From positions 1-64,000 of the forward strand of contig JAPPNN010000027.1 in assembly GCA_028873815.1 (NCBI GenBank): a stretch of DNA of 64,000 nucleotides, read 5' to 3'. The translations under genes and the position numbers were made by a program. The DNA comes from Gemmatimonadota bacterium. GTDB lineage: Bacteria; Gemmatimonadota; Gemmatimonadetes; Longimicrobiales; Gaopeijiaceae. Under the pieces are notes generated by a model. It saw only the letters and a list, made by a program, of their open reading frames with translations, made no database searches and was not told where the DNA came from. Positions 1 through 64,000 of this stretch are shown here, in pieces; positions within the stretch are counted from its first letter, which is position 1; each line of letters opens with the position of its first letter.

Positions 1-108
1 TCACCTCTCGCGCCTCTCCTGGTTCAGGCTCATCTCCGTATTGGAAAAGACTCCGACCGAGGTGGGAACGGGGTCGTCACGGCACCGCCGTCCAGCCGTC
101 AGTCCCGA

Positions 109-864
109 TCAGATGTCGAAGCCGCTCTGCTCCAGTTGGTGGGCGCCCCGGCTGTCTCCTTCGTCCACGACCTGACCGTCGAACAGATGGACGGTCCGTT
201 CGGCCGAATGAGCATAGCGCGGATCATGCGTGACCATGCAGATCGTCGCCCCCTCGTCGTGTAGCTCATGCAGGAGGTTCATCACCGCGTGTCCGTTTCT
301 CGAGTCCAGGTTTCCGGTCGGCTCATCGGCAAGCAGGATCAGGGGCTTCCCCACCATGGCGCGGGCGACCGCGACCCGCTGTTGCTGACCCCCGGAAAGC
401 TGCGAAGGATAGTGATGGACTCGGTGGGCCATACCCACGCGTTCGAGCGACCTGCGAATCCTGCGCCTCCGTTCCCGCCCCGGCATGCCCCGATAGCCCA
501 GTGGCAGTTCCACGTTCTCGAAGACGGTCAGATCCCCGATGAGGTTGAACGCCTGGAAGATGAAGCCGATCGACTGGTTGCGGATTCTCGCTCTCTGAGA
601 GGCCGACAACCGCTCTACGGGCTTGCCGTCGAGCAAGTACGTGCCGCCCGTGGGAGAGTCGAGCAGTCCGAGGATCGACAGCAGGGTGGTCTTGCCGCAG
701 CCGGACGGTCCCGCGATCGACACGAACTCGCCGCGTTCGATGCCCAGAGTGATGTTCGAGAGAGCGTGGGTCTCGACCTCGTCCGTATGGAAGACCTTGC
801 TGAGCGACGCCAGCCTTATCAGGGGCGTCGCCGGTGCTTGTTCTTCGCGGCGCTCGTGGATCAT
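109..864 (-). CDS. ABC transporter ATP-binding protein (MacB/LolD type)
   Basis: 251-residue nucleotide-binding subunit of an ABC exporter of the MacB/LolD/FtsE class, which energises a separate FtsX-like permease at the inner membrane. Walker A GPSGCGKT is near residue 52, the signature LSGGQQQR, Walker B LILLADEPTGNLD and the H-loop MVTHD follow in order. I start at the ATG at 864; the open frame runs further upstream but that extension is low-complexity and lies across the divergent promoter region. The permease is probably downstream, off the left edge of the window. Substrate cannot be told from this subunit alone. Confidence 0.9.
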   Translation of the reverse strand: MIHERREEQAPATPLIRLASLSKVFHTDEVETHALSNITLGIERGEFVSIAGPSGCGKTTLLSILGLLDSPTGGTYLLDGKPVERLSASQRARIRNQSIGFIFQAFNLIGDLTVFENVELPLGYRGMPGRERRRRIRRSLERVGMAHRVHHYPSQLSGGQQQRVAVARAMVGKPLILLADEPTGNLDSRNGHAVMNLLHELHDEGATICMVTHDPRYAHSAERTVHLFDGQVVDEGDSRGAHQLEQSGFDI

Positions 865-1294
865 GTATGTTCGGTTCCCACCCCGAGGACTGCGGCCCGT
901 TCCCCGCCTGATACATGGTACGCTGTGGATCACCTTCGGGTTTCTTCGCAGACCGCCGACCATCGGCCGCGGCATCGCCGGACCGGGTTCGGCTCCGACC
1001 GGGCACGCCTTGCCCCACCACACAGCCTCACCACCAGGACAGCCCGGCCGGAGCCACACCAACGGTTCGGGGTCTTCAACCGGAAGAAGCGTGCCAACGG
1101 TCGGAGTGAGTTCGTAGGTGACTGTCAGGAATACGCTTACCGGATCTGTCGGTCCTAAAGGGAACACTCCCTGTCGACCGGAATCGGGACGGAGGTGTGC
1201 GGAATCGAACACGCGGCAGATGTTGCCCGGTGCGGGCGTCCGGGGCGAAACTTCTTCGTCGCCCAAGTGATCACTCCGCACCCGGGCAATTGAC
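865..1294. other. 430-bp divergent intergenic region
   Basis: Lies between the divergent ABC ATPase and murB genes and must hold both promoters. I see no RNA gene, strong hairpin or convincing small ORF. Open frames across it are shadows without ribosome sites. Confidence 0.5.
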
Positions 1295-2248
1295 TTGGCA
1301 CTGCTCACGGATTCCACGATTCTCGAACGGTTCCGGTTTGCCGTGGACCCCGAGCGGGTTCGCCGCAAAGTGCCGTTGGCGCCCCTGACGACTTTTGGAA
1401 TCGGAGGCCCCGCGGATCTCTTCTACCGGGCGCGCTCTGCCGACGAGTTGAGCCTGGCCGTGTCGACGGCACGCGAGATCGGCATCCCCTGCTTCGTTCT
1501 GGGGCGAGGGGCGAACATTCTCGTCGGTGATCACGGGTTCCGGGGCGTGGTCGTGAGGTGCGACATCGCCGGCGTGACCTTCGAGCCAGGTGGCAGGGTC
1601 ACCGCCGGAGCCGGGATCGATACCTTCCCCGACCTGATCAACGCGACCGTGGCGAGGGGGCTTGGCGGCATTCACCATTTCGTGGGCATTCCCAGCACCG
1701 TCGGCGGCGCAGTATGGCAGAACCTGCACTTCCTCTCGCCCGCGCCCGAGCGAGAGCGCACGGTCTTCTGGGACGAAGTCATGGAGGGCGCGACCATTCT
1801 CACGCCCCGGAACGAGATACGCACCGTCGGGACCGAGTATTTTCGGTTCGGATACGACTACAGCGTCATCCACGACACCGGCGACCTCGTTCTCGACGTA
1901 TCTCTCAAGCTCGAGCCTACGCCCACTGGAGAGCTGAGGCGCGTGATGCGAGAGAACCTGGCGTGGCGCGAGGAACGGCATCCGGATCTGTGGCTGTATC
2001 CCTGCGTCGGGTCGATTTTCAAGAAGATCGACGGGATCGGGGCGGGCCGTCTGATTGACGAATGCGGGCTAAAGGGACATGTCCACGGGGCAGCCGCAAT
2101 CTTCCACAAGCACGCGAACATCATCGTGAACCTCGGGGGTGCAACGGCGACCGAGGTGCTGACCCTGATTGAACTTGCCCGCTCGACGGTCCTCCGTGAG
2201 ACCGGCTACAAACTCGAGACCGAGATCGGCTTCGTAGGCGAATTCTAG
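1295..2248 (+). CDS. murB: UDP-N-acetylenolpyruvoylglucosamine reductase MurB
   Basis: 317 residues. MurB reduces UDP-GlcNAc-enolpyruvate to UDP-MurNAc with FAD and NADPH, an early cytoplasmic step of peptidoglycan synthesis. The N-terminal FAD domain has TTFGIGGPAD and LGRGANILV; the C-terminal part has the catalytic GSIFKK serine, HANIIVNLGGAT and the LETEIGFVG tail containing the conserved Glu. The start is a TTG at 1295 with only a weak ribosome site, so the exact N-terminus is uncertain. The gene stands alone rather than in a dcw cell-wall cluster. Confidence 0.92.
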   Translation: MALLTDSTILERFRFAVDPERVRRKVPLAPLTTFGIGGPADLFYRARSADELSLAVSTAREIGIPCFVLGRGANILVGDHGFRGVVVRCDIAGVTFEPGGRVTAGAGIDTFPDLINATVARGLGGIHHFVGIPSTVGGAVWQNLHFLSPAPERERTVFWDEVMEGATILTPRNEIRTVGTEYFRFGYDYSVIHDTGDLVLDVSLKLEPTPTGELRRVMRENLAWREERHPDLWLYPCVGSIFKKIDGIGAGRLIDECGLKGHVHGAAAIFHKHANIIVNLGGATATEVLTLIELARSTVLRETGYKLETEIGFVGEF

Positions 2249-2312
2249 CAGCCCGTGGACAAAGGTCCCCCGGCATTCGAGCGGCTTTATCCACGGACTG
2301 CCAGCTGACCGG

Positions 2313-2326
2313 GCTGGATATCCAGC
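2313..2326. terminator. Palindrome between convergent murB and MATE genes
   Basis: Perfect 14-bp palindrome GCTGGATATCCAGC placed 5 bp before the MATE stop and 65 bp after the murB stop. An additional imperfect pair (CCGTGGA / TCCACGG, about 2251 and 2290) surrounds it. It may be a bidirectional transcription stop, but no T-run follows. Confidence 0.3.
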
Positions 2327-2330
2327 TAAT

Positions 2331-3728
2331 CTAGACCTGGGAGGGCATCCCGTGTGTGACGTGCAGGCGGACCAGTGGGCCGTGGAATCGAATCCATAGC
2401 CGCCAGAGCAGCAGGACCGCGACCGCACCCAGCCCGGCCGCAAGACCCCACCACAAGCCGACCGGACCGACATCGCGGCCAAACCCGAGCCACAAGCTCA
2501 ACGGGATGCCGAAAAGCCAGAAGCCCAGCACATTGTAGACCATCGGCCGCAGTGTGTCGGCGACCCCGCGCAGCGCGCCGGTGCACACGACCTGCAGGCC
2601 ATCGAACAGCTGGAACATCCCGGCAACGGGGATGAGCGCTGCGGCCACGGCGGCCACGCTCGTGTCGGTGGTGAACTGTCTGGCCAGCAGACCCGGAAAG
2701 GCAAGGAAGATCACGGCGGTCACGGACATGGCGAAACAGCACAGCAGGACGGCACCGCCACCGGACCTCCGCGCCCTCTCCGGGTTCTCGTTCCCAACCG
2801 CCCTGCCCACGAGCACAGCCGCCGCCTGGGAGATCCCCAGAGGGATCATGAACGCAAAGGCCGCCAGATTGAGGGCGATCTGGTGACCCGCGATTGCGTG
2901 GGTGCCCAGCCAGCCCATGGCTATCCCGATCGCACCGAAGGCACCGAACTCCATGAACAGCTGGAGCCCGATCGGCGAACCGAGGCGCACGATCCGCCGC
3001 AGCGGCCCAAACTGGAACACGTCGCGCCGCACGCGCCGCAGATACGGTGCCAGGAGGCGCCATCCGAGAACGAGCGCGCACAGCCACATGAACCATCTGG
3101 AGATGGCGGTGGCCCATCCCGAGCCCACGGCGCCCATGGCCGGCGCCCCGAGGTTGCCGTAGATCAGAACCCAGTTGGCGCCTGCGTTGAGCAGATTCGC
3201 CAATACGATCGTCCAGACGACCGGCGCGACTCGGCCCACAGCCTGAAGAGTCTGACGAAAGACGATGAACCCGTAGAACGGCAGCATTCCGGGAATCAGC
3301 GCGTGCGTGTACCTGGCCGCGACGGGGATCACCTCCGGTGGCTGCCTCAGGAGCACGAAGATCGGTTCCGCCAGGGCGAGCAATGCCGAGGTCACCACGG
3401 CGAGTCCAACGCTCAGCAGCAGTCCCCGTTGTATGGACACCGCAATCTCGTCATGGTCCTCCGCCCCGAACGCCTGCGAAACGAGGGGATCCAGGGCGAA
3501 GAGGAGCCCCATGCCGAACACCGCCACGGTGAAGAAATAGACGTTCCCCAGCGTCACGGCCCCCAACTCGGTTGCGGTCACCCTGCCGACCATTGCGGTG
3601 TCCACCAACCCTTGCGACAAGAGGCCCATCTGAACGACGGCGACGGGGGTCGCGAGCATGACGAGGTCGCGAAACTCGGCCCTCCGGGGGCGAAAAGCGG
3701 ACAGACGAGCCCGCGCGGCGGCGGTCAA
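2331..3728 (-). CDS. MATE family multidrug/cation efflux transporter
   Basis: About 465 residues with roughly twelve hydrophobic segments in two repeated halves, the NorM/MATE architecture that exports organic cations or toxic metabolites in exchange for Na+ or H+. The first half carries TAMVGRVTATELGAVTLGN and the second AIAGHQIALNLAAFAFMIP, the paired MATE repeats. I start at a TTG at 3728, 10 bp after the histidine kinase stop (3739), because the conserved EFRDLVMLATPV region lies before the first ATG (3659). The open frame extending to 4043 is antisense-like shadow inside the kinase gene. It is probably co-transcribed with the signalling operon upstream. Substrate unknown. Confidence 0.88.
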   Translation of the reverse strand: MTAAARARLSAFRPRRAEFRDLVMLATPVAVVQMGLLSQGLVDTAMVGRVTATELGAVTLGNVYFFTVAVFGMGLLFALDPLVSQAFGAEDHDEIAVSIQRGLLLSVGLAVVTSALLALAEPIFVLLRQPPEVIPVAARYTHALIPGMLPFYGFIVFRQTLQAVGRVAPVVWTIVLANLLNAGANWVLIYGNLGAPAMGAVGSGWATAISRWFMWLCALVLGWRLLAPYLRRVRRDVFQFGPLRRIVRLGSPIGLQLFMEFGAFGAIGIAMGWLGTHAIAGHQIALNLAAFAFMIPLGISQAAAVLVGRAVGNENPERARRSGGGAVLLCCFAMSVTAVIFLAFPGLLARQFTTDTSVAAVAAALIPVAGMFQLFDGLQVVCTGALRGVADTLRPMVYNVLGFWLFGIPLSLWLGFGRDVGPVGLWWGLAAGLGAVAVLLLWRLWIRFHGPLVRLHVTHGMPSQV

Positions 3729-3738
3729 ATGCGGACCG

Positions 3739-5973
3739 TCAGGAGGCGGGCACGGAAGCGTAGTTCTTCCGTGGCAGCGTAATCTTGAATTCCGTGAACT
3801 CCCCGGGCACCGTATCGACCTCGATCTTGCCCCCGTGCTCCTGGACGATTTCGTGGGATATCGAGAGTCCCAGCCCGGTGCCTTGTGTCCCGGACTTCGT
3901 GGTGAAAAACGGGTCGAAGATCCTGTCGAGGACGTGCTGTGGAATGCCGGTCCCGTTGTCGTGTACAGTGATGCACACCTCGCGGTCGCGCCCTTCGGTC
4001 CTGACGGTGACCGCAGGCAGGTAGCCCGGCTCCTCGGCCTCAACTCTGCGCGCGTGCGTCGCGTGGCAGGCGTTGGTCACGATGTTGAGGAACACACGGC
4101 TAAGATCTCGGGCGATGGCCTCCACCTCGCCCGCGTTCGCATCGAACTCGTACACCATGTCCACGTTAAAGGAAGAATCGGTGCCGCGGATGCCGTGGTA
4201 GGCGAGCTTGGCGTATTCCTGGACCAGTACGTTGATCTCGACCGACTCCAGTTCACCCGCCTCGTCTCTTGAATGGGCAAGCATCCCCTCGACGATTCTG
4301 TTCGCCCGCGCGCCGTGTTCGTTCACCTTGACGACGTTGGTATCCAGGTCGTCGAGGATCTCCGTGATGAATTCGCGGTCCAGCTCCCCGCCCCCGTTGT
4401 CTCCTGCCTTCAGCTCTTCCCGCAACTCCTCGATGAGTTCGGAGGACAGCTCCGCGAAGTTGTTCACGAAGTTGAGCGGGTTCCGGATCTCGTGCGCGAT
4501 GCCCGCAGTCAACGCCCCCAGCGAAGCGAGCTTCTCCTGCTTGACCACCTGTTGCTGCGTGCGTCGCAGGTTGTCGAGGGTATCCTCCAGCTCCGCGTTC
4601 TTGGCCTGAACCTCGTCGGCCAGCTTTTCGACCAGATTCAGGCGCTGCACTTCGACAGCGTGCTGCCGGAAGACCTCCAGGGCGCCCGCCATGTCCGTGA
4701 GTTCGTCGTTGCCCTCGATCTCCACCTGCACCTCCAGGTCGCCCTTCGACATGCGGCGGGTTGCGCTCGACAGCGCACCCATGCGCACGAGCAGCCGCTC
4801 GCCGAAGAACTTCCATGCCACGTACGCCGCGGCAATCGTCAGGAAGGTGACGATCAGCAGGAACCACACACCCAGCTGAACCAGCGTGCCCGAGCGGTTC
4901 GCAGCGTCCCGGGCCGAGGATTCGGCGTCGCCCACGAGCGATTGAACCTGGTTGACGAGTTCGGCGGTGGTCTGCTGGTTGCGGGTGACCAACTGGGCCG
5001 CCCGCCCATCTTCTGCAAGCTCGAGGCCTCGAGTCTCGAACACACCATCGGAGGACTGATAGAGGTCCTTGAGCTCGTCCACCTGTTCCTGCAGTTGCGC
5101 GCGCACACGGGGCCTGATTATGGGGAGTGCGCCTTCGACATCTCCGACCGCGGCCTCAACTCTTTCCCGGTTGGCCAGCAGCACTTCCGGGTCGTCTTCC
5201 GTCATGGCCTGGGCGATCAGCGCTCCGGCTTCGTTCTGATACGCCTTGAAGTTCAGAAGACCCTGGTAGTGGTCCAGTTCCGCTTCCGTCCTGCGCTGTG
5301 ACACCGGAGCGGGTGCTTCGTTGAGCGTCCGCAGGCCGGTGTACATGAAGAACTCCTGATCGTCGATCTCCTCCTCGAGCAGGAGTTGCAGCGCCTGGCC
5401 CGCGTTGGCCAGCTGGGTTTCGAGCTCCTCCAGCCGCTCCCGCGCGGTCATCCGGCGCAGCACCGACTCGTGTATCTGGTCGATGCTCCCCACCAGGCTG
5501 GCGACCAGCGGCTCGACCATGGCCTCGATCTCCCCCTGGTTCCCTTCCCCGCCCTCCGCCTCCGCGATCAGCGCAATCCGGCTGTTCAGTTCCCGCTCCT
5601 GCCGACTGACTTCGATCATCACCTCGTCGAGCACTGCAGGACTCGTGGCCGCCAGAAGACGAGGCGACGCCCGCACGAGTTCGGTGCTCTGCTGCGCGAC
5701 TTCGAATGCCGCCACCAGCGCGGGCATGTGCGCTTCCGTCACCTCGCTTTGCTGCGAATTCACGACGCTCATCAGGATCAGCGCGAGCACGATCGCGCCG
5801 ATGGTCAGCACGACCCCGCCTCCCAGCCCCACCACCACCTGGCTGCCGATGCCGAAGCGGCCCCCGCTCGCCTCGCGAACCCGGTCGCCGAGGCGGCTGG
5901 GCAATCGCTCCAGTATCCACTCGAATGCGGAATGCACCCGATGATCGAGCGTCTTCATCTCGGATGAACTCAT
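3739..5973 (-). CDS. Membrane sensor histidine kinase with HAMP domain
   Basis: 744 residues. One membrane segment at about 45-72, a long helical extracytoplasmic sensor region (about 75-365), a second membrane segment at about 366-388, HAMP linker, coiled coil (about 440-482), then HisKA with phospho-acceptor H494 in GIAHEIRNPLNFVNNF and a HATPase domain with N box (N630, N634), DNGTGIP and GTGLGL. The start codon overlaps the stop of the periplasmic binding protein by 4 bp (ATGA), so the two are translationally coupled. This suggests the binding protein presents a ligand to the kinase. The response regulator at the head of the operon is the likely partner. Confidence 0.92.
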   Translation of the reverse strand: MSSSEMKTLDHRVHSAFEWILERLPSRLGDRVREASGGRFGIGSQVVVGLGGGVVLTIGAIVLALILMSVVNSQQSEVTEAHMPALVAAFEVAQQSTELVRASPRLLAATSPAVLDEVMIEVSRQERELNSRIALIAEAEGGEGNQGEIEAMVEPLVASLVGSIDQIHESVLRRMTARERLEELETQLANAGQALQLLLEEEIDDQEFFMYTGLRTLNEAPAPVSQRRTEAELDHYQGLLNFKAYQNEAGALIAQAMTEDDPEVLLANRERVEAAVGDVEGALPIIRPRVRAQLQEQVDELKDLYQSSDGVFETRGLELAEDGRAAQLVTRNQQTTAELVNQVQSLVGDAESSARDAANRSGTLVQLGVWFLLIVTFLTIAAAYVAWKFFGERLLVRMGALSSATRRMSKGDLEVQVEIEGNDELTDMAGALEVFRQHAVEVQRLNLVEKLADEVQAKNAELEDTLDNLRRTQQQVVKQEKLASLGALTAGIAHEIRNPLNFVNNFAELSSELIEELREELKAGDNGGGELDREFITEILDDLDTNVVKVNEHGARANRIVEGMLAHSRDEAGELESVEINVLVQEYAKLAYHGIRGTDSSFNVDMVYEFDANAGEVEAIARDLSRVFLNIVTNACHATHARRVEAEEPGYLPAVTVRTEGRDREVCITVHDNGTGIPQHVLDRIFDPFFTTKSGTQGTGLGLSISHEIVQEHGGKIEVDTVPGEFTEFKITLPRKNYASVPAS

Positions 5974-7208
5974 CGCGCAAGTCCGTTGACGGAGACGAAC
6001 CTGCCCTGCCTGATCACCGTCAGGAACACTGCGTCGGACCCCTGGTTGTCCCCTGGTCCGTATTCGACCACAAAGCCGTCCAGATCGATCGGGCCGGCTT
6101 CCTCAAGGCGCCTCAGGAAGGCCTCGCGTGTGGGAGGACCCTGGTCGGATTCTCCGATCTCGCGCAGGACCTGCACCACGAGCCGCCCCGCAAGGTATCC
6201 CTCGAGCGACACGAATCCCGGTTCCGCCGCGGGATCGACTTCCCTGAGGGCGGCCTGGTACCGCGCGACGATCGGGATCGACGTGTCCCGCGGGAAGGGC
6301 ACCACCTGGGTTACGACCACGCCGTCCCCGGAGCGTCCGAGCTCGTTGAGCAACGCGTTGCTGCCTACAAAGGATATGTTCACGAAAACCGCACGCATCC
6401 CGATCTTGCGGGCCCACATGATGAACTGCGCGGCCGGGCGGTAGGCTCCGATGATGATCACCGCCTGCGGGTCGTCCTCGCGAATGTCCAGGAGTGCGCG
6501 CTTGACCGCCATTGTATTGCGTACATAGGTACCCTCGCCCACGAGAGCCATCCGACGCTTGTTCAGGGCCTGCCGGACACCCGTGTAGCCAGCCAGACCA
6601 TAGCTGTCGTCCTGGTACAGAATGGCCACCCGGTCGAACCCGAGGTCCTGGGTCAGACGCTCGACCATCTGATCCGTTTCCTGGTAGTACGAGGCGCGCA
6701 CGTTGACCACGTAGCGCTGTTCCGGACCCCTCAGCAACTCCGCGCCCGTGAAGGCCCCGATATACGGCACCCGGGCTTCCTCGGCGATGGGTGCGGCCCG
6801 GCTGGAGGTCGGCGTCCCCACCGCGCCGATCAGCGCGAAGACCCCGTGCGCGATGAGCTCTCTGGTGTTCGCGATGGCCGCCTCGGGCTCATAGCGGTCG
6901 TCCCGAAGCATGAGCTTCAACAACCGTCCGTGCACGCCGCCTTCGCGATTCGCCTCTTCAAACGCGACCCGAACGCCCAGGTTCATGTTCCTGCCGAGTT
7001 CACCCGCGGGACCCCGCAGCGCCGCCGACTGGCCAAACACGATCGAGTCGGCGAAGACTCCGTCGCCGCCGGTTTCGGACTGCTGCGCGGACGCCCCCGC
7101 AACCATGCCCGGCAATAGTGCGCACGCCGCCGCCACCACCGCGGCGCGGAGGGATGGGCCGCTTCTGAGGGCTACGGCGAGTTCTTCAAGTGACGGAGGG
7201 TGAGGCAT
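5970..7208 (-). CDS. Periplasmic ligand-binding protein, LivK/Peripla_BP_6 type
   Basis: 412 residues with a secretion signal ending near ASAQQ (about residue 42) and a two-lobe branched-chain-amino-acid-type binding fold: FGQSAALRGPAGELGRNMNLGV, then GVFALIGAVGTPTS and VAILYQDDSYGLAGY. No ABC permease or ATPase of the Liv type is nearby; instead it sits between a response regulator and a histidine kinase, overlapping both genes. I infer a sensing rather than transport role. The start at 7208 overlaps the end of the regulator gene by 37 bp; a later start is possible but would cut into the signal peptide. Confidence 0.85.
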   Translation of the reverse strand: MPHPPSLEELAVALRSGPSLRAAVVAAACALLPGMVAGASAQQSETGGDGVFADSIVFGQSAALRGPAGELGRNMNLGVRVAFEEANREGGVHGRLLKLMLRDDRYEPEAAIANTRELIAHGVFALIGAVGTPTSSRAAPIAEEARVPYIGAFTGAELLRGPEQRYVVNVRASYYQETDQMVERLTQDLGFDRVAILYQDDSYGLAGYTGVRQALNKRRMALVGEGTYVRNTMAVKRALLDIREDDPQAVIIIGAYRPAAQFIMWARKIGMRAVFVNISFVGSNALLNELGRSGDGVVVTQVVPFPRDTSIPIVARYQAALREVDPAAEPGFVSLEGYLAGRLVVQVLREIGESDQGPPTREAFLRRLEEAGPIDLDGFVVEYGPGDNQGSDAVFLTVIRQGRFVSVNGLAR

Positions 7209-8329
7209 GTGATGTCATCGGATTGGGCGGCTCCTCCCGCGTGTTCCTGAACCGCTTGCACCGTCTCCCGATTGATGGTCGCTGCGTCCAATCCCGCGAT
7301 CCCGGACAGCACGCTGGCGAGTTCGTCGTCGCCGAACTCGACGCCGTCCTTGTCCATCGCTTCGGTGATCCCGTCCGTGTAGAAAAAGACCGCTTCACCC
7401 GGCTCCAGCTGGACGGACCCACCAGGAAACTCGAAGCCCGGCATCACGGCAAGCACCAGCCCCGAGTCACAGTCGATCGGCTCGACCTCCCCCCCGGGCT
7501 TCATGATGTAAGGCAGATTATGGCCGGCGTTTGCGTAGTCGAGACGGCCCGTGGCCGGGTCGAAACTGGCGTAGAAGACCGTGACGAACATGGATTCTTC
7601 GTTCGACTCCACCAGCAGCTGATTCACTTCGGCGAGGCACTTGGCCGGATCCTGCTCGCCAATGGCGGTCCCCTTCATCAACGTCCGGCTGACCATCATG
7701 AAGAGCGCCGCGGGAACCCCTTTTCCCGACACATCCGCCATGACGATCCCGATGCGTCCGTCGTCCAGCTTGAAGAAGTCGTAGAAATCCCCGCCGACCT
7801 CCTTGGCCGGGGTCATCCAGGCATGAATCTCGAACCGCGGGTCTTCCGGGAACCGGGTCGGCAGAATGGACTCCTGCATCCGGGCCGCCACGCCCAGTTC
7901 CTGCCGCAGCGCGACCAGTTCGTCCCTGGACCGGAGCGCGTCGCGCATGACCTCGAGGTGCGCGAGCGTCTTGGAGATCGTGGTCTCGAGGTCCTTGAAG
8001 TCCAGGGGCTTCGTCACGAAGTCGAACGCGCCGCGGTTCATCGCGGTCCGGATGTTCTTCATGTCTCCGTACGCGGTCACGATGACCGCGCGGAGGTCGT
8101 AGTTCAGCTGGTTGAGTTGATGCAGGAGCGTGAGTCCGTCCATCTGGGGCATGTTGATGTCGGACAGAACCATGTCGACATCTCTATGGGCCTCCAGTTT
8201 TTCGAGCGCCTCGACGCCGTTCTGGGCGAACACCAGACTCAGTTCGCCACTACGCACTTTGCGCCGGAATTTCTGGCGGAGCAGCAATTCCAGATCGGGC
8301 TCGTCATCAACGACGAGAATCTTCGCCAT
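7172..8329 (-). CDS. Response regulator with PP2C (RsbU-type) phosphatase output
   Basis: 385 residues. Receiver domain at 1-120 (DD at 8-9, phospho-acceptor D57 in VLSDINMPQMDG, T in VTAYG, K in TKPLD), a linker helix containing the LGVAARMQESILP motif of RsbU/SpoIIE proteins, then a PP2C-like Ser phosphatase with VGGDFYDFF, MADVSGKGVPAALFM, NAGHNLP and SDDITCL. Proteins of this design dephosphorylate a STAS anti-anti-sigma factor. A STAS protein and its kinase are encoded 3.2-5 kb away (11569-12346). The ATG at 8329 is chosen because it begins directly at MAKILVVDDE, the first receiver strand. Confidence 0.93.
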   Translation of the reverse strand: MAKILVVDDEPDLELLLRQKFRRKVRSGELSLVFAQNGVEALEKLEAHRDVDMVLSDINMPQMDGLTLLHQLNQLNYDLRAVIVTAYGDMKNIRTAMNRGAFDFVTKPLDFKDLETTISKTLAHLEVMRDALRSRDELVALRQELGVAARMQESILPTRFPEDPRFEIHAWMTPAKEVGGDFYDFFKLDDGRIGIVMADVSGKGVPAALFMMVSRTLMKGTAIGEQDPAKCLAEVNQLLVESNEESMFVTVFYASFDPATGRLDYANAGHNLPYIMKPGGEVEPIDCDSGLVLAVMPGFEFPGGSVQLEPGEAVFFYTDGITEAMDKDGVEFGDDELASVLSGIAGLDAATINRETVQAVQEHAGGAAQSDDITCLTLRHLKNSP

Positions 8330-8647
8330 GTGCTCAGGTTCCGGGTGGCTGGCGGGAGCAGCCGGTCCATGTGTTATGCGCGAGCCGTCCCGCACGGTCG
8401 CCGCTACCATTCCGATAGTCTAACCCCTGCGAACCCGTCTGCCTACCACGTCCGCCGCACGGATGGACCCCATACGACAGCGCGGGTAGATTAGGCCGGA
8501 CGACCGGTCGGGTGATTTCCGCAAGGCATTATTGTTTCCGACCTTTCACGCTCCGTCAAGCTTTCCGCACACGCTCGGGGGGCTATCCTGGATCCGCAAG
8601 CCGTCACCATCCTCGCCGAAGCGACCCGAAGCGCCGAGTTCGGCGCG
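8330..8647. other. Divergent intergenic region, regulator operon / glnE
   Basis: 318 bp between the minus-strand signalling operon and the plus-strand GlnE-like gene. The GlnE reading frame stays open upstream of its ATG back to about 8588 but without a start codon I would prefer. No hairpin, repeat or RNA gene is evident. Confidence 0.5.
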
Positions 8648-11542
8648 ATGCGGGAGCACCGGCCCGATGCCGCCGCCTCGGGCCTGGCCGCCCTGCGACA
8701 CCGCGCAGTCCGGGACAATCGGGACGGACTTCTCGAGGCCCTGGAAGACGAGTCGGGTCGTTCCTTCTTTTCCCTCCTTTTCGGCAACAGTCCCTACCTG
8801 ACCCGCATGCTGCTCAGGGACACGGAGTTCGCCGAGGCACTTGCCATGCAAAGCTCGCAAGCGCTTGCCGACGGGATTCTGGAGGAGCTTTCGGCAGCCG
8901 CTCCGACGATGAACCGCGACCTGCTGATGCGGCTGCTCAGGCGGCAGAGAAGCCGCATCGCGACGCTGGTTGCCGCATGCGACTGTTACGGGGTCTGGGA
9001 CGTCATGCAATGCGCCGCGACACTGTCGGAGACGGCCGACCGGGCCGTGCATCTCGCAACGGAACACCTGCTCCTCGATCGCGTCCGGCGTGGAGAACTC
9101 GCGCACCCCGGCGAAGAGCCGGCCGGCCGACGGTGGGGATACTTCCTGCTGGCCGCCGGCCGACACGGTGCCAGGGAGCTGGGCTACACGGCGGACCTGT
9201 CCCTGATCGCGCTGTACGACCCGGATGTGGTGGGATACACGGGGACGCGGTCTCCGGAGGATTGCTTCGCTCGCGTCACACGTGACATGGCACGTATTCT
9301 CCAGGCTCGCACGCGGGACGGATACGTCTTCAGGACCGATCTTCGCCTGCGGCCGGACGCGCCCGCCACGCCGCTTGCGATCACGCGGCAGTTCGCCCTC
9401 GAATACTATCTGCGTTCCGGACGCACCTGGGAGCGGGCTACTCTGATCAACGCCCGCCCGGTAGCCGGCGATGTCACCGCGGGCAGCAGTTTCCTGAGTG
9501 AACTCCGTCCTTTTATCTGGGAGGAAGGACTCGATTTCGACTCTGTCGAGGATATCCACTCGATCAGCCGGCAGATCCACCGGTTCCGGCGCCGCAGTGC
9601 GCCCCGGGCCAGGGGACTCGATCTTGCGCTCAGCCCCGGAGGAATCCGCGAGATCGAGTTCTTCGTCCTGATGCACCAGTTGGCCTACGGCGGCAGGAGC
9701 CGTCACCTGAGGGGATCCGGTGTGCTGCCCATGCTCGATACGATTGAACGGGAGCATTTCGTTCTCCCGCGCGAAGCGGCCGACCTGCGTGACGCCTACC
9801 TGACGCTGCGACGAATCGAGCACCGTGTTCAGATGGTGAACGACCAGCCCACCAACGCACTGCCTGCGTCCAGGGGTGGTCTTGACAACGTGGCCTGCCT
9901 GGCAGCGCTCGAATCGGGGGATGAGCTGACCGCCGTTGCGCAACGAGCGATGGAACGGGTCCACCAGCTCTTCCAGACCCGCTTCACGGCACCCGAAAAG
10001 AAGCTGGGCCTGGCGGAACTGATCCTCGACGGCGCCGTCGGCGGTTCCGAACCGGAACCAGTGCTGAGAGAGGAGGGATTCCAGAAGCCGCGGAACGCTG
10101 TGGAGATCTTCAGGGGCTGGGCCGAAGGGGGGTACGCGTCCACCTCGTCGACCCGCGCGCGCACCGCGGTGAGAGCGGTGCTGCCGGAACTGATTGCGGC
10201 GTTGGGGCGCACTCCGGATCCCGACCGCGCGCTGGCCACGATCGACCGCTTTTTCGATGCACTGCCGGCCGACGTCTCGTTCTTCCCAATGGTCAAGGCG
10301 AACACGTGGCTCCTCAATCTGGTCGCCGTCGTCATGGGCAGCGCACCCAGGCTGGCGGAGTCGCTGCGTCTCAACCCGCGCATCCTCGAGGCCGTGTTGG
10401 ATCCCGCCTTCTTCCTCCCGCTGCCCGAAAGGGAAGCGCTTGCCAACGCGCTTGCCGAGAGACTGGATGGGGTGGATGACTTTCGCGAGCGCGTGGCCAC
10501 GCTGGAGATGTGGACCCGCGAACACCGGTTCCAGATAGGCATCCAGACGCTGCAGAACCTGGTCACGTCGGAAGACGCGTTGCGGTGTCGTTCCGATCTG
10601 GCGGACATTGCCGCGGCCACGGTCCTGCAGATGGCGATTGCGGAGACCGAGGAACGTTTCGGCGCAGTCGCCGGAGGCCGGTGCGCGGTTCTCGCTTTCG
10701 GTGACCTCGGGGCTCGCGAACTCGCGCGCGATTCGGCGCTCGACCTCGTACTGGTCGCGGACTATCCGTCGGCTGGCGATGCCATGGACCCGCGCGGTCA
10801 TGCGGACGAGGCCCGGCTCTACGACCGCATCGCCAGCCGCCTGTTCTCCACCCTGGAACACCACACCGAGCACGGTTCGCTCTACCGGGTCCGGGAGCAA
10901 AGCGCTTCCGATGTCGTCGGCCCGTCGCCGACGATCACGCTGCGCCAGCTCCTGACGCGACTCTCCGGCGCCACGAGCACGCGCGACCTGATGGCCCTCG
11001 TCAGGTCACGTGTGATCTGTGGAGACGATCACGTCCGGCAGGCGGTTGAACGGGGCATTCGTGATGCTCTCTCCCGCCGTGTCGATCCCGGGCAGTTGGC
11101 CGAGGACGTCGCCGCGATCCGCAGACTCCGTTCCACGGATCCTCGAAACGATCCGTTCGGCCTGTTTCATGGCCCGGGGGGACTGCTGGACCTGCGGTTG
11201 CTTGCCCAGTATCTTGTCGTGAGATATGCTCACGAATTCCCCCGATCCATCTCTGGAGAGACCCTCGACTGTTTCGAAACCCTGGCTGCCGCCGGCGCGA
11301 TCAGCGCCGAAGAGTTGCGAGCACTGGGAGGTGCCGTGCGCATGCAACGCGCAATCCGGGACATGTTGGGGCTCGCTTCCGAAGGAGGCATCACGATTCA
11401 TGAAGCGCCGGGCGTGCTACGCGAAAAACTGGCGGTCGCCCTCCAGTACGAAAGCTCCGAAGCCCTGGAAAAGGGGTACGGTAGTGCGCGCGAGCGGGTT
11501 TTCGGTATCTTTCAGGATCGTGTTGAATTGAAGTCCGAATGA
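8648..11542 (+). CDS. GlnE-like glutamine synthetase adenylyltransferase with degenerate DxD motifs
   Basis: 964 residues, the length and two-domain layout of GlnE, the bifunctional enzyme that adenylylates and deadenylylates glutamine synthetase. The SPYLTRMLLRD start, REIEFFVLMHQLAYGG and the central helical region match the family. However, both nucleotidyltransferase motifs are altered. In the N-terminal domain the usual SSDIDL reads TADLSL, with D183 kept and the second Asp replaced by S185. In the C-terminal domain SSDLDL reads DSALDL, with the first Asp replaced by A697 and D699 kept. These Asp pairs bind the catalytic metals, so activity is doubtful or changed. Context supports a nitrogen link: amtB follows 1.1 kb later. 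No glnA or glnB is in the window. Confidence 0.82.
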   Translation: MREHRPDAAASGLAALRHRAVRDNRDGLLEALEDESGRSFFSLLFGNSPYLTRMLLRDTEFAEALAMQSSQALADGILEELSAAAPTMNRDLLMRLLRRQRSRIATLVAACDCYGVWDVMQCAATLSETADRAVHLATEHLLLDRVRRGELAHPGEEPAGRRWGYFLLAAGRHGARELGYTADLSLIALYDPDVVGYTGTRSPEDCFARVTRDMARILQARTRDGYVFRTDLRLRPDAPATPLAITRQFALEYYLRSGRTWERATLINARPVAGDVTAGSSFLSELRPFIWEEGLDFDSVEDIHSISRQIHRFRRRSAPRARGLDLALSPGGIREIEFFVLMHQLAYGGRSRHLRGSGVLPMLDTIEREHFVLPREAADLRDAYLTLRRIEHRVQMVNDQPTNALPASRGGLDNVACLAALESGDELTAVAQRAMERVHQLFQTRFTAPEKKLGLAELILDGAVGGSEPEPVLREEGFQKPRNAVEIFRGWAEGGYASTSSTRARTAVRAVLPELIAALGRTPDPDRALATIDRFFDALPADVSFFPMVKANTWLLNLVAVVMGSAPRLAESLRLNPRILEAVLDPAFFLPLPEREALANALAERLDGVDDFRERVATLEMWTREHRFQIGIQTLQNLVTSEDALRCRSDLADIAAATVLQMAIAETEERFGAVAGGRCAVLAFGDLGARELARDSALDLVLVADYPSAGDAMDPRGHADEARLYDRIASRLFSTLEHHTEHGSLYRVREQSASDVVGPSPTITLRQLLTRLSGATSTRDLMALVRSRVICGDDHVRQAVERGIRDALSRRVDPGQLAEDVAAIRRLRSTDPRNDPFGLFHGPGGLLDLRLLAQYLVVRYAHEFPRSISGETLDCFETLAAAGAISAEELRALGGAVRMQRAIRDMLGLASEGGITIHEAPGVLREKLAVALQYESSEALEKGYGSARERVFGIFQDRVELKSE

Positions 11543-11568
11543 CGCATCTCTCGCGGGGGGACCGCTAA

Positions 11569-11988
11569 GTGGACGTCAAGCTCGAGATGGAAGTGGGGCT
11601 CGGCCGGGATGAGCCGCGGCGTGCGGTGGAGCGTTTCGAGCGCTTCGCCAATGCCCACGAACTGCCAATGGGACTGGTATTCAAATTCCAGCTGGCCCTT
11701 GACGAGCTTCTGACCAATGTGGTTTCGTATGCGTTCGACGAAGATGAGCCCAATCCCGTCATCACCGTGGGGCTGCGCCTGACGGACGCGCAGCTCGAAG
11801 CGGTATTGCAGGACAACGGACGGCCCTTCAACCCGTTGCTTGACGCACCGGAACCCGATCTGGGACTTTCCGCCGAAGACCGCCGTGTCGGCGGCCTCGG
11901 CATTCACCTCACCAAGGCGTTCGTCCATGGACTCAACTACGAGCGAGTGGACGGATGGAATCGCCTGAACCTCGTGCAGCCACTGTAG
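11569..11988 (+). CDS. Anti-sigma factor / serine kinase, RsbW/SpoIIAB-like
   Basis: 139 residues of a GHKL ATPase: N box DELLTNVVSYAF, G1 box DNGRPFNP and G2 box GGLGIHL. Proteins of this class bind a sigma factor, and release it when the partner STAS protein is dephosphorylated; they phosphorylate that partner on Ser. Begins with GTG at 11569 behind a G-rich ribosome site (GCGGGGGGACC). It follows glnE by 26 bp and precedes its presumed partner by 19 bp. No sigma factor gene is adjacent, so the target could instead be another output protein. Confidence 0.85.
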   Translation: MDVKLEMEVGLGRDEPRRAVERFERFANAHELPMGLVFKFQLALDELLTNVVSYAFDEDEPNPVITVGLRLTDAQLEAVLQDNGRPFNPLLDAPEPDLGLSAEDRRVGGLGIHLTKAFVHGLNYERVDGWNRLNLVQPL

Positions 11989-12007
11989 GCGCCGGGAGGA
12001 ACCAAAC

Positions 12008-12346
12008 ATGAATGTGGAGACCAGCTATTCCGGGAGCACCGCCGTCGCCGTAGTGGACGGGCGAGTCGATTCCGCGAATGCCAAGGACTTCGACGAGGAG
12101 TTGAGCGCGATTATCGACCGCGGGGTGAGTAGCCTGGTGGTCGATTGCGGCGGGCTCAACTACATCAGCAGTGCCGGACTGCGCGTCTTCCTGATCGCGA
12201 TCAGGAAGACCAACGAGGCCGGCGGAGGCCTGGCACTGTGCGCCGTGCCGGACCACATCCGGGAAGTTCTGGAAGTCAGCGGCTTCGTGCGGCTCACCAA
12301 GGTCTTCGCCACGGCCGACGAGGCGCAGGCGAGCTTCTCCGGGTAG
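12008..12346 (+). CDS. STAS-domain anti-anti-sigma factor, RsbV/SpoIIAA-like
   Basis: 112 residues, single STAS domain. The LNYISSAGLRVF motif contains the conserved Ser that the kinase phosphorylates and that a PP2C phosphatase such as the one at 7172-8329 would dephosphorylate. A clear ribosome site GGAGGAACC lies 7 bp before the ATG. Together the phosphatase, kinase and this protein form a complete partner-switching set split over two divergent operons. Confidence 0.9.
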   Translation: MNVETSYSGSTAVAVVDGRVDSANAKDFDEELSAIIDRGVSSLVVDCGGLNYISSAGLRVFLIAIRKTNEAGGGLALCAVPDHIREVLEVSGFVRLTKVFATADEAQASFSG

Positions 12347-12650
12347 CGACTCCACCCCACAACCGAGGCCGCACCCATCCCCATGGGGTCGGGAGTGCGG
12401 CAGGCTGTTGGGGGCTGGCCAAGGGCCATCCGCGGGCCTCGATCCCCGGGGCCCGCATTCCTGTCCGTGCACCGGATCCCGTAGGACCAAACCGGAAACC
12501 AGGTGCGTCAGTACCGGACAGCGCGCCACGCGTTCACTCCCCGTTTCAACCCCTTGCGCGACCGTGTTTCGGCAATACCTTGACCGCAGCCCCCTGATTG
12601 ATCCGCAGTGTTCGGGGACACCCCGCTTCCTCTTGACGAAGGGACAAATC
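12347..12650. other. Intergenic region with hairpin before amtB
   Basis: 304 bp. A GC-rich hairpin (GCGGGCC at 12432-12438 paired with GGCCCGC at 12450-12456) may end the glnE/rsbW/rsbV transcript; there is no T-run. The remaining about 190 bp should hold the amtB promoter. I looked for a sigma-54 type GG/GC pair and found none with correct spacing. Confidence 0.35.
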
Positions 12651-14066
12651 ATGACCCTCCGCACGTTCGCGCCGAGCATCCTCGGCCACCCCTCCAGGGT
12701 TCGCGGCATAGCCGTGACGTTTGGAATGCTATCGCTCGCCGGGCTGTTGACGCCGACCGTCGCCTCGGCGCAAGGGGCGGTACAGGACACGGCCTTCGTC
12801 CTCAACACCTTCTCGTTCCTCATTTGGGGCGCGCTGGTGATGTGGATGTGCGCGGGTTTCACGATGCTGGAGTCCGGGTCGGTGCGGTCGAAGAACGCTT
12901 CGGTGATCTGCCTGAAGAACATCGGGCTCTACGCGATCGCGGGGCTCATGTACTACATCATCGGCTACGGCCTTATGTACACCGACGTGAGCAGCTTCGT
13001 CGGCTCGCTGGACTGGTTCTACGGACCGTCGGCCGATGAAATTGCCCTGCTGGGAGGCGACGAGAGCGCCGCAGCGGCGGTGGTCGAGAACGGCTACGCC
13101 GTGACGTCGGACTGGTTCTTCCAGATGGTCTTTGTGGCGACGACCGCCTCCATCGTCTCGGGTGCCCTGGCCGAGCGGGTCAACCTGTGGGCGTTCTTCA
13201 TCTTCACCGCCGTGCTCACCGGGTTCATCTATCCGGTCATCGGGGCCTGGACCTGGGGCGGCGGCTGGCTCGGGTCGATGGGCTTCACCGATTTCGCCGG
13301 GTCGACCATCGTGCACTCGACGGGAGGATGGGCCGCGTTGGCCGGGGCCATCGTCGTCGGCCCACGCTGGGGCAAGTTCCGCAAGGACGGCTCGGTCAAG
13401 GTCACGGCCCCGTCGAACATCCCCGCGGTCACACTCGGCGTCTTCATCCTCTGGCTCGGCTGGTTCGGCTTCAACGGCGGCTCCCAGCTGGCGCTCGGGA
13501 GCGCCGCCGACGCCGTGGCGATGAGCAACGTGCTCGTCAACACCAACCTTGCGGCAGCCGCCGGCGTTGTCACCGCGATTGTCGTATCGAAGCCGATCCT
13601 GGGGCGGACCGACCTTTTCGCAGGGCTGAACGGGGCCATCGCGGGACTCGTGGCGATCACGGCCGGCCCGAACCTCGATGACGCCCGCTGGGCAATCGTC
13701 ATCGGCGCGGTCGGAGCCCTGGTGTGCACCGCCGGACTGAAGCTGCTGGAACGGAACAGGATCGACGACGTCGTCGGCGCGGTTCCGGCGCACCTGTTCG
13801 CCGGCATCTGGGGCACCCTGGCCACCGCGATCGCCGCAGGCGCCAACATCGTGGACCAGCTCATCGGCGTGGCCGCGGTCGGGGCATTCGTCTTCACGGT
13901 CTCGTTTGCGCTGTGGACGCTGCTCGAGAAGACCATCGGCGTCCGGGTCTCCCGCAGCGTGGAGGAGATCGGGCAGGACGCGGCCGAACTCGGGATCGAT
14001 GCGTACCCCGAATTCGTGCTGATGGCGGATCCCGATGACGGTGGTGACTACCGGGACCCCGACTGA
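12651..14066 (+). CDS. amtB: Ammonium transporter AmtB/Amt
   Basis: 471 residues, with an N-terminal signal peptide (about 1-40, ending VASAQ) and eleven predicted membrane helices. The pore twin histidines are visible as H222 in GSTIVHSTGGWAAL and H381 in AVPAHLFAGIWG, and the family signature around DFAGSTIVH is intact. It conducts ammonium across the inner membrane. The start ATG at 12651 has GAAGGGA upstream. In many bacteria amtB is paired with glnB/glnK; here it is not, and instead follows a GlnE-like gene and a partner-switch pair. Confidence 0.93.
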   Translation: MTLRTFAPSILGHPSRVRGIAVTFGMLSLAGLLTPTVASAQGAVQDTAFVLNTFSFLIWGALVMWMCAGFTMLESGSVRSKNASVICLKNIGLYAIAGLMYYIIGYGLMYTDVSSFVGSLDWFYGPSADEIALLGGDESAAAAVVENGYAVTSDWFFQMVFVATTASIVSGALAERVNLWAFFIFTAVLTGFIYPVIGAWTWGGGWLGSMGFTDFAGSTIVHSTGGWAALAGAIVVGPRWGKFRKDGSVKVTAPSNIPAVTLGVFILWLGWFGFNGGSQLALGSAADAVAMSNVLVNTNLAAAAGVVTAIVVSKPILGRTDLFAGLNGAIAGLVAITAGPNLDDARWAIVIGAVGALVCTAGLKLLERNRIDDVVGAVPAHLFAGIWGTLATAIAAGANIVDQLIGVAAVGAFVFTVSFALWTLLEKTIGVRVSRSVEEIGQDAAELGIDAYPEFVLMADPDDGGDYRDPD

Positions 14067-15576
14067 TCCGGCAATGGGGAATCCCGGCTTCGAAACCGGC
14101 GACGGCGGTGCGGGCGGCAATGGCACCGTCGTCGCCGGCTCGGGCGCATTCGCGGACTACGCCCTGGACCCGCGCTTCTACGATGAGTTGTTTCGCGGCG
14201 ACGGCCAGCCCCGCGACGCCTGCCAGCGCCTGAGCGCGGCGCTCGACCGGTTCCCCGCGGAAGAACTGGTCAAGCTGCAGGAAGGCGTCTACCGCCGTTT
14301 CCTGCATGAGGGGATCACGTTCACCGTGCTGGGCGCGGACGAGGTCTCGGAGCATATCATCCCGATCGATTGCGTGCCGCGCCTGATCACGGCCGCGGAG
14401 TGGCGCCACATCGAGTCCGGGCTCAAGCAGCGCCTGACGGCCATCAACCTCTTCCTCCGGGACATATACAACGAGGGCCGGTCGCTGCGCGACGGCGTGG
14501 TTCCTCCCGACCTGGTGCTGGGTTGCCCGCAATACCGCGTCGAGATGCGGGGCGTGAAAGTGCCTCACGACATCTACGTCGCGGTGGGCGGAACCGACAT
14601 CGTGCGCACGGACACCGGGTTCGCGGTGCTGGAGGACAACGTCCGCGTACCATCGGGCGTGTCCTACATGCTCGCCTGCCGCGCGGCCACCAAGCGCTCG
14701 GTCCCCGGCCTGTATCGAGAACACGGAGTTCGCGAGGTCGAGGGGTATCCCCGGCTCCTGTACTCGACGCTCGCTTCCCTGAGTTCATCGACCACACGGC
14801 CGCGAGTGGCCATTCTCACCCCGGGCCGCTACAACTCCGCGTACTACGAGCACGCCTTCCTTGCCGGTGAAATGGGGGTCGATCTCGTCGAAGGACGCGA
14901 TCTGGTTGTCCACAACGCCACCTTGTACGCCCGGATGGCGTCGGGACTGCGGCGTGTCGATGTCCTCTACCGGCGCATCGACGACGACTTCGTCGATCCG
15001 GTCACCTTCCGTCGGGACTCGGTCCTCGGCGCCCCGGGGCTTTTTCACGCATACCGCGCGGGCAACGTGGTACTGGCGAACGCTCCCGGCACGGGAGTCG
15101 CCGACGACAAGGCCGTCTACGCCTATCTCCCGCGGATCATCCGTTATTTCCTGAACGAAGAGCCGATTCTGGCGAATGTGGACACTCACCTCTGCCGCGA
15201 ACCCGAGGGGCTTGCATTCACGCTCGACAACCTCAGGGACCTCGTGGTCAAGGAAGTGGGCGGGTCCGGGGGCTACGGGATGCTGGTCGGACCCCATTCC
15301 ACCGCCGGCGAACGGGAGGAGTTCGCAAGCAGACTCAGAGACAACCCCACGAACTACATCTCGCAACCGGTCCTGCCGCTTTCGAGGGCCGGCTGCTTCG
15401 TCGACGGTTCGCTGCAGCCTCGCCATGTGGACCTCCGGCCGTTCACACTGCACGGAGAGGACGGACAGAATGTGGTCCCCGGCGGCCTGTGCCGTGTGGC
15501 GTTGCGCAAGGGTAGCCTTGTAGTGAACTCCAGCCAGGGCGGCGGCTGCAAGGACCTCTGGGTTCTGCGGTCCTGA
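14035..15576 (+). CDS. Circularly permuted ATP-grasp protein (DUF404/DUF407)
   Basis: Up to 513 residues. The FYDELFRGDGQPRDACQRL opening, HEGITFTVLG, FLRDIYNEGR, RVAILTPGRYNSAYYEH and KEVGGSGGYGMLVGP are typical of the circularly permuted ATP-grasp family (COG2308). It is always seen with the alpha-E and transglutaminase genes that follow here; the trio has been predicted to make and trim a peptide or peptide tag, but the product is unknown. The ATG at 14035 overlaps the end of amtB by 32 bp; an in-frame ATG at 14074 is an equally good start. Co-transcription with amtB is likely. Confidence 0.9.
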   Translation: MTVVTTGTPTDPAMGNPGFETGDGGAGGNGTVVAGSGAFADYALDPRFYDELFRGDGQPRDACQRLSAALDRFPAEELVKLQEGVYRRFLHEGITFTVLGADEVSEHIIPIDCVPRLITAAEWRHIESGLKQRLTAINLFLRDIYNEGRSLRDGVVPPDLVLGCPQYRVEMRGVKVPHDIYVAVGGTDIVRTDTGFAVLEDNVRVPSGVSYMLACRAATKRSVPGLYREHGVREVEGYPRLLYSTLASLSSSTTRPRVAILTPGRYNSAYYEHAFLAGEMGVDLVEGRDLVVHNATLYARMASGLRRVDVLYRRIDDDFVDPVTFRRDSVLGAPGLFHAYRAGNVVLANAPGTGVADDKAVYAYLPRIIRYFLNEEPILANVDTHLCREPEGLAFTLDNLRDLVVKEVGGSGGYGMLVGPHSTAGEREEFASRLRDNPTNYISQPVLPLSRAGCFVDGSLQPRHVDLRPFTLHGEDGQNVVPGGLCRVALRKGSLVVNSSQGGGCKDLWVLRS

Positions 15577-15603
15577 CGGCGGGCGGGAAACGGGAGTCGG
15601 CTG

Positions 15604-16605
15604 ATGCTGGCACGGGTCGCAGCGGACTTGTACTGGATGGGCCGCTACATCGAGCGGATCGAGCACACCGCACGTCTCCTGAAGTACCAGTTGGCCGGTC
15701 TCGTCGACTCGCCGGCCGATGAACTGGCTCTTGGGTGGCAGGTCATCTACCGCACCCTGGGACAGTCGTCTCCGATGGCACCCGCCGACGTCGACGAAGC
15801 CGAGGCGTTCATGATGGCCGACGCCTATACGCTGGCCGGCAGTCTTGTGGAGGACCACACCAACCCGGACTCGATGGTCACCTGTTGGGCCATGGCGCGC
15901 GAGAACGCCACGCAGTTGCGTCCGCAGCTTCCGCTGGAGGTCTGGACTACGCTCAATCGCGGGTTCCTGTGGATCCGCGATTGCGATTTCCCGGCGGCGT
16001 GGAAGGAGGGCCCGGCCGCTCTGGTCTCCGAGGGCATCGACCGGCTCCGACTGCTTGCCGGGGTTGTCGAAGCGACCATGTCGCGGGACGACGCCTGGCG
16101 ATTCCTGCAGTTGGGCCGATTCGTGGAGCGTTTCCAGCACCAGGTGAACCTGCTGTGCACGTGGGACCAATTGGGCGCCCCCGCTGGCGCTCACCCTTCC
16201 CTGTCGTGGAGTGACCTGCTCCGCGTGTGCGGTGCGTTCGAATTGTACTGCCGCCGACACGGCATGACGGCGGAGCGCGATGCCGTACTCGAATTCCTGA
16301 TTCGCGACCCTGAAGTGCCGCGCTCCCTCCGCTTTGCTCTGCAGCGGATCGAGCAGATGACTGTCGGCATCGACCCGCTCGGAAGCAGGCACCCTATCGC
16401 GGCCCCGCGGAGGGTGGCTCTCCGCCTGGCCGCCACGCTCGAGGCCGCATCCGGAATCGTCCCGAACGGAGAAAGGGCGGAGCCGGTCGGCAACAGGTTC
16501 ACCGGCGACCTCTTCGGGCAACTCGCGAGCGATGGCAGGAGGCTTCACGATCTCCTCATGGCCGAATACGTGGATTACGCCGTCTCGGAAGGGCTCCCTT
16601 CGTGA
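15604..16605 (+). CDS. Alpha-E domain protein (DUF403)
   Basis: 333 residues, mostly helical. Opening LARVAADLYWMGRYIERIEH and RGFLWIRDCDFP plus SRDDAWRFLQLGRFVERFQH identify the alpha-E family (COG2307), the constant companion of the permuted ATP-grasp protein encoded just upstream (27-bp gap). Biochemical role unknown; probably works with the ATP-grasp enzyme as a complex. Confidence 0.92.
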   Translation: MLARVAADLYWMGRYIERIEHTARLLKYQLAGLVDSPADELALGWQVIYRTLGQSSPMAPADVDEAEAFMMADAYTLAGSLVEDHTNPDSMVTCWAMARENATQLRPQLPLEVWTTLNRGFLWIRDCDFPAAWKEGPAALVSEGIDRLRLLAGVVEATMSRDDAWRFLQLGRFVERFQHQVNLLCTWDQLGAPAGAHPSLSWSDLLRVCGAFELYCRRHGMTAERDAVLEFLIRDPEVPRSLRFALQRIEQMTVGIDPLGSRHPIAAPRRVALRLAATLEAASGIVPNGERAEPVGNRFTGDLFGQLASDGRRLHDLLMAEYVDYAVSEGLPS

Positions 16606-17471
16606 TTGCGCGGCACACCATCGAGCACTCTGTGGACTATGCGTACAGCTCTCCGGTGCATTCTTCCGTGATGACGCTGCACGTGCGGCCCATTCAGGAC
16701 CGGCGCCAGGTTGTGCTGGACTTCGGCATCGACACGGATCCGCCCGGCACGCTGTTCGGCTTCGTTGGCCCGTTCGGCAACCACGGACACTTCCTCGATC
16801 GTCCGAGCGCGCACGAACGGCTCGTGATCCGGAGCCGTTCAACCGTCGAGATCGGTCCCGTGCCCCGGATTCCGGCTCGCCTCGGGTCCGACGCCTGGAG
16901 CGAACTTGGCAAGGCGATTCGAAACCCCGAGTTGTGGCTGATGTTGCAGCCCAGTCACTTTGTGGGGCCCTCGGAACTCCTGGACCGGTTCCTCGCCAGG
17001 CACGGGATCGGCCCGGGAGACGACCCGCTGGCAAGCGCGGTCGAACTTCGCACCAGACTCCACGACATCTTCGAGTACATGCCCGGTAGCACGGCGGTGG
17101 ACTCGCCGATCGACCGCATCCTGGAGACGGGACGCGGCGTGTGTCAGGACTACGCGCACGTGATGGCGTCCATTCTCCGTGGGTGGGGCGTGCCCTGTCG
17201 ATATGTGTCGGGCTATCTCGGCCCCGACGACGATTTCACGACGCCCGGCGAAAGTCATGCCTGGGTGGAGTGCTGGTATCCCGGGCTGGGATGGGTCGGG
17301 CTGGACCCGGCCAACGACAGCCAGAGCGACCACCGCCACGTGCGCGTGGCAGTCGGCAGAGACTATGCCGACGCACCCCCGACCCGCGGCGTGTACCGTG
17401 GCGCCGCCGATTCGAAGTTGACGACAAAGGTGATCGTGACCCGTCATCAGGAGGCCACCGGGACCGCGTGA
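16602..17471 (+). CDS. Transglutaminase-like cysteine protease of the ATP-grasp/alpha-E operon
   Basis: 289 residues. N-terminal transglutaminase_N beta domain (YAYSSPVHSSVMTLHVRP), then the catalytic core with Cys in GRGVCQDYAH, His in GESHAWVEC and Asp in GLDPANDSQ. GTG start at 16602 overlaps the alpha-E stop by 4 bp (GTGA), so it is translationally coupled. In this operon type it is thought to act as a peptidase on the product made by the ATP-grasp enzyme. Confidence 0.92.
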   Translation: MIARHTIEHSVDYAYSSPVHSSVMTLHVRPIQDRRQVVLDFGIDTDPPGTLFGFVGPFGNHGHFLDRPSAHERLVIRSRSTVEIGPVPRIPARLGSDAWSELGKAIRNPELWLMLQPSHFVGPSELLDRFLARHGIGPGDDPLASAVELRTRLHDIFEYMPGSTAVDSPIDRILETGRGVCQDYAHVMASILRGWGVPCRYVSGYLGPDDDFTTPGESHAWVECWYPGLGWVGLDPANDSQSDHRHVRVAVGRDYADAPPTRGVYRGAADSKLTTKVIVTRHQEATGTA

Positions 17472-17533
17472 AGCCGCAAAACCGCGTGAAGCCACGAAAG
17501 GGGTTCCACGCTCCAGGAAAGGAAAACTGTCTC

Positions 17534-18250
17534 ATGCATTTGCCAACCAGGTCCTGCCGCATCCTCGCCGTCTCCGCCTTGGGCACGCTCGCCCCTCTCG
17601 CGTCCGCCCCGTCACATGTCGCCGCTCAATCCGTATCCATCGGTGCCGACGTTGTCAGCCGCTATGTCTGGCGTGGGCTCGATTTCGGTGAATCGATGTC
17701 GGTGCAGCCTGCGCTGACGCTGGGCGCGGGCGGCTTCGAGTTCGGGGCCTGGGGCTCCTACTCGATCTCCGCCGATGGCGCGTCCGCAAACGAAAACGAC
17801 CTCTGGTTCACCTATACGGTCACGACCTCTTCGGGAGCTTCCTTCGCGGTCGGGGCCACAGACTACTACTTCCCCGGCCCCGGCGCCGATGGCTTCAGCT
17901 ACAAGAGCGCCCATACATGGGAGTTCTCATTGGCCTTCTCCGGACCCGAGTCGTTCCCCCTGTCGCTCTTCGCCGGCCTCATCAACGACGACGACAAGCC
18001 CATGTACGTAGAGGCGGGCCTGCCCCTGCCGGCGGGCGAAGGCGTGGAACTCGGTCTGCACGCGGGCATGGTCACCGCCGAAAGCGGTTTCTACGGGACC
18101 GATGGCGCCGCCATCGTGAACCTTGGAATCACGGCTGGCAAGGACTTGCAGATCACGGAGTCGTTCGCGCTGCCGATGAACGTCTCCTACATCATCAACC
18201 CCGACCAGGATCGCGCGTTTCTGGTATTCGGGATCAGTCTGGCACCGTAG
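17534..18250 (+). CDS. TorF-family putative porin
   Basis: 238 residues with a signal peptide ending near HVAAQ and alternating beta strands to the C-terminus (FGISLAP). SIGADVVSRYVWRGLDFG is the hallmark opening of TorF-type (gcw_chp) outer membrane proteins. ATG at 17534 is preceded by AGGAAAGG. It follows the transglutaminase by 62 bp and may be part of the same transcript; the substrate is unknown. Confidence 0.82.
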   Translation: MHLPTRSCRILAVSALGTLAPLASAPSHVAAQSVSIGADVVSRYVWRGLDFGESMSVQPALTLGAGGFEFGAWGSYSISADGASANENDLWFTYTVTTSSGASFAVGATDYYFPGPGADGFSYKSAHTWEFSLAFSGPESFPLSLFAGLINDDDKPMYVEAGLPLPAGEGVELGLHAGMVTAESGFYGTDGAAIVNLGITAGKDLQITESFALPMNVSYIINPDQDRAFLVFGISLAP

Positions 18251-18283
18251 TCGGACCGGTCGCCGGTCGCGCACGGGCGTAGT

Positions 18284-18301
18284 CGGCTCGGACGGGAGCC
18301 G
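18284..18301. terminator. Hairpin between convergent porin and SCO genes
   Basis: CGGCTC (18284-18289) pairs with GAGCCG (18296-18301) over a 6-nt loop, inside the 73-bp gap between two convergent genes. No T-run, so only a candidate terminator. Confidence 0.3.
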
Positions 18302-18323
18302 CGCCAGCGCCGGAGGGGCACGT

Positions 18324-19295
18324 TCACATCCGCCGCGCCAGCTCCTCGATCAGGTCGGCGTGTCCGCTCGCCGCGTAGACGATCGTGCCGGCGCCGTCCA
18401 GGAGGTAGACCAGCGCGGGGTGGACGATGTCGCCCGTGTCCATGACTCGTTCCCGCGCCACCTGGAGGGCATCGAGCGCGGCGTTGACCGCCTCGACCGG
18501 GCCGGACAGCAGGTATGCGCCGCCGCGGGCCTCTCCGGTTGCCTCCCCCGCACCAGCCCCGCCGCCAACCAGGTGGAACTGCCGCGCCAGCGATGGAAGC
18601 CGCGCGGGGGTGTCCCGCCAGGGGTCCAGCGTGATCACCACGAGGTCCATCTCGTGGCCCTCGGCCCGGAACCGGTCCTGGACCTGCCGCGCGTTCATGA
18701 CGGTCATGGGACATACGGTCGCGCAGTGTCCGAAGCCGAACGTGAGAAGCGCGGGCCGGCCCGCGACGCGCTCCCAGCGAAACGTATCGCCGTACTGGTC
18801 CACAAGCCCCGCGACCTCGGGCAAGGGCCGGTCCAGCCGCGGATAGGAGGCGGGCACCCTGGCGCTGGCCACCTCCATCCACTCGGCGTCGCGGGGAGCA
18901 TCCACGACGCGCAAGATGGCCAGCACGGCCCCCGCCACCAGCACCCCGGTCACGCCCGCCACCCCGAGCCGCCCCGCCGGCGAAGCGAGCGCCCTTCGGA
19001 CGCCCGTCCGCACGGCATCGCCCGCGATCACCATCAGCACCGCCAGCATCCCGATCGGCTGGCCGACGAGCAACAGCCACCCGGACGCATCGGGCAGCCC
19101 GGACGCTCCGGCGTTGAAGCACACCGCGCGCGCGCGCTCCAGCCACGCCGGAGGGACCCCCTCGACCGGCCACAGTGCCAGAGCCCACCACGCGACGGTG
19201 ATCACGGCCAGGGCCACCAGCCCGATCATGGCTCCGCGCACGGCCGCCGGCGAAGGGGCCGGCGCGTCCCGGGGCGTCGACGGCTTCACGCTCAT
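18324..19295 (-). CDS. SCO1/SenC-family copper chaperone, membrane anchored
   Basis: 323 residues. N-terminal half has three hydrophobic segments (about 20-45, 72-90, 108-130); the C-terminal half is the thioredoxin-fold SCO domain with the copper-binding CATVC pair in FGHCATVCPM, ITLDPWRDTP and the conserved His in DTGDIVHPAL. SCO proteins load the CuA centre of subunit II. The ATG at 19295 overlaps the stop of subunit I by 4 bp and has GGGAGG just before it; a GTG at 19307 is a less likely start. Fusion of extra N-terminal membrane helices is unusual for SCO proteins, which normally have one. Confidence 0.9.
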   Translation of the reverse strand: MSVKPSTPRDAPAPSPAAVRGAMIGLVALAVITVAWWALALWPVEGVPPAWLERARAVCFNAGASGLPDASGWLLLVGQPIGMLAVLMVIAGDAVRTGVRRALASPAGRLGVAGVTGVLVAGAVLAILRVVDAPRDAEWMEVASARVPASYPRLDRPLPEVAGLVDQYGDTFRWERVAGRPALLTFGFGHCATVCPMTVMNARQVQDRFRAEGHEMDLVVITLDPWRDTPARLPSLARQFHLVGGGAGAGEATGEARGGAYLLSGPVEAVNAALDALQVARERVMDTGDIVHPALVYLLDGAGTIVYAASGHADLIEELARRM

Positions 19296-21013
19296 CCCAC
19301 CTCCCACAGGAACGACAGCAGCGCCCAGTTCACGAAGTAGTAGAGGATGAACGCCGCCAGGAAGATGAGCACCATCACCATCGTACCCGGGACCGGTCCC
19401 AGGCGGCCCGAAGGCTTCAGCGCCTCCCTGTCCTCGGGCACGAGTGCCCGCGGCGGATTCGTAATGCCCGGCGGCAGGCCGCGTCCCGTGGCACCCAGCC
19501 CGGAGTCGTCCGCGGCCATCCTGCGGCCGAAGAAGACCGACACCACCGTCACCACGATGTAGATCGCGCCGCCCAGGATCGCGATCAGCCCGCCCACCGC
19601 CATCACCCCGATGATGAGGTTCACGGCCGGCGAGAACTCGGGCTGGAAGAGTGCCTGGTTGAAGCCGATGTCCCAGTGGCGGCGCGGCACACCGAAGGTG
19701 CCGGCGAAGGTCATCGCCATCGAGAAGATCAGCATGCCGACGGCGAAGAGGTACGGCTGGATCTTCGCGAGTCTGTAGAAGGCGATCTCCCGCCGGAAGA
19801 TGAGCGGAATCACGTAGTAGGTGATCCCCATGAAGGCCATCGCGGTCCCCGACACCACGGTGGCGTGGAAGTGCCCGGGGATCCGCAGGGTGTTATGCGC
19901 GATTATATTGATCTGCTCGGTCCCGAAAGTCACGCCGGTGATCCCGCCCACGAACCCGAATACCACGATCGAGAACGCCAGCGAACTGAAGCCGGGATCA
20001 CCCCAGGGGGCCCGCTTTAGCCACCCGAAGAGCCCCTGTGTGGCCCCCCGCAGCCGCATGCCCAGCTCCGTCCCGGCGGGTACCGTGAACCCGTGGATCA
20101 TGGAGGCCAGCACGGCCATGTACATGAAGTAGCTGGTGTTCCACACCTTCCACGACGGACCCATGCCGGGGTCCACCAGCAGGTGGTGCGCCGACGCCAT
20201 CGAGATGAACAGGACGTACAGGACGAAGGCCGTGCGGCTCACCTTTTCGTTGAGCACGACTGCGCCTACCGTCAGCGCCCCAAGCAGATACCAGATCGAA
20301 ACCATGGCGGCCACGTTGATCTGCTGGGACGAATGACCGAGTCCCCACCAGATCAGGCGGTACATCTGGGCGTCCACGTTCATCATGTCGAGCGACCAGA
20401 GGAAGGTGGGGATGTAGATGATCGCCCCGTGCAGCAGCGTGACCGCCGCGATCGCCGCCGCCGTGAGCGCCCCGTAGGTGACCAGCGGCACCGACCCCTC
20501 GTACGCCTTCTCGCGTTTCGCCACGACGAGGATGGCGAAGAAGTGCCCGACCACCGTCAGGGCGCCGACCGCGAACAGGATCACGCCCAAGTAGAAGAGC
20601 GGGTGCGCGCGGAGCGGCACGTACGACGTGAACAGCACGTCGGCGCGGCCCGTCCACATCGTCCACTCAACCATCAGCGTGCCCACCACCATGAGCACGA
20701 AGGCGATCCACCCGGTCTTCGGCGCGGGAACCCGGCAGTTGAGCAGCACGGCGGACGCGAAGTACAGCACCGCCATCTCGAAGAAGATGATGAAGAAGAT
20801 GAGCATGTTCATGCCGTGCACGGTCAGCATGCGGTAGAACATCTCGGCTTCGAGCAGGAGGACGGCCTCCCAGCGGGTCAGCAGGACCAGCACCGCCGCG
20901 ACTCCCCCGACGAGAAGAGCGACGGTGGCGGCAACCGCGTTGGCCTTGATCAGGCTGTCGGCCGTGCGGTGCACCTTGAGACCCGTTGTCGGGCAGCTGC
21001 GGAAGGGGTTCAT
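19292..21013 (-). CDS. Heme-copper oxidase superfamily subunit I lacking the active-site Tyr (probable NO reductase)
   Basis: 573 residues, about 13-14 membrane helices, closest in motifs to the B (ba3) type. Low-spin heme ligands are H66 and H383, high-spin heme ligand H381 (RIPGHFHATV), CuB ligands H227, H276 and H277 (SAHHLLVDPG). In oxygen reductases the CuB His is followed four residues later by a cross-linked Tyr (HPxVY); here the segment reads GHSSQQ, with Q231 at that place. Loss of this Tyr is characteristic of nitric oxide reductases derived from oxidases. The gene order subunit II - subunit I - SenC is the same as the norSY-senC cluster of ammonia oxidisers. Overlaps both neighbours by 4 bp. 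Confidence 0.85.
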   Translation of the reverse strand: MNPFRSCPTTGLKVHRTADSLIKANAVAATVALLVGGVAAVLVLLTRWEAVLLLEAEMFYRMLTVHGMNMLIFFIIFFEMAVLYFASAVLLNCRVPAPKTGWIAFVLMVVGTLMVEWTMWTGRADVLFTSYVPLRAHPLFYLGVILFAVGALTVVGHFFAILVVAKREKAYEGSVPLVTYGALTAAAIAAVTLLHGAIIYIPTFLWSLDMMNVDAQMYRLIWWGLGHSSQQINVAAMVSIWYLLGALTVGAVVLNEKVSRTAFVLYVLFISMASAHHLLVDPGMGPSWKVWNTSYFMYMAVLASMIHGFTVPAGTELGMRLRGATQGLFGWLKRAPWGDPGFSSLAFSIVVFGFVGGITGVTFGTEQINIIAHNTLRIPGHFHATVVSGTAMAFMGITYYVIPLIFRREIAFYRLAKIQPYLFAVGMLIFSMAMTFAGTFGVPRRHWDIGFNQALFQPEFSPAVNLIIGVMAVGGLIAILGGAIYIVVTVVSVFFGRRMAADDSGLGATGRGLPPGITNPPRALVPEDREALKPSGRLGPVPGTMVMVLIFLAAFILYYFVNWALLSFLWEVG

Positions 21014-21651
21014 CGGCCACCTCCCGTGTTGGCGCCGCCGTCGGCATCGGCGCTCGAGCGTCCACCCGCCGTTCCGCCCGCCAGTCCGTCCGCCGATCCG
21101 CCCACCGCCGCGCCGGCCGGCTCCACGATGATCTTGCCGACCATGAGGTGGTGGCCGATCCCGCAGAACTCGTTGCACATCACGTGGAACTCGCCGGGCT
21201 GGTTGGGCACGATGCGCAGGCCGTAGTCGTAGCCCGGAACGACCTGGAAGTTGATGTTGAGCGGGTACAGGCTGAAGCCGTGGTTCACGTCGAGCGAGGA
21301 AAGGTGAAGCGTGTACTCGGCGCCTTGGCGCAGCCGCACCACGGGGAGCCAAGCGTACTGGGACGCCTGGAGGTACACGTCGCTGCCCGGGGGCGGCTCC
21401 ACGACGGGGAGCCCGTTGTCGGTGCCCACCTGGTACTCCTGCACGAATTCCAGAACGCGGGCCTGGTAGGCGGCCGGGTCCACCCGGTGCCGGATCCCCG
21501 AGGGGTTCTGGCCACCTCGAAGATGCCAGAGCGGCATCATCGCGAAGAGGACCATGCACCAGGCGAAGGCGATCCAGACCCAGATCTTCTCGTGCCGGCC
21601 CACCTTTTTCCACCAGACGCGCTCCGGCGCCTCGATTCCGGTTCGGTACAT
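21010..21651 (-). CDS. Heme-copper oxidase subunit II with CuA centre
   Basis: 213 residues: one N-terminal membrane helix (about 22-42), then a periplasmic cupredoxin domain. The binuclear CuA site is complete: H in LDVNHGFSLYP and the C-x3-C-x3-H-x2-M set in CNEFCGIGHHLM. It accepts electrons from a soluble donor (cytochrome c or cupredoxin) and passes them to subunit I. The last about 35 residues are a Gly/Ala/Ser-rich tail. Stop overlaps the subunit I start (ATGA). An intact CuA with a Tyr-less subunit I rules out a cNorB/qNorB type. Confidence 0.92.
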   Translation of the reverse strand: MYRTGIEAPERVWWKKVGRHEKIWVWIAFAWCMVLFAMMPLWHLRGGQNPSGIRHRVDPAAYQARVLEFVQEYQVGTDNGLPVVEPPPGSDVYLQASQYAWLPVVRLRQGAEYTLHLSSLDVNHGFSLYPLNINFQVVPGYDYGLRIVPNQPGEFHVMCNEFCGIGHHLMVGKIIVEPAGAAVGGSADGLAGGTAGGRSSADADGGANTGGGR

Positions 21652-21667
21652 TGGACGCGTCCTTCCC

Positions 21668-21856
21668 TTATGGCAGGGGTGCGGGTTCGAGGGACATGAT
21701 CTCCAGCATGCCCCAGGCCGTGAAGAAGACGAACATCACCACGATGCACGCCGCGAGCAGCAGGAACGGGCTGTCGTAGAGGCGCTGCATGAGCGGCACG
21801 GGGGCGTCCGGCTCCGCGGGCGGCGGCTGGGAGGAGGGGGATGCGGTATCGGACAT
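21668..21856 (-). CDS. Possible internal-start 62-residue membrane subunit (oxidase subunit IIa-like)
   Basis: In-frame internal ATG at 21856 inside the Rrf2 reading frame, preceded by GAAGGAACCCGACGCC, a good ribosome site at 9-10 bp. The product would be a Pro-rich head followed by one membrane helix (SPFLLLAACIVVMFVFFTAW). Small single-helix subunits accompany B-type oxidases such as Thermus ba3, and this one sits 16 bp before subunit II. Whether it is made alone, only as part of the Rrf2 fusion, or both, cannot be told from sequence. Confidence 0.5.
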   Translation of the reverse strand: MSDTASPSSQPPPAEPDAPVPLMQRLYDSPFLLLAACIVVMFVFFTAWGMLEIMSLEPAPLP

Positions 21857-22309
21857 GGCGTCGGGTTCCTTCGCTACGGGGAGTGGGGAGCGCCCCCGGA
21901 CCATGGGGGCCGCCGGGGCGAGCAGGTCGCCCACGGTCGTTTCGGCAAAAAAGCTGTCGATGGCCTCGCGCACCTCGCACCACCGGCCGTGCATGGCGCA
22001 GGGGTTGACCTCGGAACACTGCGGGCGCCCCAGGAGGCAGCGCCGTTCGGGTCCTTCCGGGTCGATGGCTTCCACAATCCGGCCCAGGGTCAGCTCGGTC
22101 GCGGGCGCGGTGAGCACGTAGCCACCGCCACGGCCGCGCGTCGCAGAGAGGATTCCGTGCTGCACCAGCCGGTACAGGGTCTTCGACAGGTAGTTGTGCG
22201 GCAGATCGAGCTCCCGGGCCAGCGTTCTTGCAGAGACCGGTCCGGACGCTTCCCGTTCGGCGACGAACAGGATCGCACGGAGTGCGTTGCGGGCCGTCTT
22301 GGAGATCAT
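21668..22309 (-). CDS. Rrf2-family Fe-S regulator fused in frame to a small membrane segment
   Basis: 213 residues. Residues 1-135 are an Rrf2 winged helix (SARTLARELDLPHNYLSKTL recognition region) with four cysteines C91, C98, C104 and C111, suitable for an Fe-S cluster as in NsrR/IscR. NsrR senses NO, which fits the neighbouring oxidase locus. Unusually the frame runs on without a stop through a Pro-rich linker into one membrane helix (about 181-203). An internal ATG (21856) with its own ribosome site could start a separate small protein from the same frame. Likely autoregulates this operon and the divergent cytochrome b gene. Confidence 0.85.
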   Translation of the reverse strand: MISKTARNALRAILFVAEREASGPVSARTLARELDLPHNYLSKTLYRLVQHGILSATRGRGGGYVLTAPATELTLGRIVEAIDPEGPERRCLLGRPQCSEVNPCAMHGRWCEVREAIDSFFAETTVGDLLAPAAPMVRGRSPLPVAKEPDAMSDTASPSSQPPPAEPDAPVPLMQRLYDSPFLLLAACIVVMFVFFTAWGMLEIMSLEPAPLP

Positions 22310-22448
22310 CCCGACCTCTCATTCTCTGATTCCTCTATTCCGGATAACAACATGATGATATGATTGATTACACGATGCAAGCCGCGCCGGGCTCTTCCGG
22401 TGCCACCGCCAACCTTGATACCCTTCGACCCCTTCGGCAGGATCGCCA
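22310..22448. promoter_or_regulatory. AT-rich divergent promoter between rrf2 and cytochrome b genes
   Basis: 139 bp whose part 22318-22372 is far richer in A/T than its surroundings, with a TATGAT at about 22358 suitable as a -10 box for the rightward gene. It probably serves both the oxidase operon and the cytochrome b operon and is the likely Rrf2 target. I could not find a clear palindrome matching known NsrR or IscR sites. Confidence 0.45.
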
Positions 22449-23987
22449 ATGCTCAAGCAAGCCCTCGGCCATGTCCTGAAGCGGCTGGATAGCTGGGCCG
22501 ACCGGCTGTACGGGTGGAAGTGGAATCCCCTCTACCAGTCTGGGGCGCTGGTCATCGTCTGCCTCGCGGTGCTGCTCGTAACGGGGCTCTACCTCATCTT
22601 CTTCTACCGCATCGGCGCGCCCTACGAGTCGATGGTCCGCATCGATGCGCAGGCCTGGGGAGGACGCTGGATCCGCTCGCTTCACAGGTACTCCGCCGAC
22701 GCTTCCGTGGTGGCGGTCGTGATCCACGCGCTCCGGATGTTCTGCCAGGGCCGCAGCTGGGGGCCGCGGGCGCTGGCATGGATTTCGGGGGTCTTACTGG
22801 TCTTCCTCCTGTATGTATGCGGCTGGACCGGCTACGTGATGGTGTGGGACGGTCACGCACAGCTCCTCGCGACCGAGGGGGCGCGGCTCCTCGACGCACT
22901 TCCCCTCTTCTCCGAGCCCATATCGCGGACTTTCGCCGGCGCGGACCCGCTGCCGTCGGCGTTCTTTTTCATGAACCTCTTCCTCCACATCGCCATCCCG
23001 GTCGGCGTGGTGATGTTCCTGTGGCTGCACGTCTCCCGCGTCGCCCGCCCGGTCCTCCTTCCGCCGAGGCCACTTCTGTGGACGGCCGTCGGACTGTTGA
23101 CCGCAGCGGCGATCCTCCTGCCCGTCCGGCTCGGGCCGGGCGCCGATCTCCTGCGCGTGCCGGGAGAAGTCGCGGTGAACGCCTTTTATTCGTTCTGGCT
23201 CCCGGCGATCGATTCGGCACCTCCCGCACTGGTATGGGCCGTCGGCAGCATACTCGTCCTGGTGTTCCTGGCCGTCCCCTTCCTGACCCGCCCCCGCGAC
23301 GACCGGCGACCGGAACCGTCGTCCGTATCGAGCCGGCTCTGCACCTCGTGCGAGCAGTGCTACGTGGACTGTCCATACGACGCCATCCGGATGGTGGAGC
23401 GCACCGATGGGCGTGATGGACTTGTCGCGCAGGTGAATCCCGACTCGTGTGTGAGTTGCGGGATCTGCGCCGGATCCTGTGCGCCGATGGGCGTGGGACC
23501 GCCCGGACGCACAGGACGCGATCAGTTGGCCCGGGTCCGGGAGTACGTGGCGAAGGGTGGCTGCGGTCCGGGGGACATCGTGCTCGTCGGGTGCGGCCGG
23601 TCTGCCACGGGCGCACGGGAGGACGATGATGCGCCGCGCTTCCCTATCTCGTGCGCGGGGAACCTGCACAGTTCGGTCGTCGAGTACCTGGTGCGGGCCG
23701 GTGTCCGGGGGGTGTTGGTCGTTGCCTGCCCGCCGCGCGACTGCTGGGGCCGGGAAGGACCCAAATGGCTTGGCGAGCGGCTGTTCAACCGGCGGGAAGC
23801 GGAACTGAAGGAGCGCGTCGACCGGCGGCGGGTGCGAGTCGCGTATGCTTCTTCGTTCGACGGGCGTGCGCTGGCAGCGGCCCTGGATGACTTCTCGCGG
23901 GCGCTCGCGCGGCTCGACGCACCTTCGGGCGAGACACGTATCGAGGTCGACACGGAGTGCGAGGTCGTGGTGGAGTCGGCGCAGTGA
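22449..23987 (+). CDS. Cytochrome b - di-[4Fe-4S] ferredoxin - FlpD/MvhD fusion protein
   Basis: 512 residues joining three redox modules. Residues 1-200: cytochrome b/b6 N-terminal domain with two bis-His heme sites (H79/H180 and H93/H194). Residues about 207-280: two more hydrophobic segments. Residues 298-344: two ferredoxin clusters, CTSCEQCYVDCP (C298, C301, C304, C308) and CVSCGICAGSC (C334, C337, C340, C344). Residues about 376-475: FlpD/MvhD-like domain with C382, C402, C427 and C432, the region that links electron flow to heterodisulfide reductase-type enzymes. It probably moves electrons between the quinone pool and a cytoplasmic partner. Divergent from the oxidase operon. Confidence 0.85.
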   Translation: MLKQALGHVLKRLDSWADRLYGWKWNPLYQSGALVIVCLAVLLVTGLYLIFFYRIGAPYESMVRIDAQAWGGRWIRSLHRYSADASVVAVVIHALRMFCQGRSWGPRALAWISGVLLVFLLYVCGWTGYVMVWDGHAQLLATEGARLLDALPLFSEPISRTFAGADPLPSAFFFMNLFLHIAIPVGVVMFLWLHVSRVARPVLLPPRPLLWTAVGLLTAAAILLPVRLGPGADLLRVPGEVAVNAFYSFWLPAIDSAPPALVWAVGSILVLVFLAVPFLTRPRDDRRPEPSSVSSRLCTSCEQCYVDCPYDAIRMVERTDGRDGLVAQVNPDSCVSCGICAGSCAPMGVGPPGRTGRDQLARVREYVAKGGCGPGDIVLVGCGRSATGAREDDDAPRFPISCAGNLHSSVVEYLVRAGVRGVLVVACPPRDCWGREGPKWLGERLFNRREAELKERVDRRRVRVAYASSFDGRALAAALDDFSRALARLDAPSGETRIEVDTECEVVVESAQ

Positions 23988-24559
23988 CGATGAGAACCCT
24001 CGGCCGGCGTGTCGTGGGCGCGTTGTGCGCCGTCGGCGTCGTCCTTGCGACCGTCATCCTGTCCCGCGTCGCGTGGCAGAGCGCGGATCCGGACACCGCC
24101 GAGCTGCGATTGTCGTGGCGCATTCCTGCACCCGCGCGCCAGGAGTGCCGACCGCCCACCGAAGCGGAGCTCAGGGACGTTCTCCCGCACATGCGCCCCG
24201 CGGAGGTCTGCACGGACGAGGCGATTCCCTTCCGGCTCACAATCGCGCTGGACGGAGATACGCTGCTATCCGAGCCGATCGTCAGGTCCGGCCCACGGGC
24301 ACGTACGATCACCGTCTTCAGGAGCTTTCGCATACCCGCCGGCAGCTACGCTCTGGAGGTGGCCTTTCTCCCCGAATTGCCTCCGGGTCCTGAACGCGGG
24401 GTCACGGATGCGCCGGCGCGGGGCTCGGTGCCGGAATCCGTGTCTGCCCAGCAGGACCTCGCCACGACGCTGCGCACCCGGGTATTCGCCGATCCCGGGG
24501 ACGTGATTCTGATATCCCCCGACGAGACCGGACAGCTTGTGGTGATTGATCCCGGGTGA
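23984..24559 (+). CDS. Membrane-anchored hypothetical protein in the cytochrome b operon
   Basis: 191 residues from a GTG at 23984 that overlaps the previous stop (GTGA) with GGTGGAG 9 bp ahead; an ATG at 23990 is an alternative. One N-terminal hydrophobic segment (about 10-30) then a soluble periplasmic domain with two cysteines and no motif I recognise. Tight coupling suggests it works with the cytochrome b-FlpD fusion. Function unknown. Confidence 0.7.
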   Translation: MTMRTLGRRVVGALCAVGVVLATVILSRVAWQSADPDTAELRLSWRIPAPARQECRPPTEAELRDVLPHMRPAEVCTDEAIPFRLTIALDGDTLLSEPIVRSGPRARTITVFRSFRIPAGSYALEVAFLPELPPGPERGVTDAPARGSVPESVSAQQDLATTLRTRVFADPGDVILISPDETGQLVVIDPG

Positions 24560-24638
24560 GGTTCAGCGGGCAGGCACGTGCGGGTACGCGTCGCCCCCGC
24601 CGTGCCATCATCGGCCGCCGTGTCTCGGGGGCCGGGGG

Positions 24639-25874
24639 TCAGTCTTCCCCTTCCGAGTCGGCCAGGATCCGATAGCGACGGATCTCTTCGCGATCAAGCG
24701 CGTCGCGCACGACGCCGATGACCCAGTCCGGTCCCCACCGCTTCACGTCGAGCCCGGCCGGGAGTTCGATCGCCGTTGCCGTCCCATTCGGATCCACCGT
24801 GATCCACACTCGCGGCGACCCAGTGTCCAGCCCGAACTCGCCGATGGCCACACCACCCTCGGTCGTGCCTCGGATTGCGCCGAAGTTCGGAGTCGTCGTG
24901 TGCCGGGCAATCTCACGCTGGTCACGCTTCAGGTCTTCCAGAGTGGGGACCTGAGCGGCATGCCGATACCTCTCGGTGATCCACGCCTCGAGGAGCTGAT
25001 CGGTCACCGGCATCGGACTGACGGACGACCGGACAACCATGCTTGGCGCGCCTCGGGCGGAGTACTTGCGCAGCTGCCAGCGTTCGTCGTCGGCGATCCA
25101 GACGCCGTCCAGGCCTGTCGCCACATGGAGGCGTCGGCCGAACGGAGGCTGAGTGACCTGCAGCAACCCGTCCTGGCTAAAAAGGGTGAGTTCCTCTCCG
25201 GGCCAGGTCCCCAACGTGTATACCGTGTCGCCCGTAGCAGATGCCGCAACGATCTCGACCGCCGGGCGCGCGGTGCCCTCCGCCGCAGGGGGGCGGTCGT
25301 AGAACGCGGCGATGGTGGAGCCGTCCGCAAGCAGACCCAGGGGCCTTGGAGGAACCGGGCAGGAGGTCGGGTCGAAGGCGCTCGCGGTCGCGAAGCTGCG
25401 AGCGAATGCACCCTCGGAATCGAAGACCGTGACACGCCGCAGGCCCCCGTCACCCGCCGCAAGGGAGTCCGACGGCAGCGAGGCGAGCCATTCGAGATAC
25501 CGGAACTCTCCGGGCCCGTCCCCGGTTCCACCCCAGGTGGCGATGTGCTCTCCGGCTGCGTCAAACAGCAGGATAGCGTTGCCGCTTCCGTCAATGACCG
25601 CGACGCGGCCACCCGACAACACTTCCACATCCCGTACGTCGGAGAGCAGAGTGGCGCCATCGCCCTCATCACTCCGAATGACCAGGTCGGGCTCGTCGGC
25701 CAGAGCGCGACGGTCCGCCCCTTCCAGCGGTGCCGGGCCGAGATCGGCGACCGTTATGCCGGCACTGTCGAAGACGGAAGCGGTCGCGATCGATGAGGAC
25801 GACTCGCAGCCGGCAGTGACGAGCGCGAGAAGGACGGTCAGGGCGGGGGTCGCTCCAATCGATCTCGTGTTCAC
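24639..25874 (-). CDS. 6-bladed beta-propeller lipoprotein, hypothetical
   Basis: 411 residues from a GTG at 25874. Lipoprotein signal with lipobox LVTAGC near residue 20. The body has repeated propeller strands (GRVAVIDGSGNAILLFDAAG, HIATWGGTGDGPGEF). The GxGxGPGEF loop is typical of the large family of secreted 6-bladed propeller proteins in Gemmatimonadota and Bacteroidota. Two relatives lie in the mobile element (38268 and 39618). Role unknown. It is the last chromosomal gene before the tRNA-Pro insertion. Confidence 0.75.
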   Translation of the reverse strand: MNTRSIGATPALTVLLALVTAGCESSSSIATASVFDSAGITVADLGPAPLEGADRRALADEPDLVIRSDEGDGATLLSDVRDVEVLSGGRVAVIDGSGNAILLFDAAGEHIATWGGTGDGPGEFRYLEWLASLPSDSLAAGDGGLRRVTVFDSEGAFARSFATASAFDPTSCPVPPRPLGLLADGSTIAAFYDRPPAAEGTARPAVEIVAASATGDTVYTLGTWPGEELTLFSQDGLLQVTQPPFGRRLHVATGLDGVWIADDERWQLRKYSARGAPSMVVRSSVSPMPVTDQLLEAWITERYRHAAQVPTLEDLKRDQREIARHTTTPNFGAIRGTTEGGVAIGEFGLDTGSPRVWITVDPNGTATAIELPAGLDVKRWGPDWVIGVVRDALDREEIRRYRILADSEGED

Positions 25875-25903
25875 GATTCGGTGTCTCCACGATCCCGTAG
25901 GTT

Positions 25904-25950
25904 CAATCGGGGGCGGCCGGATTAGAACCGGCGACCTCCTGCTCCCAAAG
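25904..25950 (-). repeat. Decayed att copy: 3' half of tRNA-Pro(UGG)
   Basis: 47 bp matching the anticodon-loop-to-3'-end part of tRNA-Pro at 47432-47505, with one extra G and one C-to-A change in the T-loop (TTCGAA became TTAGAA). No 5' half is present, so it is not a tRNA gene. It marks the outer boundary of the older of two tandem insertions. Confidence 0.85.
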
Positions 25951-25975
25951 ACCCTCCACAGGAGCCGCAAGTCAT

Positions 25976-26039
25976 GGCGAGAAATCACGTAAGTCTAACT
26001 GGACTGCACGATCTGCGCTTCTTGCCGTTGGGGGCGTGT
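25976..26039. repeat. Element-end repeat next to att (copy 1)
   Basis: About 64 bp including ACTGCACGATCTGCGCTTCT and CTTGCCGTTG, nearly identical to 31697-31759 and degenerate at 41166-41195. In both good copies it lies just inside the att core, as integrase arm-binding DNA would. Confidence 0.75.
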
Positions 26040-26207
26040 GGTGTGGCTGGTGTTGCGCCGCGGGATGCTCGTCGCCCTCGCGGGTGCCGTCGCCGGCCTC
26101 GTGGCCTCGGCCGGCCTGGTCGCCGCCGCCGTCATAGCCTTCCCTGCCGCCCGCGCGCTTCCCCCATCGACCCCACGGAGGCCATCCTCACCGCGCAGCA
26201 CCTGTCT
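26038..26207 (+). pseudogene. Relic of an FtsX/ADOP-type ABC permease C-terminus
   Basis: The plus strand reads VVWLVLRRGMLVALAGAVAG followed, after a shift of frame, by SPIDPTEAIL, which is the usual end of ADOP permeases (last membrane helix then a DPTEAL-like tail). No start, no other permease segments; a truncated remnant at the element edge. Confidence 0.4.
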
Positions 26208-26216
26208 CGTGTGCGC

Positions 26217-26984
26217 CTATCGTTCGATGGCGAATTCCCGACTGTACTTGTTGGGCACGTTCTCCAGCGGTGGTACTGGACGACCGGCCGCCTTCAGCAT
26301 TTCGACAACGTTCTGGAAGATCTCGATGGAGCGACGATGAAACTGGGGCAGCAGTCCAAACTGCGCGTACGACAGGGGAGTCACATCGAACAACATTGTC
26401 TCCCAGTCCTGCCCTCTTCCCCACACGATCCCGGTAAGCAGGATATCGGTACGTGCTCCCCGTTCCAGCAGCAATCGCATGACAGGGTGCGCCACGTTCC
26501 AGTTGGAGTTCACGGTGTGAAACAGGGGTGTCTGCCCGTTCAAGCCGTGTCTATCCATCCCCGCCCGACCATCCACATCGAGGCCCGCATCCAGCAACAC
26601 CCGCGCAACATCAGTCAGCGCGTACTCGGCCGCGACGTGCAGGAGCGTTACGTCTTCCAGTGGCGTGAACACGCTTTCCAGCGTTGTCCGGTGGTGGAGC
26701 ACGTCAGGGTGTTCATTGAGCCGGCGCCTGAGGCGATCGATGTCGCCTGTCAGGACCGGAACGAGTTCCGGATCGTCGAGGGTGGCTCCACGATCCAGCA
26801 CCAGTTGTGCCATGTCCGCGAACCTGGGGGATCGGAAGTACATCTCGGTCAACCATTGGGCTGGTGTCCGACCATTGATGGGTGCCTCGGGGTCGAGACC
26901 CCGGTCGAACGCCTCTCGCACCTCGTCGATATCGTGCGTTTCCAACCCGCCGAGGTATCGCTCCTGGGGACTCGGTTCAGCCAC
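26217..26984 (-). CDS. Ankyrin-repeat protein
   Basis: 255 residues. At least three ankyrin units are visible (VTLLHVAAEYALTDVARVLL, GQTPLFHTVNSNW, VMRLLLERGARTD). GTG start at 26984 with GGAGG 6 bp upstream fixes the N-terminus. No signal peptide or catalytic domain, so a cytoplasmic protein-binding role is likely. Last gene of a four-gene overlapping operon headed by a PadR regulator. Specific partner unknown. Confidence 0.82.
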   Translation of the reverse strand: MAEPSPQERYLGGLETHDIDEVREAFDRGLDPEAPINGRTPAQWLTEMYFRSPRFADMAQLVLDRGATLDDPELVPVLTGDIDRLRRRLNEHPDVLHHRTTLESVFTPLEDVTLLHVAAEYALTDVARVLLDAGLDVDGRAGMDRHGLNGQTPLFHTVNSNWNVAHPVMRLLLERGARTDILLTGIVWGRGQDWETMLFDVTPLSYAQFGLLPQFHRRSIEIFQNVVEMLKAAGRPVPPLENVPNKYSREFAIER

Positions 26985-27231
26985 CGGCAGCCTCCGTATC
27001 GGCGGACGCCCGCGGTGACGGCCGTGGATGCCAGGCGTCCCCGAGGCCCTCCGGGAACCCGACGATCGCGTCCCAGAGCCGGGGGCCGTGTACGACGCCC
27101 CCGTCCGAAGTTGGGAAGCGGACGGGGGTCTGCGCCTCCACGGCCGGGGCGGAGAGCGACATCGTCGACAGCAGCAGAACGCGGACCGCGGCGCAATTCC
27201 TGGAGCGAACACGGATCAGGGGGAGTGTCAC
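26977..27231 (-). CDS. Small secreted protein, possibly truncated alpha/beta-hydrolase
   Basis: 84 residues with a signal peptide (VLLLSTMSLSAPAVEAQ). The following PVRFPTSDGGVVHG resembles the first strand of secreted alpha/beta hydrolases, but the protein ends soon after. GTG start overlaps the upstream stop (GTGA) and its 3' end overlaps the ankyrin start, which argues it is translated. It may be a cut-down remnant kept for coupling. Confidence 0.5.
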   Translation of the reverse strand: MTLPLIRVRSRNCAAVRVLLLSTMSLSAPAVEAQTPVRFPTSDGGVVHGPRLWDAIVGFPEGLGDAWHPRPSPRASADTEAAGG

Positions 27232-27923
27232 GGCGCGACCTTCATCGGATCACGCACCGACCGGGGCCGGTGGCCGACCGCTTCCGCGAGCATGATCCAC
27301 TGCAGAATCGTCACCGCGATCGCCACCTTGGTCCACCCGTCGTACGCCTCTCCCATCGCGAAGAAGAGCATCGCGACGGGGAGCATTGCGATCGCCACGG
27401 CGAGTTTCTTCCACCCGATCTGAAGCCACCCGGCGGGGGGCCCTTCATACGGCTTGCGCATTTCCATCACGCACCAGACCACCGCCAGGCCCGTGAAGAT
27501 CGTGAAGGGAACCGCAAGTACGGCGAGCGAGATGTCGAAACCCCACGCGGCGCCCATGAACCGGGCCTCGGGGCCGAGTCGCATAGCGGACAAGACGAGG
27601 CCGAGCGTGACGGTGACGTGGAGCGTCAACAGCATCCCGTGGAAGAGACCCCGGAGTCGCTGTCGGCCGTGTAGATAGAAGAGAAGCAGGCCGTACACCG
27701 CGGCCCCAGGAATGAAGACGAACCCCATGGAGAACCCGGAGCCGGCCATGCCGAATACCTGCCAGTTGGAAACCTCCGGCTTGAGCAGGGCCCGCATGGT
27801 CGGTGTCCATGTGAAGGTCAGGAAAATCATGGTCCACGCCATGATCCATCCAGACAGCCGCGGCGCCCATATCGAGCCGGCATCCGGGGGATGGGGGCGG
27901 GTCGGATCCGCGGACGCCCTCAT
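27228..27923 (-). CDS. Multi-pass membrane protein, hypothetical
   Basis: 231 residues, about six membrane helices (for example IMAWTMIFLTFTW, GAAVYGLLLFYLH, VAIAMLPVAMLFFAMG). I do not recognise a family. ATG start overlaps the padR stop (ATGA), and its own stop overlaps the next start. PadR-linked membrane proteins are often transporters or stress proteins, but no transporter motif is visible. Confidence 0.7.
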   Translation of the reverse strand: MRASADPTRPHPPDAGSIWAPRLSGWIMAWTMIFLTFTWTPTMRALLKPEVSNWQVFGMAGSGFSMGFVFIPGAAVYGLLLFYLHGRQRLRGLFHGMLLTLHVTVTLGLVLSAMRLGPEARFMGAAWGFDISLAVLAVPFTIFTGLAVVWCVMEMRKPYEGPPAGWLQIGWKKLAVAIAMLPVAMLFFAMGEAYDGWTKVAIAVTILQWIMLAEAVGHRPRSVRDPMKVAP

Positions 27924-28516
27924 GCGTCCGCCGTCCGTACACTTGAGCGGGGCCCGCGACCCGACGGATCGGGCTCTCTCTCCTCCAGCAGCTCCAAGAG
28001 CTCGGAGCAGCAACGAACCCGCGCGTCGAGCGCGGTGATCCCCATCCGGAGAGCGGCCCAATCGAAGAAGCTTGCGTCGTCGAACTCGATCGGTTCGCGG
28101 CCGCGCAGTAGAGCGGCTTCGATTCCGGCCAAGGTCTCCAGCCGCCCCCGGAACCAGTGTCGGAGTTGGACGAGGAAGTCGACACCGACGCGGGGATCGT
28201 CGAGCAGACCGATGCCGCTGAGCTGAGCGATGTAGGCCAGGCGCTCACGCCCGAGCACGGGCTCGGACCTGACCCACTCCCGCATCCGCTCCGTGCCTCT
28301 GGCGGTCCGTGCATAGACGCGCCTCTCCGGCCCCTTCGCCGACGCTTCGAGCCTCGACTCGAGCAGCCCGCGCTCGTCCATCCGATCGAGCGTCGAGTAG
28401 ATCTGCGAAGGTGTGGCGGGCCAGAAGGTAATCGCCCCGGCCTCGAACTCGCTCTTGAGATCGTAGCCGGTAGCCGGCTGATCCAGCATCATTAGGAGCA
28501 CGTTGTCCAGGCTCAT
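27920..28516 (-). CDS. PadR-family transcriptional regulator
   Basis: 198 residues. N-terminal winged helix (SLDNVLLMMLDQPATGYDL, then PATPSQIYSTLDRMDERGLL and a basic wing GPERRVYA) and a C-terminal helical dimerisation domain, as in PadR/Vir_act proteins. GGAGG lies 4 bp before the ATG. It heads the overlapping operon padR - membrane protein - small protein - ankyrin protein and presumably represses it through the palindrome at 28579-28602. Confidence 0.88.
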   Translation of the reverse strand: MSLDNVLLMMLDQPATGYDLKSEFEAGAITFWPATPSQIYSTLDRMDERGLLESRLEASAKGPERRVYARTARGTERMREWVRSEPVLGRERLAYIAQLSGIGLLDDPRVGVDFLVQLRHWFRGRLETLAGIEAALLRGREPIEFDDASFFDWAALRMGITALDARVRCCSELLELLEEREPDPSGRGPRSSVRTADA

Positions 28517-28578
28517 TGCGCCTCCGGGAGGAAAGCCAGTCACGCCTGAGCCGAACTCGGTCCACGAGCCTCGGCTCA

Positions 28579-28602
28579 CACTATTCCATAACAGGAATAG
28601 TG
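28579..28602. promoter_or_regulatory. Palindromic operator upstream of padR
   Basis: Perfect inverted repeat CACTATTCC - 6 bp - GGAATAGTG, 63 bp upstream of the PadR start and also upstream of the divergent brnT/brnA genes. Size and place suit a PadR dimer site. Confidence 0.65.
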
Positions 28603-28691
28603 GATCGCCGCAAGCCCCGGGATCGATACCCCGAGGTCCTCGGTGAGCGCGTGCCGTACTCGACAGCCCATTTTCTGTAGTAACATTAATT

Positions 28692-28769
28692 ATGCGGATT
28701 GAATTCGGACGGGAACCGAACGCGCCGCGACAACGCACACAGGATCGTCAGCATAAGGAGGGCCAATGA
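28692..28769 (+). pseudogene. Truncated BrnT-like toxin remnant
   Basis: 25-codon frame starting MRIEFGREPNA, which resembles the beginning of BrnT toxins (RIEFDPxKNA). Its TGA overlaps the brnA ATG by 2 bp, the normal toxin-antitoxin spacing. A real BrnT is about 90 residues, so the middle appears deleted while both ends keep their places. A TAACAT/ATTAAT AT-rich stretch just upstream could be the promoter. Confidence 0.5.
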
Positions 28770-29023
28770 ACGAGAACGACGGCTCTACGGCCCGAGGTTT
28801 TGACCCCGATACCGCTCCCGATCTCTCGAAGGACGGCTGGTCCGAGAAGTTCGCCAGGGCGCCCGTCCGTCGGGGGCGTCCTCCCAAGGCGCGGCCGAAG
28901 GTGTCGACCACCATCCGGTTGTCCCCCGAGGTCATCGATCATTTTCGCGCCGGAGGTCGCGGTTGGCAGACGCGGATCGACCACGCCCTGCTGGACTGGA
29001 TCAAGCAGCACGACGTTGCCTGA
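28766..29023 (+). CDS. brnA: BrnA/DUF4415-family antitoxin, apparently orphan
   Basis: 85 residues. C-terminal VSTTIRLSPEVIDHFRAGG followed by GWQTRIDHALLDWI is the DUF4415/BrnA ribbon-helix-helix signature; the N-terminal part is the flexible toxin-binding arm. AAGGAGGGCC lies before the ATG. BrnA neutralises and, with BrnT, represses its own operon. No full-length toxin is encoded next to it. Confidence 0.82.
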   Translation: MNENDGSTARGFDPDTAPDLSKDGWSEKFARAPVRRGRPPKARPKVSTTIRLSPEVIDHFRAGGRGWQTRIDHALLDWIKQHDVA

Positions 29024-29307
29024 GGGAATGTAGGCCCGCGCCGCGAACCACAGTCGTGAAGCTGGCATTCGAGTTCTTGGCGTTAGCGGCGACGCAATCC
29101 CGGCCTCCAGGCTTCTGCGATGCACACGGAGGGACATCGGCGACCTTCGCACCCCGCCAGTCGAAACCAATCGTGGTTGGGATCCGGATGCCTTCCCCGG
29201 TTGAAGCGTGACACCCGGGAAAACGATCGAACACGTCACCGTCGGCGGCGATACGGCAGCGAGTGTTCTGTACGAGTCGAGAGCGGTTCGGTGAGGTTCC
29301 GAAACGC

Positions 29308-30593
29308 TCAGGTCGGATTCCGCCTTTGTGCTCCAATCGACAGCCCCACCGCGTTGAGGGTGTCAACGAGTGCGTCGATATCGCGCTCGCTCGTTCGCCC
29401 GTTGGTTATGCAGGCTCGCAGCACTGTTTTGCCCTCGAAGACTGCGGTTGACACCCAGAACCGGCCGTCCCTGCGAACGGCATCGACGTAGCTCCGAACG
29501 GCCTCATGGCCCTTGGGCGGCACGAGACAAGCGACCGCCATGGGGGAGTCGTTCGCGAGCGACCAACCGTCGCGCTGCAACCGCCGTGCGAGTCTGTCCG
29601 CCAGTCGAATGGCGCGCTCGACGTGGCCGGCGTATCCCGTCCAACCCGCTGCCGCGAGTGCAAGGAACAGCCGCAGGCCGACGAATCGGCGCGACCACTG
29701 GCTTGAGTTGACGAAGAAGTCCTTGGCCGTGTCGCTCCTGGGCATGTAGCTGGCGTCAACCCGGAAGACCTGAGCGGCGACATCCGGTCTGGAGGTCAGG
29801 AACATGCCGGCTCCCATGGTCGTTGCAAACCACTTGCGGGCGTCGATCGTGATCGAGTCCGCCCGCTCGATGCCCTTGAGAGCACCGCCGGTATCGCTGG
29901 CAATCAGCGCACCACCCCATGCCGCGTCGACGTGGAACCACATGCCGTGCTCCCTGGCCAGTTCGCGGCAGCGGGTCAACGGATCGACCATGCCCGCATT
30001 GGTGGTGCCCGCCGTCGCCGCGATCATGACAGGCATGCGCCCGCTGAAAATGTCAGTTGCAATCGTTTCGGCCAAGGCATCGGGGTCCATGCGTCCTCGT
30101 CCGTCGGTCTGGATCAGCCGGACCGCGTTGCGCCCGATGCCCCCGGCGTGAGCGATCTTCAGCCAGGCCAAATGGGATCCGGCATGCCAGCCCTGCGCGC
30201 CACTGCCCGGATCACGTGCAGCTCGATCTCCACCGCCGCCGGCGCATGCGAGTGCACGCAGATCTGAGGGTTGAACGAGGAGGCGATCCGGTCGGCGCAC
30301 TCGGAGGCGAACGTCAGCGCAGGGTTGAACAAGCCAAGATAGCCCGGATGCGTCACCCGTACCGTGCCGGTCTCCAGGCCGTCGATCACCCATTCCGTCA
30401 AGCCCGCCAGCTCTCTGGGCCGGTCGAACTTCATGTTTCGCAGCTCCCGCAGCCATTCGCCGGACGGACCAGCGGGTACTACGTCGCGCGACGGCATGAG
30501 ACGCCGCGACACCCCGAGGCGTTCAGTGAGCGCGTGGTCCGCCGCCGTCCGGGAATCATGGTCCGGAAACAGCGAATAGTGCGGATCGGTCAT
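29308..30593 (-). pseudogene. Broken group II pyridoxal-dependent (aromatic amino acid) decarboxylase
   Basis: N-terminal part 30593-30159 (GYLGLFNPALTFASECADRI, then MPDPIW) is in one frame; the C-terminal part (HLAWLKIAHAG to the end) is in another. The join at about 30165-30175 runs straight from the PIW motif to the HLAWLK motif, so the intervening about 50-60 residues, including the Gly-rich PLP-phosphate site, are missing and the frame is shifted. The PLP lysine region TIDARKWFATTMG survives. ATG at 30593 overlaps the upstream stop (ATGA). The product cannot be a working decarboxylase. Confidence 0.85.
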
Positions 30594-31447
30594 CGGACGG
30601 CTTGACCGCTGGCGAACTGCCGACTCGCCTCCCACGCCAGCATACAGCGTTTCCGCGTGGCACCCCCGGCGTAGTCGCCCGTGATCCCGCCCGCGCGGAT
30701 CACGCGATGGCAGGGAATGAGGAAGGCGATCGGGTTGCTGCCAACCGCGCTCCCCGTCGCCCGAGCCGCCTTCGCGCTACAAACCTCTTCGGCCACGCGA
30801 CCGTAGGTGACGACCTTCCCGGGAGGCACGCGCAGCAGGGCGCGCCAGACGGCCAGTTGGAAGTTGGTCCCACGCACATGGACGGTCAGCGGGGGACTCT
30901 CGGCTCCGAAGGGCGCCGAGAAGATGGACCGCGCCAGTGCTGTTGCCGTCGATTCGTCGCCTTCCAGCGACGCCCGTCCCCAGGCCCGGCGGAGAGCCTC
31001 CTTCTCGGCGGAAACATCCCCGTCGGCCACAAACCCGACCCGGCAGACACCGCGCTCGGTCCAAGCGACGAAGACAGGCCCAAACGGTGATTCCCCGGTG
31101 CCGAACCGGATCGTCAGCCCCGCACCCCTGCTCCGATACTCGCCCGGGGTGACGGCCTCCACGGTTACGAAGTGATCGTGCAGCCTGCCCGGGCCAGAGA
31201 GCCCGCTACCATGGGCCGTCGCGAGCACGGACTCTGAGCTGTCGAGTAGCGTCTTCGCGTGCTGAACGGTAAGGAATTCGAGAAAGCGCTTTGGCGTGAC
31301 GCCGGCCCAGCGCGAGAACAGGCGATGCAGATGGCTTTGGCTCAGACCGATATGCGCCGCCAATTCCGCGAGTTCCGGCTGGCGCTTGCGATGCCTGGCC
31401 AGATAGCGAATGGCAGCCTCGATTCGGTCGTAGTCGGTCGTGTTCAT
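30590..31447 (-). CDS. AraC-type regulator fused to O6-methylguanine-DNA methyltransferase (Ada-like)
   Basis: 285 residues. Residues about 8-100 are an AraC helix-turn-helix (LAELAAHIGLSQSHLHRLF); the rest is the DNA repair methyltransferase with acceptor Cys in FLIPCHRVI and the RVAEEVCS helix. The N-terminal zinc/phosphotriester domain of full-length Ada is absent, as in the common shorter Ada-like proteins. It repairs alkylated guanine by transferring the alkyl group to itself and may control its own gene. Head of a two-gene unit with the broken decarboxylase. Confidence 0.9.
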   Translation of the reverse strand: MNTTDYDRIEAAIRYLARHRKRQPELAELAAHIGLSQSHLHRLFSRWAGVTPKRFLEFLTVQHAKTLLDSSESVLATAHGSGLSGPGRLHDHFVTVEAVTPGEYRSRGAGLTIRFGTGESPFGPVFVAWTERGVCRVGFVADGDVSAEKEALRRAWGRASLEGDESTATALARSIFSAPFGAESPPLTVHVRGTNFQLAVWRALLRVPPGKVVTYGRVAEEVCSAKAARATGSAVGSNPIAFLIPCHRVIRAGGITGDYAGGATRKRCMLAWEASRQFASGQAVR

Positions 31448-31614
31448 ACGGAACTCCGAGAATAAATCATCGATGGGGGACCTCCTGCAAAACGTGATCA
31501 TTCCCGTTGCTGAAATCGACCCGATCCTTGCTATGCGATGTCGACGCGAGAGGCACTCCCGTCGGCATCCGAGCGGTTCTCGGCGCAACGACTTCGACTG
31601 TGTCGTGGCTGGCG

Positions 31615-31670
31615 CGCGCAAACTCCAATCGGGGCGGCCGGATTCGAACCGGCGACCTCCTGCTCCCAAA
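31615..31670 (-). repeat. Inner att site: exact 56-bp copy of the tRNA-Pro 3' region
   Basis: Identical over 56 bp to 47418-47473; 42 of these bases are the tRNA-Pro 3' half, the other 14 lie downstream of the tRNA. It marks the left end of the 15.8-kb mobilizable element (31671-47417). Confidence 0.93.
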
Positions 31671-31993
31671 TCCCCCACACGGGACGCGAAATCACGGCAA
31701 GAAATCTCATAAGTCTAACTGGGACTGCACGATCTGCGCTTCTTGCCGTTGGGGCGTGTCAGGGTCCGCCGGACTGAAAAAGCCGGAAAATCGGGTCAAA
31801 TGGAGGGCATTTGGAGGGGTCCACAGCGGTGTGCCAATCCGTTCAGCCACCCCCGTCCGGTAGCTTTTAGAACCATCCACACCAGAATCGTTCGACGGGC
31901 CGTCGAGATCGTGTGCCGCCACCAACGATGGCCGCCGGTCAATCGCCCCCGATCGCGGTTCGGTTCTCCTCACGTTTGCGGGATCCCATGGGG
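31671..31993. other. Non-coding left end of the mobilizable element
   Basis: Contains the second copy of the element-end repeat at 31697-31759 (TAAGTCTAACTGGGACTGCA and following). Beyond it I see no gene or RNA up to the stop of the E2-E1-JAB-patatin gene. Confidence 0.6.
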
Positions 31994-34900
31994 CTACAGA
32001 TCCGGTAGATAGTACGCAACCAGAAACCTGGTCAGAACCTCTCCACGGAGAGCTATTCGATCGAGATCTGCTCCCTTCATGGCCGCGAAGTCCGTCGGAT
32101 AGTCCTTCACCTCGGCGCGCTTCGGAAGTTCTGGTGGTATCCACGGCAGCTTGCCGTCTTTCTGTCCGAGATAAGAGAGCACGAAACCGGAGATGTCCCC
32201 CCACTCGGCGAGCCGGTGCAAGCGATTCCTCGTCGCGTCTTGCACCTTCCTGAAAACGGTCAGAAACGAGCGGGACATCCGGGTCGGCCAACACATGGGG
32301 TAAGTGTCGTCGTCAAACAAGCCGGCACCAGCGTCGCAACAAATGATGTATTCCGGGCTGAAGACGTTGGTGCTGATCGACGGCTCCCGACCAGGCTCCA
32401 TCGGGGAAACGCCGAGATTCTCGAAAACACCGCCATCGGTAAGGAGGACTCGCGTCGGGTCCGTGGTGGTACCCTTCTTCAGGAAACGATACTCCCGGTC
32501 CAGCGCCGGGAGCAGAGCCGGGTAAGCCGCGGATGCTGCAACCGCGTCGGCAACCAAGGCCTCCTCGGGAGCGATCCTCCCGAAACGCCAGCAACCGCTT
32601 TGCCTACTGCCGAACCGGAAGGCCGACCCGGTTCGCAGTTCGGTGGCGTTGATTACCGCATCCAATGAGTCTCGGGCCACGTCCCCCATCAGCGTGTTTC
32701 TGAACAACGACCTTCTCAGAGTCTCGCGGAACGCTTCGGTTCGGCTGAACGTGCGAACCGGCGGAGTCTTCCAGAGACCAGTAAGCGACCGCGTGATGGA
32801 AGCAGCACCGATTGGAAGCTGGGCCTGGACGGTCTTCCCTATGGCTCTCAGTCGCAACGCTTCCCGCACGATGTCACGCTGAAGTCCTCGGCGCAGGAGT
32901 TCGACCACCCGACCGTCGAAGTCGGAGAACGACTCGCTCGAATAGGCGTACATCGCCGCGATGACGGATCCGCCCGAGACGCTTGAAATGACCTGTAGCC
33001 GGGCTAGCAGCCCGAGGTCATGGAGAGCACGAAAGCACCCGAGGTGGAAAGCGATCGCTCGCGAACCTCCGCCGGAGAGGGCAAGCCCGACATCTCGTGG
33101 ACTCACCGGAGCTGGTTCAACAGAGATCGTCTCGGAGACATCTTCCTTGATGTGGTACACGCACCGTGGCCGCAGATTAGTCCGAAACACATGCGCCCCG
33201 AGAAGGGGATCGCTGTCTGGATCTCCTGAGAGGATCAGCAATACGAGCGTGCGGCGGGACGACTCCGTTCCGTCTAGAAGCCGGGCAACGGTGTCCAGGT
33301 CGATCGTGCTCGGCCAGGGTCCGGCCCTTGGGTGTGTGTGCCAGCTACCAAGGCACTCCACAGATCCACGGAAACGATCGTGCTTCGCATCGGCAGATTC
33401 ACGCGTACCCAGGATACCGCAAGTGAAATGCCTGTCGGACGCATCGCTGTCCGGCGGAGGCCCGTCGACATCGGTTATCCAAATGACCGATGCCGCTTCG
33501 TTTATCTCGCCAAAGATCAATCCTCCGGTCTCGACGGATGGGTCAGTAGTCCGGGCTGAGCGCTTTGCCCACGCTCGCATCTCTCTGACGGCCGCCTGCG
33601 ACACTCTGACGGCGTATCGCCCACTCTGCTCTTGGGCGGCGTAGTCCCGCGGCCACGCGAAGTGGTGTGTTGGTCCAGACTCTTCAACGAACCATCCAAA
33701 AGCAGTGTGTTGCTCGTCTGGTGCTGACAGAGACCGCGCGATGGCGTTCAGCATTCGCGCCGAGAGGCTCGCGAGATCAGCGTTCGAGCCTATGAACGTG
33801 GGTTCCGAGCATCCAGGCTCTGGCTGAAAACGCTCGTCGGCCGACGACTCTGGCCAAAAATCCTCACGTGGCCCTTTGAGTCGGGTATTTCGACAGGCTT
33901 CGAGCTTGAGTCGCCTGACAACATCAAGTGGCCCCCCGCTGTGGGACGGGTTCGCGAGGGTTGCCATCCCCGTGGCCGCGCGGCTGTCGATGGCCATGGA
34001 GCCGATAGGCGGACGCGAGTCGGTCCTTTGGAGTCTCTGTTCGAGGCTCATCCTGACAGCCCGCGCCGCGGTGCAGTCGATCACCAGATCGACATCCGGT
34101 ATCGCATTGCTCCCGCTTATCCGTGGGATCAGATCCGCGTCCAAGGCCTCGACCGTGACATCAGGGTTGATGCGCTTGAGGCGATCCGAAAGTGCAGCGA
34201 CTTTCGGCTTCCCGATGTCTGCATCCTCGAACCCCTGGCGCACTAGGATTCCTGGAACGACCAACCCATTGTCCGCCAGCTGTACGTGCCTGACACCAGC
34301 CCGGGCTACGGACTCCGCTACGTGTGTCCCGACAGCCCCACATCCCCAGATAGCCACCCGCTTCCCGCGAAACCACGCCATTGGCGAGGAGTGGTCACGA
34401 CGCCACGTGACTTCCGGGCGCATCTCGCGAACACTGCACCATCCTACCTTGGCTCGGACCGACCACTCGACCACGGCTTCAATCGCCGCGTTTCGTGAAA
34501 CCGGGTCGTCGCCGTCCCAAACGGTATCCAATTCGCGGAGTTTGTCCGCGTCGGCACCCGATATCTCCCAGACCGCAAGGTGCTGAAGGTAAGGTCCGCC
34601 GGCTTCGATGCGACGCATGGGACTGCCCAAGACCACCAGCACCGGTGTCCCCGACTCACTCCTATTGGCCAACGAAGCGAACGTTAGCACGAACGGCCTG
34701 TAGTCCACGCCGTGGCGCTCCAGTTCCTTCAGGAGGTTACGGACGGATTCGGGGTATTCGAAGGGCAGCGGCCTGTGGAGCAGGATCGCCGGAGCCCGAT
34801 TGTCGAGGCTGCCCAGGAGGTGCTGTGACCAGCCGGTGATCTCCGTCCGACGATTCCGCTGGCGAAGCTCAGCGAATCCGAACCAAGTGGATTCCCTCAC

Positions 34901-35371
34901 CCGAGGTGTGTCCGCTTTCGGAACCACCAAGCGATCCGCCGTCACATATGCAACGGGAGGGTGGAGGGGCGCATCGTCGGGGTCGAGGCGGTTCAGCGCG
35001 GCGTCGCGAATCCACGTGTCCAGTCGTTCGATCAGACCGTACATGCCGTCCTGCGGCCGCCAATCAGCCGAACTCCGATAGAGACAAAGACTGTGCCCCC
35101 ACTGGACGTGAGGGAATCCGGCGAAGCGACGGTGGAGGGTGACTACGGACGGGCGCTTGTAGGGAAAGGTAGGCGGGACCACTATGAGGAATCGCTCCCG
35201 AGCCCGTACCCGCAGTCCGTCCGCGACCCGCTCGTGACCGTCAAACCCAATGCTTATCTGGAATCGGTATCCGTTCGACCACCTTTCTCCGCTCTGGACC
35301 ACAATCGTGCCATCGGATGCGGCTGCGATCTCCCATAGCTGTTCCTCGGCAAGTTGGAAGGCACGGTCCAT
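31994..35371 (-). CDS. E2 - E1 (ThiF) - JAB peptidase - patatin phospholipase fusion
   Basis: 1125 residues holding four enzymes in a row. Residues about 1-135: E2-like UBC fold with FPYKRPSV and catalytic C96 in GHSLCLY. About 330-545: ThiF/E1 domain with nucleotide loop GCGAVG (343-348), D367/N368, RQGFEDADIGKPK and a probable thioester Cys C521 in EPGCSEPTF. About 585-735: JAB/JAMM isopeptidase with E614 (ETGGLIFG), H678, H680, S688 and D691 all present. About 760-1120: patatin lipase with oxyanion GGGSR (767-771), nucleophile S799 in SVSGGS and D979 in TDGGVFENLG. E2-E1 and JAB match CBASS Cap2 and Cap3, patatin matches CapV effectors, but no CD-NTase is present. ATG follows the upstream stop with no gap. 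I know of no characterised protein with this layout. Confidence 0.9.
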   Translation of the reverse strand: MDRAFQLAEEQLWEIAAASDGTIVVQSGERWSNGYRFQISIGFDGHERVADGLRVRARERFLIVVPPTFPYKRPSVVTLHRRFAGFPHVQWGHSLCLYRSSADWRPQDGMYGLIERLDTWIRDAALNRLDPDDAPLHPPVAYVTADRLVVPKADTPRVRESTWFGFAELRQRNRRTEITGWSQHLLGSLDNRAPAILLHRPLPFEYPESVRNLLKELERHGVDYRPFVLTFASLANRSESGTPVLVVLGSPMRRIEAGGPYLQHLAVWEISGADADKLRELDTVWDGDDPVSRNAAIEAVVEWSVRAKVGWCSVREMRPEVTWRRDHSSPMAWFRGKRVAIWGCGAVGTHVAESVARAGVRHVQLADNGLVVPGILVRQGFEDADIGKPKVAALSDRLKRINPDVTVEALDADLIPRISGSNAIPDVDLVIDCTAARAVRMSLEQRLQRTDSRPPIGSMAIDSRAATGMATLANPSHSGGPLDVVRRLKLEACRNTRLKGPREDFWPESSADERFQPEPGCSEPTFIGSNADLASLSARMLNAIARSLSAPDEQHTAFGWFVEESGPTHHFAWPRDYAAQEQSGRYAVRVSQAAVREMRAWAKRSARTTDPSVETGGLIFGEINEAASVIWITDVDGPPPDSDASDRHFTCGILGTRESADAKHDRFRGSVECLGSWHTHPRAGPWPSTIDLDTVARLLDGTESSRRTLVLLILSGDPDSDPLLGAHVFRTNLRPRCVYHIKEDVSETISVEPAPVSPRDVGLALSGGGSRAIAFHLGCFRALHDLGLLARLQVISSVSGGSVIAAMYAYSSESFSDFDGRVVELLRRGLQRDIVREALRLRAIGKTVQAQLPIGAASITRSLTGLWKTPPVRTFSRTEAFRETLRRSLFRNTLMGDVARDSLDAVINATELRTGSAFRFGSRQSGCWRFGRIAPEEALVADAVAASAAYPALLPALDREYRFLKKGTTTDPTRVLLTDGGVFENLGVSPMEPGREPSISTNVFSPEYIICCDAGAGLFDDDTYPMCWPTRMSRSFLTVFRKVQDATRNRLHRLAEWGDISGFVLSYLGQKDGKLPWIPPELPKRAEVKDYPTDFAAMKGADLDRIALRGEVLTRFLVAYYLPDL

Positions 35372-36499
35372 TCAGTTCCGGCCGTAGTCGTGAGTGGATG
35401 GAGGTGGCCGGTGTGGGCCACGCGCCTCATCTGCCGCTTGGGAAGCGGACTTGGCCGCCGCTGCGACCCCAACGAATGTGACCTCGTCCCCCTTGAGTTC
35501 GGCCACGATCGGGTCGTCCTGATCCATGGTACAGAGAAATGAATCGGTGACAGTCTCGTACTGCTCCTTGGCCTTGACGTGGGGCGGGTCGTCCCCCGCC
35601 TTGTTGGACGACGGCACGGACTTGGAGCTGGACACCACCCTGTTGGGAGTCTGCGAGGCCTCGTCCATTTCGTCGACGATATGCTGCTTCAGTTCTTCTT
35701 CGTCCTCGCCTTCATCCTTCCAGTACATGACCGCCTTCGAACAGTGGTGGGGCGCCAAGAGGACATTCCAGGCGAGATCATCGGATTCGCTGACCTCGAA
35801 GATCCGCTTGACGACAGGGTACGAGAGGTCGCCGAGGAGCAACGCCCGGAGTTTTTTGGTTCCTTCCTTCAGGGTCAGCTGCATGCCGAGGCTCGTGTCG
35901 TTACGTTCTCCAGCGTCGTCGTCCTTGAACGGGGCGTGTACGAAGACGCGAAGGTGATCCGACACGTCCTGCTCGTCGATCGTCGTCAGTTCGTTCCCGG
36001 GAGTCGTCAGGCGGTCTTCCGGAAACCCCTCGAAGTCGTCTTCTTCCAGTATGTCGGAGTAGCCGAAGATGCGTACCCGGTCGCCGGCGCCCGGATCGCT
36101 GCCCTCCGCTTCGATCGTCTTCTCGACGCGCCGTTCGGCCTCCTTCTTGAAGGCCTCGGCATGGTCGGAAAGATCCTCAGTGTACTCTCGGAAGATGCGC
36201 GGTGTGAACCACAGTTCTCCTATGTCGACTTCATCGAGAAGTCTCTCGAACCCCCGACAATGATCCTGATCCGGGTGCGTGAGGGCGAACGCGGACAGAT
36301 ACGGACGGCCATCGACCTTGGGCAGGCGCTCGACCAGCTCGTCGATGACAGGCCAAGCCGCTTCATCGTCGTCCTCGGCCTTTTCGAGGTGGTTCAGATC
36401 CACTTGGAGGTGGGTGTCGGAATCGATGACGACCGTAGTGCTGTCGCCGTTTTCGACGGGCCAGAAGACCAGCCCGCGGCTCGGTAGCTCAAAGCTCAT
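35372..36499 (-). CDS. ComEC-like metallo-beta-lactamase-fold hydrolase
   Basis: 375 residues. Metal-binding motif THPDQDH (H75, D77, D79, H80), H188, NDTSLGM (200-206), LLGD (D224) and APHHCSK (H251, H252) match the ComEC/Rec2-type metallo-beta-lactamase fold, whose members act on nucleic acids or phosphodiesters. No signal peptide, so cytoplasmic, unlike ComEC. The C-terminal about 100 residues are charged and low in structure. ATG at 36499 has GGAGAA 8 bp before it. The gene abuts the E2-E1-JAB-patatin gene (TGA directly followed by ATG), so both are surely made together. Confidence 0.88.
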   Translation of the reverse strand: MSFELPSRGLVFWPVENGDSTTVVIDSDTHLQVDLNHLEKAEDDDEAAWPVIDELVERLPKVDGRPYLSAFALTHPDQDHCRGFERLLDEVDIGELWFTPRIFREYTEDLSDHAEAFKKEAERRVEKTIEAEGSDPGAGDRVRIFGYSDILEEDDFEGFPEDRLTTPGNELTTIDEQDVSDHLRVFVHAPFKDDDAGERNDTSLGMQLTLKEGTKKLRALLLGDLSYPVVKRIFEVSESDDLAWNVLLAPHHCSKAVMYWKDEGEDEEELKQHIVDEMDEASQTPNRVVSSSKSVPSSNKAGDDPPHVKAKEQYETVTDSFLCTMDQDDPIVAELKGDEVTFVGVAAAAKSASQAADEARGPHRPPPSTHDYGRN

Positions 36500-36707
36500 T
36501 TGGTGTTCTCCATGTACAGGGTTGGTGGAGTGGAGTACCCGCGCAGTCGACCGGGCCACCATCGTTCGATCCTTGCGTAGGTGTTAGCTCGGGCCGAGGG
36601 TATTCTGGTGGGCGCGGGGGCATTGGAGGATGCTTGGGCGGACGAGGTGGGCTTGGTGGATGGTCAGGTTGGCGCGGAGGTCTTGGCGGAAAATCAGCGT
36701 ATGACAT
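36489..36707 (-). CDS. Small proline-rich protein heading the E2-E1-JAB-patatin operon
   Basis: 72 residues. Residues 6-40 are Pro/Arg-rich (PPRPPRQPDHPPSPPRPP), the rest is polar. A strong ribosome site GAAGGAG lies 7 bp before the ATG, and the 3' end overlaps the next start by 11 bp, so translation is likely. There is an internal Gly-Gly (residues 50-51) 21 residues from the end. It has no ubiquitin-like fold that I can see; it could be a substrate or tether for the conjugation enzymes. Confidence 0.65.
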   Translation of the reverse strand: MSYADFPPRPPRQPDHPPSPPRPPKHPPMPPRPPEYPRPELTPTQGSNDGGPVDCAGTPLHQPCTWRTPNEL

Positions 36708-37049
36708 GAGTCACTCCTTCGTCGTGAGGATCGGAAAAAGGGGGGCCAGTAGTCTACCGAAATGCAGAAAAGTGCTCAAGACCCCCACAAGATATTGTGG
36801 GCTGTTGCTCGTCACCCCCGACGGATTGCGTCAGTGCCCCTTCCCGCCGTTCCTGGCGAGCAGTTCGCTCAGCGCCGCATCGTCCGTGATGTCGGAGGCC
36901 AATCCGTAGGCGGAGGCCACGGCCGCATCGAGCTGTACCCGGCCTCCCACCGTCGAATGTGTGAGACCGTTGCGGTAGCAGAATGGGATGGGCGAATATG
37001 ATGACTCGCTGAACTGCTCCTCTGAAATCCAATCGTTCGCGACCGCCGT
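36708..37049. other. Divergent region between fusion operon and zinc-ribbon gene
   Basis: 342 bp. Apart from the possible methyltransferase relic (36831-36971) it holds only the two promoters, which I cannot place with confidence. Confidence 0.45.
36831..36971 (-). pseudogene. Possible relic of a DNA methyltransferase C-terminus
   Basis: The minus strand reads RVQLDAAVASAYGLASDITD then ALSELLARN and a stop. The pattern LDxAVAxAYG..LSD..ILxxLLxLN is the usual end of some restriction-modification methyltransferases. Nothing upstream in the frame continues the protein. It sits in the otherwise empty divergent region upstream of the fusion operon. Confidence 0.35.
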
Positions 37050-38066
37050 ATGTTCAAGACCTGTATGTTCTGCAAGAAGCCGCTCGGCTCGAACGAGGTG
37101 CTGGAGAGCTTCCCGGTTGGTCGTCGACTGGCCTTCGATTCCGCCAAGGGGCGGCTCTGGGTGGTGTGTCGCAGTTGCGAGCGGTGGAACCTCACTCCGC
37201 TGGAAGAGCGATGGGAGGCGGTGGAGGACTGTGAGCGCCTGTTCCAGGAAACGCCGATGCGGTCATCGACCGAGAACATCGGGATCGCACGCCACCGCGG
37301 AGGTCTCGACCTGGTCCGCATCGGTCGACCGCCGCGCGGGGAGTTCGCCGCTTGGCGCTATGGGGATCAGTTCAAGAGAAGATATGTTCTGGGCACGCTC
37401 GGCAGCGTGGGTGTGTTCGGATTCAGCTTTGCGTTCGGCGCGTTGCCCATCGCGATTCCCACCGGTCTCGTCATAGGTGGCACCTCGGCGGCCATCGCTT
37501 GGAGCTATATGCGCCCTCTGGCGAAGGTCCGTGTTGGTGCCGGAGACTCTGATGGCCGTCCGGTAGCCCCCGAAGATGTGGCCGTTTTCAGGCACCGCTC
37601 ACTGCGTTCGATGCGGCTGCTGCCAGATGAGGGTGAATCGGGATTCATGGTCGAGGTGAAAAAGGGCATGCGCAAGGCCGGGTTTTGGGGAGAGGACGCC
37701 CGTCGTGTAGCCGCCGCACTGGTTCCGCGCATGAACCAGCGGGGTGGTTCGCGGCGCTCGATCAAGCTCGCCGTACAGGAGATTGAGTCGGCCGGTCATC
37801 CCGATCGCTTCCTCACCGAAGTGGCCGACCGAAGAGCGCGGAGTTGGGCGGGCAGCGAGGGCCTTGTTGGCAAAATGCCCCTACCGACCCGGCTCGCCCT
37901 CGAAATGTCCCTCCACGAAGAGCAGGAACGGCGGGCCCTCGAAGGCGAACTCTGGATCCTGGAACAGGCGTGGAAGGAAGCGGAAGAAATCGCCGCGATC
38001 TCGGACAGCCTTCTCCTGCCCGCCGGAACGGAAGCGTTCTTCGACCGTTACGGCCGAGAGGGCTGA
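37050..38066 (+). CDS. Zinc-ribbon membrane protein, hypothetical
   Basis: 338 residues. An N-terminal zinc ribbon (CMFC at 5-8 and CRSC at about 40-43), then two close hydrophobic segments at about 112-150 (VLGTLGSVGVFGFSFAF, IPTGLVIGGTSAAIAW), then a soluble C-terminal domain rich in Arg and Glu. I do not recognise the family. It is divergent from the E2-E1-JAB-patatin operon and within the same element, so it may be an accessory of that system or an independent cargo gene. Confidence 0.72.
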   Translation: MFKTCMFCKKPLGSNEVLESFPVGRRLAFDSAKGRLWVVCRSCERWNLTPLEERWEAVEDCERLFQETPMRSSTENIGIARHRGGLDLVRIGRPPRGEFAAWRYGDQFKRRYVLGTLGSVGVFGFSFAFGALPIAIPTGLVIGGTSAAIAWSYMRPLAKVRVGAGDSDGRPVAPEDVAVFRHRSLRSMRLLPDEGESGFMVEVKKGMRKAGFWGEDARRVAAALVPRMNQRGGSRRSIKLAVQEIESAGHPDRFLTEVADRRARSWAGSEGLVGKMPLPTRLALEMSLHEEQERRALEGELWILEQAWKEAEEIAAISDSLLLPAGTEAFFDRYGREG

Positions 38067-38267
38067 GGTGCCATGTACCGCACCTGTATGCTCCCCCCCG
38101 GGTCGCGAGTTGGCGGGGGGCGCTTGCGCTCTATCCCAGAAAACCGGGACCGGTACAGACACAATAAGACCGGATGCCTTGTTTTGGGCGACAAGTTGTC
38201 GTTACGTAGTGTCTAGTTCTCATCGCCTGGCTGTGGGCGAGGTATTCGACCGGCGGAGAGACCCACA

Positions 38268-39548
38268 ATGCGAAAGCCATTCGATTCGGTCGGCAGCGAT
38301 TTCGCTTCTTTCGTGAGCCTGCCCCCCCGCCCCCATCTCCCGCTTGCGCTCCTGGCACTGCTCATCGCCTGCGGCCCCGACTCCACCACCACCGACACCG
38401 CACCCCACATCGGCGACAGCCTCGGCATCCGCATCGTCAGCTACGACGACACCCCAACCCGCACCGCCCCCTTCCAGCTCGGCACCCGACCCCGCTACCG
38501 ACACGGCGCCAACCCGGGCGACTACGCCTTCCAAGGGGCCAGCGTCGGTCGCCTGTTGCCGGATGGCAGCGCGGTCGTCTACGACATGTGGAACGGCGAA
38601 CTGATCGCGTTCAGCCCCGACGGCGTAACGCACGAGGTGCTCGCCGCAGAGGGCGACGGACCAGGAGACGTGCGTTACGTCAGCGGAGTATTCGCACTGG
38701 GGCGAGACAGTATCATGGTGGCTGACACCAACCTGGGCCGGGTGACTCTTTTCGTCGGCGGTTCGGTCGCTCGCACCATCAGCCTCCCGCGCTCCGGCGG
38801 GCTCGCCGTGAAGGGCATCGGTTCATCCGGCGCGTTGCTGCTGGCCACTTCGTCGGGGCCGCCGCGATTCGAAGAGGAGTGGCGCCCCGGGCATATGGTC
38901 CGCTTCGAGATGGCAACCGGTGCCCTCGACACGGTCGCGACCTTCGATTTCATGCCGCGAATCCCGCAGGGGCTGCAATGGAACCCAATCAGAGCTCTCG
39001 GCGAGGTAGCGGTCGCCGACGGGTCTTTCGTCCGGACCAGGTCCGACAGGGCAGAGGTCACCTGGCGTCTGCCCGACGCCACTGTAACACAGATCGTCAG
39101 GTGGCAGGCCGAGCCGGCTCTCCTGACCGAGGAGGCCCTGGGACATATCGAGACCGAGGAGCGGATGGAGCTTCGGATGCACAACCCAGGCCTTTCCGAT
39201 ACCCAGATCTTAGAGAGAAACCGACGCAACATGGCCGCCTATTACGCCAGCGTCGGCCGCCCGATGCCGCTCTTCGGTTCCCTGCTCGCCGACGACGAGG
39301 GCAGGGTATGGCTGCCTTCCTACAATCCGGGCGGCGAGTTTCATAGCGTGCCACCCTACATGGTTATCGCGCCCGACGGGGAATGGCTGGGCCTAGTGCA
39401 GGCTCCGCCCGGGTTCCGTATTCTCGATGTGTCCAGTGGACTGGTCCTCGGTGCGGAGGTGGATGAAATGGATGTGGTAACCGTGGTGCTATACGAATTG
39501 ATCGACGAGCCGCGGGTTACTGGACTCTCCGCTGCTCCGTGTGATTAA
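38268..39548 (+). CDS. 6-bladed beta-propeller lipoprotein, hypothetical
   Basis: 426 residues. ATG at 38268 with GGCGGAGAG ahead. Lipobox LLIAC near residue 36. Propeller loops such as LAAEGDGPGDV and DGSAVVYDMWNGELIAFSPDG. Similar in plan to the proteins at 24639 and 39618. Secreted and lipid-anchored; role unknown. Probably co-transcribed with the next gene. Confidence 0.75.
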   Translation: MRKPFDSVGSDFASFVSLPPRPHLPLALLALLIACGPDSTTTDTAPHIGDSLGIRIVSYDDTPTRTAPFQLGTRPRYRHGANPGDYAFQGASVGRLLPDGSAVVYDMWNGELIAFSPDGVTHEVLAAEGDGPGDVRYVSGVFALGRDSIMVADTNLGRVTLFVGGSVARTISLPRSGGLAVKGIGSSGALLLATSSGPPRFEEEWRPGHMVRFEMATGALDTVATFDFMPRIPQGLQWNPIRALGEVAVADGSFVRTRSDRAEVTWRLPDATVTQIVRWQAEPALLTEEALGHIETEERMELRMHNPGLSDTQILERNRRNMAAYYASVGRPMPLFGSLLADDEGRVWLPSYNPGGEFHSVPPYMVIAPDGEWLGLVQAPPGFRILDVSSGLVLGAEVDEMDVVTVVLYELIDEPRVTGLSAAPCD

Positions 39549-39617
39549 ATCCTTGCGGGCCACGCAGCCGTGAAGGACGCGCCCCAGCCACAGGATCTAG
39601 AGAAGGAGCCGCACGGA

Positions 39618-41033
39618 ATGCACCAGTCGACAAAGGACAAGTGCGACGCGCTCGGAATCGCTTTGCTAACGATTTGCTGGGCCGGTTGTATCGACAGGGA
39701 GGGAGACGCTGGGGCCGGGATCGCGTGGACGGAGTGGGATAGCGCCGGCGTCATTATTGTCGACAACGAGCCACCGGCGCCGGAGTCTCGTCTGGCGTGG
39801 AGTATCGGCTCGCAGCCGACCATTGCGATCGGCTCCGTCGACAGTGGAGAAGCCGACCAGTTCTTCCGGGTTACGGATGCCACCCGACTCTCCGATGGCA
39901 GGATCGTGATCGCCAATACGGGCAGCAACGAGTTGCGGGTCTTCAACCCGGATGGCACACACGCGGGAACATGGGGAGGTATGGGCGAGGGTCCGGGCGA
40001 GTTCACCAGCTACAGTCCGACTGCCATGGTGTCGTGGTCCGGCGATTCGGTCGCGGCGCCGAATCCTTGGGATCTGCGGCTGTTCCTCAATGCACGTGAG
40101 GCCGCCGAAGCAGCGTCCGATGAGGTGGTGACCCGTCCTTCAGAGCGGGTCTTCGTAGACCCTCCCGATTCGATAATCGCGTACTTGGGAGCGCCGCCCT
40201 GGGGGCTGGCGCACCCCATAAGGGTCGCCGTGTCCGCAGAGGAAGACCACGCCTACGTGATGGATTTCGGCGCGCAGGTCGTCCGGCAGTTTACTCTCGA
40301 AGGTGAATTCGTCCGTGATTACGGGACCGGCCGGGGCCAGGGTCCTGGAGAGTTCCTCAATCTGAGCGATGTCGAAGTAGACCCCGAAGGTCAGGTTTGG
40401 ACCCTGGACCCGGCGCAGGGCCGGGTCCAGGTGTTTGATCGCGCGGGGGAAGTGGTCGAAACAATCAGGACGCCAGGGAACGCCACCGCCTTCGAACTCA
40501 CGCCGACCGGCGACATGGTTCTCATGACATTGGACAGCCTGCTGCTTCGGCGGGTGAGCCGCGACGGCACTGTTGTGCGCCGCTTCGGCCGCTTGGTAGA
40601 CGATCAATATGTGAACTCGATTGCTGTTTGGGGATTCATCGACGTGAACGGATCGAATGTCTTCTACAGCGGTGTGTACGGCGGATTCCTTGGCCGATGG
40701 TCCGTGGACGATGGTGCCCTGCACTATCTGGAGCCAACGGTCATGGAGAAGCCTTTCCCAACTCCGGTCAGGCGAGACGGAACGGTCATGGTTGCCGAGG
40801 AGGACCGGTACGGGGTGTCTTTCGGCATCTCTGCGCGCCAGGACACGGTGTATGTCCTCGGCCACGGCGATGGCAAGTACTTGGTGGATGTATACGAAGC
40901 TGAGCGCGGTGAGTACCAGTATTCCATCCCAATCCTGACACCGTCCGAGTCCGTGTCCGCCATATCAGTGACGCGAGACCATCTCATAGTAACGGCTGAC
41001 ACGCTCGTAACTGTCTGGAACCGAGCGAACTAG
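39618..41033 (+). CDS. 6-bladed beta-propeller lipoprotein, hypothetical
   Basis: 471 residues. The ATG at 39618 is chosen because AGAAGGAG lies 10 bp before it and it begins a lipoprotein signal with lipobox ICWAGC. Several propeller blades carry GxGxGPGEF loops (WGGMGEGPGEF, GTGRGQGPGEF). Relative of the preceding gene. Function unknown. Confidence 0.77.
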   Translation: MHQSTKDKCDALGIALLTICWAGCIDREGDAGAGIAWTEWDSAGVIIVDNEPPAPESRLAWSIGSQPTIAIGSVDSGEADQFFRVTDATRLSDGRIVIANTGSNELRVFNPDGTHAGTWGGMGEGPGEFTSYSPTAMVSWSGDSVAAPNPWDLRLFLNAREAAEAASDEVVTRPSERVFVDPPDSIIAYLGAPPWGLAHPIRVAVSAEEDHAYVMDFGAQVVRQFTLEGEFVRDYGTGRGQGPGEFLNLSDVEVDPEGQVWTLDPAQGRVQVFDRAGEVVETIRTPGNATAFELTPTGDMVLMTLDSLLLRRVSRDGTVVRRFGRLVDDQYVNSIAVWGFIDVNGSNVFYSGVYGGFLGRWSVDDGALHYLEPTVMEKPFPTPVRRDGTVMVAEEDRYGVSFGISARQDTVYVLGHGDGKYLVDVYEAERGEYQYSIPILTPSESVSAISVTRDHLIVTADTLVTVWNRAN

Positions 41034-41484
41034 ACCCTTTACAAGGTCCCCGTCGCCCAGCGGACGCACCAGGGTGTCGAAGTTGTCCATTCCCACCACG
41101 TCAATCCATCCGGGTCCAGTCGAACCCAGTAGACGTAGGCGTCCGCCAGTTGCTCCACCGCGCCAGGACTGCACGATCCGCCATTCTTACCGTTGACGAG
41201 CATCCGACCTCACTGTGTTGAAATAGACGGATTGCAGGTACAAAACGACGGGAGCAACTACGGGAGTTCGGTGATCGCGCAGCCCCCCAAGTCGTCTCAA
41301 GGTCGCACTGTGGCTTGATCCCATGGACCCAATGTCCGACACCGACCTCCCTTCGCCGACCGGCTTCCCCTCGTGACTCAGGTGGAACCGAGAAGATAAG
41401 CAACGTTCGTTTTGGCGCAGGATTGCCATCGCGGCCCCAGGCAGGGCGATCCGGAACCGCCCGGGGCCGCGACGGCAGTGTGGG
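41034..41484. other. 451-bp region without a convincing gene
   Basis: Holds a degenerate third copy of the element-end repeat at 41166-41195. On the minus strand between about 41040 and 41160 two short overlapping frames look protein-like but break off; they may be remnants of a lost gene. Confidence 0.45.
41166..41195. repeat. Degenerate internal copy of the element-end repeat
   Basis: GGACTGCACGATC followed by a diverged CGCCATTCTTACCGTTG, about 80-85 percent like the copies at 26.0 and 31.7 kb. No tRNA-Pro fragment is next to it. Confidence 0.5.
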
Positions 41485-42048
41485 TCAGCCTTCCCAGCCG
41501 TCCAGATGCCTGACGATTAGCCAGAGGGATTCGGCGGGGTAGTTGCGGGCATCCTCACTGATGGGGAAGCGCGCGGCCTCGACGCACAGTGCCCCGCAGT
41601 TCAGGTTCTCGTCGGCGTAGCCCGGGTGGGCGTGCCGCACGACCATGACCTGCCATCTCGCGCGGTCGCCCAGGATCCACGAGATGCTGCCCGCCGCCAC
41701 GACCGTCCGGTGTCGGCGGAGGCGTGCGAAGATCCGCGCCTCGCCGCTGTCCCTGCCGATCAAGATCGGCCCGTAGGTCAGGTTCCTGCGGCCATCGAAG
41801 TCGGAGGCCCGCAGCGTGATGTCGGGCCCGCCGGGCAGGAACACCTCGACTTCGAGTCCAGCCAGGCCCGCCGAGTCGGCGACCGAGTTGTTGACCGTGA
41901 CGGTCTCGCTGGTGGCCCACGGCCACTTCGCGGTGTGGACCGGCGCCTCCCCGCTCCCGGCCGTGATCTCAAGCTGGGAGTCCTGGAACAGGCCGCAGCC
42001 TATGAGGGACACGGCCCCTGCTGCCAGTACCCGTACAGTCGTCATCAT
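41485..42048 (-). CDS. Lipoprotein, hypothetical
   Basis: 187 residues, signal peptide with lipobox SLIGC near residue 18. The body looks like a beta sandwich (ETVTVNNSVADSAGLAGLEV) followed by a Cys-containing segment. Three-gene unit with the two genes upstream (7-bp gap). No family recognised. Confidence 0.6.
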   Translation of the reverse strand: MMTTVRVLAAGAVSLIGCGLFQDSQLEITAGSGEAPVHTAKWPWATSETVTVNNSVADSAGLAGLEVEVFLPGGPDITLRASDFDGRRNLTYGPILIGRDSGEARIFARLRRHRTVVAAGSISWILGDRARWQVMVVRHAHPGYADENLNCGALCVEAARFPISEDARNYPAESLWLIVRHLDGWEG

Positions 42049-42055
42049 CGCTCCG

Positions 42056-42484
42056 TCATGTACGGCTGAGCATCATGGCTTGATCAACAACTGCAGTATC
42101 GTCGGCAAACTTGCAGGAGATCCGGCCATTGATGGCGGAGTCTTGAAGCTGGCCGTGGTACTCGCAGGAGAGCGGACTGCCGGGCAATTCGACGGCGAAC
42201 GTCATGGTCACTCTCGGGGGGTTGTAGGCGCCGGTCACGGGATCGGTCGCGACGGTATCTCCGGCGATCGACGTGACGTGGCGGCCGGTGAACCTGCCAG
42301 TCGGGTTGAGCCGGTTGTACTGGTCGATCCACAACTCCCAGGAGTAGGTCTCGCCGGCGTAGTCGAACTCGCCGTTCCACCGGCCGTGTAGCGGGCCGAA
42401 GTCGTAGTCCATTTCGCCGGTCGTCACGCCTCCGCAACAGACCGCCCCGACCAGCGCCGCCAGAACCACTGCAAGCCGTCGCAT
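42056..42484 (-). CDS. Small lipoprotein, hypothetical
   Basis: 142 residues from the ATG at 42484. Signal with lipobox LVGAVC, then a beta-rich domain (GRWNGEFDYAGETYSWELWI) resembling a lipocalin-like or calycin barrel, not assigned. Its start overlaps the stop of the upstream gene by one base (TGATG). Confidence 0.6.
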   Translation of the reverse strand: MRRLAVVLAALVGAVCCGGVTTGEMDYDFGPLHGRWNGEFDYAGETYSWELWIDQYNRLNPTGRFTGRHVTSIAGDTVATDPVTGAYNPPRVTMTFAVELPGSPLSCEYHGQLQDSAINGRISCKFADDTAVVDQAMMLSRT

Positions 42485-42753
42485 CAGTTGCTCGTCACGT
42501 TCTGCATCCACGTCGAGCGGATGTCGTCCCTGTTCCAGTTCGAAGGCCGGCTGACGGTCACGCGCGATGGCGGATTGCCCGCCTCGGGGAAGTGTTCATC
42601 GTGGAGATCGTCGTTGACCGCCCCCTCGAGGCACCACACGAAGTCCGATGTCTCGTCGCCCTGGGCGCTCGGCATGCAGCACGTACTGAAGGCCCTCATC
42701 GTCGCGAGCAGAACGCCCGCGGTCAGAAGCAGGTACTTGCCATGCCTGTTCAT
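42484..42753 (-). CDS. Small secreted protein, hypothetical
   Basis: 89 residues with an N-terminal hydrophobic segment (YLLLTAGVLLATMRA) and three cysteines. AAAAGGAG precedes the ATG. First gene of a three-gene unit of secreted unknowns within the mobile element. Confidence 0.55.
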   Translation of the reverse strand: MNRHGKYLLLTAGVLLATMRAFSTCCMPSAQGDETSDFVWCLEGAVNDDLHDEHFPEAGNPPSRVTVSRPSNWNRDDIRSTWMQNVTSN

Positions 42754-42938
42754 GGGTTCATCTCCTTTTGCGTTGTCCTTTGGGTTCGGGTCCAGCGTCG
42801 GCTGAGCACCCTAGCATCCTGCTGGCCACCGCCGGGGCACTCTAGCTTCGTACGCCCACTGGCGGACCTCCTTTCTCCTGTTGCCCGACACTCTCCATGC
42901 AGCAACTCTAGGCAACGCGCCGTCCCTTCAGTAGCGGG

Positions 42939-42964
42939 AAAACCCTCATGTCGCGAGGGGTTTT
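42939..42964. terminator. Bidirectional terminator-like hairpin
   Basis: AAAACCCTC (42939-42947), 7-nt loop, GAGGGGTTTT (42955-42964): a GC stem flanked by A and T runs in an otherwise gene-free region. Confidence 0.45.
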
Positions 42965-44174
42965 ACCCTCAAGCTTGTCGGCCCCGCGGCGCGCGCGTCC
43001 TTGTGGCCCGGATCGCTGCCAGCCAGAATCCTCGCGCCGCCTGAGCTCCTCCGACAGTTGGTCTCAGCGAGCTTCCTTGCCGGAGCGCGCATGCTATTCT
43101 TCGTCGGTCGCCTTGGCTCCCTCCACAGTGACCCGACCCTCCGCCCGCAGCGCCTCCATGTCCCCCGCCAGCCGGGACTCATTCTCCACCATCCGATGGG
43201 CAGACGGCCATGCGGGTCCGCTTTCCGAGTGGGTCAGCCAACACCCATCCCGCCGACTCGGAACATCCTTGATCCTCAAGGTCTCGGTGTTTCCGACAGC
43301 CCACCGGCCACCCAAAGGTGAGGGGTTGCTTCGGGAAGACACCGGGGCGTTTTTCCCGTCCCGTTGGCGACGACCTCCTCCGGCTGCTTTACGTTATCGA
43401 TCCTCCTCGAACGGTATCGGACAAAGGGAGATTCCGGGCGGGTTGACGTGCTTGCTAGCGGCTCGTCAGCGTTCCCTGCATGGAGACGTCGAAGCACCGG
43501 TTCAACACCGCGAGTCTACACTTCCGCCGGCGGCAGGGCGGCACTGTCGCCGAGGACATTTTGATGAAGCTCCCGATCCGAACCGTGCGGATGGTCCCGC
43601 TCCCGAGGGCTCCCGAAATGGGCTCCGACCGGCTTCGGCGGCCTTCGTCCTCGACGGCCGGATTGAAACCCGTTGCCGATGGAATCCGTACAGTGCCGCC
43701 CTTCGGCTCACAGAAGCATGAAGGGCAGCAAGAGCCAGCGAGCCGAAGAACCGTAGGAGTGGCAAGTAGGCTGACTGATCCACCCCAAGGCCGAAGCGGT
43801 GCCGGTGCCCATCGGCCTCGGCGCTGGCGGGATCATTCGCCGCTCGGGCTTCCGGAGTGCATGGACGGCCCGGCACCGCTGGCCTCCGTTCCACCGCCAG
43901 CCGCGCTTCGCGAGGTCCGTCTGAACGGGTTCCCCAAAGCGCTCACCGAGGGGCGCCAGCACCGCGTCGGCGGCGTCGGTTGCCGGGTGCCGGGCGCGGC
44001 GCCCACGGGGATGTTTGGCGCATCTAAGGTCGGTCAGCCAGCCTACCCCTTGTCATACAATGGGGCTGGCGAGGGGTGGCCTCCGCCCCCCCTTCGATCC
44101 CCCCGCTCTTTCCCGCTCCCGTGTAGGTCGCGGACGGGGGCTCCGCCCCCCTTCCCCCGTGCCGGCGCGGCGTG
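42965..44174. other. Gene-poor 1.2-kb region upstream of the mob genes; candidate oriT
   Basis: Open frames here are GC shadows without ribosome sites. The last 130 bp before mobC contain an imperfect inverted repeat CCCCTTGT-CAT-ACAATGGGG (44046-44065) and a perfect GGGGGC-TCC-GCCCCC hairpin (44136-44150). The origin of transfer of ColE1-like modules lies just upstream of mbeC, so this is the likely oriT, but the nick site cannot be read. Confidence 0.35.
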
Positions 44175-44513
44175 ATGCCTGAGCGCCGCACCGCCGTCGT
44201 CACCGCCCGCGTATCGGCGAGCGAGTCCGCCGACTGGCGGGCCAAGGCGAAGGCCGCCGGCGTGCCACTGTCGGCGCTGATCCGGCGGGCGATGGCCCGC
44301 ACGCGGACGTGGACCGCCCGGGCGGCGGAGGTCGAGCGCGAGCGCACCCGGGAGGCGGCGCGCATCGGGAACAACCTCAACCAGATCGCGCGGTGGGCGA
44401 ATACCCACAAGGGGGCGGCCGAGGCCGTCGAGGTCCTCGCCCGCCTCGTCTCCATCGAGCGGGCGCTTACGGCGCTGGCCCGCTTCGAGAACCCGGATCG
44501 CGATGCACGTTAA
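44175..44513 (+). CDS. MobC/MbeC-like relaxosome protein
   Basis: 112 residues. Basic N-terminal ribbon-helix-helix-like part (TARVSASESADWRAKAKAAG) and the NNLNQIARWANTHKG motif typical of MobC proteins that help open oriT DNA. It overlaps the relaxase start by 11 bp. ATG at 44175 is preferred to a GTG at 44172. Confidence 0.85.
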   Translation: MPERRTAVVTARVSASESADWRAKAKAAGVPLSALIRRAMARTRTWTARAAEVERERTREAARIGNNLNQIARWANTHKGAAEAVEVLARLVSIERALTALARFENPDRDAR

Positions 44514-46074
44514 GTTTCTCGCGCACGGGACCGGGTCGGCCCGGGCTGCGGCCAACTACCTCCTCGGGGAGCGGGACGCGGCCGGGAAGCCGCGCGAGGG
44601 CGTCGAAGTCCTGCGGGGGAACCCGGAAATGGTGGCCGCGGTGGCCGACTCCCTCGACTTCGAGCACAGGTACACGTCCGGCGTGATCGCCTGGGCGCCG
44701 GACGACCGCCCCACCGACAAGCAGATCGAGGCGGTTCTGGACGCCTTCGAGAAGACGGCCTGGGCGGGGCTGGAGCCCGACCGGTACGCATGGGCGGCGG
44801 TACTGCACCGCGAGGGAGGTGGCGGTGCCCACGTCCACGTCCTCGCGGCTCGGTGCGACCTTGAAACCGGGCGGAGCCTGAACATTGCCCCTCCGGGCTG
44901 GCAGAAGACGTTCGATCCGCTCCGCGACGCCTTCAACCACGAGCACGGCTGGGGCCGTCCCGACGATCCGGACAGAGCCAGAGTGCAGCAGCCCGGACAC
45001 CGCGCCTACATCGAGGCAGCGCAGCTGCGAACCGGGCCCCGGCTCGAATCCTCCCCTCGCGACCTGATCCGGGACTACCTGCTCCACCGCGTCGAGCACG
45101 GAATGGTGAGCAACCGTGCCGATGTCGTCTCCGCGCTGCGGGGGGCGGGCCTCGAAGTGCCGCGCCAAGGCGAGGACTACATCACCGCGCTGGACCCCGA
45201 GACCGGGGGCCGGTGGCGGCTGAAAGGAGAACTGTATGGAGAGAACTTCGACCGCGAACGACTTGAGCGACCGACTGAAGCGACGGCTGGAGAGCGAACG
45301 CAGGGAGATCGAGGAGTTGACCGCGAGCGAGCTGAAGCGGCTCGCCGAGAACTCGCGGCGCGTCGCGAGGAACGCGCTCAGTACCATCGAGCGCGATACG
45401 GAGGAGGCGACCGGGCGGATGCGCGAGTTGCTGGCCAAGGCGTGGCAACGGCCGCTGATCGTCGGCCTGAGCCTCTGGCTCGGTTTCTTCGGCGGAAGCT
45501 GGGCGACGATGCGCTGGTTGGCGGGGAGCATCCAGACCCGGATCGAGACGCTCGCCGAACTGGACTACGACATCCAAGACGCGCGGCAGACGCTCGCGCA
45601 ACTGGAGGTGGACACCTGGGGGGTCGCGCTGCTGGAGATCGAGGGAGAGCGGGTCGTGGTACTGCCGGCGGGGACGCTGGACAACACGGGCTGGACGTGG
45701 CGCGATCAGCCTGCCGTGAAGCTATCGAACAGGTGAAGGAGGTCTATGACCGCATTAGAGGAGCAGTTGACGAGGGCCTTGCGGAGGTTGTCCGAGCAGT
45801 ACGAGCGGGAACAGCGGCGGCACTCCGGGCAGATCGAAGCCTTGCACGAGTACGCCGAAGTCTTGCGAGAATACGTCGAAGCCTTGAGGCAGCACGCCGA
45901 GCGGCAGAGCGGGGAGAACGAAGTCTTGCAGCGGCGAATCGAGCGGCTCGACGGGCAAGTGACACGCTTGGCCGACTATTATGGGACATCCACCGCCGCG
46001 AGACCGAGCGGCCGCGGCTGGTGATAAGGCCGCCGACACGCGGGCCGGACCGCGATCAGGGTCCGAGCCGTTGA
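44503..46074 (+). CDS. Relaxase, ColE1 MbeA-like (MOB-P)
   Basis: 523 residues. N-terminal nicking domain with ANYLLGERDAAG, VLRGNPEMV, YTSGVIAWAPDDRP and the metal motif AHVHVLAARCDLETGRSLN; H in LHREGGG plus HVH give a three-His site where ColE1 MbeA has HEN. A mid-domain GLEVPRQGEDYITAL...RLKGELYGENF matches MbeA closely. The C-terminal half is Arg/Ala-rich because it is also coding in two other frames (mbeB and mbeD). Nicks oriT and leads the strand during mobilization; the element has no mating-pair genes and needs a helper. Confidence 0.88.
   Translation: MHVKFLAHGTGSARAAANYLLGERDAAGKPREGVEVLRGNPEMVAAVADSLDFEHRYTSGVIAWAPDDRPTDKQIEAVLDAFEKTAWAGLEPDRYAWAAVLHREGGGGAHVHVLAARCDLETGRSLNIAPPGWQKTFDPLRDAFNHEHGWGRPDDPDRARVQQPGHRAYIEAAQLRTGPRLESSPRDLIRDYLLHRVEHGMVSNRADVVSALRGAGLEVPRQGEDYITALDPETGGRWRLKGELYGENFDRERLERPTEATAGERTQGDRGVDRERAEAARRELAARREERAQYHRARYGGGDRADARVAGQGVATAADRRPEPLARFLRRKLGDDALVGGEHPDPDRDARRTGLRHPRRAADARATGGGHLGGRAAGDRGRAGRGTAGGDAGQHGLDVARSACREAIEQVKEVYDRIRGAVDEGLAEVVRAVRAGTAAALRADRSLARVRRSLARIRRSLEAARRAAERGERSLAAANRAARRASDTLGRLLWDIHRRETERPRLVIRPPTRGPDRDQGPSR
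45236..45736 (+). CDS. MbeB-like mobilization protein nested in the relaxase gene
   Basis: 166 residues in a different frame wholly inside the relaxase gene. Long coiled coil (DRLKRRLESERREIEELTAS), then a membrane segment (PLIVGLSLWLGFFGGSWATM) and a second short domain. AAAGGAG is 7 bp before the ATG. ColE1 has the same nested arrangement of mbeB inside mbeA, so I take it as real. Confidence 0.82.
   Translation: MERTSTANDLSDRLKRRLESERREIEELTASELKRLAENSRRVARNALSTIERDTEEATGRMRELLAKAWQRPLIVGLSLWLGFFGGSWATMRWLAGSIQTRIETLAELDYDIQDARQTLAQLEVDTWGVALLEIEGERVVVLPAGTLDNTGWTWRDQPAVKLSNR
45746..46024 (+). CDS. MbeD-like coiled-coil protein nested in the relaxase gene
   Basis: 92 residues, almost entirely coiled coil (LHEYAEVLREYVEALRQHAE), in a non-relaxase frame inside the relaxase gene, with GAAGGAGG 5 bp before its ATG. 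Matches mbeD of ColE1-type plasmids in position and character. Confidence 0.78.
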   Translation: MTALEEQLTRALRRLSEQYEREQRRHSGQIEALHEYAEVLREYVEALRQHAERQSGENEVLQRRIERLDGQVTRLADYYGTSTAARPSGRGW

Positions 46075-46214
46075 CGATGGCGTCCAGTCGCTTGCCACCC
46101 GAACGCCGCAGCGCCCGGCGAGCCGTCAACCGCCCGTCTGGCGGAGAATCCCTCCCGGCGCGAAGTTTCAACCGCGCAGATCGTGCAGTCCATCGAATCG
46201 AGAGGAATCGAACG

Positions 46215-47384
46215 ATGGCACGCACGAAACGAAGTCGGCGCTCGTACAGCGCCGGCGAATGGGGCCGGAATCGGGTCCGAGTCTTTACCGATCCCAGAAC
46301 CGGCATCATCCAGGTCGAGTGGCGCGAGAACGGGCGCAGGCTCACCCGGTCGCTGAAGCACCGTGACTGGAACCGGGCCAAGAGGCAGGCGGACAAGATC
46401 GCCGCCGGACTCGCCGAGCCCACGACCAAGGACACGGCGGAAGCCAAGTCCGAGTCGCTCACCCTGGAGAAGCTGTTTGACATCTACGGTGGAGAGGTTA
46501 CCCCCACCAAGAGCAAGCGGTCGCGGAACCACGACCGGGCGATGATGCGGAGGTTCCTTCGGTTTTTCGGGAGGCACCGGAAGGCCGAGACGCTTTCGCA
46601 ACGCGACTGGGACCGCTTCATCCGGGCGCGACGCGCGGGAAAGGCCGGCGGTAGCCGCAGGCCCGTGTCCGAACGGACGATCGAATACGATCTGAGGTTG
46701 CTGCTCGCGGTTCTCAACTGGGCTGCGAAGTCGAGGGACGAGGAAGGACGACTCCTCCTCGAATCCAACCCGCTCCGGGGCCTGAAGCTGCCCAAGGAGA
46801 AGAATCCGAGGCGGGTGGTTCTCACCCAGGCAGAGTACGAAGCGTTGCTCGGGGTGTCCGCACAGGTGAACTGGCGGTTCCGAGTGGCCTTGGTGCTCGC
46901 CCACGAGACCGGGCACCGAATCGGTGCCATCCGGCAGCTACGTTGGGCCGACATCGACCTCGATGGCCGGACCATCAGGTGGCGGGGAGAGCACGAGAAG
47001 ACCGGTTACGAGCACCGGACGCCGGTCACCGAAAAAGCGGTCGTCGCCTTGGAGGAAGCGAGGAGGCACAACCCCGGGATCGGGGACGCGCCGCTGCTGA
47101 CCGCGCCGAAGGATCCCTTCGCGTGCATGAGCCGGTCGCTAGCTCGGGATTGGTGGAAGAAGGCCGAGACGCTTGCGGCACTGGAACCCAAGCGCGGCCG
47201 CGGCTGGCACTCGCTGAGGCGGAAATTCGCCTCCGATCTGATGGACCTGCCGCTGAAGGTGCTCTGCGACCTCGGCGGCTGGAAGACCGCCGAGACGGTC
47301 CTCCAGTGCTATCAGCGCCCCGACGAGGACCGGCTCAGAAAGGCCATCGAGGAGTACCGGGGGGTTGGCTCCGCGTCCAATTAG
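46215..47384 (+). CDS. Tyrosine recombinase (integrase) of the tRNA-Pro element
   Basis: 389 residues. Central core-binding domain (about 75-190), then a catalytic domain with Arg in GHRIGAIRQLRW, HSLRRKF (HxxR), W in GGWKTAETV at the usual second His place, and nucleophile Tyr in VLQCYQRP. ATG at 46215 has AGAGGA before it. It ends 34 bp before the exact att repeat and 48 bp from the tRNA-Pro gene, the classic position for an integrase acting on that tRNA. Confidence 0.92.
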   Translation: MARTKRSRRSYSAGEWGRNRVRVFTDPRTGIIQVEWRENGRRLTRSLKHRDWNRAKRQADKIAAGLAEPTTKDTAEAKSESLTLEKLFDIYGGEVTPTKSKRSRNHDRAMMRRFLRFFGRHRKAETLSQRDWDRFIRARRAGKAGGSRRPVSERTIEYDLRLLLAVLNWAAKSRDEEGRLLLESNPLRGLKLPKEKNPRRVVLTQAEYEALLGVSAQVNWRFRVALVLAHETGHRIGAIRQLRWADIDLDGRTIRWRGEHEKTGYEHRTPVTEKAVVALEEARRHNPGIGDAPLLTAPKDPFACMSRSLARDWWKKAETLAALEPKRGRGWHSLRRKFASDLMDLPLKVLCDLGGWKTAETVLQCYQRPDEDRLRKAIEEYRGVGSASN

Positions 47385-47417
47385 CGGACATAATTAGCGA
47401 CATGGAACCCCCCAAAT

Positions 47418-47473
47418 CGCGCAAACTCCAATCGGGGCGGCCGGATTCGAACCGGCGACCTCCTGCTCCCAAA
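47418..47473 (-). repeat. att site at tRNA-Pro (right end of element)
   Basis: 56 bp identical to 31615-31670. It covers tRNA-Pro from the anticodon loop to the 3' end (47432-47473) and 14 bp beyond. The crossover probably lies within the anticodon loop/stem, as for other tyrosine integrases using tRNA genes. Confidence 0.93.
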
Positions 47474-47505
47474 GCAGGCGCGCTACCGAGCTGCGCCACG
47501 CCCCG
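47432..47505 (-). tRNA. tRNA-Pro (anticodon UGG)
   Basis: 74 nt, full cloverleaf: acceptor CGGGGCG/CGCCCCG, D arm GCGC...GCGC, anticodon stem CCTGC/GCAGG with loop TTTGGGA (anticodon TGG), T arm GCCGG-TTCGAAT-CCGGC, discriminator A, no encoded CCA. Intact despite being the integration target, because the element restores the 3' half. Confidence 0.96.
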
Positions 47506-47688
47506 TATCCGGCAGTCGCTTCAGGAAGATGGCCCAATGGGCGCGTCCGGGGTAGATGAAGGCCAGGTCTCCGCTGGAACGCGCTGGAGGCCCGTCGTAG
47601 CCGCCGCTTGACCCCTTTGCAGCGTCTGAACGATTTTCTTCGGGGAACGTGGGCATCCTTGTACGGCGAGTGGAGGACACCGGGTCAG

Positions 47689-49050
47689 GTGAAGCAGAAG
47701 GCGGCAGCAAGCCGGAAGGGGTCCGTTCGTCTCACCGCAGCCGTCATCCCCGTCTTCCTCGCATCCACCGCACTCCTCGCCCCCACCGCCCGGGCGGCAG
47801 GCCTGCAGAATCCGGCGGAGGCCGACGCAGCTGCGACCGACACCGTGCCGGGATCTTCGCTGTCGGTGCATCTGCTCACCATGGAGCCCGGAGACGCCAT
47901 CTGGGAACTGTTCGGGCACAATGCCCTGGTGATCAGCGACAGCGCCACGGGGTACGCGCAGGCGTTCCACTACGGGCTCTTCGACCTGTACTCGGAGGGC
48001 TTCTATTTCGAATTCCTGAAGGGTCGAATGATCTACCGCGCCGGGGCAGTGCAACCGGACCGGCTGATCGCGGGCTACCGGGCGCAGAATCGCCGGGTGT
48101 GGGCCCAGGAGCTCGACCTGGAGCCCCGCCAGAAGGCCGAGATGCTACGGCTGCTGGAGACCGTAGTGCTCCCGCAGAACATGCGGTATCGATATGAGTA
48201 CTACCTCAACAACTGCTCGACGAAGCTCCGGGATGTCATCGACACCGTGCTGAAAGGACAGTTGCAACAGGCGACGGACGGGTCGCCCACGGGCACGACC
48301 TGGCGAGAGCAGACACGACGGCTGACTGCGGCCGACCTGCCGGGATACGTCGGCATCGACCTCCTGCTCGGCCCCATGGGCGACGAGCCGACAAACCGCT
48401 GGCAGGAGATGTGGATTCCCATGAAGCTCCGGGATACGGTCGGAGCGCTATGGGTGAACCGGAGCGACGGGAGCCGGGTCAGACTGGTCAGCTCCGAGCA
48501 GCTGTTGGTGACTTCGGACAGGACTCATGAAGGCGCCGCGGCACGCTCATTCGTCCTGTTGTTCCTGTTGTGCGGCATGCTGGCGGGACTGCTCCTGCTG
48601 CTCGTCGCGCGCGGGGCTCACCACGGCGCTTTTCTCGCCCGGGTGGGACTCGGCTTTTTCGGCGGACTGTGGGGGATCTTCTGTTTCGTCGCGGGAGCAG
48701 TCCTGATCGCCGTCCACTGGACCGATCACGAGTTCATGTACTGGAACCAGAACGTCCTGCTCTTCAGTCCGCTGGGAGCTGGCGTCGCCTTCGCCCTCAT
48801 CCGCGTATCCATGCAAGGACGCACGAGCCGATGGGGACGCCGAGTCGCGATTGGGGCGCTCGGACTGGCTGGCATTGCACTGCTGCTCAACCTGATTCCA
48901 GCCCTGGCGTCGGGGAACCGTGAGCTGGTCGTGCTGACCGTGCCGATCCACCTGGCCGTGTGCTGGATCATGCTGCGCGTCTACCCGATGGACCGCGCAC
49001 TGCTGTACGGTCACGGCGGGGGCCCGGGAACGACCAGGTACGGGGTGTAG
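47689..49050 (+). CDS. DUF4105 membrane protein
   Basis: 453 residues from a GTG at 47689, which begins a good signal peptide (SVRLTAAVIPVFLASTALLA); a TTG at 47608 is an alternative. The DUF4105 domain shows LLTMEPGDAIWELFGHNALV and YYLNNCSTKLRDVID, with a Cys and His that suggest a papain-like (NlpC/DUF4105) catalytic site. The last third has about five membrane helices. Function unknown; probably envelope-associated. Confidence 0.82.
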   Translation: MKQKAAASRKGSVRLTAAVIPVFLASTALLAPTARAAGLQNPAEADAAATDTVPGSSLSVHLLTMEPGDAIWELFGHNALVISDSATGYAQAFHYGLFDLYSEGFYFEFLKGRMIYRAGAVQPDRLIAGYRAQNRRVWAQELDLEPRQKAEMLRLLETVVLPQNMRYRYEYYLNNCSTKLRDVIDTVLKGQLQQATDGSPTGTTWREQTRRLTAADLPGYVGIDLLLGPMGDEPTNRWQEMWIPMKLRDTVGALWVNRSDGSRVRLVSSEQLLVTSDRTHEGAAARSFVLLFLLCGMLAGLLLLLVARGAHHGAFLARVGLGFFGGLWGIFCFVAGAVLIAVHWTDHEFMYWNQNVLLFSPLGAGVAFALIRVSMQGRTSRWGRRVAIGALGLAGIALLLNLIPALASGNRELVVLTVPIHLAVCWIMLRVYPMDRALLYGHGGGPGTTRYGV

Positions 49051-49078
49051 GCTCCGGCCGTCCCCGGAGGAAACGCTT

Positions 49079-49702
49079 TCAGGACAGCAGATAGGCCGCC
49101 AGCGCCCGGAACGCCCGCCCCCGATGGCTGCGCTCGTGCTTTTCGTCCGACGTGAGTTGGGCATAGGTCCTGCCCGTGTCCACGTCCAGGAAGAGGGGAT
49201 CGTAGCCGAACCCGCCCCTGCCCCGCGGTCTGGTGACGATGCGTCCCGGGGCCTCGCCCCGGAAGTGGACCGTGTCTCCGGACCGCGGATCGACGTGGCA
49301 GGCCACGCAAACGTACCGTGCCCCCCGCTCTGCCGGGGGCAGCCCGCGAAGGCTCTCCAGCAAGTGGCTGTTGTTGGCGTCGTCGCGTTCAAGACCAGGG
49401 TAGCGTTCGCGCGGGGCGAAGCGCTTGGTCCTGACGCCGGGCCGACCATCCAGCGCCGCGACTTCCAGGCCCGAGTCGTCCGCCACCGTCGGAAGTCCCG
49501 TCAGATCGGCAAAGTAGCGCGCCTTGGAGGCCGCGTTCTCTTCGAACGTCTCGAAGGGTTCCAGGGACTCTTCCGCCGCCGACCACGGAACGGACTCGTC
49601 CTCCAGCGTCACAATGCGATGCCCACTGGCGGGTGCCGTCTCGAGGATCCGAACCACCTCCGCGGCCTTGTGGACGCTCCGCGTGGCGAGCAGGAGCTTC
49701 AC
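49079..49702 (-). CDS. rdgB: RdgB/HAM1 non-canonical purine NTP pyrophosphatase
   Basis: 207 residues. LLATRSVHKAAEV opening, FEENAASKARY, VADDSGLEV, FGYDPLF and the SHRGRAF end are all family signatures. Hydrolyses dITP/XTP to monophosphates, keeping deaminated purines out of DNA. GTG start overlaps the rfaE2 stop by 4 bp. Confidence 0.95.
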   Translation of the reverse strand: MKLLLATRSVHKAAEVVRILETAPASGHRIVTLEDESVPWSAAEESLEPFETFEENAASKARYFADLTGLPTVADDSGLEVAALDGRPGVRTKRFAPRERYPGLERDDANNSHLLESLRGLPPAERGARYVCVACHVDPRSGDTVHFRGEAPGRIVTRPRGRGGFGYDPLFLDVDTGRTYAQLTSDEKHERSHRGRAFRALAAYLLS

Positions 49703-50187
49703 AACTGCTTCTTGAGGCGCCGCACGAGGCCGCTGGTCGAGTACCCCGCCACACGCGGCAGGATCACCAACCGTCCCCCGCGACTCCTCACGGCCGCCGC
49801 TCCGGCCACCTCGTCCTCAGCGTAGTCGCCGCCCTTCACGAGCACGTCCGGCTCGAGTTCGGCGACCAAGGCTTCCGGCGTGTCCTCATGAAACGAGGTG
49901 ACCCAGTCCACGCACTCCAGCGCCGCCAGCACCATCGCGCGGTCGCCCTCGGTCACAAGCGGCCGGTCGGGACCCTTCCCCAGCCTCCGGACCGAGTCGT
50001 CCGTGTTGATAGCCACCAACAGCGCGTCACCCAGGGCCCGCGCCTGAACCAGACACTCTACGTGGCCACGGTGCAGGAGGTCGAAGCAGCCGTTGGTGAA
50101 CACCAGCCGGAACGATCGCCCCGGACCCGCCCGCCGAACCGCCTCGGCGCGAGGGAGTATCTTCGCCGCCGGCCCCGCGCCGGTCAG
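49699..50187 (-). CDS. D-glycero-beta-D-manno-heptose 1-phosphate adenylyltransferase (RfaE2)
   Basis: 162 residues. Cytidylyltransferase-type core with FTNGCFDLLHRGHV (HxGH), INTDDSVRRL, VKGGDYAEDEV and the YSTSGLVRRL end. Makes ADP-heptose for LPS core. There is no ATG, GTG or TTG at a sensible place: the needed KILPRAEAV start region is reached from a CTG at 50187 that overlaps the upstream stop (CTGA). The start is therefore inferred as a rare CTG. Confidence 0.88.
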   Translation of the reverse strand: MTGAGPAAKILPRAEAVRRAGPGRSFRLVFTNGCFDLLHRGHVECLVQARALGDALLVAINTDDSVRRLGKGPDRPLVTEGDRAMVLAALECVDWVTSFHEDTPEALVAELEPDVLVKGGDYAEDEVAGAAAVRSRGGRLVILPRVAGYSTSGLVRRLKKQL

Positions 50188-51893
50188 AGGAACTCCAGGA
50201 GCAGGAACGCGGCCAGGATGATCGAAACCCACAGCACCATGCTTCCGGCGGGCCAGGTTCGGGCGAGGATGCCGCGCGGGCCGTGCGCCCTGAACGCGCC
50301 GCGCAGCACACCGCGCACCGTGCCGATCACCGTACTCCGAAACGCCGCGTCCGCCGCGCCCACCGCGCCGCCCGTGAGCCGCACGACGCGCGCCGCGGCA
50401 CGGCGATACACCCAGTCCGCGTCGAGATTCACCGACGGGATCTCCGCGGGGTAGATCTTCCAGTGGTGGAAGGCCGCGACCGCACCTATCGCGAAGGCGA
50501 GCAACTGCAACTGGGTCAGGATGTGCGTCGCCGTGTACGGTTCGTAGTCCACCGCGTGCGGCAGGATGCCGTACAGCAGCTCGGGCCAAACCCCGATCGC
50601 CACGCACGCGACCGCCCCAACCCCCATCGCGGCCAACATGTTCCAGGGCGGCTCACGGGTGCGAATTCCGGAGTCGTGGGCGAAGAAGGCGAAGAAGGGG
50701 ATCTTGATTCCCGCGTGCTCCACCACGCCCGCGGACGCGAAGAGCATCACCGGCCAGATCCAGTTGAAGTGCTCCTCCAGCAGCGCCGACATGATCATGC
50801 TCTTGGACACGAAGGCATTGAACAGCGGCACGGCCGAGATCGACAGCGCGCCGATGATGCAGAGCGTGGCGGTCAGCGGCATCGTCTTGTAGAGCCCGCC
50901 GAGATCGGACGCCTTCGTCTTGCCGGTCATGTGCATGACCGCCCCCATCGACATGAACAGGAGCCCCTTGAAGAGCACGTCGTTGAACGCGTGCGACACG
51001 GCGCCGTTGATCGCGAGGTGCGACCCGACGCCGATCCCGCATACCATGAACCCGATCTGGTTGATCATCGAGTAGCCGAGCGTGCGCCTGAGGTCGTTCT
51101 CGATGACCGCGTAGAAGATGGGGAAGCACGCCATGACGGCGCCGACATAGATGAGGGCGTCCGTCCCCGCGTAGCCGCGTGCCAGCGCGTACACGGCCAC
51201 CTTGGTGGTGAAGGCGCTGAGGAAGACGGTGCCCGTGGGGGTCCCTTCGGGATACGCGTCGATCAGCCAGCTGTGCAGCAGCGGGAACGCCGCCTTGACG
51301 CCGAAGCCGAGCAGCACCAGCCAGCCGGCGAGACCCTCCAGTCCCATGGGTCCGAAATCGAGGCTTCCCGTGTTGTGGGCGTGCACCATCGCCCCCGCCA
51401 GCAGCGTGACCCCCGACACGATGTGGACCAGCAGGTAGCGCATGCCGGCCGACACCGCCCGCGGCGACCTCCGGGTCCAGATCAGGAACACGGAGCTGAC
51501 GGCGAGCAGCTCCCAGGAGACGAACAGCGTGATGAAATCGCCCGCAAACACCGCGCCGAGCGCGCTCCCCGCGTATACCACCGCCGAGGTGTGCTGCACG
51601 GTCGCGTGATCGCCCTTCTTCAGGTGCAGCGAGTAGACGATCGCGATGAACGCACCCAGGTGGAACAGGTGGCCGAACATGATCGCGAGCCTGTCGGCCC
51701 GCACCAGCGTGAGCGTGTAGCCAAGCAGCTCGTATTGCAGCTCGTACCCCTCCTGGATCCCCATCGCGTTGAGCGCGCCAACGATGGGGATCAGCACGAG
51801 CCAGAGCATGCGCACGCGGGGCACACGACTCAGCAGCGGGACCACCAGCGCCCCGATGAAGAAGATCAGGAACGGAGGGAGGCTACTCGGCAT
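50184..51893 (-). CDS. Mrp antiporter D-like subunit (third copy)
   Basis: 569 residues, about 14-15 membrane helices, proton-translocating MrpD/NuoL-M-N family. VSWELLAVSSVFLIW, the ...FGVKAAFPLLHSWL lysine helix, RRTLGYSMINQIGFM and SHAFNDVLFKGLLF are present. Longer than the other two copies, with an extra C-terminal helix after a basic loop. Last antiporter gene of the operon. Confidence 0.9.
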   Translation of the reverse strand: MPSSLPPFLIFFIGALVVPLLSRVPRVRMLWLVLIPIVGALNAMGIQEGYELQYELLGYTLTLVRADRLAIMFGHLFHLGAFIAIVYSLHLKKGDHATVQHTSAVVYAGSALGAVFAGDFITLFVSWELLAVSSVFLIWTRRSPRAVSAGMRYLLVHIVSGVTLLAGAMVHAHNTGSLDFGPMGLEGLAGWLVLLGFGVKAAFPLLHSWLIDAYPEGTPTGTVFLSAFTTKVAVYALARGYAGTDALIYVGAVMACFPIFYAVIENDLRRTLGYSMINQIGFMVCGIGVGSHLAINGAVSHAFNDVLFKGLLFMSMGAVMHMTGKTKASDLGGLYKTMPLTATLCIIGALSISAVPLFNAFVSKSMIMSALLEEHFNWIWPVMLFASAGVVEHAGIKIPFFAFFAHDSGIRTREPPWNMLAAMGVGAVACVAIGVWPELLYGILPHAVDYEPYTATHILTQLQLLAFAIGAVAAFHHWKIYPAEIPSVNLDADWVYRRAAARVVRLTGGAVGAADAAFRSTVIGTVRGVLRGAFRAHGPRGILARTWPAGSMVLWVSIILAAFLLLEFL

Positions 51894-52131
51894 CGTAGTA
51901 GTCCTCCCTCCTCATCACCAGCCGGCGCAGCACCTTCGACAGCAGGATCAGGCAGGAAATCCCTACGAACCCGAACAGGGGATAGAAGACCGACCAGGCC
52001 TCCAGCGGGTGCTCCACGTATCGATCGATGACGAAGTCGAGCACGACGAGGATCGCGCACATGACGGCGAAGACGATGAGGATGATCCCCGCCCACGGCG
52101 ACGGCACGCTGTTCGGCTTGTGGTCGCTCAT
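51883..52131 (-). CDS. Small two-helix membrane protein in the Mrp operon
   Basis: 82 residues with two membrane helices (WAGIILIVFAVMCAILVVLDF, FYPLFGFVGISCLILL). ATG at 52131 overlaps the stop of the upstream D subunit (ATGA); its end overlaps the next gene by 11 bp. Not a standard Mrp subunit; probably an accessory of the complex. Confidence 0.75.
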   Translation of the reverse strand: MSDHKPNSVPSPWAGIILIVFAVMCAILVVLDFVIDRYVEHPLEAWSVFYPLFGFVGISCLILLSKVLRRLVMRREDYYDAE

Positions 52132-53591
52132 GATCCAGCCACCATCGTCATGAGCCGGTAGAAGGGTTCCGGGTACAGGAAGAGGGCCAGACAGGCCACC
52201 GCCGTCGTCACAATCGCGACCAGCGACCATTTGGGCCCCTCGTGGATGCCTTCGTGGTGAGGCGGCTCATCCGGCTTTTGGAAGAAGCCCTTGAGCGGGA
52301 TCTCCATCAGGTAGGCGAGCGAGAGCAGCGAACTGACCATGAGCACCGCCATCAGGCCGACCTGACCCGCCTCCAGCGATCCCACGCCCAGGAACCACTT
52401 GCTCCACGATCCTCCTGTGGGTGGGAGTCCCACAATCGAAAGCGTTCCGATGAAGAAGGCGCCGAAGGTCACCGGCATCGTTCGCCCCAGGCCCTTCAGC
52501 TGGCTGACTTCGGACTTGTGCGCGGCCACCATGATCGCCCCCGCACAGAAGAACAGCGTGATCTTGCCGAAGGCGTGCATGAGGATGTGCAGGCCGCTGC
52601 CGATGACGCCCCAGCTGTTGGCCAGCATGGCGCCCAGCACGACGTACGACAGCTGGCTCACGGTCGAGTAGGCGAGGCGCGCCTTCAGATTGTCCTTCGT
52701 AAACGCGACCAGGGATCCGAGGATGATCGTCGCCGCGGCCGCCCACATCAGCCAGACCGACGCCCCGGCGCCCGCCAGGAAGTCGATGCCGAAGACGTAG
52801 ACCGAGATCTTGAGCACCGAGAAGACCCCCGCCTTGACCACCGCGACCGCGTGCAGCAGGGCGCTCACGGGGGTTGGCGCCACCATGGCGGCCGGCAGCC
52901 AGCGGTGGAACGGCATGACCGCGGCTTTCCCGATCCCGAAAACGAAAAGGCCCAGAAGCACGGGAACCGCGATCCCGGCCAGCCGTCCGTCCAGGATGCC
53001 CCCGGCCTGGAAGTCCAGCGTGCCCGCAACCGCATAGGTCCACACGATGGCGAGAAGCTGGAAGGCGATGGACGTGCCGAAGAGGATCCCCAGGTAGACG
53101 CGTCCGGCGCGCCTGGCGGCGTCGGTGCCCGCGTGCGTGACCAGGGGGAAGGTCGTGAGTGACAGGATCTCATAGAAGACGAAGAGGGTGAACACGTTGC
53201 CAGCGAAGGCCACGCCCATCACCGACGCGATCGCGAAGGCGAAGAACACGTAGAAGCGGGTCTGGTTCTTCTCGTGGTGCCCCCGCATGTACCCGATCGA
53301 GTACATCGTGGTCACGATCCACAGGAACGAGGCGATCAGCGCGAAGAGTACGCCGAGCGGCTCGGCCTCGAGCGCGATCGGGATGCCCCGGATCGGTTCC
53401 GCCAGCACCAGCTCGGGACGCTCGCCCGTGCTCACGACGCCGTAGATGCGCAGCACGATCGCGAACAGCGCGCCCGCCGTGACCAGGCTTGCCGCCTCGC
53501 GGGCGTTGGGGCTCTTGCGCAGGAGCAGGATCAGCAGAGTGCCCGCCGCTGGGACGGCCAGAGACAGGGCCAACAGCAACTCGATGCTCAT
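52128..53591 (-). CDS. Mrp antiporter D-like subunit (second copy)
   Basis: 487 residues, about 14 helices. FVFYEILSLTTFPLVTHAG holds the conserved membrane Glu; FGIGKAAVMPFHRWLPAAM the Lys helix; LAYSTVSQLSYVVLGAML the C-terminal Lys-proximal region. Proton/cation-translocating subunit of an Mrp-type complex. Confidence 0.92.
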   Translation of the reverse strand: MSIELLLALSLAVPAAGTLLILLLRKSPNAREAASLVTAGALFAIVLRIYGVVSTGERPELVLAEPIRGIPIALEAEPLGVLFALIASFLWIVTTMYSIGYMRGHHEKNQTRFYVFFAFAIASVMGVAFAGNVFTLFVFYEILSLTTFPLVTHAGTDAARRAGRVYLGILFGTSIAFQLLAIVWTYAVAGTLDFQAGGILDGRLAGIAVPVLLGLFVFGIGKAAVMPFHRWLPAAMVAPTPVSALLHAVAVVKAGVFSVLKISVYVFGIDFLAGAGASVWLMWAAAATIILGSLVAFTKDNLKARLAYSTVSQLSYVVLGAMLANSWGVIGSGLHILMHAFGKITLFFCAGAIMVAAHKSEVSQLKGLGRTMPVTFGAFFIGTLSIVGLPPTGGSWSKWFLGVGSLEAGQVGLMAVLMVSSLLSLAYLMEIPLKGFFQKPDEPPHHEGIHEGPKWSLVAIVTTAVACLALFLYPEPFYRLMTMVAGS

Positions 53592-53604
53592 CCGGGGCCC
53601 CTGT

Positions 53605-55089
53605 TCATGATCCGATTCCCGCCATCAGCACTTCGGCCGCCTGTCTCGCCACTCCGGCGGTCCTGACCGCGTCGATTCCGAAATACAGGTTGGCGGCCAC
53701 CAGCACCCAGGTGGGCGCCAGAAGGCTCAAGGGCGCCTCGCCGGTTGGCTCGTCACCCGAGAACTCCCGCAGGTAGGCGGCCTCGACGACGCGCCACACG
53801 TACACCAGCGCCATCACCGAAGTCACCAGCACGAGCACGGCCACCGCGATCCACGGCCCACCCTTCTCGAGAGCCCCCAGGATCAGGTACCACTTGCTGA
53901 TGAAGCCGACCGTGAGCGGCACGCCCACCAGGCTGAGCCCTCCGACCACGAAGGCCGCCATGGTCCACGGCATGCGCTTGCCCAGCCCGGCCATGGCGTC
54001 GATATGCACCGATCCGATCCGGTAGACCACGCATCCGAGCGCCATGAAGAGGGCGCCCTTCATAAGCGCGTGGTTGAAGAGGTGCAGCAGCGTCGCCGTG
54101 AGTCCCGTGATCGAGGCAAAGGAGAGGCCGAGGATCATGTACCCGATCTGCGCGACCGAGGAATACGCGAGCAATCGCTTGACATCGACCTGGAAGATCG
54201 CCACGAGCGACATGCTCACGACCGCGACCAGCGCCAGCGGCAGCAGCACTCGGTCGAGCGCCATGACGTCGAATGAGAAGGCTGCGCCGAAGATGGAGAG
54301 GAAGAACCTGAGCAGCATGTAGACGGCGACCTTGGTGGCGGTCGACGCCATGAAGGCGGTGACGGGCGACGGTGCGAAGGCGTAGGCGTTGGGCAGCCAG
54401 AGGTGAAGGGGGAAGAGCGCCAGCTTGAGACAGATCCCCACACCCAGAAAACCGTACGCCACCTTGACGGTTCGCGAGTCCCACACGCCGGGCAGCAGTC
54501 CCGCCAGGTCCGCCATGTTCAGGGACCCGGTCATGACGTACAGCAGCCCGATACCGATGACGATGAAGGTGGCCCCGACAGACCCCATGATCAGGTAGCG
54601 GTAGGCTGCGGTCAGTGCGCGGCGCGGTCTGCCGAGCGAGATCAGGGCGTAGGCGGAGAGCGACGAGATCTCGAGGAAGACGAACACGTTGAACATGTCA
54701 CCGGTGATCGTGATGCCCAGGAGTCCCGAGAGACAGAGAAGATAGGCCGCGTAGAAGAGCGGAATCCGTCTGGAGGCGATCTCGTGTTCAACGCTGGCGA
54801 CCGAGTAGGGGGTCACGACGGCGCCGATCGACGCGACGATCACCAGCACCCACGCATTGACGATGTCGACCCGGTACTCGATGCCGATGGGGGGAACCCA
54901 GTCGCCGATATGGTAGGAGACAACGCCGCCCGCCATGACCTGACCCAGCAGGGCCAGCGCGATGGCGAGCACCGACCAGCTCGCCAGCACGGCCAGCCAG
55001 GCCGCTGCCCTGCCGTGACGCAGGACGGCGCAGATCGGCGCGGCCAACAGCGGCACGACGACCTGGAGGATGGGAAGCTGGGCAGTCAC
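53605..55089 (-). CDS. Mrp antiporter D subunit (first copy)
   Basis: 494 residues from a GTG at 55089. NVFVFLEISSLSAYALISLG (membrane Glu), GVGICLKLALFPLHLWLPNAY (Lys helix), LLAYSSVAQIGYMILGL. Follows the C subunit by 64 bp, the normal order in Mrp operons. Confidence 0.92.
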   Translation of the reverse strand: MTAQLPILQVVVPLLAAPICAVLRHGRAAAWLAVLASWSVLAIALALLGQVMAGGVVSYHIGDWVPPIGIEYRVDIVNAWVLVIVASIGAVVTPYSVASVEHEIASRRIPLFYAAYLLCLSGLLGITITGDMFNVFVFLEISSLSAYALISLGRPRRALTAAYRYLIMGSVGATFIVIGIGLLYVMTGSLNMADLAGLLPGVWDSRTVKVAYGFLGVGICLKLALFPLHLWLPNAYAFAPSPVTAFMASTATKVAVYMLLRFFLSIFGAAFSFDVMALDRVLLPLALVAVVSMSLVAIFQVDVKRLLAYSSVAQIGYMILGLSFASITGLTATLLHLFNHALMKGALFMALGCVVYRIGSVHIDAMAGLGKRMPWTMAAFVVGGLSLVGVPLTVGFISKWYLILGALEKGGPWIAVAVLVLVTSVMALVYVWRVVEAAYLREFSGDEPTGEAPLSLLAPTWVLVAANLYFGIDAVRTAGVARQAAEVLMAGIGS

Positions 55090-55153
55090 GCGGCCCGTCC
55101 CTTCACCCGCGCCGGCCACCTGCAGGCGTCCCGGCCGGTCGTGGACCCGCGTC

Positions 55154-55552
55154 TCATTCCGACGCCTCCACCAGCGCCTCGATGCGGTTGATCTCGTCCT
55201 CTTCCAGCGTCCCGTAGGCCTCCTTGATGCGCACGGCCAGGGCAAGCCCCACGGAAGTGGTCGCGATGCCCACGACGATGGCGGTGAGAATCAGCACATG
55301 CGGCAGCGGGTTCGAGTAGACGACGTGTTCCATCGCTTCGCCGCCGTGCCCGTCGCCCACCAGGATCGGCGGCGTGCCGCCGGTGATCTTGCCCATGCTA
55401 ATGTACAACATGAATACAGATGTCTGAAATACATTGAGACCAACGATTTTCTTGATCAGATTCCCGCGTGAGATGAGGATGTAGAAGCCCACCATCATCA
55501 GGAAAATCACGACCCAGTAGTTGTAGTGCGAGACGAAGAAATCGAGGCTCAC
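55154..55552 (-). CDS. mrpC: Mrp antiporter subunit C (NuoK-like)
   Basis: 132 residues, three membrane helices. FYILISRGNLIKKIVGLNVF and NPLPHVLILTAIVVGIATTS are MrpC/NuoK hallmarks. Overlaps the B subunit gene by 4 bp. Confidence 0.93.
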   Translation of the reverse strand: MSLDFFVSHYNYWVVIFLMMVGFYILISRGNLIKKIVGLNVFQTSVFMLYISMGKITGGTPPILVGDGHGGEAMEHVVYSNPLPHVLILTAIVVGIATTSVGLALAVRIKEAYGTLEEDEINRIEALVEASE

Positions 55553-55974
55553 GACTCACTCCTTCCCCGACCCGCGAAGAGGTAGAACACCGATGCCATG
55601 ACCCCGAAAACGGTGACGAGCACACCGAGCTCGACCAGGAGGATACCGTAGTGCTGGCCGTATTTGGGATCCTGCGCGAGGGCGTCGTAGCCCAGGTAGT
55701 TATGGCCCAGCAACATCGTCACCACCCCGACGCCTCCGTAGATCACGACGCCGAGCGCGGCACACAGGCGCGTGAACCACGGCGGCAGCACGCGTTGCAC
55801 CGCCGCGAGGCCGTACACCAGTGCCAGCAGTGCAAACGCGGCCGTCAGGATCACGCCCGCCTGGAACCCGCCCCCGGGGCTGTAGTCGCCGTGGAAATGC
55901 ACATAGAGTGCGAACATGATGATGAAGGGAGTGAGTATCTTGGCTCCCACCCGGACGATGATCTCTTCCCTCAT
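55549..55974 (-). CDS. mrpB: Mrp antiporter subunit B
   Basis: 141 residues, four helices. ILTPFIIMFALYVHFHGDYS and GGGFQAGVILTA are the MrpB signatures. Overlaps both neighbours by 4 bp. Confidence 0.93.
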   Translation of the reverse strand: MREEIIVRVGAKILTPFIIMFALYVHFHGDYSPGGGFQAGVILTAAFALLALVYGLAAVQRVLPPWFTRLCAALGVVIYGGVGVVTMLLGHNYLGYDALAQDPKYGQHYGILLVELGVLVTVFGVMASVFYLFAGRGRSES

Positions 55975-56564
55975 CGGTGCCCCGCCCCGTCCGCCTGGCC
56001 GTCAGCGCCTGCCTGGCCATGGTCACCCGCCGCGGCGCGTGAACGCCTTCCCCCCATGAGCAGCAGCATCACGCCGACGGCCGCCGCGAAGACCACAGTT
56101 ACTTCGCCCCAGGTGTCGTACCCCCGGTACGAGGCGAGCACTGCCGTCACGACGTTGGGAATGTCGATCTCGTTCGGACTCTCCTCCAGGTAGTGATCGG
56201 CCACATGGTGGTGCACGGGGTTGTCCGCGCCGCCGAACCCCGGCATGTCGATCGTGCCGTAGACCAGGGCCAGTCCCGTCACGCTGACGACGATCAGCGG
56301 CAGCAGAGGGGTGTGGCCGGGCCTGTTTTCGTGGTGTCCGGCCAGGGCCAGCGCCCCCAGGAAGAGGACGGTCGAGATCCCGGCCCCCACCGCCGCCTCG
56401 GTGAAGGCCACGTCCACCGCGTCCATCACCGTGAACAGCCCCGCCGACAGCAGCGAGTAGATCCCGGCCAGCATGACCACCGCGAACAGATTGCGGATCC
56501 TCAGGAGCGCGATTCCCGCCACCGCCAGCAGCGTGAGGAGCACGATGTCGACGACGATGCTCAT
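55971..56564 (-). CDS. MbhD/MbhE-like subunit (DUF4040), stands in for MrpA C-terminus
   Basis: 197 residues, about five helices. First part (RNLFAVVMLAGIYSLLSAGL, DVAFTEAAVGAG) is the DUF4040/MbhD domain, second part (YDTWGEVTVVFAAAVGVMLL) the MbhE-type domain. In standard Mrp complexes these are the C-terminal end of the large MrpA; here they form a separate protein, as in the Mrp module of membrane-bound hydrogenases. Confidence 0.88.
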   Translation of the reverse strand: MSIVVDIVLLTLLAVAGIALLRIRNLFAVVMLAGIYSLLSAGLFTVMDAVDVAFTEAAVGAGISTVLFLGALALAGHHENRPGHTPLLPLIVVSVTGLALVYGTIDMPGFGGADNPVHHHVADHYLEESPNEIDIPNVVTAVLASYRGYDTWGEVTVVFAAAVGVMLLLMGGRRSRAAAGDHGQAGADGQADGAGHR

Positions 56565-56980
56565 GATGGGTCCCCTACCCCGCGCTCGCCGTCAGCGGGC
56601 GCCTGCCGTGCGGCATCCGGCGCGCCGCCGCCGCGGGCATCCTTTCCGGCCCCCGCCTGCGCGCCCCGCACGGTGTAGGGCGTCGTGCCTCCCGACAGCG
56701 CAGCCTTGGCCACGGCGTGGGTCGCGATCGGGCTGGTGAACCACAGGAACGCCAGCACCAGCACCAGGCGCACGGCAACGAGACCCGTGCCGTCGTGGAG
56801 GCTGTAGACGCACAGGCCGGCAAGGGTCAGTCCCGCACCCATCGTGTCCACCATTCCCGCCGCGTGCATGCGGGTGAAGACGTCCGGCAGCCGCACCATG
56901 CCCACCGACCCGGTCACCATGAAGAAGCCACCGGCGATAAGCAGCACCCAGACGACCGCGTTGACGATGTCACCCATCAT
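56561..56980 (-). CDS. mrpG: Mrp antiporter subunit G
   Basis: 139 residues. Three helices with GGFFMVTGSVGMVRLPDVFT and RMHAAGMVDTMGAGLTL, the MrpG pattern, then a Gly/Ala-rich C-terminal tail of about 40 residues that is longer than usual. Overlaps neighbours by 4 bp. Confidence 0.92.
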   Translation of the reverse strand: MMGDIVNAVVWVLLIAGGFFMVTGSVGMVRLPDVFTRMHAAGMVDTMGAGLTLAGLCVYSLHDGTGLVAVRLVLVLAFLWFTSPIATHAVAKAALSGGTTPYTVRGAQAGAGKDARGGGAPDAARQAPADGERGVGDPS

Positions 56981-57261
56981 TCGGTGCCCGTCTCCCTCGG
57001 CGCGCTCACGCCGAGATCACCGTACTCGATGTACTTGAGCACGGCGATGGTCCCGATGAAGTTGATCAGCGCGTACGCCAGCGCGAGGTCGAGAAAATCC
57101 GGGCGCCCGTTCACGAATCCGAGCACCGCGATGAGCACCACCGTCTTCGTGCCGATGTTGTTGAGCGCGAGAACCCGGTCGTAGGCCGTCGGCCCCAGCA
57201 CGGCGCGCAGCATCGCGAGCACCATGCATACGAGCACCGCGGCGGCGGACACGGCGAACAC
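56977..57261 (-). CDS. mrpF: Mrp antiporter subunit F
   Basis: 94 residues, three helices; LGPTAYDRVLALNNIGTKTV is the MrpF signature. GTG start, 1-bp gap from the E subunit stop. Confidence 0.92.
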   Translation of the reverse strand: MFAVSAAAVLVCMVLAMLRAVLGPTAYDRVLALNNIGTKTVVLIAVLGFVNGRPDFLDLALAYALINFIGTIAVLKYIEYGDLGVSAPRETGTE

Positions 57262-57262
57262 C

Positions 57263-57742
57263 CTACTCTGCCTCTCCCTCGAGCTGCGCCACGCGCCGGT
57301 TCATGATGTTTTCCTCCGACCCGTCGATCTCCTCCTGCACGATGGCGTGCACCTCGAAGTCGTCTCCCACGATTCCAGTGGTGACGGTGCCGGGGGTCAG
57401 GGTGATCGAATTGGCGTAGATGAAGCGCCCCAGATCGGTGCGCTGGGATGCCCGGAAGTGAACGATCGACGGATCGACGCGGATCCTGGGGGACAGGATG
57501 ATCCTTGCCACTCGCACGTTGGACTTGAAGATCTCCCACACCAGCCAGGGCACGTAGGTGGCGGCACGCCAGGCCAGGTGCAGCGGCAGGGACTCGCGGT
57601 CCAGGATACCCATGCGCGTCACTACGAGCACCGCAATGGAGCAGGTCACCACTCCGAAAAACAGGAAGAGCGGGGTGAAGTGCCACGACAGAACGAGCCA
57701 GAGGGCGAACAGGATCGCCCAGAGCCACGGCGCGCGGTTCAA
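57263..57742 (-). CDS. mrpE: Mrp antiporter subunit E
   Basis: 159 residues, two or three N-terminal helices and a cytoplasmic domain with SITLTPGTVTTGI and HAIVQEEID. TTG start at 57742. First gene of the ten-gene antiporter operon (E, F, G, MbhDE-like, B, C, D, D, small, D). Confidence 0.9.
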   Translation of the reverse strand: MNRAPWLWAILFALWLVLSWHFTPLFLFFGVVTCSIAVLVVTRMGILDRESLPLHLAWRAATYVPWLVWEIFKSNVRVARIILSPRIRVDPSIVHFRASQRTDLGRFIYANSITLTPGTVTTGIVGDDFEVHAIVQEEIDGSEENIMNRRVAQLEGEAE

Positions 57743-57794
57743 GTCATCGATCTCCCGGCTGTCGGCTGCGTGGTCGCAAACACCGCGGGCGAAT

Positions 57795-58331
57795 CTACCA
57801 GTTGGACTGCGCTCCGTCCACTATTTCCTGCACTAGCAGTTCGATCGCTTCCGTCCTGCCATTCTCTTCCGTCTCGCTGGCATCCAGGTACTGTCCCACC
57901 ACCCTGAGCCGGGTGTTGTCCCACAGGATCGTGTAGGCCTCGCGATCGAGCACCTCGACCCGCACCGTCAGCACGACCTCGCGCTGCAGCACCTGGACGC
58001 TCTCGGTCTCCTGGCCCCGGCGATAGAGCGGAGCGGTAAGCTCGTAGCTGAGGATGCTCCCGCTCACGACCGCGTCCGCCGCACCCTCTCCCGCGGGATT
58101 GAGGCCCAAGGCGCGTGGCAGCTGGCGCAGAAGCGCTTCGTGGATCTCCTGCGCGAGCTCGAAGCGGGCGGTTTCGTTCTCGAACGGCAGGATGGCGATG
58201 GTGCGAATGTGCTCAGGGAAACCGGCGCCCGCGATGAACGAGTAGTTACAGCCGGCCCCCGCGAGAAGCAGGATCGCGGCGGCTGCCGCGGAGGCCCGGA
58301 TTCCAGATGTTGGACGGAAACGAATCCACAT
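57795..58331 (-). CDS. LptE-like lipoprotein (LPS assembly)
   Basis: 178 residues. Signal with lipobox LLAGAGC, then IRTIAILPFENETARFELAQ and a beta/alpha layout typical of LptE-family lipoproteins, which plug the LptD pore for LPS insertion. The start at 58331 overlaps the end of the upstream gene by 86 bp. No lptD is in the window. Confidence 0.78.
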   Translation of the reverse strand: MWIRFRPTSGIRASAAAAAILLLAGAGCNYSFIAGAGFPEHIRTIAILPFENETARFELAQEIHEALLRQLPRALGLNPAGEGAADAVVSGSILSYELTAPLYRRGQETESVQVLQREVVLTVRVEVLDREAYTILWDNTRLRVVGQYLDASETEENGRTEAIELLVQEIVDGAQSNW

Positions 58332-59064
58332 GTTCGAAGGTCTCCAGTCGCAGCCTGAGTTCACGGTAGTCCCGAAGGTTACGGTAGGTCGCTTCCGCGG
58401 GGTAGTCGGATCCGGGTCCGGGCTCGGTGGCGAGCACGCGCTGCACGACCGCGCCGCCGTCCAGGACCATCGCATCGGCCACCGCGTGGCCCCGCAGGCG
58501 AAAGCGGACGCCACCCGCCGTGGGAAGTCGATACTCCAACTCCATCGTACCGTTGTCTTCGCGGCCGGCGACCAGCGTCGCGTCATCGCCGGGGCGGAAC
58601 ACCCCCAGCGCGGCCCAGAACAGGGCCGGAGGCGGCACGAGCTCGCTGGGGAGTTCGGCCGGGATCCGCAGCTCGTCGCCCACAAGCGCCGCGATGGCGG
58701 CGACTTCCCCGTTGTCGAGAAAGAGGTCCAGCCGAGCCTTGGCGGGTGGTTCGATACGGGCCACGCCCGTGCCCTCGCCCCGGAAGTCGGGCTCCTGTGC
58801 CCGCCAGGCGAAGACCAGGCGAGCCGCTTCCGTGAGCCGCGTCGCCTGCTCGGCCCTGACCGCCTCGGCTGTGATGGCCGCTGGCGGCTCCGGGAGCTGC
58901 ACGGTCTGGTCCACGCTTCCCGACGAGGCACAGGCGGACGCCAGGACGACGCCCAGCGCGGCTGCGGTTCGCCGAGTCGCCAGCGACCGGCGGGGGACTC
59001 GCCGCAGGCACCGGTGTGGACACGCCCGGAGGCCGCCGGCCCGGGCATCCCGGGTCCGGCTCAC
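58246..59064 (-). CDS. Outer-membrane lipoprotein, LolA/LolB-like fold, hypothetical
   Basis: About 272 residues from a GTG at 59064; an ATG at 59103 is possible but overlaps the divergent gene. Lipobox VLASAC. The body (LVFAWRAQEPDFRGEGTGVA, ARLDLFLDNGEVAAIAALVG) resembles DUF4292/LolB-type proteins that bind lipid chains. Pairing with an LptE-like gene fits an envelope role. The C-terminal about 28 codons overlap the LptE signal peptide region. Confidence 0.62.
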   Translation of the reverse strand: MSRTRDARAGGLRACPHRCLRRVPRRSLATRRTAAALGVVLASACASSGSVDQTVQLPEPPAAITAEAVRAEQATRLTEAARLVFAWRAQEPDFRGEGTGVARIEPPAKARLDLFLDNGEVAAIAALVGDELRIPAELPSELVPPPALFWAALGVFRPGDDATLVAGREDNGTMELEYRLPTAGGVRFRLRGHAVADAMVLDGGAVVQRVLATEPGPGSDYPAEATYRNLRDYRELRLRLETFEHVDSFPSNIWNPGLRGSRRDPASRGGRL

Positions 59065-59101
59065 TACCGCTCCATTCCGTCTCTTCGTACCTTCGGCGGT
59101 C

Positions 59102-59842
59102 ATGCCCTCCAAGCCCGTCTTCCTGGTATCCGACATCCACTTCGGCGCCGTTCCGCAGGAAACCGAGGAAGCCTTTCGGCGCTGGCTGCTGCATGTAAAG
59201 GAAGCCGGCAGCTTCCTGATCATCAACGGGGACCTCTTCGATTTCTGGTTCGAATATCGCAGGGTGATCCTGGCCGAGCACGTGCGGGTACTGGCGCTTC
59301 TGGCGGACCTCGTCGATTCCGGCGTGCGCGTGTTGGCGATGGGCGGCAACCACGACTGGTGGGGTGGCGACTTCCTGCGGGACCGCATCGGCATCGAGTT
59401 CCGACAGGAGCCGGTTCGGCTCGAGATCGGGAAGGTGTCGCTGTTCGTGGCCCACGGGGACGGCCTGGGGTCGGGCGATCTGGGCTACCGGATCCTCCGC
59501 CTGGTGCTTCGCAGCCGCCTGACGCGCTGGCTCTTCCGCTGGTTGCACCCGGACTTGGGCATCCCCATCGCGGACCGGTTCTCGGGGACGCGGCACCAGC
59601 TTGGGTCCCCGGATACGCCGCCTGACGACGGAAGGGCGAGGTTCCTGGCGAACTGGGCCGCGGACCAACTCGAGGGCGATGCCTCGATCGACATCGTCGC
59701 CCTTGGCCATGCCCACCAGCCCGTGATCCGCGAATTCGCACCGGGGCGCTTCTATGTGAACACGGGAGACTGGGTCGTGCATCGCTCATACGTGACGATC
59801 GGACCCTCCGGGACGCCCGAACTGCACGAATGGGAGCGCTAG
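59102..59842 (+). CDS. UDP-2,3-diacylglucosamine hydrolase-like metallophosphatase (LpxH type)
   Basis: 246 residues. Metallophosphoesterase motifs in order: DIHFG, NGDLFDFWFEY, GGNHDWWGG, AHGDGLG and LGHAHQP. NGDLFDFWFEY is characteristic of LpxH-like enzymes that cleave UDP-diacylglucosamine to lipid X in lipid A synthesis. Divergent from the lipoprotein pair; no other lpx gene nearby. Confidence 0.88.
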   Translation: MPSKPVFLVSDIHFGAVPQETEEAFRRWLLHVKEAGSFLIINGDLFDFWFEYRRVILAEHVRVLALLADLVDSGVRVLAMGGNHDWWGGDFLRDRIGIEFRQEPVRLEIGKVSLFVAHGDGLGSGDLGYRILRLVLRSRLTRWLFRWLHPDLGIPIADRFSGTRHQLGSPDTPPDDGRARFLANWAADQLEGDASIDIVALGHAHQPVIREFAPGRFYVNTGDWVVHRSYVTIGPSGTPELHEWER

Positions 59843-59922
59843 GCGGACATCGCCGCGGGCCCCCGCAGCGGCGGGACAATGTCACGAGACAGGGGACGGC
59901 GCGGGGTTTCCCGGGAGCCCGC

Positions 59923-60579
59923 TCATCCGACGGGGATCCGAACCGCGACCTCGACGCCCCCTCCGACGGGGTCGCCCTCGATCGTCAGCGGCTCCGGGAA
60001 GTCCTGGAGGTGGGCGGACACGAAGGCATCGACTCCGGAAAGCAGGAGCGTGAAGATCGCCACGGCAAACCAGTCCTCACGCTGCTCTTCGCGGGCGTCA
60101 ACCAGTCCCCGAAAGCGGGACACCTGCTCGTTTTCGCCCAGCAGGGTTTCTATTTCCATGGGATCGGTCACGCCGTCCATCATCAGCTGGGCCGTGACCC
60201 GCTCCTCCCAGATACGGGCCTGTTCGCGCGCGACTCCCAGTCGGCGCGCGGTCTTGTAGAGCATCCAGCCCGCGAGAGACTCGGCCCCGAAGTAGAAGGC
60301 CCCGCGCGTCAGCGATCCCGAGGCGGCGTGTCCCCACCCCGGAACGAGCGAGCCGCGCAGGAACGCGCCTGACGGACTGACGCCGCCGGCCGCAGCATCC
60401 GGCACGGCCAAAGAGTCGGCCACCTGTGTTATGTCCGCCGCCGCAGCCCCCGCCTCCTGGCCCACGAGGCGGCCGGGCCCGATTGCCGATATGCACAATA
60501 ACATTGCACATGCATAACATGTTTGCACAAGCAAACTCGGCATCCGCCACGGGCTCCCGCGTCTCCTTCTATCCATCAT
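59923..60579 (-). CDS. DUF5683-like protein
   Basis: Up to 218 residues. SLVPGWGHAASGSLTRGAFY and LLSGVDAFVSAHLQDFPEPL match the DUF5683 pattern of membrane-linked proteins in Bacteroidota/Gemmatimonadota. N-terminal start uncertain: ATG at 60579, 60543 or lower; 60543 gives a good signal peptide. The coding stretch 60488-60538 is strikingly AT-rich with rare codons. Overlaps the kinase gene end by 11 bp if the first start is used. Confidence 0.72.
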   Translation of the reverse strand: MMDRRRRGSPWRMPSLLVQTCYACAMLLCISAIGPGRLVGQEAGAAAADITQVADSLAVPDAAAGGVSPSGAFLRGSLVPGWGHAASGSLTRGAFYFGAESLAGWMLYKTARRLGVAREQARIWEERVTAQLMMDGVTDPMEIETLLGENEQVSRFRGLVDAREEQREDWFAVAIFTLLLSGVDAFVSAHLQDFPEPLTIEGDPVGGGVEVAVRIPVG

Positions 60580-61501
60580 CGGACACCAGTACGGGGAAGG
60601 CTCCCGGAATCACCTCCACCCGGAGCTCCGGCGCGGGCTCCGGAGCCAGCTCGCCATCGAGTTCGAACCACATCGGCTCCCCGCCGGGATCGCGAATGAC
60701 GGCGCGCTCCAGCCTCCGCATCGTCACCAGAGGAGCCCCTGCGTGCTTGCCCCGCATCACCTTCGGCACAAGCCGCAGAATCGGCACCAGCCCGCCGGCG
60801 CCGACGTGACAGAGGTCAAGTTGCCCATCCGACGCCTGCGCGTCCGGGTTGATCATAAAGCCGCCCCCGATTGAAGGTCCGACCGTAATAACCGATAGAG
60901 TCGTTCTGCCGCGAATGTGTTGCTTCCGGGGTCCCGCCACCTCGATATGAACGTCCTGCGGCCGGAACCGCGCCAGCGCGTGCAGGAAGGAGGCCAGGTA
61001 TTGCAGAAGCCCGGGCAGGCGCGAGTAAAGCGCCCGGCACCGCAGCACCTCCACGTCCACGCCTACGCCGAGAAGGTTGACGAAGACGCGCTCTCCGCCT
61101 TCCCAGTGCACCCGGCCGACATCGAAGCGCTTGACCGTGCCCCCCCGCAGGAGCCTGGGGAGTTCCTCCACCCCCCGCCGCGGCGAGACCATCCGATAGA
61201 AGTCGTTTCCGGTGCCCACGGGGCTGATTGCAACCGTCGGCACGCGGTCGGCACCGCTGTCCAGCAACCCGCACGCAACCTCGTGGATCGTACCATCGCC
61301 TCCGACCACCACCACCTGGTCCACCCCTTCCAGCGCTGCCCGAGCCGCGAGGCGCGAGGCGTGTCCGGGCGCCTCGGTGTATCGGGCGTCGCACTGCAAA
61401 CCCTGGCCGTCCAACTCCCGGAGCAGCGCTTCCGCGGCCTTTATTCCGCGGCCGTTCGAGGCGGCCGGGTTGACGATGACGCGGAGCGGTGCGGTGGACA
61501 T
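60569..61501 (-). CDS. Diacylglycerol kinase family lipid kinase
   Basis: 310 residues. VIVNPAASNGRG, VVVGGDGTIHEV, ISPVGTGNDFYR and NLLGVGVDVEV are the DAGK catalytic signatures. Phosphorylates diacylglycerol, ceramide or a related lipid with ATP. ATG at 61501. Transcribed together with the DUF5683 gene. Confidence 0.92.
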   Translation of the reverse strand: MSTAPLRVIVNPAASNGRGIKAAEALLRELDGQGLQCDARYTEAPGHASRLAARAALEGVDQVVVVGGDGTIHEVACGLLDSGADRVPTVAISPVGTGNDFYRMVSPRRGVEELPRLLRGGTVKRFDVGRVHWEGGERVFVNLLGVGVDVEVLRCRALYSRLPGLLQYLASFLHALARFRPQDVHIEVAGPRKQHIRGRTTLSVITVGPSIGGGFMINPDAQASDGQLDLCHVGAGGLVPILRLVPKVMRGKHAGAPLVTMRRLERAVIRDPGGEPMWFELDGELAPEPAPELRVEVIPGAFPVLVSDDG

Positions 61502-61598
61502 GGTGGAAGATAAGGCAACGGTGGCGGGGGCGGGGGCGTCCCTGGGCGGGCCGTCCGGCTGCCGGAGACGGGGGCATCCCCGTTGCGTATGGCAACAG

Positions 61599-61695
61599 TG
61601 GCGGGGGCGTGTGGGAATCGAACCCACCCACCCGGGTCTTAGCCGGGCGCACTGGTTTTGAAGACCAGACGGAACACCAGTCCCGATCCGCCCCC
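61599..61695 (-). tRNA. selC: tRNA-Sec (selenocysteine, anticodon UCA)
   Basis: 97 nt. Acceptor GGGGGCG/CGCCCCC, long 6-bp D stem (CGGGAC/GTTCCG), anticodon stem CTGGT/ACCAG with loop CTTCAAA (anticodon TCA), long variable arm (GCCCGG...CCCGGGT), T arm GTGGG-TTCGATT-CCCAC, G discriminator and encoded CCA. These are all marks of selC. Its presence implies selA, selB and selD elsewhere. Confidence 0.95.
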
Positions 61696-61705
61696 CCAGC
61701 CAGCG

Positions 61706-63136
61706 TTAGTCCTCGGGGCGAACACTTGTCGTGTCCACTGAGCCCCGGGCCGACACGTTGTCAGCATCCGGCGGCAAGGGCAACTCCTCGCTCACCCACC
61801 GCTCCTCCAGCCGCCGGAACGCCGCGGCCAGTTCGGCGCGCATCCGGGCGAAGCGCTCGCGTACGTCGGGCCGCCCCTGCAGCCGCAGGAACAGCGCGGC
61901 ATCCTCCCGCACTTCCCGCGCCAGTTCCACCCATTGAAGGGCCAGGTAGCCGCAAAAGGGCGCCGCGGCCAGGACGACGGCGGCCAGCACGATGCCTCCC
62001 ATAGAGAAAGCCAGCGTCACCCACAGAGCCCAGGCCACGACGACACCGCCGAGGAGCGCGAGGATCTTGTGCGTGGCGGTGACCTCGTAGTCGGGGCGGG
62101 TCCGCTTCAGCACGAGCGCGGGGAGCCAGGTCACGGGGGCCCACATCACCGCTCCCGCGACGGCCACCGGGAGCCCCACCAGCAGGAGCGTACCGCGAAC
62201 GGCGATGTAGCGAGCCACCGGAACGAGCCCGAAGCGGGGCGGCACGTCCCCCTCCCCCGCCCCGACCCGCTCATTGAGCGCGGCGTAGCGCTCCACCTTG
62301 CGGCGCAGTGCGCGGTGCTCCTCCGGGGCCTCCCGGCGAATCCACTCCAGGCCCGCTGCAAAACGCTGCAAGCGCGGGAAGCGGACGCCCAGCTGCTCCC
62401 TGGCGCGCCATGGCACCCACCGGAATTCCCGCACATACAGCTGCTCCGCCACCTCCACGAGCTCGCGGTCCCCGTGATGCACGAAGTTCAGCGTCTGCCT
62501 GCGAATGCCCGCCTCGATCCGCGCGGTGAGGATTCGCGCGGCCTCCAACGGGTCGCGGCGGTATGCTTCCTCCAGGTCCGCACACCCCACGGCCCGCCCG
62601 TAGCGAACGGTCACCGGGGTCCGCGCCCGTTCCTTGCGCGAATAGGTGATGCCGACCGGGACGATCGAGAGCCCCAGTCCCCAGTCGGCGGCGGCTTCCG
62701 CCTGCAGGGCGATGCGCGCGGCCCCCGTGCGGAGCTCGGCGATCTGCGCGCCGGAGTGGCTCTTGCCCTCCGGGAAGATCTGAATCGCGCCGCCCTCGTG
62801 GAGCGCCTCGACCGCCGCGCGAAACATGTGTTCGTTGAGGTGCATCGCCTCGGGATCGTCCTGTCGCCGGTAGACCGGAATGGCCCCGAGGGCCCGAAGC
62901 ACCGAACCCAGCAGTGGCTGGTCGAAGAGCGGCGCCCGCCCGAGAGCCCGGACGTATCGTTCGCTGCAGCGCATGATCAGCACGGGGTCGAGCAGGCTGT
63001 TCGGATGGTTCGCGGCAACCAGCACCGGTCCCGCCGGAAGCGGCGGCCCGTGTGTGTCGACGCGGTAGAAGAGCCCGGCCGCAGTCCCCACCAACCGGGT
63101 GATCACGGTGGCGATCCGGCTTGGCGATCCCTCCAA
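61706..63136 (-). CDS. PlsC-type glycerolipid acyltransferase with C-terminal membrane helices
   Basis: 476 residues from a TTG at 63136 with AGGAG 7 bp upstream. Acyltransferase motifs AANHPNSLLDPVLI (catalytic His and Asp), IPVYRR, IFPEGKSHS and IVPVGITY. The H-x5-D spacing and the two C-terminal helices (about 330-400) resemble Gat/Sct1-like glycerol-3-phosphate acyltransferases more than bacterial PlsC. Acylates glycerol phosphate or lysophosphatidate at the membrane. Confidence 0.85.
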   Translation of the reverse strand: MEGSPSRIATVITRLVGTAAGLFYRVDTHGPPLPAGPVLVAANHPNSLLDPVLIMRCSERYVRALGRAPLFDQPLLGSVLRALGAIPVYRRQDDPEAMHLNEHMFRAAVEALHEGGAIQIFPEGKSHSGAQIAELRTGAARIALQAEAAADWGLGLSIVPVGITYSRKERARTPVTVRYGRAVGCADLEEAYRRDPLEAARILTARIEAGIRRQTLNFVHHGDRELVEVAEQLYVREFRWVPWRAREQLGVRFPRLQRFAAGLEWIRREAPEEHRALRRKVERYAALNERVGAGEGDVPPRFGLVPVARYIAVRGTLLLVGLPVAVAGAVMWAPVTWLPALVLKRTRPDYEVTATHKILALLGGVVVAWALWVTLAFSMGGIVLAAVVLAAAPFCGYLALQWVELAREVREDAALFLRLQGRPDVRERFARMRAELAAAFRRLEERWVSEELPLPPDADNVSARGSVDTTSVRPED

Positions 63137-63222
63137 CGCTCCACTCCTGAAGCCTTCGAATCTGTAACGCGAACAGGTTATCTTGGCTGACACCGCAACT
63201 GCTCGCCACCTTGACGGAACGG

Positions 63223-64000
63223 ATGGTCGTGCGCGAATCAGCGACATCGGTCGGATACGGCCCGGGGCGTCACGAAGCCACGGCCACCGCTCATCCCCGC
63301 AACCCGGGCGCGCCCCTCGACCTCAAGGCGGTGCGCGATGTGCGGGTCAATCGCTTCGCCGCCGACCACCGGGCCCGCACACTAACCACGCGGCGCTCCG
63401 TCAAGCGCGACTCGCAGGCCGGATGGCTGCTGCGCGCGGTAACGATGATCGACCTGACGACGCTGGCCGGGGACGACACGGCCGGACGCGTGCGGCGCCT
63501 CTGCGGCAAGGCCCGACGCCCGGTACGCACCGACATCCTGGCCGTCCTGGGCGTCCCTCCCGCCGAAATCAGGGCCGCGGCCGTGTGCGTCTATCACGCG
63601 CTGGTACCCACCGCCTGTGAAGCGCTCGGCGGGAGCGGCGTCCCCGTTGCCGCGGTCTCGACCGGCTTCCCCGCCGGCCTGTCACCCTTTGCGACCCGAA
63701 TCGCCGAAATCCGCGAGTCCGTCGCCGCGGGGGCCGAGGAGGTCGACGTGGTGATCACGCGCGGGTCGGTGCTCGGCGGAGGCTGGGAGCGGCTCTACGA
63801 CGAGGTCGCGGGCTTCCGCGAAGCCTGCGGCGACGCGCACATCAAGGTGATTCTGGCGACCGGGGAACTCGGAACCCTGGCCAACGTGAAGCGGGCCGCG
63901 ACCGTCGCCATGATGGCCGGTGCGGACTTCGTGAAGACATCCACCGGCAAGGAGTCCGTGAACGCGACGCTGCCGGTGGGCATCGTGCTGGCGCGCGCGA
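63223..64000 (+). CDS. deoC: Deoxyribose-phosphate aldolase (partial at window edge)
   Basis: From the ATG at 63223 through the window end, about 259 codons. RRSVKRDSQAGWLLRAVTMI, AVCVYHALVPTACEAL, STGFPAGLSP, AGAEEVDVVITRG, KVILATGELG and the Schiff-base lysine in DFVKTSTGKESV identify DeoC, which splits 2-deoxyribose-5-phosphate into acetaldehyde and glyceraldehyde-3-phosphate. The N-terminal about 60 residues are an unusual extension in the longer DeoC subfamily. Divergent from the acyltransferase gene. Confidence 0.92.
   Translation, partial: MVVRESATSVGYGPGRHEATATAHPRNPGAPLDLKAVRDVRVNRFAADHRARTLTTRRSVKRDSQAGWLLRAVTMIDLTTLAGDDTAGRVRRLCGKARRPVRTDILAVLGVPPAEIRAAAVCVYHALVPTACEALGGSGVPVAAVSTGFPAGLSPFATRIAEIRESVAAGAEEVDVVITRGSVLGGGWERLYDEVAGFREACGDAHIKVILATGELGTLANVKRAATVAMMAGADFVKTSTGKESVNATLPVGIVLARA

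What the first reader, a model, noticed from the sequence alone, without database searches (positions are those of the whole stretch)
31994..36707. E2-E1-JAB-patatin single-chain protein with a ComEC-like MBL partner: candidate new ubiquitin-like defence system
One 1125-residue protein carries a complete E2 (C96), E1/ThiF (GCGAVG, C521), JAMM isopeptidase (E614, H678, H680, S688, D691) and patatin lipase (S799, D979). CBASS uses separate Cap2 (E1-E2), Cap3 (JAB) and CapV (patatin) plus a CD-NTase; here the CD-NTase is absent and the effector is welded to the conjugation machinery. A metallo-beta-lactamase protein of ComEC type abuts it, and all lie as cargo in a mobilizable element. Inference: conjugation to or removal from the MBL or small protein gates membrane damage by the lipase during infection.
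Basis: partly seen in the sequence, partly recalled or inferred. Interest (0 to 1): 0.93.

Follow-up and report, generated by a model that had tools for sequence, protein, structure and literature searches.

The report
Ubiquitin-style defence operon with built-in lipase
A bacterial mobile element carries a two-gene operon in which a ubiquitin-type tagging machine is fused to a membrane-cutting lipase, and its partner enzyme ends in a short conserved tail that looks like the handle the machine grabs, so a known but little-studied defence system can be given a testable mechanism.

Summary
One 1125-aa chain carries E2, E1, JAB and patatin domains with all named active-site residues, and a ComEC-like MBL gene abuts it. 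Both lie in a 15.8-kb tRNA-Pro-integrated element with relaxase and integrase genes. The system is not new: both genes pass the NCBIfam cut-offs for "anti-phage 6A-MBL", and E2-E1-JAB plus MBL was listed as operon type 6a in 2006. The 72-aa "small protein" is not supported.

Three things I did not find in the papers I could search. (1) The MBL ends in a low-confidence tail with a conserved Gly plus a few variable residues; 45 of 45 clusters at 60% identity have a Gly in the last 7 residues. Such a terminal Gly marks CD-NTases as Cap2 substrates in type II CBASS, and 4 of 4 CD-NTases opened beside a Cap2 end GRAG. So the MBL is probably the conjugated protein. (2) Patatin is common: 81 of 106 systems, 28 fused, a share raised by the query. 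(3) In 14 of the other 25 a membrane protein takes that slot. Conjugation, lipase triggering and defence are inferred.

The parts
31994..35371 (-). E2-E1-JAB-patatin single-chain protein, 1125 aa (6A-MBL cap2_3 with C-terminal patatin)
34919..35371 (-). E2 domain, residues 1-151; catalytic C96 at 35084-35086
   Evidence: Pfam Prok-E2_A; C96 and H88 invariant in 30 sequences
33641..34435 (-). E1/ThiF domain, residues 313-577; C521 at 33809-33811
33227..33595 (-). JAB/JAMM domain, residues 593-715; E614, H678, H680, S688, D691
   Evidence: Pfam Prok-JAB; residues invariant in 30 sequences
31997..33097 (-). patatin lipase domain, residues 759-1125; S799 at 32975-32977, D979 at 32435-32437
   Evidence: Pfam Patatin; patatin structures incl. 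PlpD, CapE, CapV
35372..36499 (-). ComEC-like MBL-fold protein, 375 aa from the likely start (ORF reaches 36562)
35375..35389 (-). C-terminal DYG-RN of the MBL: proposed E1-recognised Gly373 and short removable extension
36489..36707 (-).
31615..31670 (.). left attachment repeat (3' part of tRNA-Pro), next to the operon's end
47418..47473 (.). right attachment repeat, overlapping the intact tRNA-Pro
47432..47505 (-). tRNA-Pro (TGG), integration site
45981..47384 (+). tyrosine integrase of the element
   Evidence: Phage_integrase 62 bits
44503..46074 (+). relaxase (MobA/VirD2-like)
   Evidence: Relaxase 26.8 bits, cut-off 24.6

Best explanation
This is a 6A-MBL anti-phage operon built on the plan of type II CBASS, with the MBL enzyme in the place of the CD-NTase. 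The JAB domain trims the few residues after Gly373 of the MBL. The E1 domain adenylates that Gly and passes it through C521 to E2 C96. E2 then joins the MBL to a cell component, most likely protein lysines, as Cap2 does with cGAS. JAB removes it again. Conjugation primes the MBL. When infection activates it, the patatin part of the same complex attacks membrane lipids and the infected cell dies. Shown: gene content, intact sites, the conserved Gly at the end of a low-confidence tail, the Cap2-type fold, and the exchange of patatin for a membrane protein in the same slot. Inferred: the conjugation, the MBL's reaction, how the lipase is switched on, and the defence outcome.
For: Both genes pass the NCBIfam anti-phage 6A-MBL cut-offs (365 vs 320 and 282 vs 220 bits).

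Tail conservation: G373 is invariant in 32 aligned MBLs (31 of them 41-89% identical to the window's), near the end of a poorly conserved stretch with pLDDT under 50 at residues 364-375. All 120 listed nearest MBLs have [FY]G followed by 0 (13), 2 (87), 3 (13), 4 (6) or 14 (1) residues. In 45 of 45 clusters at 60% identity a Gly lies within the last 7 residues, against 18 of 44 of the neighbouring E2-E1-JAB proteins and 5 of 25 stand-alone patatins. On the larger side of the deep E1 split the end is [FY]G in 82 of 85 MBLs; on the other it is RAG in 14 and [HQ]G in 11 of 25 (loci not on the tree were put with the larger side).

CBASS parallel: Jenson et al. 2023 (PMC10097602, passages) found a terminal Gly/Ala with variable penultimate residues on CD-NTases beside Cap2/Cap3, and showed thioester and conjugation through it. 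Four of 4 CD-NTases that I opened beside a Cap2-like gene end ...GRAG. E2-E1 is 32% identical over 577 columns to a CBASS Cap2. The top solved folds for E2-E1 are Cap2-CdnD02, including Cap2 bound to the CdnD02 C-terminus.

A relative of the MBL without E1 (L139; no E2-E1-JAB match at E 1e-3 in 5.7 kb downstream) lacks the Gly tail.

Effector slot: of 106 systems 53 have a separate patatin and 28 a fused one; 14 of the other 25 have a multi-TM protein there.
Against: No experiment. The short C-terminal motif could serve another interaction. The four CD-NTases are all from Actinomycetota plasmids, and no JAB gene is annotated in those four stretches. The E1-less case is a single one. Gly is also common near the ends of the E2-E1-JAB proteins (18 of 44), so the count alone is weaker than the aligned conservation. 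The loci are not independent, and most were drawn with a patatin-type MBL query. Patatin activation without a cyclic nucleotide has no direct evidence. The anti-phage label comes from NCBIfam, whose source I could not read.
Confidence: 0.65

Rival explanations
1. The MBL is a target or a free enzyme (nuclease or phosphodiesterase), not the modifier. The E1-E2 acts on some other protein encoded elsewhere, and the MBL tail is only a docking peptide for the complex.
For: ComEC MBL and RNase Z/J folds are among the nearest, so an own enzymatic role is likely. Docking would also conserve a tail.
Against: The conserved residue is a Gly at or within a few residues of the terminus, as an E1 substrate needs, and what follows it varies in length and sequence. 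No ubiquitin-like gene was found in the window's operon.
Confidence: 0.17
2. The MBL is conjugated to a lipid rather than to protein, as Atg8/LC3 is, and the patatin domain works on or next to that lipid.
For: The aromatic-Gly end, followed by Arg in 78 of the 120 listed nearest MBLs, resembles Atg8 (recalled). A phospholipase is in the same chain. Jenson et al. raise lipid conjugation for cGAS (passages).
Against: The tail type follows the E1 clade, not the effector: patatin systems with RAG tails (L005, L137, L164) and patatin-less ones with FG/YG (L062, L065, L074, L120) exist. The MBL's fold matches are metallo-beta-lactamases, not ubiquitin-like proteins.
Confidence: 0.1
3. Housekeeping or stress-response lipid remodelling on a mobile element, not defence.
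For: No phage assay here; the related Bub operons have not been shown to protect against phage (PMC13373217, passages).
Against: Sporadic presence (above the model's cut-off in 8 of 395, 7 of 398, 2 of 296 and 7 of 296 genomes, each draw including one genome chosen for having it), occurrence on plasmids, the CBASS-like plan, and a WYL regulator gene upstream in 5 of the 14 plasmid loci read.
Confidence: 0.08

Closest known systems
6A-MBL system (NCBIfam NF058523/NF058524; operon row 6a of Iyer, Burroughs and Aravind 2006, PMC1779556)
   Same: E2-E1-JAB chain next to the specialised MBL; both proteins over the curated cut-offs.
   Different: C-terminal patatin fused on; the cap2_3 model's match stops at residue 713 and the 2006 main text holds the word patatin 0 times. 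I found no terminal Gly of the MBL described there (passages and section 14).
Type II CBASS (Cap2, Cap3, CD-NTase, CapV/CapE)
   Same: E1-E2 fold and JAB; patatin effector; conserved terminal Gly on the partner enzyme; RAG ends shared with part of the 6A MBLs.
   Different: No CD-NTase. An MBL sits in its place; Cap2, Cap3 and effector parts are one chain. BLASTP against one CapV gives a best stretch of 45 columns, E 0.021.
Bil and Bub operons
   Same: Bacterial E1, E2 and JAB in mobile operons (Bil: passages of PMC11354881; Bub: recalled).
   Different: They carry a dedicated ubiquitin-like protein (Bil; Bub: recalled); none found here.
ComEC MBL domain
   Different: No competence channel; a conserved Gly tail is added.
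Atg8/LC3 (recalled)
   Same: Aromatic-Gly end with a short removable extension.
   Different: Unrelated fold; lipid conjugation untested.

Membership tests
6A-MBL | cap2_3 protein over NF058523 cut-off | tested here: met
   365.4 vs 320 bits, residues 52-713
6A-MBL | MBL-fold protein over NF058524 cut-off | tested here: met
   282.4 vs 220 bits
6A-MBL | E2-E1-JAB order with adjacent MBL gene | tested here: met
6A-MBL | anti-phage activity | not testable with these tools
   needs phage challenge
Type II CBASS | CD-NTase in the operon | tested here: not met
   no PF18144 match in the own genome (86% complete); in 50 relatives' genomes 14 matches, none inside the fetched stretch round the system
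Type II CBASS | Cap2-like E1-E2 | tested here: met
Type II CBASS | Cap3-like JAB peptidase | tested here: inconclusive
   JAB domain with invariant sites, but Cap3 model NF050170 only 29.4 bits, cut-off 200
Type II CBASS | effector switched on by a cyclic nucleotide | not testable with these tools
   patatin fold only
Bil/Bub | own ubiquitin-like (beta-grasp) protein gene in the operon | tested here: not met
   no gap between the two genes; the only small ORF has no family match and was found at 1 of 6 distinct near places
ComEC | MBL fold of ComEC type | tested here: met
ComEC | competence membrane channel in the same protein | tested here: not met
   375 aa, taken up by the MBL fold (model residues 6-346 aligned) and tail; no Pfam match of any kind
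Atg8-like lipidation | ubiquitin-like fold | tested here: not met
   model confidently an MBL fold
Atg8-like lipidation | covalent link to a membrane lipid | not testable with these tools
   -

The most novel reading that the evidence does not exclude
A bacterial counterpart of autophagy-type lipidation: an enzyme (the MBL), not a ubiquitin-fold protein, is processed at an aromatic-Gly end by JAB and joined by the fused E1-E2 to a membrane lipid. The patatin domain of the same chain then uses or releases that lipid anchor, so tagging the membrane and cutting it are one machine.
Probability: 0.09. Interest if true: 0.93.

Novelty: new variant of a known kind. Interest (0 to 1): 0.62.

Why it matters
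It turns a named but, in the papers I could search, mechanistically blank system into a direct prediction: the MBL is conjugated through its own C-terminal glycine. If true, Cap2-type machinery has been paired with at least two unrelated enzymes (CD-NTase and MBL), which would make "E1-E2 conjugating a whole enzyme by its tail" a more general principle of bacterial immunity. The exchangeable third slot (patatin or a multi-TM protein) would be the killing arm, and the fusion suggests that lipase and conjugation machinery act in one complex.

Tried and rejected
Separate ubiquitin-like modifier: rejected. No such gene was found in the operon, and the 72-aa ORF was matched at 1 of 6 distinct near places.

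CD-NTase merely lost here: rejected. 10 of 50 relatives' genomes have a PF18144 match, 14 places. None lies in the fetched stretch round the system. PF18144 may miss some CD-NTases.

Tail type as a sign of patatin: rejected; it follows the E1 clade.

Single origin of the fusion: not supported. The quick tree (86 rows) needs 6 changes of the fused label, 3 forced by starred branches; long rows L117, L163, L158 and L133 are unsure. Fisher tests ignore kinship and are not relied on.

Naming the multi-TM protein: six tested in Pfam gave no match over a cut-off, six in PADLOC none, six in NCBIfam none. Ten of 14 form one BLAST-linked family. TM counts come from a hydropathy script only.

A profile search of A1 against PDB sequences gave only designed ankyrin proteins, probably compositional. 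Phage records: no match in 50,697. Viral contigs: 1 of 17 pattern matches encodes a relative.

Literature: ten searches. '6A-MBL' is in 0 papers; none of the listings showed a paper on the patatin form or on MBL conjugation. Subscription papers and preprints are mostly not held, so this is no proof of absence. PMC11153139 holds none of 'metallo', 'MBL' or 'C-terminal glycine'.
Full report
1. The observation. Pfam gives E2, ThiF, JAB and patatin over their cut-offs. In an alignment of 30 sequences all the catalytic residues named are invariant. The MBL gene ends in TGA directly followed by the ATG of the big gene. Its likely start is an internal ATG at 36499 behind GGAG. AlphaFold2 models are usable (mean pLDDT 78.3 and 85.2). 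The 72-aa ORF is not supported as a part.

2. The surroundings. The operon lies just inside the left end of a 15.8-kb element bounded by 56-bp perfect repeats that include the 3' part of a tRNA-Pro gene. A tyrosine integrase and a relaxase are at the other end. The genome is an incomplete assembly of 4.29 Mb, 86% complete. Among its nearest protein relatives those that bear a name are mostly Gemmatimonadetes, one of them Candidatus Palauibacter.

3. What it is. NCBIfam's two 6A-MBL models are both passed. Iyer et al. 2006 describe the pair as operon type 6a: a "triple module" E2-E1-JAB protein, in most operons next to a metallo-beta-lactamase (PMC1779556, passages and section 14). [quoted passage not shown] So the system was known in outline. 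I found its mechanism described in none of the papers that I could search.

4. The patatin form is widespread. A protein search scored 7998 candidates, of which 1146 had E up to 1e-10. Of the 120 listed all carry ThiF and patatin and 116 carry all four Pfam domains, by my reading of the list. A genome scan confirmed 145 relatives of the MBL and kept the best 80 loci, whose titles name Gemmatimonadetes, Actinomycetes, Proteobacteria, Chloroflexi, Bacteroidetes, Planctomycetaceae, Dadabacteria and others. Of 110 MBLs linked to an E1 frame, 106 had an E2-E1-JAB stretch of 400 aa or more: 53 have patatin in the next gene, 28 have it fused, and 25 have none by my rule. That share is raised by the patatin-type query. 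Among the 24 genomes over the family model's cut-off (four of them the chosen centres) I see patatin in the slot or fused in 11; two more (G067, G864) run off the contig before it.

5. The slot. Of the 25 systems without patatin, 14 have a 207-271-aa protein with 2 to 4 hydrophobic stretches there, 2 have a second MBL-fold protein (L129, L163), 2 run off the contig (L058, L070) and 2 have a short E1 frame (L098, L134; L134 has a patatin frame further on). In 5 (L038, L135, L158, L161, L167) I identified nothing on the same strand; L135 has a patatin frame on the other strand, 0.3 kb away. Ten of the 14 membrane proteins are linked by BLAST into one family, and its members sit on both sides of the deepest split of the E1 tree. 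The slot therefore behaves like the exchangeable effector slot of CBASS.

6. The tail. The MBL fold ends near residue 345. The last 30 residues are modelled with low confidence and are poorly conserved, except for a Gly at or just before the end. Among the 120 listed nearest MBLs, at least 71% identical to the window's, the end is always [FY]G plus 0, 2, 3, 4 or 14 residues. Among 110 MBLs beside an E1 gene, 82 have [FY]G, 14 RAG and 13 [HQ]G in the last 12 residues. The one other (L064) is a split reading frame whose second piece ends KGFG. One search looked at 140 loci, controls and unrelated MBLs included. It found 117 MBL frames over 40 bits, 7 of them not counted as linked: three weak paralogues (L016-L018), the second piece of L064, L080 (contig end), L107 (missed by the distance rule), and L139. 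L139 has no E2-E1-JAB match in 5.7 kb downstream and no Gly tail. After clustering at 60% identity, 45 of 45 MBLs have a Gly in the last 7 residues, and 14 end exactly in Gly (one, L042, two residues after its TYG). The neighbouring E2-E1-JAB proteins give 18 of 44 and 0 of 44; stand-alone patatins give 5 of 25 and 2 of 25.

9. What I would not claim. Lipid conjugation in the manner of Atg8 is a lead only: the aromatic-Gly end and the Arg after it (78 of 120) fit, but the tail type follows E1 kinship rather than the presence of a lipase. The defence role rests on NCBIfam's name and on context.

Noticed in passing
L139 3939-5132: A 6A-family MBL, 51% identical to the Phaeobacter one, with no E2-E1-JAB match in 5.7 kb downstream and without the terminal Gly: a natural E1-less case.
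   Followed up: partly
L129 7802-8866; L163 9492-10562: In two loci the third gene is a second MBL-fold protein, weakly like AVAST Avs1a and ComEC.
   Followed up: partly
L039 9433-10197, L040, L062, L065, L074, L120, L130, L132, L162, L166: An unnamed 3-4-TM protein family sits in the effector slot on both sides of the deepest E1 split; no Pfam, PADLOC or NCBIfam match over a cut-off among those tested.
   Followed up: partly
L038, L161, L162, L163, L164: A WYL-domain regulator gene stands divergently upstream of the MBL in 5 of the 14 plasmid loci read; Pfam scans of ten of the window's genes found none.
   Followed up: no
(plasmid records): 244 of 72,556 plasmid records match the Klebsiella 6A MBL, 127 of them Klebsiella and 25 Escherichia; 138 of the 244 are typed conjugative.
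   Followed up: no
L108 and L109: Streptomyces scabiei 87.22 carries the patatin-type operon near both chromosome ends; G864 has the MBL near both ends of its contig.
   Followed up: no
L056 5262-7134: Weak E1 and JAB matches in separate frames upstream of the MBL, perhaps a second conjugation operon next door.
   Followed up: no
window 61599-61695: tRNA-SeC gene on the - strand.
   Followed up: no
window 30590-31678: Gene with AraC-type HTH and O6-methylguanine methyltransferase domains at the left end of the element; its listed frame runs into the left repeat.
   Followed up: no
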